From: a virus | IMG/VR virus record: IMGVR_UViG_3300020411_000851 | Location: 1-38,396 of that record | DNA length: 38,396 bases | Reading direction: 5' to 3' (one strand) | Shown: piece by piece, positions 1 to 38,396 of the stretch | Layout of the letters: every line of letters begins with the position of its first letter | How positions within the stretch are numbered: the first letter of the stretch is position 1 | Notes under the pieces: model-generated | Seen by the model: the letters and a program-made list of their open reading frames with translations, nothing else | Databases searched by the model: none | Told to the model about the DNA's origin: nothing | Made by a program: the position numbers and the translations under genes

Positions 1-3000
1 CCAGTAACAACAACGTCACCACCTTTCAACTTCAAGAATTCAACTTCAGAAATTGTAACCGTACCAGTAAAGGTAATGTTACCAGTTCTGTTCTCAATTC
101 TAGCGAATGTACCAACCTTGAAGTCTCCAAGTTCGTCAGTACCAGAAACATAAACACGACCATAATTTTCCGATACCTGTTCATATGCTTCTATCTTAGT
201 ACCACCGTTCTCAGGTAGAGCAAGGTAGTTAGTACCAGATCCAGCAAATTCCCAAGTATGTGATGAGGAGTTACAAATAGATGGTCTGTGTAGATTGATT
301 GTCTTACCTTGTAAAACACTTGTAGATACTGCATTACCAGTAGCTACATCTGTAAGATCCATGGCACCACCAGTACCATCATCAATGGTTAACTGAGCAG
401 AGAAAGGAGGACCAACTGTAACGGCAGATACAACATCAACAAAATATTCAATTTCAGTATTAGTATTAGTATAACCATCAATCTTAACAACATAATGCTC
501 TAGTGGTTCTCTTCCTAATCCACTAACTGTAAGAATTGTTCTACCAGTAGGTGTAGAGGATACGTTAGATACAGTTGCAACGTCAAATACATATGGATCT
601 TTACTGAAACCTCTTGCCCTTAATGCAAATGTACCGAAGTTAGTAGCAGAGTTAGTAATAGATGCATAACCACCAGATTCACAATAAACACCATCAGCAC
701 AGAAGATAACGAATACAGAAACTAACTGTACATAACCATCATTAATAATCTTATATCCAGTACCACCAAAGGAAACGATAGTGAATGCAGATGCAACCAT
801 CGACTTACCTTGGTTCGGGAAGGATGCAGTTCCATCAAGTTCTAATCCTGGGAACGGACAGTTAGGTTGCTTAACCTTAGCACCATCAACCAGAGCACCA
901 CTACCACCTAAGAATGAGATAACAGAAGAGTTCTGTGTATATGGAGATGCCTCAATGATTGGATAATCATCATAGTCACCACGAATTGCAACTTTCTGAT
1001 TATTAGCATCGTAAATAGTATTCTCTGGATACGTAATAAGTGTTGCGGTATCATATAAAGCATTGCTAGTTCTAGCTGTAGCACCTGGAGCTATTGTTCC
1101 ATCTAGAATATCCTCAAAGAGACTCATTGATGTATCAATAGAAGCTTCAACGTTAGCACATTGGCTAAGTGTTCCAATAGTGCCGTATATCAATACAGAA
1201 TTGGTAGCTGATCTAATAAATGTGTGTGCAGATCTTGGTAAATGCTTAAGGGCATTAGTTGTAGCAGATACAAATGTATGTGCAGATTGTGGAATAAATT
1301 GAACTCCGTCAGTTACAGCACTTACAAATGTATGTGTATATCCACCACCAGATACTATTGCGTTTGCAGCAGCAGCAGTCCATGTGTGAGAATATCCACC
1401 ACCACTCTGTAGACCGCCAGTTGTAGCAGATACAAATGTGTGAGCAGAATTAACACTAATAGCACCCTGTCCACCGTTAACGTTTACAGTAATTGTAGTG
1501 GCAGTTCTAGCAGTAATTGGTAGAGCAGCATCATATGCATAGTCAGCACCGCTTGCAGTAGCTGCTCCAGATGCACGAGGATATGAACTCTGACTATTTG
1601 AAGATGCTATACCAACGTTAACAGTAATTGTTGTTGCTGCAACTGCTGTAATAGCAATATTCTGACCAGAAACAGGGTCACTAGCACGAGGATAAGCATG
1701 GTTTGATCCATTGTTGTCAGCATCACAAGTAAATGTAATAGCACCATTTGCGATCTGAACAGTGTTAGCAGTAGTTAAACTATGAGATCCAATCTCTATG
1801 ACCATATCACCCGTTGTTGGGTTATATGTTGTACCTGTACCTGCTGTAACAGCACTTCCAACATTAGGAGTAATTCCTCCAGCAGTTCCACTTACAAATG
1901 TATGAGTTCCAACAGCAGCAGGACATTCAAAGGTTAATGAATTTGGAGAGAGTTTAATGCTTTCTCCAACTTGTAATGCATGGTTACCAATGGTGAGTTC
2001 CATATCACCACTTGTAGTATTATAAGTTGCATCTGTTACTGTGTGATTAACAGTAGGTGATGGTCCAACATTAAGAGTAATTGTTCCTGTTCCAACAGCA
2101 GTAATTGGTACTGCCTGTTCAAATGCTCTGTCACGCTTAGCTTTAATACCATCTGTGGTAGCACTTACAAATGCATGAACAGTTGTATTTGTAGAAGGAA
2201 TTGTGTCAAGAACTTGAATAGTAATTGAATCTGTAGTTGGTACTGTCAGAACTTGTACAAACTTACCGCTAATTGGGTCAGTTGCTCTTGGATAGGAGTG
2301 ATTACCAGGACCTTCAGCACAAGTGAAGGTTAATGAATTATCATCTAACTTAATCCAGTCTCCAACCTTTATTCCATGAGCAGGAATTTGAAGTGCTAAT
2401 ATACCTGTTTCTGGATCATAAGCAGCATCAGTTGCTGTGTAATTATCAATTATATTTCTAGGATAAGTATGCGTAGTAGCACCACCATCCTTACTACAAG
2501 TAAAGGTTAATGAATTAGTTGCAATCCTAACACCTTCACCAACAGATAAAGTATGAGCACCAATTGTTAATACTAAATCTCCAGTAGGAGGATCATAAGT
2601 TGCACCAGTTACCTGATGATTAACTTGAGGTGAAGCACCTACGTTGACAGTAACATTTCCAGTTTGTCTTTCAATACCATTAGCAGATGCACTTACAAAA
2701 GTATGTCCTCCTGTGTAAGAAGATGGACCAGTGTTAATTTCAAATGTGTCAGTGGTTACGTTACTGATTGCTACCCATCTACCACTTAAATTATCAAAGT
2801 TAGCACGAGGATATGTTTTGTTTGATGCTCCACCATCTAAAACACAATTAAATGTCAGAGAATCATCAGCAATCTTTACATAATCTCCATTAGCGAAATT
2901 ATGGTTAGCACTTGTTATAACCAAACTTCCTGTAGTTGGTGTATAAACAGCATTGGTAGCTGTATGTTGAGTAGAAGCAACGTTTGTAATAGTTAAAGAT

Positions 3001-6000
3001 TCACCTGAAGCAGGATCAGATGCACGTGGATATGAATGAAGAGTAGAGTTGTTATCTTTATCACAAGTAAATGATAGAGCTCCATCTGCAATTACGATAC
3101 CTTTATCAACTGCAAGACCATGCTGCCCAAGGGCAAGAACCATATCACCAGTTGTTGCATTATAAGTTGCGTTAGTTGGAGTAAAGTTTTTATTTGCAGG
3201 AGAAACACCAACGTTTAATGTAACAGTTGTATCTGATACACTGTCAATAGGTATAGATCTTCCTGAAAATGGATCGTGACCTGCTCTTGGATATGTTTTA
3301 GTAGAGCTATTTCCATCCATCGTACATGTGAACGATAGACTGTCATCATCAAGTACAACACCTTCTCCAACACTAAGTCCGTGACCACTTCCAATTGTTA
3401 AAACTAATGCACCTGTAGCTGGATCGTATGTAGCATCTGTTGGTGTCCATTGAGCATCAGCACCTGTAGCACCAACGTTAATTGTAAATGAAGATGCAGT
3501 TGTTGATGTAACTGCAAGATTATTTTCGTATGCAGGTTGACCTACTTGTGGATACTTATGCTCTGTAGCATTTCCATCCATACCACAAGTAAACACCATT
3601 GACTCTGGTGCAACTTTAACACTGTTACTAGTAGTAACACTATGACCAGTTACGGTCATTGTAAGATCACCATTAACAGGGTTGTAGCTTACTGCTGATG
3701 GTGTATGTTGTGCTATAGGAGCTCCTGCACTTGAATCTGGAAGAATATTCCAATCTTCAAATTTAGGATAAGGAGAAGTTAATACAGTAGGATTGTAAAC
3801 AATAATAGTTCCATCTGTTACTGCACTTATAAATGTATGAGCTGAACCAGAAGCAGCACCTGCATCACCAACATTAGTAGAAACTGTAGTTGTACCACCT
3901 GAAGATGAAACTGCTGTAATTTCAAAACTCTTACCATAAGTGGGGTCAGTTCTTGAAGGACCAGGATGCTGACCAGTTACACTGTTATAAGTACACTCCC
4001 AATTTAAAGCATCTTCTTTAAATGCAATTCTATCTCCTACACTAGGAGCAATAAGAGGATCAGGGAAAAGTACCTCTAATGCACCTGTACCAGGATTGTA
4101 TGTTGCGTTAGTTGGAGTAAGATCAATATATGTTCCATCAGTCCAGTTACGCATTGCTGCGATTGCATATGTCTTTGCTCTCTGATATGCATAAATTGTT
4201 TCTGCTCTTTGTGCCTCAGGAATACCAGTTAAAGCAGTCTGTGTGAAATATTCTTCAGCAGCTATAACAATATTTTCGTTACCACCTAATACTAAATCTT
4301 TTGCTAGATTACTTAGAGTAATACGAATATCTCTCTTACATTTTCTTTCGTCTGTATTATTAAGTGCAAATAATGGGAACTGACCTAATGTATCACGTAA
4401 AGCTTGATCAGCAATTAGATACTTATTTCTTTCAATTAAGTATGCAGCATCTAGATATGTTGCACTTTGGTTCTTTGTAATAATATCAACCCAAAGATAT
4501 GATAAAGTATCAATTGCAGATTTAACATCAGCACAAACAGGAGTTCCTGCAGTTGTATTGATAATTGTATCATCAAAATATCTTGGTAGAGATGAATATT
4601 TTGGAGCATAGGTTGGTTCTGTTGAAGTACCGTTACCAGTTTTCCAATTTCTCATTGCATAGATGCAAAGCTCTCGTGCATATTCAATAGCACGGAAGTT
4701 TTGAACTATCTCATTTTTAATATATGCAATGTCACCACCAACAATGACTTTACTAGCACCTTCAATAGTATTGTGGTTGGTACCAAATTCTAAGTCTCTA
4801 ACAATAGCATTAACAAAATGTACAATATCTTCCTTACATTGCTCATCACCATCACTATTTGTACTGTCATTACTGCTAGGTCTAGCACTATAAGAAGGAT
4901 AAGTCTTTTGACCTGCTGCACATGATAATAAAATATCTGCTAGCTTTACAGTATCATCTTCTACTAGAGTTGTAAGTGCAGAGTCTACTGTGATAGTTGC
5001 AGAACCTGTAACAGCATTATCATAAACAAAATTTGTGATATTTACAGTTGTATTTTCAAACTTAACTGTACCACCAGAAACATAAGTATGATCTATTGAA
5101 GTTTGACCTAATACTACTTTAAAAGTAGTTCCACCACCAGTAATATCATATACCTGATAATATGCATTAGCAAATTCTGCATTAATTCTTCCTAATACTT
5201 CATCAGCAATAAACTCTCTGTTATTACGTAATAATATACATGCGTCTTGAAATCTTCTACTTATAGGAGCTGATAGAGGGAAACTATTTGGAGTGTTAAG
5301 TAAAGATAATGTAACTATTTTTGAAGCATTCTTAACAGTTGCAAATTGACCAGGATCCAGATTGGCATCTGTGATTCCTGGCATCTTCTTAGGAATTACA
5401 AATCTTCTGCAGCGACCATCAGCATCTTCTAATACTTTATAAATTCTTTGTTTACCGTTAAGAACAGATAAATCAGGGTTTGAAGTTGGAAGATTTTCAA
5501 TTAAAATTTCTTGACCTTCTTTAAACTCGTGTGTATTTGTTCTACCAACTAGTGCGTTAGTATAGAATACAATACCACCACTATCTTCAGCATTACCAAA
5601 TTGAGATTCTTGGAAACCACCTTGAGTAACACTAGGATCACCTTGTAATGAGAAGTCTATTCTAGAAATAGGTAGAGTTGTAGTATAATCTTCGTCTACT
5701 GATACAACCTCACCCTCAGCTCTAATTGACTTAATTGCAGTAGTATCAATAGTTTCAGTTTGTGCTGTAGCTTGATTAATTACATATGTACCACCAACCC
5801 CTGTTGCATCCCATGTAGGAGCAGCTAGAATTGGAAAGAATGATACATCCCAAATACTATTTGCAGACTGTGTAGTATCAATTTCAGCAACTTCATAGAA
5901 TCCTGTGAAAGCAGCACCTGTTGTTGGTGTTCCTACCAATTGAACAATTGTACCACCTGGAATAGTTCCAGTAGGATCTTGTGAAAATCTTAAAGTATTT

Positions 6001-7586
6001 GGTCCTTGTTGACCAGTTATAGCAAGGTTGATAGCACTACCTGCACCAGCAGATGTGATATAATTGAATTGCTCACCTTCAACGAAAGAACCAGATTGTA
6101 GTTGAACATCAATAGTACCATTAACGTATGCACTAGCACCTGTTGTAGTTGCAAATGTAACGTCAAATATTTTTGCTCTCGAACCAGTGTTAACACCTTT
6201 TACAATTAAACCAGATACTAATGTAGCTAAACCTGTGTTGTTCTGGAAAGTAACACGGAACTGTTGAGGTCCAAAAACTTGATGACCGACAGGGAACGAT
6301 GTACCAATGTCACCATTAGCATCAGCATCAACCATGATTCTTTGCTTGTCGTCAAAGACCATGGCGTAATCCCAAGTAGCAACAGAGTCGCCATTAGAAT
6401 CAACTTGGTCACGATAAGTAACACCAATAACATAGTTCTTATCACCAAACTTAACCATGTTTTTGCCAGGATTGGCAGGTCTGATGATTACCAAACGTAA
6501 GTTGTCACCAACGATTGATGCATCTGGTGGTAATGAAATTGGGTTATCTTCTACATAATCTCCACCAGATACAATAATAGTTTCTTTAACACCAGGCGTT
6601 TTCCATGCCTCTTGTGCTGCTTTTTTAATAGTTCTAACTGGGTTTACAGCAGATCGACCATCGTTAAGGTCAGAACCAATCTGTGCTGAAACGTAAATAC
6701 GACCACCAACGTCATTTGTTGCTAGGTTAAGTACGTATTCTGTAGTAGCTATTTTATCTGATCTATCACCTAGTAGAGGTGTAATAGATCTTGGGAATAC
6801 ACCAGCATCTCCAGTATCATTATATCTAAATTCAGTTGGATCATTGACGCGGAAACCGATATGTTTAAACTGAACTTCACCATTCAGTACAATACCATCA
6901 AGATGTTCTGGAGCTTCAGATCCAGTTTGTCCAGTATTTAATGATTGATAAACATTAGCACCAAAATATCTGTATTGATCTTTTTGTATAATAACATTAG
7001 CAGCCCACAAGGTGCCTGTGTTATTCATATAAGTCTTTAAATTCGGTCCCCTTAAGTTTGCATCAGGAGTAACGAAGTTATCAATATCAAGGTTTAGAAT
7101 TCTAGCAGTATCAGAAATGATAGATGTAGATGTTCTAATAGCACCGTTGATGTCAAGTTCGTAATCAACAGTATCAAGTTCTGCAGTTGCAGTAGCACCT
7201 TGACCACCACCGCCTGAAATAGTAACTAGGGGAGCAATAGTATATCCAGAACCTGGATTATTAACAGCAATTGTAGTTACTTTACCGTTAAAAATAAAAG
7301 CGGAAGCAAGTGCTTGAATACCACCAGCAACATTAGGAGGTGCGATAGTTACTGTCGGGTTTACAGTATATCCAGTACCTGCAGTTTCAAGAACAATGTT
7401 ATTAACTCTATTTCCAGTTCGGTTAATACCGACACGGGGTAATTGAGTGGCAGAATCTAACTCAGTTCGCAAGACTTCTTTTTCGTCTGCGCCTGTGCCG
7501 ATTCTTATCGTTGCTTCATTATCACCGATGAATTTAGGATTGACGCCCCTAATCTTCTCTTTATCGGAATTAATATGAAAACTCAT
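1..7586 (-). CDS. Giant beta-helix tail-fibre protein, 5' part (runs off the window)
   Basis: The reading frame starts at ATG 7586 and stays open to the window edge (2528 codons seen; the C-terminus is missing). A weak GGGAA ribosome site lies just upstream at 7591-7595. Order of parts: Gly-Ser-Gly-Tyr beta repeats (about residues 60-130); the start of a pectate-lyase-type beta-helix (about 293-410, with GSDLNDGRS and NPVRTIKKAAQEA); helical modules with FIADE/LIADQ cores (about 770-1065); nine repeats of roughly 60-90 residues with ATYNPxTGD and YPRA signatures (about 1150-1980); five short HTFVSATT repeats; then more beta-helix-like sequence (SPYTQNSSVISFLGG, GKSMVASAFTIVSFGG) and a conserved ENYGRVYVSGTDELGDF segment. 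This matches large cyanophage virion proteins from memory. The likely role is host adhesion as a trimeric fibre (inference). It follows the 166-residue gene by 44 bases and has its own late-promoter-like box. Confidence 0.85.
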   Translation of the reverse strand, partial: MSFHINSDKEKIRGVNPKFIGDNEATIRIGTGADEKEVLRTELDSATQLPRVGINRTGNRVNNIVLETAGTGYTVNPTVTIAPPNVAGGIQALASAFIFNGKVTTIAVNNPGSGYTIAPLVTISGGGGQGATATAELDTVDYELDINGAIRTSTSIISDTARILNLDIDNFVTPDANLRGPNLKTYMNNTGTLWAANVIIQKDQYRYFGANVYQSLNTGQTGSEAPEHLDGIVLNGEVQFKHIGFRVNDPTEFRYNDTGDAGVFPRSITPLLGDRSDKIATTEYVLNLATNDVGGRIYVSAQIGSDLNDGRSAVNPVRTIKKAAQEAWKTPGVKETIIVSGGDYVEDNPISLPPDASIVGDNLRLVIIRPANPGKNMVKFGDKNYVIGVTYRDQVDSNGDSVATWDYAMVFDDKQRIMVDADANGDIGTSFPVGHQVFGPQQFRVTFQNNTGLATLVSGLIVKGVNTGSRAKIFDVTFATTTGASAYVNGTIDVQLQSGSFVEGEQFNYITSAGAGSAINLAITGQQGPNTLRFSQDPTGTIPGGTIVQLVGTPTTGAAFTGFYEVAEIDTTQSANSIWDVSFFPILAAPTWDATGVGGTYVINQATAQTETIDTTAIKSIRAEGEVVSVDEDYTTTLPISRIDFSLQGDPSVTQGGFQESQFGNAEDSGGIVFYTNALVGRTNTHEFKEGQEILIENLPTSNPDLSVLNGKQRIYKVLEDADGRCRRFVIPKKMPGITDANLDPGQFATVKNASKIVTLSLLNTPNSFPLSAPISRRFQDACILLRNNREFIADEVLGRINAEFANAYYQVYDITGGGTTFKVVLGQTSIDHTYVSGGTVKFENTTVNITNFVYDNAVTGSATITVDSALTTLVEDDTVKLADILLSCAAGQKTYPSYSARPSSNDSTNSDGDEQCKEDIVHFVNAIVRDLEFGTNHNTIEGASKVIVGGDIAYIKNEIVQNFRAIEYARELCIYAMRNWKTGNGTSTEPTYAPKYSSLPRYFDDTIINTTAGTPVCADVKSAIDTLSYLWVDIITKNQSATYLDAAYLIERNKYLIADQALRDTLGQFPLFALNNTDERKCKRDIRITLSNLAKDLVLGGNENIVIAAEEYFTQTALTGIPEAQRAETIYAYQRAKTYAIAAMRNWTDGTYIDLTPTNATYNPGTGALEVLFPDPLIAPSVGDRIAFKEDALNWECTYNSVTGQHPGPSRTDPTYGKSFEITAVSSSGGTTTVSTNVGDAGAASGSAHTFISAVTDGTIIVYNPTVLTSPYPKFEDWNILPDSSAGAPIAQHTPSAVSYNPVNGDLTMTVTGHSVTTSNSVKVAPESMVFTCGMDGNATEHKYPQVGQPAYENNLAVTSTTASSFTINVGATGADAQWTPTDATYDPATGALVLTIGSGHGLSVGEGVVLDDDSLSFTCTMDGNSSTKTYPRAGHDPFSGRSIPIDSVSDTTVTLNVGVSPANKNFTPTNATYNATTGDMVLALGQHGLAVDKGIVIADGALSFTCDKDNNSTLHSYPRASDPASGESLTITNVASTQHTATNAVYTPTTGSLVITSANHNFANGDYVKIADDSLTFNCVLDGGASNKTYPRANFDNLSGRWVAISNVTTDTFEINTGPSSYTGGHTFVSASANGIERQTGNVTVNVGASPQVNHQVTGATYDPPTGDLVLTIGAHTLSVGEGVRIATNSLTFTCSKDGGATTHTYPRNIIDNYTATDAAYDPETGILALQIPAHGIKVGDWIKLDDNSLTFTCAEGPGNHSYPRATDPISGKFVQVLTVPTTDSITIQVLDTIPSTNTTVHAFVSATTDGIKAKRDRAFEQAVPITAVGTGTITLNVGPSPTVNHTVTDATYNTTSGDMELTIGNHALQVGESIKLSPNSLTFECPAAVGTHTFVSGTAGGITPNVGSAVTAGTGTTYNPTTGDMVIEIGSHSLTTANTVQIANGAITFTCDADNNGSNHAYPRASDPVSGQNIAITAVAATTITVNVGIASSNSQSSYPRASGAATASGADYAYDAALPITARTATTITVNVNGGQGAISVNSAHTFVSATTGGLQSGGGYSHTWTAAAANAIVSGGGYTHTFVSAVTDGVQFIPQSAHTFVSATTNALKHLPRSAHTFIRSATNSVLIYGTIGTLSQCANVEASIDTSMSLFEDILDGTIAPGATARTSNALYDTATLITYPENTIYDANNQKVAIRGDYDDYPIIEASPYTQNSSVISFLGGSGALVDGAKVKQPNCPFPGLELDGTASFPNQGKSMVASAFTIVSFGGTGYKIINDGYVQLVSVFVIFCADGVYCESGGYASITNSATNFGTFALRARGFSKDPYVFDVATVSNVSSTPTGRTILTVSGLGREPLEHYVVKIDGYTNTNTEIEYFVDVVSAVTVGPPFSAQLTIDDGTGGAMDLTDVATGNAVSTSVLQGKTINLHRPSICNSSSHTWEFAGSGTNYLALPENGGTKIEAYEQVSENYGRVYVSGTDELGDFKVGTFARIENRTGNITFTGTVTISEVEFLKLKGGDVVVT
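1195..1445 (-). repeat. Five short in-frame HTFVSATT tandem repeats
   Basis: Five consecutive units of roughly 17-20 codons read HTFVSATTGGL, HTWTAAAANAI, HTFVSAVTDGV, HTFVSATTNAL and HTFIRSATNSV in the fibre frame. At DNA level the plus strand repeats near-identical blocks around 'acaaatgtatg' every 48-60 bases. They look like shortened copies of the larger repeat array that ends just before them, in which HTFVSA also occurs (for example near 1890 and 2165). Confidence 0.75.
1640..4131 (-). repeat. Nine-copy protein repeat array (ATYNPxTGD...YPRA units)
   Basis: Nine units begin near 4131, 3712, 3450, 3185, 2985, 2620, 2450, 2045 and 1845. Each has a start like ATYNPTTGDMVL, then a SLTFTCDxDGN segment, usually a YPRASDPxSG motif, and ends near ITAVxxTTITVNVG. 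Units vary from about 60 to 90 residues because some lose or gain segments, and one copy has HPGPSR where the others have YPRA. The pattern suggests beta-sandwich domains strung along a fibre (inference). No Pfam name is claimed. Confidence 0.75.
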
Positions 7587-7621
7587 GGTGTTCCCGTGCT
7601 TTTGACTTTTTTCCTATTCTA

Positions 7622-7629
7622 TATTTAGC
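7622..7629 (-). promoter_or_regulatory. T4-late-type promoter box GCTAAATA (giant fibre gene)
   Basis: The minus strand reads GCTAAATA, six of eight bases of the T4 late box TATAAATA. It lies just after the stop codon of the 166-residue gene, with 35 bases between it and ATG 7586. The same octamer recurs at 21908 and 36331, also in gene junctions, which argues against chance. Confidence 0.55.
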
Positions 7630-7630
7630 A

Positions 7631-8131
7631 CTAAGCCCACTCGATACTAATAACTTCTGTGGATGCAACCCATTTAATTGTTGATGTAGTACCAGCTCTT
7701 GTGCTGTTATAGCTAAAAACATTTGTTCCACCAGTAGGTTGGATGTCCCAAGTTTCACCTACGGGAATATCATCTTTAATTACTGTTTGGAAACTAGACA
7801 TAATATTTACATTTCCTGATCCGTCACACATGACAGCAGTCTCAAATTTAACAGCATATATAGTTCCTGCTTCATTAGCTGCAATGATAGTTCCTGTGAC
7901 AAAATTTAAAGTATTATTTGCAATAGGAATTTTAGTTCCTAATCCATCCAAATCAAGAGTAGAGGTATTAAGACCTCTTAAAATATAACGAGTTGTATGA
8001 CTATCAGTAAAATGACTATTCTTTAGTTCTAGACTATTGAAATCTTTTCCATTCCTGAGCTCATCAACAATGACAGTTTTGCCGACAGCAAAACCACCTT
8101 TAGAATCAAATTTTTCGGTTGTAGTTGCCAT
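7631..8131 (-). CDS. Small fibre-tip-like virion protein (166 aa)
   Basis: This 166-residue protein starts at ATG 8131, two bases after the stop of the 1800-residue fibre gene, so the two are almost certainly co-transcribed. No clear ribosome site is visible (A-rich leader), so coupling to upstream translation is likely. There is no signal peptide, membrane segment or long coiled coil. The second half alternates short hydrophobic strands with Gly/Asp turns and contains AVMCDGSGNVNI, KDDIPVGETWDIQP and ASTEVISIEW. It resembles the C-terminal domains of marine phage fibre proteins that I recall. It may be a detachable tip or adaptor for the neighbouring fibre (inference); no enzymatic motif is seen. 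Confidence 0.75.
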   Translation of the reverse strand: MATTTEKFDSKGGFAVGKTVIVDELRNGKDFNSLELKNSHFTDSHTTRYILRGLNTSTLDLDGLGTKIPIANNTLNFVTGTIIAANEAGTIYAVKFETAVMCDGSGNVNIMSSFQTVIKDDIPVGETWDIQPTGGTNVFSYNSTRAGTTSTIKWVASTEVISIEWA

Positions 8132-8133
8132 TT

Positions 8134-11100
8134 TTATTTTTTAGTAATAGTAGATACGATTGTGATCTCGATTTGATGACCAGTAAGAAGGTTTGCACCA
8201 AGTTCAAAATTGATTCTAGCAAGGTTGCCAGCTGTTCTCTCAAAGGTAGGAACAATCAATTGCTGTCCCGTTCTAACATTACCATACTCTGTATGGAAGA
8301 TGTCTGTTCCATTATCTATAATACCAAACTCAAAAAATTCTCTATCATTGTTACTTAAGTTTTCTGCAACTACAACTGTTTTAGCTCCTACTGCAGTTAC
8401 AGCATTATAAATGTCAGATCCACCTGTGTTTGCAGAACCCTTAGTTAGAGTTACTTTTTCTGTTAGGATCTTAGTGTCTGCAAGTTCAAACTCTTTAAGA
8501 TCTCCATCAAAAACTTTTACTCCAGTAAAGTTACCTGTACCGAATGTTGTATTGAAATAAACATCACCTTGATTATCAAGTCTAAGAACTGGGTCAACTG
8601 ATAAACCACCAGAAAGACCTAGATCAAAGTATTGCTTACTGGTATGTAAGAATGTTCTATCTGCAAGAGTATTATCAAGAGTTGTTTCAGCATTATCGAA
8701 TGTCATCAAACTTGCTGTAATTTCAAACTCACTAGATGTACTAGAGATAATAGTATCTACGCTATAGAATTCAAGTGCAGATGCAGTAAGACGCATCGTG
8801 TTTGTTCCATCATTGTAGAAGTATAAAATATTCTCGTTTGCACCAGGTGAAGTCTCAGGAATAATATAAGTGTTTTGATCAACGTCTTTTACTCCACCAA
8901 GAGAACCCCAGTTAGTTCCATCATAACCTTCAAACTGACTAGCAGTTGTATTAAATCTAATACCACCTTGAATTACTGCACCCCTTTCTGAATCAGTACC
9001 AGAAGGAATTGCCAAACTAGTATTTGTATTACATACAATCTTCTTACCAGCATTAGGTTGAAAAGTAAGATCACTAATATCTGTAGAAATAATATTATCT
9101 CTAAGTCTCAAATCTCCATTAATCACGAAGGGAGAAGAACCTAATGGATCTAATCTAATTTCTTCAACGTCAACAAATGTTAGAGGAGCAACTGCAAGAC
9201 CCCAGAAGGACAGAGTTGCTGTTCCATTTGGTAATGCACCAGAAGTGTGTGTTGGTTCGTTACCACTTGTGGCAGTTGTACCAGCTACAGTTACTTCATA
9301 TAAATTGTTCTTCCACTTCAGATATGCACCAACTAATACAGGTGCGTTAGCTATCCAATTAGTGTATGCTGGAGCAGATGTATTTGCAGACTTAATAGTT
9401 TTATTAGTTCTGAATTCCAATTCATTTGGAGTAAACTTAACAGTATTATCTCCATCATTATAGAACCAGAGTGTATTATCATTAGAACCAATAGAAAGTT
9501 CTGCAGTGATGTATGTGTTTCCATCTAAGTCTCTTACACCACCAAGAGAAGACCAAGAAGAAGTTGCAGCACTATAACCTTCATATTGATTACTATCAGT
9601 ATTAAATCTGATAGATCCATTGTCTGCACCACTAACACCAGGACGTTGTGCAGTTGTACCAGCAGGAATATTAATAGAACCAAAACCAGTAAATTGGGTG
9701 ACTTTACCAGTAGGAGCTGTTATAACTATGTCACTACCAGAATCAGAAGAAATAACATTATTCTCAATGAATATATTATCGTTTACATTAAGTTTACTTG
9801 TAGTCTTAAGTTCACCTGTAGTAACAACATCACTGGTTGATTGAGTAACAGAAAATCCACCAACTGAGAAGTTTGCAGTAGACGATACAGAACTTCCTGA
9901 TAAAGTAAGAGCAGAACCAGCTGCGGTAACTAATGGAGTTGTAACGCTAGTGCTTGCTGCAACAGTAGTAGATGAAAGATCAGGAGCACTAAGAGTATCA
10001 ATGGTTCCTTCTGTAGCTACGATGTCAGAAACAGTTACCTGACCAGTAAGAACTTCCATTGTGACGATATTTACAGAAGAAATATCTGTAGCTCTTAAAA
10101 GTAATCCAGTACCAAATACTTTAGGGTTGTTAGGATCAACAGTTATTAATGATTCGTTGTTATCTTCACCACCTTCATCTTCGTGACCAGCACCAGAAGC
10201 ACAATAGTAGTAAAGGTTTGGAGTTGCAGAAGTAACAGTTAAATCTAGATAAGCACCACCATTAGCATCAGCACCTCTTTCCACACCATCAGTGTATTCA
10301 GTACCACTAAAAGTAAGAACTGAAGCACCTCCTGTTTCTGGTAAAAGAGTAAGAGTTAATTGAGTTGCACTGTCAATAGATTCAACTCTTGTATTGGACG
10401 CTAATAAACCATCGCCACTAGTCACAGAAGCAAGCATTCCAACTTGAATACCTGTAGTAGATGCTACAGTTATTTGATAACTAGCTACATTTAATGTTGT
10501 ACTGACATTCTCTACTAAACTTGGAGCATATGGTCCATCTCTAAATTCACTAAGAGCAAATTGGTGACCAGATACGCTATTATCACTTAAGTCAAATCTA
10601 TAAGTATTACCAACATAAATTGTCCATGCTGGAGTAAGAGTTGGACCAGATCCAACATCAATTAAGAATCTAAATTCAAGATTACCTGCTGTATCAGATG
10701 TATACACTGTTCCAGGAACACCAGTTTTAATAAACTGTTGTCCAGCAGTAAATGCACTACCTTGATCTACTTCAATTAGAATAGTAGAAATATTACCATT
10801 ACCATCTAGATCAACATTTAAAACAGGAACTGCTGTAACAGTAGTAACAGTAACAGCAGTAACAGTAATATCATTTGCAGGAGTAGCTCCACCAATTAAG
10901 TTACCAGCAATCGTTATCGTATCAGCATCAGCATATCCAAGACCAGCAGCAGCAACATCAACACTTGCGATTGTTCCGTTTGTATTTCTAACAACATCAA
11001 ATGTTGCACCACTACCATTTCCAGTAGTTGTAGAAGCAACACCACTAAATGTTCCAGACTCGTCTGATGTGAATGTTAGATTAATACTAGCAGTTTGAAG

Positions 11101-13536
11101 GAATGCAGCAGATAGTGTTACTTGAGTTGCACTATCAACAGATGCAACAGTAACATTAACTGCAAGGTTACCACTTCCATCTTCTGCTACTGCGTCTCCA
11201 ACACTAATACCAGTTGTATCTGCAAGAGTTGCGGTGAATTGCCCTTGAACACAGTTACAAGCAAGAGGACCAGTTGTAGTTTGTGTAGTGTCACCACCTG
11301 TAAAGGTGATGTTTGTGACACCTCCAGCTAATTCTTCTAATGTATCACTAGTTGTAATAGTTCCACCAGCAACAGTTTGAATTAAAGTAATCCTTTGAAC
11401 GTCTTTAACAGTTACTGGATAAACGATAGGTTGAGTTAAATCACCAGCATTTACTGTAAACTCATCAAGTGGAGAATAACCATTACCTACTTCTACTAAA
11501 GTAAAACTTCCTACCTCACCAAGAGTATCAATTGTGTAAGTAAAATCATCTGCAGGGTCACCAAATGCAGGAATAAAGTTAACAACAGCAGGTCCTAATG
11601 TAGTTGGGGCATCTGATAATGTAACGGTGGTAGCACTGTCAACGTTAGCAATCGTTGTATCTGCTGCTAGTACACCTGTACCACTTACCTTCTCTACTTT
11701 AAATCCAATAGTAAGTCCTGCTGTGCTTGCAAGAGTAAGTTCATTTGAAGATGTTGTAGAGAATGTTAAATTTGCTGCACCAGATACAGTTGGATTTGCA
11801 GACAGTGTTATTTGTGTTGCACTATCAATAGATGCAATAGTGGTTCCTTGAGCAAGTTCACCAGTATCTCCAGCACTTCCATCTACATTTAGACCTACTA
11901 TAAGATTGGATGTATCCGTAATAACTACCTGAGCACTACCTGTACTTAAAGTTGCAGTGAATGGTCCAATTGAACCAGGTAGATATACAGATACGTTAGA
12001 AATTTGTTTAGGTAATCCTAGTACATCACCAATTTGATATCCAGATCCTCTTTCATTAAGAACAAAGTTAGTAAGATCACCAGGAATAGCTGAAACTGTC
12101 CATTGGAAACCAGATCCACCTCCACCTCCTACAGAAGCATCAGCTACGCTAAGTACATCACCATTTTGATAACCAACACCACTATCAGTAATTGTTACAC
12201 TATCAACAATACCTGTATTAGTTACACTAGAAATAGTATACTCGAATCCAGATCCTGTACCACCAACTAAACTATTTGGAATGCTAACTACATCTCCAGT
12301 GCCATAATCAACACCTGTGTTAGTCCATTGTACATCAGTAACTGCACCGCCTGAGATAGTAACATCAAAGAAACCTTGCCAACCATAGTTAGTGTATGTT
12401 GTTGTGTCTTGTGTGGTAATACTACCACCTGAAGGACCCATTCCTGGATGGTTTGCACAATCATAACGAAGACTGAGACTACCTGTGGGAGCACCAGGTT
12501 TTAATACGAGATCAGTAAAGCATCCTGCTTGTCCGAAAACACCAGCAGTGAAGGGTTCAATTAATGTCGCATCAACAGGTCCTCCATTAGCAAGTTGGAA
12601 TGTTATTCTATGATCACTTCCTGGTGTTCCTGGATTAGCTCCTGCTATTGATGAATCAGAAAGATCAAATCTATATGTGTTACCAACATCTAGTGTTAAC
12701 TGAGGTTGATCTACACCGTCAATGTTATAGATGAAGTTTGGTTGTCCTGAACCACCAGCATTAGGGTTAGCTACAGATGTAACAACAAATGTTTGAACTG
12801 GTTCGTTAAATATTTGAACCTGTGAATAAGAACCATCGGTATATCCACTACCAGTATTAGTAATACTTCCTGCAGGAGTTGATGTACCAGTAATTTCAAT
12901 GGTAGCTTCTGCTCCAGATCCATTTCCTCCTGTAAGAGGAACATTTTCAAAAGTAGCAGGAAAATAAGCAGAACCAGGATTTGTGATAGTACCTTCAAGT
13001 TCAGTAATGTCAAAACTTCCAGTTGCTCCAGTTCCATTACCATCAACAAGAGGAACTGTTAGATACTGACCAGTGATATAACCAGAACCAGAATTTGTAA
13101 CAGAACCATCAAATGCTAAGACTTCAAAATCTGCAGTAGCATTTTGTCCTGTACCACCAATTAAAGGAACTGCTGTATATGAACCAGCATCATATCCACT
13201 ACCACCACTAACCAGAGTAATTAGAGATTGTGCTAGTTTTCTCTGCTGAATATTAATATCTTGGTATGTCGTAACTTCTGATAACTTAAAATCAGCAATT
13301 TTCTTACCACTATTGACAAACCCTATAGTTTTTACACCAGCTTTGTAGATACCTAACTGTGTGTCACTAGTAAACTTAAGTGATGGATCTCCAACTAGAC
13401 CATCACCTAGTTGTAGGTTACCAGTGGATAGGTCACTACCACCAGATGTTACGCTAAAAAGAGCGGTACTTATTTGATTGATCTTCTGCCTTTGAGACTC
13501 AAAGGTATCGGTCTTAGCTACATTAATTGCTGGCAT
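8134..13536 (-). CDS. Giant tail-fibre protein with cupredoxin-like domains (1800 aa)
   Basis: The N-terminus MPAINVAKTDTFESQRQKIN followed by SGGSDLSTGNLQLGDG matches the attachment region of cyanophage fibre proteins as I recall it. TAATAA lies in frame just before ATG 13536, fixing the start. Parts in order: four Gly-Ser-Gly-Tyr beta repeats (about residues 107-250); a cupredoxin-like domain (about 255-378) with H309, C360, H363 and M366; more Gly-Tyr repeats; SIDSAT-type beta repeats (about 525-650 and 765-825); a second cupredoxin-like domain (about 960-1130) interrupted by another SIDSAT repeat; a Ser/Thr-rich shaft; two copies of a GSIRFNT/GGIRFNT...YNDG fibre module (about 1320-1560); and a beta-rich C-terminus. 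It is probably a host-recognition fibre (inference). It overlaps the upstream coiled-coil gene by 14 bases. Confidence 0.85.
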   Translation of the reverse strand: MPAINVAKTDTFESQRQKINQISTALFSVTSGGSDLSTGNLQLGDGLVGDPSLKFTSDTQLGIYKAGVKTIGFVNSGKKIADFKLSEVTTYQDINIQQRKLAQSLITLVSGGSGYDAGSYTAVPLIGGTGQNATADFEVLAFDGSVTNSGSGYITGQYLTVPLVDGNGTGATGSFDITELEGTITNPGSAYFPATFENVPLTGGNGSGAEATIEITGTSTPAGSITNTGSGYTDGSYSQVQIFNEPVQTFVVTSVANPNAGGSGQPNFIYNIDGVDQPQLTLDVGNTYRFDLSDSSIAGANPGTPGSDHRITFQLANGGPVDATLIEPFTAGVFGQAGCFTDLVLKPGAPTGSLSLRYDCANHPGMGPSGGSITTQDTTTYTNYGWQGFFDVTISGGAVTDVQWTNTGVDYGTGDVVSIPNSLVGGTGSGFEYTISSVTNTGIVDSVTITDSGVGYQNGDVLSVADASVGGGGGSGFQWTVSAIPGDLTNFVLNERGSGYQIGDVLGLPKQISNVSVYLPGSIGPFTATLSTGSAQVVITDTSNLIVGLNVDGSAGDTGELAQGTTIASIDSATQITLSANPTVSGAANLTFSTTSSNELTLASTAGLTIGFKVEKVSGTGVLAADTTIANVDSATTVTLSDAPTTLGPAVVNFIPAFGDPADDFTYTIDTLGEVGSFTLVEVGNGYSPLDEFTVNAGDLTQPIVYPVTVKDVQRITLIQTVAGGTITTSDTLEELAGGVTNITFTGGDTTQTTTGPLACNCVQGQFTATLADTTGISVGDAVAEDGSGNLAVNVTVASVDSATQVTLSAAFLQTASINLTFTSDESGTFSGVASTTTGNGSGATFDVVRNTNGTIASVDVAAAGLGYADADTITIAGNLIGGATPANDITVTAVTVTTVTAVPVLNVDLDGNGNISTILIEVDQGSAFTAGQQFIKTGVPGTVYTSDTAGNLEFRFLIDVGSGPTLTPAWTIYVGNTYRFDLSDNSVSGHQFALSEFRDGPYAPSLVENVSTTLNVASYQITVASTTGIQVGMLASVTSGDGLLASNTRVESIDSATQLTLTLLPETGGASVLTFSGTEYTDGVERGADANGGAYLDLTVTSATPNLYYYCASGAGHEDEGGEDNNESLITVDPNNPKVFGTGLLLRATDISSVNIVTMEVLTGQVTVSDIVATEGTIDTLSAPDLSSTTVAASTSVTTPLVTAAGSALTLSGSSVSSTANFSVGGFSVTQSTSDVVTTGELKTTSKLNVNDNIFIENNVISSDSGSDIVITAPTGKVTQFTGFGSINIPAGTTAQRPGVSGADNGSIRFNTDSNQYEGYSAATSSWSSLGGVRDLDGNTYITAELSIGSNDNTLWFYNDGDNTVKFTPNELEFRTNKTIKSANTSAPAYTNWIANAPVLVGAYLKWKNNLYEVTVAGTTATSGNEPTHTSGALPNGTATLSFWGLAVAPLTFVDVEEIRLDPLGSSPFVINGDLRLRDNIISTDISDLTFQPNAGKKIVCNTNTSLAIPSGTDSERGAVIQGGIRFNTTASQFEGYDGTNWGSLGGVKDVDQNTYIIPETSPGANENILYFYNDGTNTMRLTASALEFYSVDTIISSTSSEFEITASLMTFDNAETTLDNTLADRTFLHTSKQYFDLGLSGGLSVDPVLRLDNQGDVYFNTTFGTGNFTGVKVFDGDLKEFELADTKILTEKVTLTKGSANTGGSDIYNAVTAVGAKTVVVAENLSNNDREFFEFGIIDNGTDIFHTEYGNVRTGQQLIVPTFERTAGNLARINFELGANLLTGHQIEITIVSTITKK

Positions 13537-13729
13537 TTTTTATTATTCCGCGTAGAATTGATTTGAGTTCAGAGACTTCATTCTTCAATGTATTTATGTC
13601 GTCCAATGCGGAACTTAGCTGCATAGATTTCCTTCTTGCAGCTATAGCAGAATCATCCAAATTCAAGATGGCACCAGTATTTTGGTCTCTTACGAGACCA
13701 TCATGTCCATCAACTTTCACAAAGTCCAT
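13523..13729 (-). CDS. Small coiled-coil protein (68 aa)
   Basis: The gene starts at ATG 13729, nine bases after the stop of the 2710-residue gene, and its end overlaps the next fibre gene by 14 bases. The protein opens with MDFVKVDGHDGLVRDQNTGA, a polar segment, and ends in a heptad-like helix (SALDDINTLKNEVSELKSIL). I recall similar short proteins beside fibre genes in marine T4-like phages, without an assigned function. Position and coiled coil suggest a small virion part or a trimerisation or assembly partner for the fibre (inference). The tight overlap implies linked translation. It is unlikely to be a chance frame, since it fills exactly the space between two structural genes. Confidence 0.75.
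   Translation of the reverse strand: MDFVKVDGHDGLVRDQNTGAILNLDDSAIAARRKSMQLSSALDDINTLKNEVSELKSILRGIIKNASN
13591..13598 (-). promoter_or_regulatory. Candidate late promoter CATAAATA inside the 68-aa gene
   Basis: The minus strand reads CATAAATA, seven of eight bases of the T4 late box, with 54 bases before ATG 13536 of the 1800-residue fibre gene. It lies inside the preceding small coding region, so a chance match cannot be excluded. Confidence 0.35.
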
Positions 13730-13738
13730 ATGCGGAAA

Positions 13739-16700
13739 TTAGAATGCAGCTACAGCACGAATGTCTTGAATCTTAGGTACATACGCTGGATCCACTCCTT
13801 TCATTACAATTTTTATCGAGAAAGATGAATATTCTGGTAGATTTGATACCGTATATTTAAGATCTTGATATGCAGATTGCTTCTCTACTATTCCAGAAAT
13901 TGTATTTTCGCTAGTTGCAATTTCATATGTATCTGGTTCTCCCTTTTCATTAAAGTAGACCCAATCTATATCATCAAAGTTCTCTTGACTAGATGCCTTC
14001 TTAAACTTATAGAATACTTCTAAGTTAGAGATGTCTTTAACATTTGCAAGTAGATGTACATCAATTGCAGTAGCTGGACTTGTAATAGAAACTTCTTTAG
14101 TTACGTACTTAGCAACAGCAGATCCATTCTTAGATGTATCTTCACCAACAAAGTCAACACCATCTGTGTAAGTTACTTTACCAACTTCCAAATACTTAGA
14201 TTCTTCATCTGGTTGATTAGGATACTTAACAAAATCACCTACACGGAAAATATCTGCAATTTGATCACCAGTTTCAGCATTTCTGGTATACAAAGCACTA
14301 TCAATTATTCTATCAGTGTAGTTATCGTTAATAGGATTAACATCAACTCTTAAAGTTAACTTTTGTGTTTCACTATTCCAAATAGTAGCTTTACCAGTAA
14401 TAACATTGTCATATGTCTGGAGAAGTTTCGATGGGTTACGAGCAACAATAGTTGCAGCATCTGCAATAGTTGCTGAAACTAAAGATGGATTTGAATCTAC
14501 AGTAACGTTTGTAAGACCCAACTGTTTTCCTAGAGTTACGGTTTCTCCTTTCTGGAAGAATTGACTCGTCTTAACTCTAACGTATACAACTTGACCTACA
14601 ACTCTAGCAATAGTTCCTGTTGTCTTAGTAGTATTACCATTGATTATTTGATCCTCTTGTATATCTGTACCACCGTTACCAGCAAGATTAAATTGATAAA
14701 CTGGATAGAATTCAATAATTTGATCTCTTCTACCAAATCTATCTTCTTGTCCAGTAGCATTTTCAATTCTATTTGATACTGTTTTTACAGTAGCACTAGA
14801 AAGATCAATAATTGGACTCAAATGAGACACAGTAGACGATAGAGTCATCTTATATGTAAGTGACTGAGATAAACCATTTAGAGTTTCATTAATATCAGAT
14901 GCAATAAACTTCTGATTTGTAAAATAATGTGGTTCATTCAAGAATGTTTTTTCATATTCTGCTTGTGAATATGAAGTGAAATTAGTTGTAGTAGAATCTA
15001 CTGGAACAACATTAGTTGTTTTAACTTCTGTTGATAAATTAGTACCAGTAAATGAGAGATACGAAACTTGTGGATATAGAGTTTCATATTTTCTATTTGT
15101 AGATGCATATACAGAACTTCCACCACCAATAGAATTACCAGCAGCTTGAGAGCTAGAAACAATATTATATGAATCAATACCAGAATTACTTACTTGGAAT
15201 AATGTGTTATTTAAAATTGATGATGTAATACCACCTGTTTCTAATGCAGTTCTATAGAATACATAAGAATTTCCAGCAGTTTCAAATCCATGATCTCTAT
15301 GATTTACTTTAATAATAGAGTTATTATTCTTGAATAGCTTAGAAGTGGAGTTAGTATTTGCATTTGCATTTGTTTGGAATGGATCCTCATCTAGAAGTTC
15401 ATAACCAAGACTTTCATTTTTAACTAAAAGTTCTGCTGGTCTTGCAGTATTAAACTCAGCACGATACATGGTGAACTTAAGATCTTCAAAATTATCTTCA
15501 GTCCAACTTTCGGTATTCTGGGAACGGTATACCGAACCTAAAGATGGTTGGGTTGTGATGACCGTACTTGTAGCAATGTCGGTTTCCCCTAATTTAGAAG
15601 ACCATAGCTCATAATCAATAGAATCAGTTTCAATTACAAGTGCATACTCTGTATCATTCTGCAGATATACAGGATAATCAAATGCAAAGTGTGTAGGAGT
15701 AGTAGATTCTGTAACACCAACTTGATCAATTGCTACACCCATTCTGACTGCAGGAGTATCAATATCAATAAATGTCTGAATTTCACATCCACTAGCACCA
15801 TTACCAACACCCTTAACAACAACTGAAGGTGCTTCAGTATATCCAAAACCAGATAATGAAATTTCAGTATTGTAAATCTTACCACCAGAAACTTCAATCC
15901 TTGCAGTAGCAGTAGAACCTCCAGGAAGTTGTGGACTTTCAATAGTTAGAATTGCACTGTCATAGTTTTGACCAGGATTAGTAATTCTAATATCAGATAA
16001 TTTACCACTATCTTTTACAATAGAAAGAATAAAATCTGTACCATCAGTTGCATTAGCAAGAGTTACGGATGGAATAATTAAATCTTCGTTTGGTAAGAAT
16101 GATTTGCCATTATGGTTACTTAAAACTACAGTATAAACTTGCTCATTAGTAAGACTATACTTACCAGAAGCAGTAGCTACTAGTTCTACATTATTCTTAT
16201 CAAATACTTTAAGTATAGGACCAGATGCAGCAGAAGATGCACCAGTTACACTTTCTCCTTTATATACTGCCATGTTTCCACTAGCAGCACACTTAAGGAA
16301 AGTATTTGGAGATAGAGTCTTCTCAGATCCAGGAACAATATTCTTAGCAGGTTTCTCTGCATCTACATTAGTAATGTATGTCTTGACTGGTACATTTGTA
16401 CTCTTTTTATTAAAGTATAAATCAACACCAGTTACAAAACATCCACCCTCTAGATTTTCTACTTTAAATGTTTGAGCTAATGGATTTGGTCTAATAGGAT
16501 TATCAGTGTTACTTGAAATAAACTGTACACCCTCATTAGATTTGAATATCGATGGTTTTGTAGATACAATACTTGAAGGATTTTCTGGAAGAATACCAGT
16601 AGCATAATACTTAACTTCTGTATAAGAATCTACACCTAATTTTGATTCGTTAGTTGCACTAGAAGTAAATCTAAATGTTAACTCACCAGTAGTGAAATTT

Positions 16701-19700
16701 AATTCTTGTCCATCTGTATCATATGATACAGTATCAATATCTCCAGTCCATGTAGTATTTTCTGTTGGTGGTTTACCAGCAGGAACAATAATTAAACCAG
16801 ATGCATTACCATATTCATCTGTATTAATTTCGCCATTAAATGCAGATAGTGAATTACCAGCAATACCAGTATATCTTAAATCAGGATTAACCCATCTGGA
16901 AATATCTCTACCTTCTAAGAAAACATAGATCTTAGTATTGGGTTTCATTCTACCAATTTTGAATTTGATAGGAAGACTTCTGGCATAGAAAGCTAATGAT
17001 GTTGAAACAATATTATCTCCAACAGTTTTAGTCTGTACACCTTTACCAACCTCATTATTTTGAGGACTGATATTAGAAGAACTACCAACAGATGCTGAAG
17101 TTACAGAAGTTGATGCAATTTGAGAATTAACTCCACCTAAGGAATTGATTGAAGTAAAGGAAGAAGATGTTCCAACCCAGTTAATTACAAAAGAATTGTA
17201 AAGACTTGAGAAACTTTCTTTTACATTTTCCTTAGCTAAGAAAATATTGAAAAGATCTGTGTTTGTGTCAACAACTACAGGTTCTTCATTTTGATCATAC
17301 CATTGATCAATAGCAGGAGAAATATCACTATCACCAACATATTGAAGAACAACAAATGGATTTGGATTTAATTTTCCAGAAGCAAAACTATTTCCTAATA
17401 AAGATAGTGGAGAATATGGTAACGTTACCATATTATTAGTTTTCTTGTAACCAGAAACTGCTCTTTGATCTTCTCTAGTATTAACCTCTACAAGATTAAC
17501 AGAATCTTCTTTAGACTGTGGACGTAATACAGATTGTTGAGAATCAATACCACAACGATAATCAAGGGACTTAAGATTACCAACTCTATGTGCTTCAAAA
17601 TTATCAACAAAGAATCCACACTTAAATCTATCTAAACCAATATCATCCTTAACCTGCATGTTAAGAGCTTGCTGTTCTAAAATGCTAAGAGTTGTATAGT
17701 ATTCAAGACGTTCAATACGTTTTTCTAACTTACCAATATCCTTCATCGTATAACGACGATTGTCAACTGGTGTTATACGTACATCCTTACTTGTCTTAGT
17801 AAATGCAGGAATAAATGCATAGAATAATGGAACTGCATCTTCTATTAGATCTGGTTTAGTTGGGTTGAGAGATGAGTTACCTTCTTTAACAACAAAGTTT
17901 CCTTTTTGATCTAAAAAGATACCATCGATACGATCAAGATATTGCTTTTGACTAAAGGAGAAAGTATATTCTAAGTTTCTATCAGGAGCAGGACTACTTG
18001 CAATAATAGCACCAGAACCAGCAAACGATCCTTGAGTTCTTTCTAATATAGATGTATCAAGGAAACCTGGTATGATAGCAGTGCTATCTACCTTTGGTCT
18101 AAAGTCAATTACATCCTTAAGTTCTGTAATACCAAGAACAGAAGAATTAAATGTAGGAATTTCATCTTCAGGAACACCTGCTTCATGTAAGTAGCTATCA
18201 ATTGTACAGAAATCACCCTGTGAATGCTCGAAATAATCAAAAGCAATTACAAGTTGACCAGTTGTTTCTTCAAATCCTGGTTTTAGAACTATACGAGAAA
18301 CATCGTAGATAGTATCTCTCTGACCATCATCAAATGTATATCTAGATGTTACATCAGTACCAGAAATTAGATTACCAGCAGTATCAATTTCAGGTGCTTG
18401 AGAAGAAGTTCCTTCATAAACATATCTAAGTTTATATGCATCAGAGTATGATAGTATTTCTACTGCATCACTATCATAATCTGTTCCTCTAAGAGGTACA
18501 ACACGGTCACCAGCAGATGAAACTGTAATTCTCTTATTTTTTACTACAGTTTTAAGTCTTGGTTTTGCATTTTCAACTTCTAGAGTTGCAGTCAATTTAA
18601 GTTTTGGATATGTTCCATTATTAGGAATAGTACCAAAATATGTTGATGGTAGCTGCAAACTAATACTACCAGATGTTAATCCACTAGCAGTGTCAGTAGA
18701 AGAAGAAATCTCTACATTATCTTCTGTTAAGTATATAATATCACCTTTAACAATATCAGGTGCATCACCTGGATCAATAACAGTGATCATAACATTTTCT
18801 TCACTGTACGAAGCAAACCTTTGTGTACCAAATGGTAACTGTGCAGCAAACGTAATAATACCACCACCAGCAGATGCAGTAGTTACAAAATCTTTACGGA
18901 AGAAATACTTAATCTTTGTATCATCTCCACCAGCAGAAATTTGTGATACTTGCTTACTACCAGTAGAGAATAGTAATGTGCCACTTGTAGAATTGTCCAC
19001 CTTAGGACGCAATCTTACAATACTAGCATTAGTAACTGTTCCTGGTAGAGCTGTATCTAAGTAAATTCTAGATTTATATGATCCTTCTTGTTGTGTAGCA
19101 TATTGTACAAATGCTCTAACAATATTATTATCATCATCTGATAATTGTATAAGATCACCTTGCTGTACAGCATTTGATGCATCAGCACTGAAACTTGATG
19201 ATTCAAGAAATACAGAACCTTTGCTACCAATAAATGTATAATTTGTTACTGCTTTAATTTCCGAATACTTTTGACTATCTACAACAACATCTGCAGAAAA
19301 CGTATTAGCATTAGCAGATCCATAAGAACAAGCAAGAGACTTGACATTCTGTGGAGTGTAAGTAGTAACTGTGTTTCTAAACAAAACAGGAACAATAGAT
19401 GCAGCAGCACTAGGAGCTCCAGCTCCATCTGGATTTTTAGCTGTTACAGCAGGTGGTTGTGCATATTCTACATTAACAGAAGATCTATTAATAATCGATG
19501 CTTTATAAATGTAACCTGCTTCTGGAATTTCTAATTCAATTTTAGAGTTATCATATTCCAATCCATTAATTAGAAGTGTAACAGGAGCAGTAGTTGAATA
19601 TCCAAGTCCTCTGTTCGGTATAACAAAATGAGAGATGGTATTGTCTTTAGCAATTCTTACAGTAGTACCACCTTCATCTCTTATTGTTTCTCCAGATAAG

Positions 19701-21871
19701 AATTTACCAGATAATGTTGTAACAAATAAAATATTTCCTGTACTGTATACACCAGATGCAGTTCCTTCTACAACACCATATGCTCCACTCTCTACACCAA
19801 AGACATATTTACCCTCATCAAATGCTTTATCATCAATATCTTTACTAGGAGTCTTTTCTAAGATAAGTTTAGTGAAGAATTGAGGATCAAAATAAGATAA
19901 TCCAAATGTCGCATTATATGCACTGGTTCCTGCAGCAAGGCGACCTCTAGAAAGAACTATATCTGAATCTGAATTAAAACCAGAACCTCTTTGCTTTAAG
20001 AAGAAGTTATTAGGTTTTACCTTACCAATAATAGGAGTAATTACATTTTGATAATCTACAATATGTCCAAATGGAGTTCCACCTGAAGCAGCATCAGATT
20101 CTGTTAAATAAATTTCTCTTTTAAACTCACTATTTTTAACATCATAATCAATCAATAATGTATCAAGTTCATCCTTATTACCATATACAGTTAGCTCTAA
20201 GAATTGAACAGATTCAGCTGGATTGATAAGTGGTTTGTTTGTGGTAGCATATGAAAGAGTTTTAAAAGAAATTATAGTCTCTGGTGCAGCAGACTCTCCT
20301 GGAGCAGGCTCAGCAGCAGTATATTTTTTAATATAATATAATTCACCGTATGTAGTTTGAAATGATGAATCTGTTACAGTTCCAATTTGAGCAGTTGGAT
20401 GTGAAACTTGTATTGTGATAGTTTTAATACCATCATTTGCAGAGAAGAATTTTCCTCTTCTACTAATTGTCTGTCTATGATCAGTTGTTAGTTCTGTATT
20501 GTTTAAACCAATAGATCCATCATTAAATGTAGAATATAAAAATACATCAGGATAAGCAGTTAGCTCAGATCCTTCTTTATTCAAAGGAACACTACCATAC
20601 ACATTAGTAATACTGTAGGAAGTAAGACCTCTTGATTTGAGAGTTACATTATCAGAAGAAAGACTTTCTCTAGCTTTGTTAATTTCTAGATACTTGGTTT
20701 CTTTATTAACAATCTCATAACCCTTAATATATGCTTTACCAGGACCAATACTTGCAACCATTTTCTTAGCTGCGTCAGAAGCACTTTGTCCATTATAAAA
20801 ACCAAATTCATCTACAGCATATAAACCTTTGTTGTTATCTTTTTGTGCCCATTCTCTAATATCAATTGAAAAGTTATCAACAACGTAATTACCAGATTCA
20901 TCAAATGTTCTACGTGCTAGAGTTTGTTCTAAAACACTAAAGTCTGTAGTAGAAATCTTACTTTGTACTTGTCCTCTAGAAACAGTAAGAAGTTGAATAA
21001 AGTTTTTATCAGTTATTGCATTTAAAGGAAACTCTTTTAAAGATAAAGAGATTTTTAATCTATGTCCACCAGGTGCAGTATAGTTAGATGATCCTATTGC
21101 ATTATCATATAATGATGGATCCTCCTCTGGAGTGACAATTTCTTCTTTAATTGTAAAACCAATCTTTGCAGATGGTTTATCATAATACTCGTCAATAACT
21201 AATAATTCTTGATTACAACGAACAAAGTAACCATTAACAAAGTAAATACCTTCTTCTACTTTAATAGCAGAACCAAATCCCATAGCAGAACTTTCTAATG
21301 AAGTTACTTCACCTGTATCAGGATTTGTTACTTGAATACTTGTAGGGAGAACACTACCATCTGTACCAACAACTAAAAGTGGTGTATTAACACCATCAAC
21401 AACTTCTAGAGTTTCACCTTGACGGAAGGTTGGTTCTGTATTTGAACTACCACTATTAATGTAATTAACATACAATGTATCAGCGGTAGATTCTGTTGCT
21501 AAAGTTGTTGCGAGAATAGTAGCTTTGACACCAGAAGTTAAACCAACCAGTTGTTGACCGATTAGTTGTGAAATATCATATTTCTTATAAACAATATCGT
21601 CTCCTTCCGAGACAGCAACCTCAGAAACAGACGATAATTTTACGTAATCTAATTTTGTATTAAGACCTACCTCACCAGGTATAACAAGTTCGCCTTGTTT
21701 AAAAGCATACTTACCAAAAGATTCAACCTGATTCTGTAGAATAGATTGAACCTGTGTTAATTCTCTGCCTTGAATAGAGTAACCAGGACGGAAAAGAATT
21801 TTATAGAAATTCTTGTTCGCATCAAAGTCCTCGTAGTAAGGGCTTACATTTAAGTTAGTCTTCTGAGGCAT
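13739..21871 (-). CDS. Giant baseplate/virion protein with DUF4815-like N-terminus (2710 aa)
   Basis: The N-terminus (NVSPYYEDFDANKNFYKILF, then GRELTQVQSILQNQVE) matches the DUF4815-type start of marine T4-like phage structural proteins, and the first 450 or so residues look like that domain. A helical segment near residues 1374-1405 (KLEKRIERLEYYTTLSILEQ) could be a coiled coil. Gly-Tyr beta repeats occur at about 1965-2035 (for example GFGYTEAPSVVVKG). The C-terminal part ends in PKIQDIRAVAAF after a beta-rich region. A good ribosome site (GGCGGAG) ends four bases before ATG 21871. Its place after gp8 suggests the wedge periphery or fibre connector roles that T4 gives to gp9 and gp10, but I see no direct similarity to those, so no symbol is given. 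It is several times longer than T4 gp10. Confidence 0.85.
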   Translation of the reverse strand: MPQKTNLNVSPYYEDFDANKNFYKILFRPGYSIQGRELTQVQSILQNQVESFGKYAFKQGELVIPGEVGLNTKLDYVKLSSVSEVAVSEGDDIVYKKYDISQLIGQQLVGLTSGVKATILATTLATESTADTLYVNYINSGSSNTEPTFRQGETLEVVDGVNTPLLVVGTDGSVLPTSIQVTNPDTGEVTSLESSAMGFGSAIKVEEGIYFVNGYFVRCNQELLVIDEYYDKPSAKIGFTIKEEIVTPEEDPSLYDNAIGSSNYTAPGGHRLKISLSLKEFPLNAITDKNFIQLLTVSRGQVQSKISTTDFSVLEQTLARRTFDESGNYVVDNFSIDIREWAQKDNNKGLYAVDEFGFYNGQSASDAAKKMVASIGPGKAYIKGYEIVNKETKYLEINKARESLSSDNVTLKSRGLTSYSITNVYGSVPLNKEGSELTAYPDVFLYSTFNDGSIGLNNTELTTDHRQTISRRGKFFSANDGIKTITIQVSHPTAQIGTVTDSSFQTTYGELYYIKKYTAAEPAPGESAAPETIISFKTLSYATTNKPLINPAESVQFLELTVYGNKDELDTLLIDYDVKNSEFKREIYLTESDAASGGTPFGHIVDYQNVITPIIGKVKPNNFFLKQRGSGFNSDSDIVLSRGRLAAGTSAYNATFGLSYFDPQFFTKLILEKTPSKDIDDKAFDEGKYVFGVESGAYGVVEGTASGVYSTGNILFVTTLSGKFLSGETIRDEGGTTVRIAKDNTISHFVIPNRGLGYSTTAPVTLLINGLEYDNSKIELEIPEAGYIYKASIINRSSVNVEYAQPPAVTAKNPDGAGAPSAAASIVPVLFRNTVTTYTPQNVKSLACSYGSANANTFSADVVVDSQKYSEIKAVTNYTFIGSKGSVFLESSSFSADASNAVQQGDLIQLSDDDNNIVRAFVQYATQQEGSYKSRIYLDTALPGTVTNASIVRLRPKVDNSTSGTLLFSTGSKQVSQISAGGDDTKIKYFFRKDFVTTASAGGGIITFAAQLPFGTQRFASYSEENVMITVIDPGDAPDIVKGDIIYLTEDNVEISSSTDTASGLTSGSISLQLPSTYFGTIPNNGTYPKLKLTATLEVENAKPRLKTVVKNKRITVSSAGDRVVPLRGTDYDSDAVEILSYSDAYKLRYVYEGTSSQAPEIDTAGNLISGTDVTSRYTFDDGQRDTIYDVSRIVLKPGFEETTGQLVIAFDYFEHSQGDFCTIDSYLHEAGVPEDEIPTFNSSVLGITELKDVIDFRPKVDSTAIIPGFLDTSILERTQGSFAGSGAIIASSPAPDRNLEYTFSFSQKQYLDRIDGIFLDQKGNFVVKEGNSSLNPTKPDLIEDAVPLFYAFIPAFTKTSKDVRITPVDNRRYTMKDIGKLEKRIERLEYYTTLSILEQQALNMQVKDDIGLDRFKCGFFVDNFEAHRVGNLKSLDYRCGIDSQQSVLRPQSKEDSVNLVEVNTREDQRAVSGYKKTNNMVTLPYSPLSLLGNSFASGKLNPNPFVVLQYVGDSDISPAIDQWYDQNEEPVVVDTNTDLFNIFLAKENVKESFSSLYNSFVINWVGTSSSFTSINSLGGVNSQIASTSVTSASVGSSSNISPQNNEVGKGVQTKTVGDNIVSTSLAFYARSLPIKFKIGRMKPNTKIYVFLEGRDISRWVNPDLRYTGIAGNSLSAFNGEINTDEYGNASGLIIVPAGKPPTENTTWTGDIDTVSYDTDGQELNFTTGELTFRFTSSATNESKLGVDSYTEVKYYATGILPENPSSIVSTKPSIFKSNEGVQFISSNTDNPIRPNPLAQTFKVENLEGGCFVTGVDLYFNKKSTNVPVKTYITNVDAEKPAKNIVPGSEKTLSPNTFLKCAASGNMAVYKGESVTGASSAASGPILKVFDKNNVELVATASGKYSLTNEQVYTVVLSNHNGKSFLPNEDLIIPSVTLANATDGTDFILSIVKDSGKLSDIRITNPGQNYDSAILTIESPQLPGGSTATARIEVSGGKIYNTEISLSGFGYTEAPSVVVKGVGNGASGCEIQTFIDIDTPAVRMGVAIDQVGVTESTTPTHFAFDYPVYLQNDTEYALVIETDSIDYELWSSKLGETDIATSTVITTQPSLGSVYRSQNTESWTEDNFEDLKFTMYRAEFNTARPAELLVKNESLGYELLDEDPFQTNANANTNSTSKLFKNNNSIIKVNHRDHGFETAGNSYVFYRTALETGGITSSILNNTLFQVSNSGIDSYNIVSSSQAAGNSIGGGSSVYASTNRKYETLYPQVSYLSFTGTNLSTEVKTTNVVPVDSTTTNFTSYSQAEYEKTFLNEPHYFTNQKFIASDINETLNGLSQSLTYKMTLSSTVSHLSPIIDLSSATVKTVSNRIENATGQEDRFGRRDQIIEFYPVYQFNLAGNGGTDIQEDQIINGNTTKTTGTIARVVGQVVYVRVKTSQFFQKGETVTLGKQLGLTNVTVDSNPSLVSATIADAATIVARNPSKLLQTYDNVITGKATIWNSETQKLTLRVDVNPINDNYTDRIIDSALYTRNAETGDQIADIFRVGDFVKYPNQPDEESKYLEVGKVTYTDGVDFVGEDTSKNGSAVAKYVTKEVSITSPATAIDVHLLANVKDISNLEVFYKFKKASSQENFDDIDWVYFNEKGEPDTYEIATSENTISGIVEKQSAYQDLKYTVSNLPEYSSFSIKIVMKGVDPAYVPKIQDIRAVAAF

Positions 21872-21875
21872 CGTA

Positions 21876-21882
21876 CTCCGCC
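21876..21882 (-). promoter_or_regulatory. Strong ribosome-binding site (2710-aa gene)
   Basis: GGCGGAG on the minus strand, then four bases (TACG), then ATG 21871. It is one of only two clear Shine-Dalgarno sites in the window and supports this start. Confidence 0.65.
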
Positions 21883-21885
21883 AAT

Positions 21886-21897
21886 AATACTAGTATT
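21886..21897 (-). promoter_or_regulatory. 12-base perfect palindrome in the mRNA leader
   Basis: AATACTAGTATT reads the same on both strands. It lies between the late-promoter-like box at 21908-21915 and the ribosome site at 21876-21882, so it would sit close to the 5' end of the transcript. It could be a small stabilising hairpin or a dyad site. It is AT-rich and lacks a following T run, so it is not an intrinsic terminator. Confidence 0.35.
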
Positions 21898-21907
21898 CTC
21901 GTTAAAG

Positions 21908-21915
21908 TATTTAGC
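21908..21915 (-). promoter_or_regulatory. T4-late-type promoter box GCTAAATA (2710-aa gene)
   Basis: The minus strand reads GCTAAATA in the 59-base gap after gp8, 36 bases before ATG 21871. The sequence is identical to the boxes before the giant fibre gene and gp25, and the spacing nearly equals that of the fibre gene (35) and gp8 (37). Confidence 0.55.
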
Positions 21916-21930
21916 AGAGATCCGAGGATG

Positions 21931-23745
21931 TTAGAACTCAATAACTAGTTTGATATCTTCAATTTGGTCTGGAGCACGAGTAATTAGTCTTCTGTTCTCA
22001 ACGTAAATCACGTTTCCAGAGTTATTTTCGATCTCTGGGTTAGCTAGACCACTTGCGAAAGTGACACCTAGTAGTGCTTGACTATAAGAAGTATCAACGT
22101 TACCAGAAGCAGTAGAAGTCTCACCACTAATAGCATTAGAACCATTAGACTCAAATGCTCTTACAACACCTTGATCGGTGTGTGCATCAGATGTTTGGAT
22201 ATACTTAAGAACTCCAGCAGTTGTAGAACCACTATCAAGTGTCCAAGAAACAACTGTACCTTCTGCAGTACCACCAGTTACAGTCTGAGTAATCTTCTCA
22301 TCAACAGAGAAGTCTGCAGAAGCACCAGTAATCTTAACTGCTTTCAATCCAGATAATGTGTCAGCAGTTGCGAAAGTTGTTGTGCCGTAGTTATAAGGAT
22401 CAGAAACAATACCAATTCTACGGAAATCGTTGTCTACAGGGAAGTCACCTTGACCTTCAGAATAGGTTAAGCGAATGTTTGTCATAACACGCTTACCATT
22501 TAATTCTGTCTCGTGATCAGAACCATGTCCACCAGCAGAAGGAAGAACAATTTCAATAGCACCAACAGCAGATCCACCAGTTGCGACTGCACTGCTTAGA
22601 CCAGCATCAGAGAAGAGATTACCATTAGAAAATAGAACATTAGCATAAGTGTAACCTGATCCACGAGCTTGAATCTCAGCAGATGTAATTGCACCAGAAC
22701 CGTTTGTTACAAACTTAACAATTCCATTAGATCCATCACCCTTAATAGATGTGTATAGAGTCTGTGATGCAGGAAGACCTGAACCAGCGTTCTCAATCAA
22801 AGCAACATCACAAGCACCAGGAGTAGCAAGAGCTACAACTGCTTGTCTAGAAGTGTTGTTAGAAAGAACGATTGGCATGAAGTCAGAAGAAAGGAACTTC
22901 AGAACATCATCAGTTGGGATGGTATACATATACTTCCAAATGTATCCAGCACCAGTGCTTTCTGTATAAAGACCTGTAGCAGAAGCATAGTTACCACCTG
23001 CTGTAGATGGTTCCTCAGTTGCGTTCTGACCAGTTGTGTTAGAAGGATTCTCTCCGTTATACAAACACTTAAATACTTCGTATGAGGAGTTCATTACATA
23101 GAACTTAGCATCTGCAATGCTTGAAGCACCTGTTGCAGTTTGCTTACCAATTTGACCACCGCCACCTGGTGTAGCAGAATAGTCAGGTTTCCACATGTCA
23201 AACTTAGGGTTAGCTACTAAGTCCCAGTTGTAACGACGAATAACTGTTCTAGCAAATGAATCTGTGATACGCTTTGCAGCAATCATTTCGTCATAAAGAC
23301 CATACTTCTCTGTTTGGTTATCAAGAGGAAGTGGTGGAACATCTTCTGTAGCGTAACGATATACACCAGAAACTGCTGTGGCACCTGTGTCAGATCCTCC
23401 AGCACCGCCGCTTCTACCCTTAAGAGCAGAACCAAGAGGAGGAGCAGAGTTAACACCGTTGCTACCAAAAACGTCGGTCAAAAGAAGGGCACTATCATAA
23501 ACTGCAGCAACTGTGGCACGGAAAGCGGTGGAACCATATGTTCCAATGTACACTTCGTTGCCAACTACGAACGCTGTGGAATTTTGCGTATGAATCTCTA
23601 AGTACCCTTTCCATGGTTGTGGACGTCCCACAAAGAAGTACATCCTAGAGCGTTCCGCACTAGTGTCATTGGGACCTTCAGTGAGAGATTCTAAAAATTG
23701 TTTAGCATTGAATATCCTAAACTTATCAGAGATAATAGCAGCCAT
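21931..23745 (-). CDS. gp8: Baseplate wedge subunit, gp8-position protein (604 aa)
   Basis: The start MAAIISDKFRIFNAKQFLES and the end VENRRLITRAPDQIEDIKLV match the protein usually labelled gp8 in marine T4-like phages, as I recall. It is 604 residues against 334 for T4 gp8. The extra length includes a Gly-Ser-Gly-Tyr beta repeat (ARGSGYTYANVLFSNG, about residues 360-375) of the kind found in the neighbouring giants. In T4, gp8 joins gp10, gp7, gp6, gp53 and gp25 in each baseplate wedge. It follows the gp7-position gene and has its own late-promoter-like cluster 37 bases before ATG 23745. The family call is good; assignment to gp8 rests on position and recalled annotation rather than visible similarity to the T4 protein. 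Confidence 0.75.
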   Translation of the reverse strand: MAAIISDKFRIFNAKQFLESLTEGPNDTSAERSRMYFFVGRPQPWKGYLEIHTQNSTAFVVGNEVYIGTYGSTAFRATVAAVYDSALLLTDVFGSNGVNSAPPLGSALKGRSGGAGGSDTGATAVSGVYRYATEDVPPLPLDNQTEKYGLYDEMIAAKRITDSFARTVIRRYNWDLVANPKFDMWKPDYSATPGGGGQIGKQTATGASSIADAKFYVMNSSYEVFKCLYNGENPSNTTGQNATEEPSTAGGNYASATGLYTESTGAGYIWKYMYTIPTDDVLKFLSSDFMPIVLSNNTSRQAVVALATPGACDVALIENAGSGLPASQTLYTSIKGDGSNGIVKFVTNGSGAITSAEIQARGSGYTYANVLFSNGNLFSDAGLSSAVATGGSAVGAIEIVLPSAGGHGSDHETELNGKRVMTNIRLTYSEGQGDFPVDNDFRRIGIVSDPYNYGTTTFATADTLSGLKAVKITGASADFSVDEKITQTVTGGTAEGTVVSWTLDSGSTTAGVLKYIQTSDAHTDQGVVRAFESNGSNAISGETSTASGNVDTSYSQALLGVTFASGLANPEIENNSGNVIYVENRRLITRAPDQIEDIKLVIEF

Positions 23746-23782
23746 TGTTTTTCTGTTCCGACGTAGTGTATGTGCCTTGAGT

Positions 23783-23808
23783 TATTTATATTTATAGCAA
23801 TATTTATC
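23783..23808 (-). promoter_or_regulatory. Three tandem T4-late-type promoter boxes (gp8)
   Basis: The minus strand holds GATAAATA (23801-23808) and two overlapping perfect TATAAATA boxes (23789-23796 and 23783-23790) within 26 bases. The first overlaps the TGA stop of the upstream giant gene. The last is 37 bases before ATG 23745. Two exact consensus copies make this the best promoter call in the window. Confidence 0.75.
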
Positions 23809-26800
23809 AAATTGCGAACGGAATCAACTCATCCCCGTTTGATATGGAGTTATTACCCCTTATAAGAGTGCATCCATCAAAAGTATTAGCAGTCTTAGAT
23901 GCATATTGAATTACTGATCCACTCGAAGTGAAGAAGTAACCAGAATCCGCAAAGTATGCAGTATTTAGCGCAGCTATACTGGTAGGTATTGTACCAGTAG
24001 TAGTTGTTGTTGTAACTGGTTGTTGATGCGAAGGAGGTGCAAGATTAAATTTATCACCAGAAGATGTATATTGTGAGTCTCTCCTCTTACTAAAGTCTTC
24101 AAGAGTCATACCACCATAAATGGTTGATACTTCTCCAATAGTCATACTGGACACTCCAACACCATCATCTAAGAAATAATCAAAGTGACCAATAGTGTGT
24201 CCAACGTTAGTAATCGCATAATTTCCAATATAACCACTAGTTACAGTAAACAATTGGTTTCTTATTACTTGTTCGTTTCCATTTCTTTGAGTAACATAAT
24301 ATTTATCTTCTGCTCCAGTAACCAGAGTTACACCAGGACCATTCCTTTGTCCAATAGGATCACTCAAGAATGCAATTTCTAGATATCTATCAACGACACC
24401 GCCTGGTGGAGGTGTAATAACAACTTCCGTAGCTTCTCTAGTTACGGACATTGCGGAAGCAGGAGAGATTTGTCTTTCTACTCTCCTTTCAAATCCACCA
24501 GCAGCAGATGATGCAGTTACCATGCTGACATCAGATTCAGATTCGATAGAAGCAATGCCACCGTATGCGACTGTTATATCTTCAATCTGTCTTAGATATG
24601 CACCAGCAGACCAGAATTGTTCTGTGGTATTTTGATAACCTCTGATGATTTGTAAGAATCTATCAGGTAATTTCTTATTATAGAATATAATCTCATTACC
24701 AACTAGTATTCTTCCATTAACAGCAAACTTAGTAGTATCAGGAATGTAAACTTCAGTATCACCAATACCAAGATCAACATCAAGATATGCAGCATTCTCA
24801 AAGTAGTTGATATTGCTGATTGCATTATTAGGAATTTCAATCTGCTGAGTCTGTGTAATTACCTTAGAAACACTAGAAATAGTGTTAGCACTTATAATAT
24901 CCTGAATTTCTGCCTTGACATAAGATGCACTACCTTGGAGTCTTAGTACACCACCCTCTCCTTCAATCTCAACAGGTTGTGGTTCGATATAAACAATCTG
25001 AGCACCGCCAGGTTGTTCAACACCAATTGGCATATCAAATCCATTATCTACAATAGTAGATGTTGGTAATCCAGTAGCTCCAGTTTGAATTTCTGCTGTA
25101 AGATCGACATCACGATCAGATGACATCTGTACAGGTAAAGAACTAATACCAGTAATTGAAGTAAGACCAGCTTCATCAATTTCAGTAATGACTGATGAAC
25201 CAGTCATACCTCCACTTTGTACAAATGGATTAACACCTATATTGATTAATGAAACACCAATATCTCTTTCTTTAAGAATATCAAATCTTCTGGTTGTAAT
25301 AACCCTAGGTGCTGTAGTATAACCAGAACCACCAGTAATTAAATCAACACTAATTACTTGACCTTTGCTTACTAGAACATTAGCTCTAGCACCACCACCA
25401 TTGCCATCTAGTGTCTCAAATTTGAGTATAGGTGGTGTAAAGTATTGGTATGCAGTTGGTTGTGTTAGTGGATCATAACTACGTTGGTTCCATGTTAGTT
25501 TAGTAACAGATCCATTCTCAATAGTGGCGACTACTGAGAGACCCTCTCCTCTCGTGATTCCAGTATAAGTCTCAATTGAGACTGTACCAAAGATATCATC
25601 AGATGTTTGTTCGTTGGGTCTTCCATCTTTACTTGTTGCCTCAGTAGGAAGTCTCTTAACTTTCCTAAATCCTTCTTCTCCCTCTACTCTGATGTTATCT
25701 CCATTTGCAAGATATACAAATGGTGGTTTGTAAGTTCTACCATAGAAAGTTCCAGACCATAATGCATTATCATCTTTTAATAGTTTTCTACCTGTTTCGT
25801 CTTTTTTGAATGTAAGTGTTTGATTGGTAATATCTCCATCAGCAATTACATTTGTTCGATCATAAAATCCTTTAACACTAAAAGTAAAGTCTAAATCGCT
25901 TTCTATGACAGGGTTATGACACTTAAGTTCAAAGACAACATTATTTCCAGTTCTAATTGCATTTTTAAGTTCACCAATAAGATTTCTAGTCCCATTAGCT
26001 CTTTCTTGCCAACAATGAATAGGTTTACCAATTCCATCACCCATCCAAGTATATCCTAATAGATCATCTAAAATAGGTGTAGCAGCAGTGAATGAGAATG
26101 TACCTTGTGCAAAATATGAATCAGGAGCAAAATCATATATGTTCAGAACCTGACCAACATCTCTACCATAAAGATACCTAATATCAACATTATGTTCTTT
26201 ATTAATAGGTTTAGTAAAGGTAATATTAGGACCAGATACAGTATATGATTTTCCTTTTACTTGTAGAATGCCATCTAGGAAAACATACATACTATCTTCA
26301 GATTCAATGTTCTGAACTGTGTAGTCTAATACATCAAGAATTAAGAATGGTCCATTTCTAACACCATCAACTAAATCATAATCAATAGTAAGTCTCTTAT
26401 AGTTACCTACACCAATACCTACAACTTTCTCTACAGCAGTTGGTTCACCAACAGTCTTAGCACCTAAATCTTGATCCCATATAGGAGCTACATCAAATTT
26501 AACCTTATTAGGAATAACAGATCTATCAATCCAATATGCATCTCTTAAAGGATAATCTTCTGTAAACTTAGGTCTTTGTAATACTGCATTAATAGTCAAG
26601 AATAAATCTTCATCCTCCTCTGTATCAACTTCTGTATTATCGTCCCAATATAATTCAAATTCTTTATTTTCACCATCAACATAGTCTGGAAGAGATCTTG
26701 TTACAGATTCTTCTCTAATAACATCGTCTAAGTTATCAAACAATGAATTCATTGCAGAAATTACAGTAGCACATTCTTGTGCAGGAAGTAAAGGATCTCC

Positions 26801-29800
26801 AAGAATATTATAGTTAGAGTAAGTAGTATCTTGTGTCCAATTACCAGACTTATTAGGATTCTGTTTTGTCTTCTCTATAAGACCTTTACCCTCTGTTAAA
26901 ATAGTAGTAACAATGTCGTGATAGGTATTAAGTGTACTTTGTACTTCTGCACATACAGGAGTAATAGAATCAATTAAAACATTAGGATCTGTACCTGGCA
27001 ACTGATTTCTCATTGCCTGTACCATTAAATCTTTAGCATAGCTAAATGTCGCAATTGTCTCAGTTAGAGAATCTGTAATATAAGATAATTCTTCTCCATA
27101 AGGATATTCCTTACTCTTATAGTATAACTGTGCTGCTTCTAAAATTCTTTCATTACCACCAAACTTAAGTGAGTAAACATAAGCATCCAACATAAGACCA
27201 ATGTCTCTACCACACTTAGTTTCAATAGTTCCCCAATTAAGTGATGGATATGTTGTTTGTGCCCATGATAATGATTCTGTAATAATATGTGCTCTGTTTA
27301 GTGCAATTAGTTGTCCTGCTTTATAGAACATACCTTTGTTTAAACCACTCCAAGAGAATGATGCTTGTGAAGTACCAGAGAAAGATGAAGGTGTTGTGAC
27401 AGTTACACCAGGTGGCACAGTATAAGTATTTCCAGGAGCAACAGCACCAGTGCTAGTTGGTAAAGTACCAGTAGATGCTGTGCCACTTAGTAAAGTGGTT
27501 CCTACTGGAGCACCACCACCTCCACCAGAGTTAGCTAGTGCTGCATTGTTTAATGTGATCTCAGTATCACTATCAATAGATACAATCTTTGTTCCTGCAG
27601 GATATCCTCTACCAGAACTTACAAATAAACCAACAGCAAGATCTTTAGTGCTACTAACAGTCATTGTAGTAGACCCTTGGTTGTAAGTGATTCCTGTATC
27701 AATATAATCCCAATTTCTAATAGCAAGTTTTGCTAATCTAGTTACATATTCAAAAATATCAATAGATTTTGTTTTATTGTTTTGAATATAGAGATATTCA
27801 GAACTACTATTAAAGATAGCAGAATAATCAATTGTTTTTATATTTCCACCAAACCTTAGATCATGTTGATATGCATCTAAGATAAATCTAATATTTTCTT
27901 CGTAATCATCTTGTTTAGTTGCCCAATCTAGAGTAGGATGAGTTGCCTTACCATATCCAATAGTTTCATTAATAATGAAATCAACATTTCTTTCAATTTG
28001 ATTTGCAGCATCAATCCATACACCACCACGTTGGAAAATATTTCTTAATTTTCTAAGGTACTTTGTATTGTATTGTGCATCCTTAAATTGGAATACCTTA
28101 CCATAGAAAGTAACACCTTTATAAGAAGAACCAAATTTGGTTCCATCTCCTAATGGTGGAGCAGAGAATGTAATCTGATCACCAGAAATTGTATATGCAA
28201 CACCTGGTTCTTGAATTACACCATCTAAAGTGATAACAGTACCATATGTTGATGATAAAGTGAATGGATTACCACCAACTAATATTTGGAATTGTGTAGT
28301 TCCTTGTAATCTTCCATCCGTATCAATATATCCATCAAAAGGTGCTCCAAGAGATAATTCAAATGTGCGAACTTCGTTAAATAAGAACTCACTAGGAGCA
28401 GCAGTACCAAATGCTTTACGGATTCTCTGATTCTCAACTGTTTGTACACTTTGAGTAACAATTCTACTTGTATTCTCAACAGTGATTTTATTCTTCTCTG
28501 GATCCCATAATTGAATAACACTAAAGTGTGATGCCTTTGGAACTTCAACAGGCATCTCAGAACTTCCAGTAGCTTCTACATCTACTTGTCCAAATAACTT
28601 AAATCCTGCAGGGTGTGTTGTAGACTTAATTAAATCACGCCATTCCTCAATAGAAGTTTTAGATTTTACAACATAAGAATAATCTTGATAGAAGAAACTA
28701 TCTATAATCTTCTGATTAGATACACCCAACTTACCTCTATCAGATGTATAGTATCCTAAGTTATCATAGAAACTAGAAATCTCTTCTTGGAAGGTAGAAA
28801 CAAATACTTTGCTAACAACTGCATCTACAGGGAATCTCAAAGACTCAATAGAAACATTCTCTCTAATAATACCTTGTACATTTGCAAGCTTTAATAAATT
28901 AGAACCAAATCTCCAATCAGTAACAGTTGCTCTGAATACTTCTACACCATTAATTTTTTGAAGTACAGTTTCACCAATACTAAAGTTTCCATTGATGTTT
29001 TTAACAGCAACAATATAATTTGAACTAAACGTAGAAGATACAGTTTTATCTAAATGGAATGCTCCACCATTTGTAGTAAGATTAACACTCTTAGGAACAC
29101 CAATAGATGTACTCTCTGCATATGCTTCTACCTCACCTTCAACAATGATAATCTCAGGTGCAAATGTATATCCTTTACCAGGTTTATCTACAGTTATAGA
29201 AGCAATCTCTCCATCTCTAACTAGAATATTAAATCTAGCATCAGAACCATCACCATTAGTGATGAAGACTTTTGGATTTACATAATTAGAACCTTTTTTA
29301 GTAATCTCTACACCATTAATAGTTTTTGTTGCAATATCAAATTTTACTGTAGCTTCTGCTCTATAATTTGCAGTTGGATCAGCACCAACGATAACAGGAA
29401 CTTTCTTATAATTTAATCCTAAGTTTATTATTTGAGTGGTATTAATCTTACCGATAGCGAACTGACCAGTAGTAGTATAAGAAATGGATCCAGAACCATC
29501 CCAGAGAGGAGTCCTAGTAACATCATAAACAAAACGGTTTGACGTAACATAATTGAGTGTCTTGGTACCTTGTAAAGGATCTGTAATAATACTAAAATAT
29601 GCATTCTCGGAATCAACTACATTCTTCTTATCAAAATAATAGAAATTGGTAAAATCAGTTCCAATCTTTGTCTGATAGTTATTAACAGCTAATCTAGAAC
29701 CAAATCCAAACTTAACATCAGTAAATGAACCTGCGTTTCCAGGAAGAATAGTAGATTCTGTTTTCTCCGCAGTTATTAAGTTAAAGTTATTACTTGGACT

Positions 29801-32800
29801 AATATCAAAGTAAGTCCCAGTAAGACTAGAATGAGACGTATCAAACTTATACTTATAAAATTCTTGTAAATCTATATTAGGATTAGGTACAAATGTACTA
29901 TTATCTTCTGAGAATTCAAAATTATAAACTATATCCGATGCAGATCCAATAGAAACTAATCTTTGAGGATTACTACTATCAAAGAAACTAGAACTTAATA
30001 CTACTTTGTTAGCTGTAGATTTAATAGTACCATAATCATATACAATATTAATTTTATGAGTTACTGGATCATAAGACTGAATATATCCAGAATTATTACC
30101 ACTAAAGATCTGATAATCAGCAGCAAAATTGTATTGTGGTTTATATAATACTACCTCTTGTCCATCAAAGTGATCAACATCATCAGTTCCTTCTTGTCCT
30201 CTAGCTACATTAAGAGTATTTTCGGTAATACTTTCAACCTTTAAAACTTCATTACCAATTTTAATTAAATCGTTAACGGCAAATCCTATTACACTCTTAA
30301 CTGTAACTTTTGTACCACCAGCAGGAATACCAACATGTCCAACATATAAAGTTAATCTTGATGTTGATGTAGATGCACCAGATCTTACAAGATCTTCATC
30401 AGCAACTGATAAGTAATCACCTCTTGCATATCCAGAACCAGCATTTTGAATTTGAATATCAGAAACTACACCTGCGTCAGAAACAGTAAAGGTAGCAGTT
30501 GCTCCAGATCCTGACCCACTAGTAAGAGCCACACTAGTGTAAGTACCAGCTGTATAGTCAGCACCACCATTGAGTATTTCATATCTTCCTATTCCTGTAA
30601 AATTGATTGTAGACTTATTACTAGGTGGTAAAAGAATAGCTTCTTGATACAACCTCTTTCTTAAATAATAAGTTTTAGTTTTAGTTGTGTCATTAGGGTT
30701 AATGTCAATTGTTACCTGATCTCCAATCCCTAATCCATGAGGTTCTGCTGTTTCAACTAAAGCAACACTTTGATTAACATCAAATGGTTCTAATCCATCA
30801 CTAAGAGAAGTGAGTCTTACAACCTTAGTTCCAGAAGTATTGAATAAGTCATCTGATTGTAAGAAATAAGTATCATCAACTATCCAAGTTCCAGTAAGAA
30901 CCTTGATCTCTACTACGTTTTGAGTATTAGTTCCTTCTAATACTTCACCAGTAGCTATAGGTGCATCAACACCATTAGTTAAACTTAGAATTGCACCTTT
31001 AGTATATGAACTTCTCTGATCTAAAAGAATAGTAAATGTTTTAATAGATGCAGAGAATGTTCCTGTTTCATCAAACGTACCATTGACGTTTCTTAGTACA
31101 ATTGTATTATCATTCTTGACTGTACCTACAATAGAACCAGATGCACCTGAGGATGGTTGATTTAATGTGTCATCAGCAAACAGATATGCATTTTGAATTG
31201 TTGTTAATTTTACAACTTTATCTTCTTTACATTCTAAGTACGAAACATCTTTACCTTTAACTGAATTTACAATAGCTTCTACTTCAGAACCTTCTGTTCC
31301 TTTATTATCAAAATATACTTGTGAGTTAATAGAAAAATTGGCAGAAGAATCTAATACATTAACTTCTTCTACATTTCCTTGTTTTACTTCTGCAATTTGA
31401 GCAATGACACCATCGCCATTTCTTTGCATACCTGTTTGATAAAATCTTCTAGAATTCTTTGGAATATCATCTTGATTGATATTAGAATTATAGTTACTAT
31501 CTACTGGTAGAGAATAAAAGTTCTCTCCTATAAGATATGGATATTGCGGTACTTGATCGCTATCAATAGTAATGAAATAAGCATAAGTTCCTTCTGGAAA
31601 GTCTGGGGTAACTGTAAATCTTCCATTGTTTTGATCTAATGTGCCACTCTTATGAGTGTATGTGTAATCATTAACAAACGTACCCAGAGGATAAGTTGTC
31701 AATGAAGGACCATCAGAACGACTTCCATTTATAGCATAGCTAGAAGTCATCCTAACAATAGATGAGGTAGAATCTAAGGGATTCTCGTATCCAAAAGGAC
31801 CATATATTGGATTACCATCATAAGCAAAACCAATAATAGGTGAGTGTGATTTAGATGCTGGTTCAGTTCCAGCACTGTTTAGGTTATCACTGAGAGAAAC
31901 ACGAAGTGCTTTCGGATTCGCAACATATCCATAACCATATTCTAATACGTTATTATAGTTTGGAAAGATGTAACCATATTCAGTATCTAATTTATTTTCT
32001 AATTTTTTAAATCTATTAAAGTTCCATTCTTTAAGAAGAGGAATACCAGTTGCACCATTACCAACTGGAATGACATCAACAATGACAGTAGCTTGATTAT
32101 AAAAGTTTCCTTCTCCAATCTTATCAAATCCTGTAATCTTACCATCAGTGTTTACGATTGCTTTATATTCTGCAAACCTACCTCTACCAGCATTATCTCT
32201 AATTCTAATTAAAGGAGCAGAAGAGTAAAATTCACCTGGATTGTCAATAACAAGACTAGTGACTTTACCACCAGTAACAACAGCACTTACAGATGCATTA
32301 CGACCAGAAGTGATAGTGATATCAGGAGTTCTTGGGAAAATGTCTTGAGTATCAACAATGATACTTTCCACAACCTGACCAGTAAGAATTGCCCTAGCTT
32401 TGTATGGAACTTGATCTACAAGGACAAATGGAGGTGTTGCATATCCAGTACCTCTAACATCAATCTTAATTTCTTCTAATTTACCAAACCTAACACTGTC
32501 TGGATCTTTATAACCATAGAAAGGTACACCATTAAGAGCAATACCAACATCTCTTCTAGATGTTTTATATTGTTCTGTAGTTCTAGTTGCTTGTTTTCTA
32601 ATGATACGAAGCAATTTCTGATCTAGTGTAGTCTCATTAACAACAGATCCATCTAAAATCTTATGTGATGGGTAGCTAGAACTTGTGATATAATAATACT
32701 GTTCATCTTCAAAGATCGCTGATACGTTAGTAGAAACTTGATCTAAGGAGGATGCAACTGATGGAAGCGTAGGCACATCTACTGCAGCACCTGAACTTAA

Positions 32801-34114
32801 CACCCATCTGGTTTGATTTGTACCAGTCTGAACAATCTTTGAATCGGAAGTTTCAAATCCTGGATTTGAGATTTGAATCTTGTCACCAATAGCAGAATAT
32901 GGTTGTGCATCAGATGGTTGTAGGTTGTATACAACACCTAAGGTCAGTAAAACAACGTCAGAACCACTAATGGTTACTGGTTTGTATACCGAAGACCCTG
33001 CTGTATGCTGAACAGCAGTCTGTGCCTTTCTCTCATCAATGATAAACTGTGTTACATTCTTACTATCAAAAGTAATCGTCTCTTCACCAATTAATACTGA
33101 TCCTGTCTTACCCCAACCAATAGTAGAGAAGACATCAATTCTATCCCCTGAGATCGCAGTCCCTGACAGGGTTTTTTCAAGCTTAGTTTTAGTAGATACC
33201 TCAAAAGAACCATTAACTGTCTCAGGTGCTAATACAATATTATAAATTTCTTCGCCATCTGATGTACCATCAGCAAAAACATTATCTACAGTAGAATCAG
33301 CATATCCATATTCTTCAGTAGCTGCCTGTACAATCTTCTTACCGACTAAATCTTTTACATTTCCAGATACAACCTTACATTTAAGTGCATAAATGTTAAC
33401 CCAATCAGCTTCAGAAGATTTGTATGTAAAATCTCTTGGTTTGTATACTTCTGGTTTGTTATCTGTTGATTTAGCAACAACAGTATTAAAAATAAACTTG
33501 ATGGAACTTGTAGTTCCCTTAGATTTGTAAAACTTCTGAATATTTTTGATCAGAGTTCTCTTATCTACTTCACCCCTAAGATATTTTTCAGGGAAAGAAC
33601 CTAGATACTGATTTTCAAAGTTTTTAACTAATGCGTATAGGAAAAGGTTACTTATGTTATGAACCGTCTGTCCTGCGTTATGAGCAGCAGCAACCGTCGT
33701 TGTGAAGCTACTAGACTCATATAGGTCTCCAAGCGATGTATTGCCACTGACGCCCCTAGAGCACTCTCTCAGCTCTGTGTCTGTTCTAGAAGCATAGAAG
33801 ATGATCTCGTCATCAATTTTTACGTATCCGTTTCTTTTTGGAAAACTCGTCGCATCTTGTAGTACAATTGTATCATCACTAGTAGAAATACTAGTGCCCA
33901 AGATATCAGACTGTCTAAGAATATTTTGTTCATAATAATCTATATCTGCATATTTCTGGATATTGTTAATAACATCCAAGGTACCACCCTGTACCTCCTG
34001 TGCTTCATAATACTTTTGAACGAACTTACTAAAGAGTTCATATTCATCAGTAATAAAAGCTGGAAGCTGCGTTTCAATTAGAGTGGAAATTCTCTTGGTT
34101 TTTACAGCAGGCAT
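23807..34114 (-). CDS. gp7: Giant gp7-position baseplate wedge protein (3435 aa)
   Basis: It lies five bases after gp6. The N-terminal region (LIETQLPAFITDEYELFSKF; LRGEVDKRTLIKNIQKFYKS) is the conserved part of the protein labelled gp7 in marine T4-like phages. In T4, gp7 (1032 residues) starts wedge assembly with gp10; this one is over three times longer. Later parts: Gly-Tyr beta repeats (about residues 555-690); a YHYH-like domain (about 755-865, GFAYDGNPIYGPFGYE and QNNGRFTVTPDFPEGTYAYF); more Gly-Tyr repeats (about 1190-1240, 1560-1640); two helical modules (about 2035-2138 and 2262-2375) separated by a SIDS-type beta repeat and a Gly-rich linker; a Gly-Tyr repeat near 2920; and a Thr-run linker near the end. 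The reading frame is unbroken over 10.3 kb. The gp7 label rests on gene order and recalled annotation. Confidence 0.8.
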   Translation of the reverse strand: MPAVKTKRISTLIETQLPAFITDEYELFSKFVQKYYEAQEVQGGTLDVINNIQKYADIDYYEQNILRQSDILGTSISTSDDTIVLQDATSFPKRNGYVKIDDEIIFYASRTDTELRECSRGVSGNTSLGDLYESSSFTTTVAAAHNAGQTVHNISNLFLYALVKNFENQYLGSFPEKYLRGEVDKRTLIKNIQKFYKSKGTTSSIKFIFNTVVAKSTDNKPEVYKPRDFTYKSSEADWVNIYALKCKVVSGNVKDLVGKKIVQAATEEYGYADSTVDNVFADGTSDGEEIYNIVLAPETVNGSFEVSTKTKLEKTLSGTAISGDRIDVFSTIGWGKTGSVLIGEETITFDSKNVTQFIIDERKAQTAVQHTAGSSVYKPVTISGSDVVLLTLGVVYNLQPSDAQPYSAIGDKIQISNPGFETSDSKIVQTGTNQTRWVLSSGAAVDVPTLPSVASSLDQVSTNVSAIFEDEQYYYITSSSYPSHKILDGSVVNETTLDQKLLRIIRKQATRTTEQYKTSRRDVGIALNGVPFYGYKDPDSVRFGKLEEIKIDVRGTGYATPPFVLVDQVPYKARAILTGQVVESIIVDTQDIFPRTPDITITSGRNASVSAVVTGGKVTSLVIDNPGEFYSSAPLIRIRDNAGRGRFAEYKAIVNTDGKITGFDKIGEGNFYNQATVIVDVIPVGNGATGIPLLKEWNFNRFKKLENKLDTEYGYIFPNYNNVLEYGYGYVANPKALRVSLSDNLNSAGTEPASKSHSPIIGFAYDGNPIYGPFGYENPLDSTSSIVRMTSSYAINGSRSDGPSLTTYPLGTFVNDYTYTHKSGTLDQNNGRFTVTPDFPEGTYAYFITIDSDQVPQYPYLIGENFYSLPVDSNYNSNINQDDIPKNSRRFYQTGMQRNGDGVIAQIAEVKQGNVEEVNVLDSSANFSINSQVYFDNKGTEGSEVEAIVNSVKGKDVSYLECKEDKVVKLTTIQNAYLFADDTLNQPSSGASGSIVGTVKNDNTIVLRNVNGTFDETGTFSASIKTFTILLDQRSSYTKGAILSLTNGVDAPIATGEVLEGTNTQNVVEIKVLTGTWIVDDTYFLQSDDLFNTSGTKVVRLTSLSDGLEPFDVNQSVALVETAEPHGLGIGDQVTIDINPNDTTKTKTYYLRKRLYQEAILLPPSNKSTINFTGIGRYEILNGGADYTAGTYTSVALTSGSGSGATATFTVSDAGVVSDIQIQNAGSGYARGDYLSVADEDLVRSGASTSTSRLTLYVGHVGIPAGGTKVTVKSVIGFAVNDLIKIGNEVLKVESITENTLNVARGQEGTDDVDHFDGQEVVLYKPQYNFAADYQIFSGNNSGYIQSYDPVTHKINIVYDYGTIKSTANKVVLSSSFFDSSNPQRLVSIGSASDIVYNFEFSEDNSTFVPNPNIDLQEFYKYKFDTSHSSLTGTYFDISPSNNFNLITAEKTESTILPGNAGSFTDVKFGFGSRLAVNNYQTKIGTDFTNFYYFDKKNVVDSENAYFSIITDPLQGTKTLNYVTSNRFVYDVTRTPLWDGSGSISYTTTGQFAIGKINTTQIINLGLNYKKVPVIVGADPTANYRAEATVKFDIATKTINGVEITKKGSNYVNPKVFITNGDGSDARFNILVRDGEIASITVDKPGKGYTFAPEIIIVEGEVEAYAESTSIGVPKSVNLTTNGGAFHLDKTVSSTFSSNYIVAVKNINGNFSIGETVLQKINGVEVFRATVTDWRFGSNLLKLANVQGIIRENVSIESLRFPVDAVVSKVFVSTFQEEISSFYDNLGYYTSDRGKLGVSNQKIIDSFFYQDYSYVVKSKTSIEEWRDLIKSTTHPAGFKLFGQVDVEATGSSEMPVEVPKASHFSVIQLWDPEKNKITVENTSRIVTQSVQTVENQRIRKAFGTAAPSEFLFNEVRTFELSLGAPFDGYIDTDGRLQGTTQFQILVGGNPFTLSSTYGTVITLDGVIQEPGVAYTISGDQITFSAPPLGDGTKFGSSYKGVTFYGKVFQFKDAQYNTKYLRKLRNIFQRGGVWIDAANQIERNVDFIINETIGYGKATHPTLDWATKQDDYEENIRFILDAYQHDLRFGGNIKTIDYSAIFNSSSEYLYIQNNKTKSIDIFEYVTRLAKLAIRNWDYIDTGITYNQGSTTMTVSSTKDLAVGLFVSSGRGYPAGTKIVSIDSDTEITLNNAALANSGGGGGAPVGTTLLSGTASTGTLPTSTGAVAPGNTYTVPPGVTVTTPSSFSGTSQASFSWSGLNKGMFYKAGQLIALNRAHIITESLSWAQTTYPSLNWGTIETKCGRDIGLMLDAYVYSLKFGGNERILEAAQLYYKSKEYPYGEELSYITDSLTETIATFSYAKDLMVQAMRNQLPGTDPNVLIDSITPVCAEVQSTLNTYHDIVTTILTEGKGLIEKTKQNPNKSGNWTQDTTYSNYNILGDPLLPAQECATVISAMNSLFDNLDDVIREESVTRSLPDYVDGENKEFELYWDDNTEVDTEEDEDLFLTINAVLQRPKFTEDYPLRDAYWIDRSVIPNKVKFDVAPIWDQDLGAKTVGEPTAVEKVVGIGVGNYKRLTIDYDLVDGVRNGPFLILDVLDYTVQNIESEDSMYVFLDGILQVKGKSYTVSGPNITFTKPINKEHNVDIRYLYGRDVGQVLNIYDFAPDSYFAQGTFSFTAATPILDDLLGYTWMGDGIGKPIHCWQERANGTRNLIGELKNAIRTGNNVVFELKCHNPVIESDLDFTFSVKGFYDRTNVIADGDITNQTLTFKKDETGRKLLKDDNALWSGTFYGRTYKPPFVYLANGDNIRVEGEEGFRKVKRLPTEATSKDGRPNEQTSDDIFGTVSIETYTGITRGEGLSVVATIENGSVTKLTWNQRSYDPLTQPTAYQYFTPPILKFETLDGNGGGARANVLVSKGQVISVDLITGGSGYTTAPRVITTRRFDILKERDIGVSLINIGVNPFVQSGGMTGSSVITEIDEAGLTSITGISSLPVQMSSDRDVDLTAEIQTGATGLPTSTIVDNGFDMPIGVEQPGGAQIVYIEPQPVEIEGEGGVLRLQGSASYVKAEIQDIISANTISSVSKVITQTQQIEIPNNAISNINYFENAAYLDVDLGIGDTEVYIPDTTKFAVNGRILVGNEIIFYNKKLPDRFLQIIRGYQNTTEQFWSAGAYLRQIEDITVAYGGIASIESESDVSMVTASSAAGGFERRVERQISPASAMSVTREATEVVITPPPGGVVDRYLEIAFLSDPIGQRNGPGVTLVTGAEDKYYVTQRNGNEQVIRNQLFTVTSGYIGNYAITNVGHTIGHFDYFLDDGVGVSSMTIGEVSTIYGGMTLEDFSKRRDSQYTSSGDKFNLAPPSHQQPVTTTTTTGTIPTSIAALNTAYFADSGYFFTSSGSVIQYASKTANTFDGCTLIRGNNSISNGDELIPFAI

Positions 34115-34119
34115 TTACT

Positions 34120-35916
34120 TTACTCTTTATATGCAGTGAAGGATGAATTAGCAACGTCAACGTCAAGATAAACCTCACGGAGTGCCTTGATATCATTAAG
34201 AAGGGGTTTTACTCTAACAGAAATACGATTATCAAAGAAACTACCTTTAATGATAGTTAAGTTGTACATCATCAATTCACCTTTATCATAATCAATATCG
34301 CCAATTTCCTTGTCAAGGACAACCTTTTCACCAGTTACGCTATCTAGACTATATAGGATAATTTTGCCATCCCTGTCCTCTAAATAAACGTCAAAATTAG
34401 GATACTCAGTAACCCTAAACCCAGTGGATGAAAGGACTGGTTCATCACAGTCCTTATCAAAAGAATTTTGGAAACACACTTCGTAATAGAAAGTAGAATT
34501 CAACTGAGGATAGAAATCCTTTCTCATTGTAATAGATGTTAGGTTAGAATTGATGTTAATATCTACATCATCGATTACACCCACCATCTTACTATATCTA
34601 AACTTACCATTGAACTTCTCGGTATCAGAAGTGTCGAGATAAGACTGTACACCACCAATAACTTTGTCTCTAATCTGTGATGTTGTCTGATCAGTAGCTA
34701 CTCCGTTGTAATAGATCTTACTATTCATCTCAACATATAGAATAGAAGGATCAATTATCTTAGGTTCAACAGAAGCTACAACATACTTCTTAAGATCTGC
34801 AATAATCTTCTGTTTTGTTAATGAAGTAAGATAACTTTGATCAGTTGGTTTCAATGCAATGAAAACTTTTCCATATTCAGGTGGTTCTTGATCTTCTCCA
34901 CCAAAAATAATGATGTCACTGGTCGCAGGATAAACTTTTCTTACAATTGCTTCATAGTCCTGTGCGGTCACTGCACGCTCCTGTGTGCCGTATGCCTTAG
35001 GAGCAGTGTATTTTATCTTCTGAGTGGTTTCTTGCTCCTCACCGCCTGCAGAGGCAACACTAGAGGTGATCTCAGTTGTAAATGAACTAGGAGAGACACC
35101 ATTAGGGTTCTCTAATACACCAGAGAAGACAAATGTCTTCACACCATTACTTGCAGGACCAGCTGTGGTCATGTAAGATACTTCAATTAAAGTATTATCT
35201 TCTAACTTTCTTCCTAGTACACCATCTCCCATTAAGATCTCATATCTTCCATCTTCAACTTCATCAAGGAAAAATACCTTTGAATTACCATCAACACCTA
35301 AAATATTATCTGCTACAAGGTATGCTTCGTTGAAAGTACCTCCACCAGGGTATACTTTTACTCTAATTGTGTTGGTATCAATATTTTTATTGTCTAAAAT
35401 AAACCTTTGACTCTTTGCTGCAGCATCAAAAGTAAAACTATCTACAACTTGTGAACCTTCTACAACAGAAACATTCGTAAATGTAGCTACATTGTTAGCA
35501 ACCTGTGCTTTTACGTCATCAAGTGTAACATATTGGTAGATATTATTGTCATAAGTCGTAATAAACCCTGTTCCTTTCTTAAGAAATAGTTCAGTATCAG
35601 TTGTTGGGTTATTATATGTTACAGTAAAAGAGACATATGCAGTAGGAGCAGTAATACTTTTGGGTCTGTACCCTAACTGCTTCGCAATTGCTACTACATT
35701 GTCCCTCAAGGTGGCAGAATCAATGAATAGTTCATTGACTACCATATTAGTATTAAATGCCGTGTAGTAGGTATTATACGCTAAGACATCAATCAGGTTT
35801 GCTAATGCACTACCTTCAAAATCATAGTCAGTAAAGTCCGATTGTCCTCTCAAATACTCTTTGAGAGTTACTTTGATATCCTCAAAGTCTAAATTAGCAA
35901 CCTGTGTATAAGGCAT
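34120..35916 (-). CDS. gp6: Baseplate wedge subunit gp6 (598 aa)
   Basis: The first 120 residues (LKEYLRGQSDFTDYDFEGSA, then LIDVLAYNTYYTAFNTNMVV and IAKQLGYRP) are the hallmark of the gp6/baseplate J-like family. The length of 598 is close to the 660 of T4 gp6. In T4, gp6 dimers form the ring that holds the wedges together and changes shape when the sheath contracts. The middle carries the J-like part with TAQDYEAIVRKVYPATSDI (about residues 315-335). Its ATG shares the last base of the gp25 stop (TAATG), the classic coupled gp25-gp6 pair. Confidence in the function is high. Confidence 0.93.
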   Translation of the reverse strand: MPYTQVANLDFEDIKVTLKEYLRGQSDFTDYDFEGSALANLIDVLAYNTYYTAFNTNMVVNELFIDSATLRDNVVAIAKQLGYRPKSITAPTAYVSFTVTYNNPTTDTELFLKKGTGFITTYDNNIYQYVTLDDVKAQVANNVATFTNVSVVEGSQVVDSFTFDAAAKSQRFILDNKNIDTNTIRVKVYPGGGTFNEAYLVADNILGVDGNSKVFFLDEVEDGRYEILMGDGVLGRKLEDNTLIEVSYMTTAGPASNGVKTFVFSGVLENPNGVSPSSFTTEITSSVASAGGEEQETTQKIKYTAPKAYGTQERAVTAQDYEAIVRKVYPATSDIIIFGGEDQEPPEYGKVFIALKPTDQSYLTSLTKQKIIADLKKYVVASVEPKIIDPSILYVEMNSKIYYNGVATDQTTSQIRDKVIGGVQSYLDTSDTEKFNGKFRYSKMVGVIDDVDININSNLTSITMRKDFYPQLNSTFYYEVCFQNSFDKDCDEPVLSSTGFRVTEYPNFDVYLEDRDGKIILYSLDSVTGEKVVLDKEIGDIDYDKGELMMYNLTIIKGSFFDNRISVRVKPLLNDIKALREVYLDVDVANSSFTAYKE

Positions 35917-36308
35917 TATCGTGTACGCTCTAAGAAGAATTCCTGTGCTACTTGTCTATCGTCTCTTCCTATAATTGTATAATACAATTCAACATTATAA
36001 CCATCATTATCCATATCTGGATAACAAATTACTTCATTAACAAATACTCTAGGTTCGTAACGACTAATACAGTCTGAAATTTTACTCTTAATAAGTGCAG
36101 CTGCACTATAATCTAAAGGTTGAAATAAAAGACTTCTTAAATCCGAACCAAATTCGGGTTGAAATAGTCTTTCTCCCTTACCAGTAAGAAGTAATGAGGT
36201 TATCGATTGTGTGATAGCTGCATTATCCTTCACTGTTACCATATCATTGGAAACAGGGTGCTTCTTAAAAGTTAAACTCAGATCTTTAAATGTCTGAAAG
36301 GAAGGCAT
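35916..36308 (-). CDS. gp25: Baseplate wedge subunit gp25 (130 aa)
   Basis: This is a gp25/GpW-family protein, 130 residues against 132 in T4. Visible family features are the central SLLLTGKGERLFQPEFGSDL segment followed by LLFQPLD, and the closing beta strands NVELYYTIIG. gp25 belongs to the core wedge bundle with gp6 and gp7 and contacts the first sheath ring, a part conserved across contractile injection systems. It is the first gene of the baseplate run. A late-promoter-like box overlaps the end of the preceding oxygenase gene, and a small hairpin lies in the leader. No clear ribosome site is seen before ATG 36308. Confidence 0.95.
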   Translation of the reverse strand: MPSFQTFKDLSLTFKKHPVSNDMVTVKDNAAITQSITSLLLTGKGERLFQPEFGSDLRSLLFQPLDYSAAALIKSKISDCISRYEPRVFVNEVICYPDMDNDGYNVELYYTIIGRDDRQVAQEFFLERTR

Positions 36309-36314
36309 GTAGAC

Positions 36315-36327
36315 ACAGCAAGGCTGT
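36315..36327 (-). promoter_or_regulatory. Small hairpin in the gp25 leader
   Basis: A five-base stem (ACAGC/GCTGT) with a three-base loop lies between the promoter-like box and the gp25 start. No T run follows, so it is not an intrinsic terminator. It would sit near the 5' end of the transcript and might protect it (inference). Confidence 0.3.
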
Positions 36328-36330
36328 TTC

Positions 36331-36338
36331 TATTTAGC
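36331..36338 (-). promoter_or_regulatory. T4-late-type promoter box GCTAAATA (gp25)
   Basis: The minus strand reads GCTAAATA, and its TAA is the stop codon of the 203-residue oxygenase gene. There are 22 bases between the box and ATG 36308. It is the third copy of this octamer in a gene junction. No further box is seen before gp6 or gp7, so it would drive about 12.5 kb. Confidence 0.5.
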
Positions 36339-36945
36339 GACTAATGTCCGTGTTCAACCATACATTACCACTGATCGACACCCTTTCTTCCTCGCAATTA
36401 TAGTATGGATACACTGCATGTAATAACTTAGACGGAAAGAATAACATTGTACCTTCATCCTTCTTTGTTAGCTGATAACGATACATGCATGACTCTCCTA
36501 GTATATTCAGGTACTGGAATTCAAATACACTATTTAACTTAAAGTTAGCAGTATTATCTTTGTTTTGTTCTTCGTAGTCTGTTGGTATCTTTAACCATAT
36601 AACAAATGAATATGCTCCTCCATGATTATGGATGGGTTGATATTCATGTTGATGTTGATAGTTTACCCAGAAGTCCCTAAGGAAGTATGGATGCTCTTTG
36701 TATATGTTCTCGTGCTTACCATACTGAAAGACTTCGTTAAACTTATGGATTAATGGATTGATAGTATTAAACAGGAATAGGTCACCTATGTCCTTTATAT
36801 TAATACTCCTATCCACATGCCCTATTAACTGTGGTTTAGCATCACTAACATGCTCATCAACACACATCCACAAATGCTTCAATTCATCAGCATTTAGCTT
36901 ATGTTCCAACCATCCAACATTAGATGGAGTAATACTTTTTAACAT
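36334..36945 (-). CDS. 2OG-Fe(II) oxygenase-like protein (203 aa)
   Basis: The C-terminal half has the double-stranded beta-helix signature of phage 2OG-Fe(II) oxygenases (2OG-FeII_Oxy_5 type): metal-side histidines in PIHNHGGAYSFVIW (H106 and H108), the distal histidine in FFPSKLLHAVYP (H176), and an arginine twelve residues later (R188 in EERVSISGNV) placed to hold the 2-oxoglutarate carboxylate. Such enzymes hydroxylate proteins, nucleic acids or small molecules using oxygen and 2-oxoglutarate; the substrate here cannot be read from the sequence. The first metal ligand motif looks like H-x-H rather than the textbook H-x-D. The gene starts six bases after the 48-residue gene and ends at the gp25 promoter box. 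The family is fairly sure, the activity less so. Confidence 0.85.
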   Translation of the reverse strand: MLKSITPSNVGWLEHKLNADELKHLWMCVDEHVSDAKPQLIGHVDRSINIKDIGDLFLFNTINPLIHKFNEVFQYGKHENIYKEHPYFLRDFWVNYQHQHEYQPIHNHGGAYSFVIWLKIPTDYEEQNKDNTANFKLNSVFEFQYLNILGESCMYRYQLTKKDEGTMLFFPSKLLHAVYPYYNCEEERVSISGNVWLNTDISR

Positions 36946-36951
36946 TATATT

Positions 36952-37098
36952 TTAATCGTGAAAACCTGGTATAAATTCCCCTTCGCAATAGTCTTCTTTA
37001 TCAAAAAGTTCTTCTTCCTTTACATTCTTTCTCTTTCCTTTCTTACGTAGATAGAGATCACTTTCTACTTCAGTGATAAGTTGCTTTTCTTCATTCAT
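36952..37098 (-). CDS. Small charged protein of unknown function (48 aa)
   Basis: A short gene with a strong ribosome site (AGGAGG, 11 bases before ATG 37098) that overlaps the end of the 72-residue gene by eight bases and ends six bases before the oxygenase start. The protein is highly charged: an acidic start (MNEEKQLITEVESD), a basic stretch over residues 18-27 (RKKGKRKNVK), then an acidic tail ending in FIPGFHD. There is no membrane segment or known motif. The ribosome site and exact fit between neighbours support a real gene. The function is unknown. Confidence 0.7.
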   Translation of the reverse strand: MNEEKQLITEVESDLYLRKKGKRKNVKEEELFDKEDYCEGEFIPGFHD

Positions 37099-37309
37099 GG
37101 TTTTCGGATCCTCCTATTGTACTACCATTCTTGGTAGCTAGTTTGTACATCTTCTCATGCATAGATTCATTTTCTTTTCTCATGTCATCATGCAATCTTT
37201 CAATTGGTGTTTTATCAGTAGCTATTGGCATAGAATCTAAAGGATTATATTTGTAGTCAGGATCAAACCATTCATCATAAGGTAATACGTTAGGTGCAGG
37301 ATAGGTCAT
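37091..37309 (-). CDS. Small hydrophilic protein of unknown function (72 aa)
   Basis: It starts inside the stop codon of the SET-domain gene (ATGA overlap), a typical sign of coupled translation. The N-terminal half is rich in Pro, Tyr and Asp (VLPYDEWFDPDYKYNPLDSM). The second half contains a predicted helix (IERLHDDMRKENESMHEKMY) that could pair as a coiled coil. No signal peptide, membrane segment or enzymatic motif is visible. I do not recognise the family. Its fixed place directly behind the SET gene makes an accessory role for that protein possible (inference only). Confidence 0.7.
   Translation of the reverse strand: MTYPAPNVLPYDEWFDPDYKYNPLDSMPIATDKTPIERLHDDMRKENESMHEKMYKLATKNGSTIGGSENHE
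37110..37115 (-). promoter_or_regulatory. Strong ribosome-binding site (48-aa gene)
   Basis: The minus strand reads AGGAGG within the end of the 72-residue gene, 11 bases before ATG 37098. It is the strongest Shine-Dalgarno match in the window and is what supports the 48-residue gene. Confidence 0.7.
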
Positions 37310-37605
37310 GTTACCGAATAGAAAGTGTACTTAAGAAAGAGTTCTTCTCCTTTTTTAATATCTTTAATAGTCTTCATATGATAAATCTTGCCCCATTCTT
37401 CCTGTTCATACCATTTTACACAATTGGGGTCGTCACTGTGGTTTACAAAACCTCCTAGAGGTGTTCTCATGATGTCCTCATCCACAACCACGTGTGAAAT
37501 ACCAAGATACATCATTGCACCAATATCCTCCTTTGCAAATAGACCTTGACCTGCTACAGGACTGTCTTTTACATGGATTTCTTTAGGCAATGCTTGATAC
37601 ATCAT
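37306..37605 (-). CDS. Minimal SET-domain protein, candidate lysine methyltransferase
   Basis: From MMYQALPKEI the protein is 99 residues, essentially one SET domain. Visible motifs: an AdoMet-side GxG-type start (VAGQGLFA), the NHS motif in GFVNHSDDPNC, and a closing KKGEELFLKY in which the tyrosine sits where the catalytic Tyr of SET enzymes lies (four residues after the GEEL leucine). SET enzymes methylate protein lysines with AdoMet. There is no pre-SET or post-SET cysteine cluster and no targeting domain. The frame can be extended to a GTG at 37650, one base after the preceding stop, adding 15 residues. I prefer ATG 37605 or 37602 because the extension looks unrelated to the fold and carries a promoter-like box. 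No ribosome site supports either start. The downstream gene overlaps it by four bases. Confidence 0.8.
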   Translation of the reverse strand: MMYQALPKEIHVKDSPVAGQGLFAKEDIGAMMYLGISHVVVDEDIMRTPLGGFVNHSDDPNCVKWYEQEEWGKIYHMKTIKDIKKGEELFLKYTFYSVT

Positions 37606-37619
37606 AATAGGAATTGTAA

Positions 37620-37627
37620 TATTTATG
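37620..37627 (-). promoter_or_regulatory. Candidate late promoter CATAAATA before the SET gene
   Basis: The minus strand reads CATAAATA, seven of eight bases of the T4 late box, 14 bases before ATG 37605. If used, the mRNA leader would be very short (about 8 bases), so this is a weak call. It also lies inside the GTG-extended version of the SET frame. Confidence 0.3.
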
Positions 37628-37651
37628 TCGGTGCCCCGCTCGGAGTCCACG

Positions 37652-38179
37652 TTATTTCATGTTCCAAGACAACACCAGACGTTCTTTCTCGCTTTCACAA
37701 GGTAATGTGTAGTGACCTACAAATGATGGAAAGAATACTACCGAACCACTTCGTATATCCCTCGGAGAATAAACATCCACCCATCCTATCACATTATTGA
37801 AGGGACACACAAATTGCGTCGGCGTATGCTCCTCTGGATCATAGTCAATGTACATGACAGCACTAAACCCAATAGCTCCGTGATTATGAATAAGATGCTG
37901 ATCACCTCTTCCACCTTTCTCGAACCAATATGCATCAACATTCAGGTCAGGTAACTTTACTTCCTTCTTAAACTTCTCTAACTCATCTCTGATCAATAAC
38001 TCAATTTTCGTCCATTCTACCTTCTTTGATCGGAAGTCACTCGGAACATACTCACCAGGTTCTTTCTTAAACTCCTGATGACTCGATAAGGCTTGCAGTA
38101 ATTCCTTCTTACGATCCCAATCCTTCGCATAGAGGTGAAAGATTGGGACTGCAAACATCGGTTCGATGTATTCAGACAT
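37652..38179 (-). CDS. 2OG-Fe(II) oxygenase-like protein (175 aa)
   Basis: A full-length small 2OG-Fe(II) oxygenase. An N-terminal FAVPIFHLYAKD strand and a helical middle come before the core: YWFEKGGRGDQHLIHNHGA with H98 and H100, SGSVVFFPSFVGHYTLP with distal H156, and the 2-oxoglutarate arginine R167 eleven residues later (KERLVLSWNM). The same H-x-H layout occurs in the second oxygenase of this cluster, but the two sequences are otherwise clearly divergent, so this is not a recent duplication. Start and upstream stop share a base (TAATG), with AGGA just before. Such genes are common in marine T4-like phages; a role in protein or small-molecule hydroxylation is likely, but the substrate is unknown. 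Confidence 0.88.
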   Translation of the reverse strand: MSEYIEPMFAVPIFHLYAKDWDRKKELLQALSSHQEFKKEPGEYVPSDFRSKKVEWTKIELLIRDELEKFKKEVKLPDLNVDAYWFEKGGRGDQHLIHNHGAIGFSAVMYIDYDPEEHTPTQFVCPFNNVIGWVDVYSPRDIRSGSVVFFPSFVGHYTLPCESEKERLVLSWNMK

Positions 38180-38328
38180 TATTTCCTGCCTTGACCACGA
38201 TAACGCTTCTTAGCTCCATTACGACTGGATGCAGAATACTTTGTATGCTTCCCCATACCCTGTCTAGTTTTCTTGGGAATCGCTTCAACGAACGACTGCC
38301 CACTTAAAGATGCTTTTATTTTTGCCAT
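38179..38328 (-). CDS. Very basic small protein (49 aa)
   Basis: It starts at ATG 38328, six bases after the preceding stop, and its own stop shares a base with the next start (TAATG). The protein opens MAKIKASLSGQSFVEA and has 14 Lys/Arg against one Glu: K at 3, 5, 19, 20, 27, 30, 40, 41, 49 and R at 22, 36, 42, 44, 48. The second half (SSRNGAKKRYRGQGRK) resembles ribosomal-protein or histone-tail sequence. I recall near-identical small proteins across marine T4-like phages, without a known function. It probably binds nucleic acid or an acidic protein surface (inference). No clear ribosome site is seen. Confidence 0.8.
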   Translation of the reverse strand: MAKIKASLSGQSFVEAIPKKTRQGMGKHTKYSASSRNGAKKRYRGQGRK

Positions 38329-38334
38329 AAAGTT

Positions 38335-38396
38335 TTATTCAGTAAATTCTGGAGGAACGTATGACCCTCCTGATCCAATTACTATTCTATTCTGAA
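38335..38396 (-). CDS. C-terminal end of an upstream gene (partial)
   Basis: The last 19 codons of a gene that enters from beyond the window, reading RIVIGSGGSYVPPEFTE and then TAA at 38337-38335, six bases before the 49-residue gene. The frame is open to the window edge and the spacing fits the tight packing of this block. Too little is visible to name it; the Gly-Ser and Pro-Pro-Glu-Phe ending is probably a conserved tail of a phage protein. Confidence 0.6.
   Translation of the reverse strand, partial: QNRIVIGSGGSYVPPEFTE

Follow-up and report, generated by a model that had tools for sequence, protein, structure and literature searches.

Marine T4-like cyanophages carry a small SET-domain protein, predicted to be a protein-lysine methyltransferase, in a variable slot between b49, a short basic core protein, and the baseplate gene gp25. 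The protein has the fold and the conserved motifs of its class, and its synteny with b49 and gp25 recurs in two SET lineages. The reading that we prefer places a SET methyltransferase in the b49–gp25 slot with b49 as its most likely phage-encoded substrate, the neighboring oxygenases acting independently of it, and we give this reading as a whole a probability of about 0.4. The sequence studied, here called the window, is the whole stretch of 38,396 nt at positions 1–38,396 of IMG/VR virus record IMGVR_UViG_3300020411_000851. It belongs to a T4-like cyanophage, with a gp6 ~80% identical to those of Synechococcus phages S-B43, S-WAM2, and S-RSM4, and a DNA-level search of phage records found no relatives.

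Six open reading frames run along the minus strand in the order b49, OX1, SET, a 72-residue protein, a 48-residue protein and OX2, followed by gp25 and gp6. An ORF check found all six where the earlier note had placed them, neighboring frames abutting or overlapping by a few bases, and because locus comparison reveals that the frames are kept across relatives they are real genes rather than chance ORFs. The features are as follows:

38179..38328, minus strand: b49, a 49-residue Lys/Arg-rich protein, phrog_516, a cyanomyovirus core gene (PHROGs match, 444 phage records)
37652..38179, minus strand: OX1, a PF13759 2OG-Fe(II) oxygenase-like protein with an HxH...H...R pattern, accessory cargo (Pfam, PHROGs, structure model)
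37620..37627, minus strand: CATAAATA, which fits the late-promoter motif NATAAATA of cyanophages and T4 (motif scan)
37306..37605, minus strand: SET, a 99-residue minimal SET-domain protein-lysine methyltransferase, phrog_28741 (Pfam, PHROGs, alignment, fold; activity predicted)
37091..37309, minus strand: p72, the 72-residue protein, phrog_17144/4639 (PHROGs match)
36952..37098, minus strand: p48, the 48-residue protein, phrog_12480/1414-like (PHROGs match)
36334..36945, minus strand: OX2, a PF13759 oxygenase-like protein, accessory cargo (Pfam)
36331..36337, minus strand: CTAAATA, a late-promoter-like motif 29 nt 5' of gp25 that overlaps the OX2 stop codon (motif scan)
35916..36308, minus strand: gp25, baseplate wedge subunit, the fixed right border of the slot (GPW_gp25 Pfam, PHROGs)

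The 72- and 48-residue proteins are members of small phage families with no assigned function in PHROGs; the gene for the former lies 3' of SET in loci L009–L012, L015, L016, and L019, and the latter resembles the small gene immediately 5' of gp25 in relatives. A scan for repeats indicative of a mobile cassette returned none of note, and the proteins of the window have no match among anti-phage defence families. The defence-family search gave one weak match between SET2, the second lineage described below, and a DNA methyltransferase model, which is taken as chance.

The window SET protein matches the Pfam SET domain (PF00856) at 4.9e-11. Its ORF as called spans 37650–37306 from a GTG at 37650, but the true start is most likely the ATG at 37605, since phrog_28741 aligns from residue 16 and the family begins M(M)YQALP. 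The motifs GxG, RTPLGGF[VI]NHSxxPNC, and GEELxLxYTFY are all present, and G21, R47-T48-P49, G51-G52-F53, N55, H56, N61, E88, and Y93 are invariant in an alignment of 65 diverse SETs. The AlphaFold model has a pLDDT of 92.7, and comparison by Foldseek and VIA-align gives SET methyltransferases throughout, with 274 chains at Z ≥8; the best fold match is MLL1 (Z 11.9), while vSET, the SET protein of a chlorovirus, gives Z 11.4 and an rmsd of 2.1 over 87 residues. These results bear out the methyltransferase fold that the earlier note had proposed, and as far as motifs and the fold of an apo model can tell the AdoMet pocket is retained. Judged from sequence and model, SET is probably an active, minimal AdoMet-dependent protein-lysine methyltransferase. 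That it is instead a non-catalytic binding module, or modifies only itself, we consider very improbable: it is indeed shorter than other SETs, its aligned span of 86 residues against 104 in vSET (~18 fewer) suggesting that most of the SET-I insert, which contributes to the substrate groove, is missing, but the N-H and Tyr motifs are invariant even in sequences only 36% identical to the window protein.

It is chiefly from the chromatin of eukaryotes that SET methyltransferases are known, and the best matches in both sequence and fold are the SET domains of MLL/SET1-type H3K4 methyltransferases, which have GxG, NHSxxPNC, and GEELxxxY in common with the phage protein; in alignment with MLL it is the GxG, NHSxxPN, and C-terminal GEELxxxY motifs that correspond. 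At 26–30% identity, the phage protein differs from this group in apparently missing most of the SET-I insert and in having neither a post-SET region nor partner subunits. vSET (A612L of chlorovirus PBCV-1; profile match 4.2e-9) is likewise a small stand-alone viral SET, described in its PDB entries as an H3K27 methyltransferase, but it comes from a eukaryotic virus and has host histones as its target, whereas the host of the phage SET has no histones. The same short architecture, at ~34–47% identity, is seen in small SETs of marine bacteria (Flavobacteriaceae, Porticoccaceae, and SAR86), among which the lineage of the window protein, SET1, nests; these differ in being chromosomal and unlinked to phage genes. 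An open-access literature search found no paper mentioning both “SET domain” and “cyanophage.”

The protein at the head of the run, b49, contains 14 Lys or Arg among its 49 residues and matches phrog_516 at 4.3e-25. It was present in 19 of 19 cyanophage records tested and is absent from T4, and nearly all of the 444 phage records that contain it are without this SET. The description of b49 as histone-tail-like in the earlier note holds only as a remark on composition: the window protein has no Pfam match, the family profile has no PDB match at E up to 10, and no relative in either resource ties it to histones. A relationship to ribosomal or nucleoid proteins was rejected as being without PDB or Pfam support, and the single NCBIfam match, to StpA, is sub-threshold at E 0.1. 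The T4 genes uvsY.-2 and uvsY.-1 were also rejected as counterparts of b49, being dissimilar in sequence and located after gp25 in the reading direction.

What lies between b49 and gp25 varies widely. Among 73 IMG/VR control loci, picked by similarity to b49 and also showing gp25, the gap ranges from ~4 to 1513 nt; the SET1 profile is positive in 2, at least one more carries SET2, and other cargo includes phrog_3704, phrog_1414-like, and phrog_3577 genes and other oxygenases. In the nearest isolates the slot holds one 216-bp gene (S-WAM2), a 504-bp and a 216-bp gene (S-RSM4), or a “PurM” gene and a small gene (ACG-2014j). The many alternative cargo genes, together with the small-gene hot spot described between gp46 and gp25 (Sullivan et al. 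2010; PMC3037559), show the b49–gp25 interval to be a variable cargo site.

Within the phage GenBank collection this SET is found in 6 records, which represent four viruses. Scans of IMG/VR gave 341 relatives of the window SET, of which 80 were kept, and further loci were obtained via two divergent queries. SET1 lies between b49 upstream and gp25 downstream in 103 loci; in L011 b49 is upstream and the contig ends before gp25, and 8 more loci have gp25 with no b49 upstream within 3 kb. Some 115 other SET loci show neither b49 nor gp25; many of these belong to other phage types or are contigs that stop short of gp25. By measured starts, SET begins no more than 60 nt from b49 in 51 of the 104 loci, and in 22 the two genes overlap by 4 nt; gp25 lies at most 100 nt away in 78.

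A distinct SET ORF, SET2, was found between b49 and gp25 in L318, a control locus without the window SET. Searches with SET2 gave 56 viral loci, 46 of which have the order b49, SET2, gp25, gp6; the rest comprise 2 with b49 followed by SET2 and gp25 out of reach, 5 with gp25 and no b49 seen, and 3 with neither. SET2 lies within 60 nt of b49 in 44 of 48 loci and typically ~800 nt from gp25. Seven Synechococcus phage records contain it, directly 3' of b49 in RN05-S and Sf-CH1b, and in some records it is annotated as “methyltransferase” or “SET domain-containing.” As represented by Synechococcus phages RN05-S, S-B05, S-B43, and Sf-CH1b, SET2 resembles SET1 in its SET domain and its place in the slot, but it is a separate lineage, 120 residues long with a full-length Pfam SET match, and it is tightly coupled to b49 and not to gp25. 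An unrooted tree of 98 SETs (103 columns) recovers SET2 as one clade on a long branch with 100/100 support, and in the same tree the slot SET1 proteins are nested within SETs of bacteria and of other phages, with a few relocated members. That both lineages have landed in the slot hints at a functional link with b49, short of proof, as an insertion preference, or one SET displacing another, could yield the same synteny. The part of the earlier note that associated SET with the basic protein survives, the association being non-random and found in two lineages, while the inclusion of the oxygenases in the same system does not.

A realistic alternative, which we hold to be possible without expecting it, is that SET targets a host protein, such as the ribosome, RNA polymerase, or an elongation factor, in the course of host takeover, and that its proximity to b49 reflects an insertion-prone slot. 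Unrelated phages without b49 or gp25 also contain this SET family: among Kolga-type pelagiphages, b49 is not recognizable and SET lies 3' of a primase/helicase gene, and in P-SSM7 it lies 3' of nrdB, 110 kb from b49. Because SET is kept in these and other phages where b49 is unrecognizable or distant, b49 would not be needed for keeping it. The bacterial relatives in marine Flavobacteria, Porticoccaceae, and SAR86 are stand-alone chromosomal genes, with no conserved functional partner recognized in their neighborhoods as a hint of substrate, and the slot itself lies in the small-gene hot spot 5' of gp25 (PMC3037559). Against a host target stands the convergence of two separate SET lineages directly after b49. 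Twenty records, partly picked for having a SET and so informative on the absence of a second SET rather than on frequency, were searched directly with PF00856: 12 contain one SET each and the other 8, T4 included, contain none; in 11 of the 12 it sits just after b49 (within ~0.7 kb) with no second SET elsewhere, the exception being P-SSM7.

The position of promoter motifs provides a further view of the locus. The cyanophage late-promoter motif NATAAATA (taken from PMC2984593), or its CTAAATA variant, lies 5' of 6 of the 15 window genes checked, including SET and gp25, and was not found upstream of b49, OX1, p72, p48, or OX2 in the window. The match ahead of SET is conserved with its flank in ten window-clade relatives as CATAAATATTA or CCTAAATATTA. 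Across loci the motif precedes gp25 in 86 of 111 (background 2.6%) and slot SET1 in 14 of 110, all ten window-clade loci among them; for b49 the count is 0 of 107 and for oxygenases 0 of 58, and a scan for sigma-70 promoters gave results at chance level. This distribution suggests that SET in the window clade probably starts a late unit, with b49 and OX1 in the preceding one and read-through possible, a reading of expression from motif matches rather than mapped transcripts. In most relatives SET is without a late motif of its own and would be transcribed together with b49.

These motifs also bear on the proposal that the target of SET is a protein of the virion or baseplate, such as gp25 or gp6, made late alongside the enzyme. 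The closeness of SET to gp25 (at most 100 nt in three quarters of loci, as above) and the late motif belonging to the window-clade SET are what such a target would lead one to expect, but we regard it as unlikely, as SET2 typically keeps its distance from gp25 and only a small minority of slot SET1 genes have the motif, most lying before that of gp25. Nor does any gp25 lysine track SET after tree correction: columns 10 and 39 looked enriched and were not significant by independent pairs, a low-power test with 2 to 4 supported pairs.

The two oxygenases beside SET had been read with it as one cassette for methylation, hydroxylation, and demethylation of a single target. Pfam confirms both as PF13759 proteins (OX1 1.2e-7, 32.5 bits; OX2 3.3e-12, 47.1 bits; cut-off 27), and at 17% identity to each other they are not the product of a recent duplication. 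Both conserve HxH, a distal H, and R, the classical HxD/E here reading HxH. The OX1 model is a prolyl-hydroxylase-like double-stranded beta-helix that also resembles uncharacterized solved structures, with modest TM-scores, and OX2 additionally has a weak 2OG-FeII_Oxy_3 match. Neither protein has a Pfam match to JmjC at E up to 1, the match being to 2OG-FeII_Oxy_5 instead, and no demethylase-specific feature was found.

The cassette genes are contiguous in the window and in L010, and their order is the same in L009, L013, L014, and L017. Among 223 loci, 15 have SET directly next to an oxygenase, the arrangement varying between them, and within-locus permutation gives 2.65 clusters of 33 against 1.09 expected (p = 0.027), an enrichment that is weak at most. 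The comparison of gene order in relatives that the earlier note had called for found SET and oxygenases rarely together, the outcome that the note had itself named as refuting its reading. Both OX1 and OX2 are absent from L012, L015, L016, and L019, where SET is 90–91% identical to that of the window. Of the 104 SET loci preceded by b49, just 13 have an oxygenase no more than 1 kb away: 12 of the 103 with gp25 as well, plus L011. Phage records with the OX1 family number 78 and those with the OX2 family 142, compared with 6 for this SET, and both families are common where SET is absent; they belong to the cyanophage PF13759 oxygenases (phrog_81), a family with no specific tie to SET, widespread in cyanophages (PMC3037559, PMC9602691) and present in 0–14 genes per genome or contig. 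Added to this, the late-promoter motif sits between OX1 and SET. We now consider joint action on one target extremely improbable; the three-part cassette is not supported, and OX1 and OX2 appear to be independent accessory enzymes sharing the slot in this lineage.

There remains the question of what SET would act on. Position and composition make b49 the likeliest single phage-encoded candidate; overall, a target in the host is about equally likely. Against the pairing, b49 is dispensable for SET retention in the phages described above, and in the window clade the late motif and OX1 separate the two genes. The nearly universal lysines of b49 (K24, K35, and K46 of the alignment) are equally conserved with or without SET; none tracks its presence, and other differences may reflect ancestry and sampling. 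Under the preferred reading, with b49 as substrate, SET would transfer methyl groups from AdoMet onto lysine side chains of a protein whose gene, in many relatives, lies immediately 5' of its own, the start and stop codons often overlapping, an arrangement by which enzyme and target would be made together. Methylation may then tune how b49 contacts nucleic acid or a partner protein as the phage develops, the oxygenases acting separately. A bolder version, in which two SET lineages were each recruited to methylate the same histone-tail-like core protein as a writer–substrate pair that sets a chromatin-like mark, strikes us as rather doubtful.

The value of the finding is the recurrent association of b49 with SETs of two lineages. 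The placement of marine phage SETs beside one conserved basic protein offers a concrete, testable enzyme–substrate hypothesis in a setting without histones, and the link gives a lead to the role of b49 itself, a core protein of cyanophages. If the writer–substrate version were true, a bacterial virus would carry a chromatin-like lysine-methylation mark on its own protein.

The SET gene, which encodes a minimal, probably active SET-domain protein-lysine methyltransferase, lies between two oxygenases in four loci (L044, L062, L120 and L122). The SET of L120 is a relocated member with its oxygenases at either side, and near it lie two related reading frames with CxxxCxxC motifs (HVSHSCNLTCEGCTHY, HVTHACNFTCEGCSHY), which are radical-SAM-like:
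L120:10972-11787, first CxxxCxxC reading frame
L120:13729-14583, second CxxxCxxC reading frame

The variable interval between b49, the 49-residue Lys/Arg-rich protein gene, and the baseplate wedge gene gp25 also holds genes annotated as PurM/phosphoribosylaminoimidazole synthetase or ferredoxin (phrog_3704):
L424:2331-2957
L429:2026-2685
L311:2689-3483
Because neither of the two tested (L424, L311) has a Pfam match, these names may be propagated misannotations. While the other cyanophage records tested carry one b49 each, that of S-B43 (MN018232.1) has two, at 51393-51536 and 138092-138235, with gp25/gp6 near 129045-131233 and a second gp6-like place; the record is possibly a mixed or chimeric assembly.

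Elsewhere in the window, the late-promoter-like motif ATAAATA occurs three times within 25 bases on the minus strand (23783-23807), upstream of a 604-residue gene starting at 23745.

Some phage SETs (L093:2770-3144, L126:8193-8510, L147:3182-3499) have insertions of approximately 10-30 residues directly preceding the conserved RTPLGGF motif, at the position of SET-I, the substrate-groove insert of other SETs. Is this a variable substrate-recognition region?

SET matches close to those of phages were found in “Euryarchaeota” and Pelagibacter genome bins (genome_contigs; L232, L233, L234, L236), these probably being phage contigs inside the bins. The top viral fold match (BFVD) is A0A218ML49, a 971-residue “SET domain-containing protein” from an uncultured virus, whose further domains could point to a substrate or partner.
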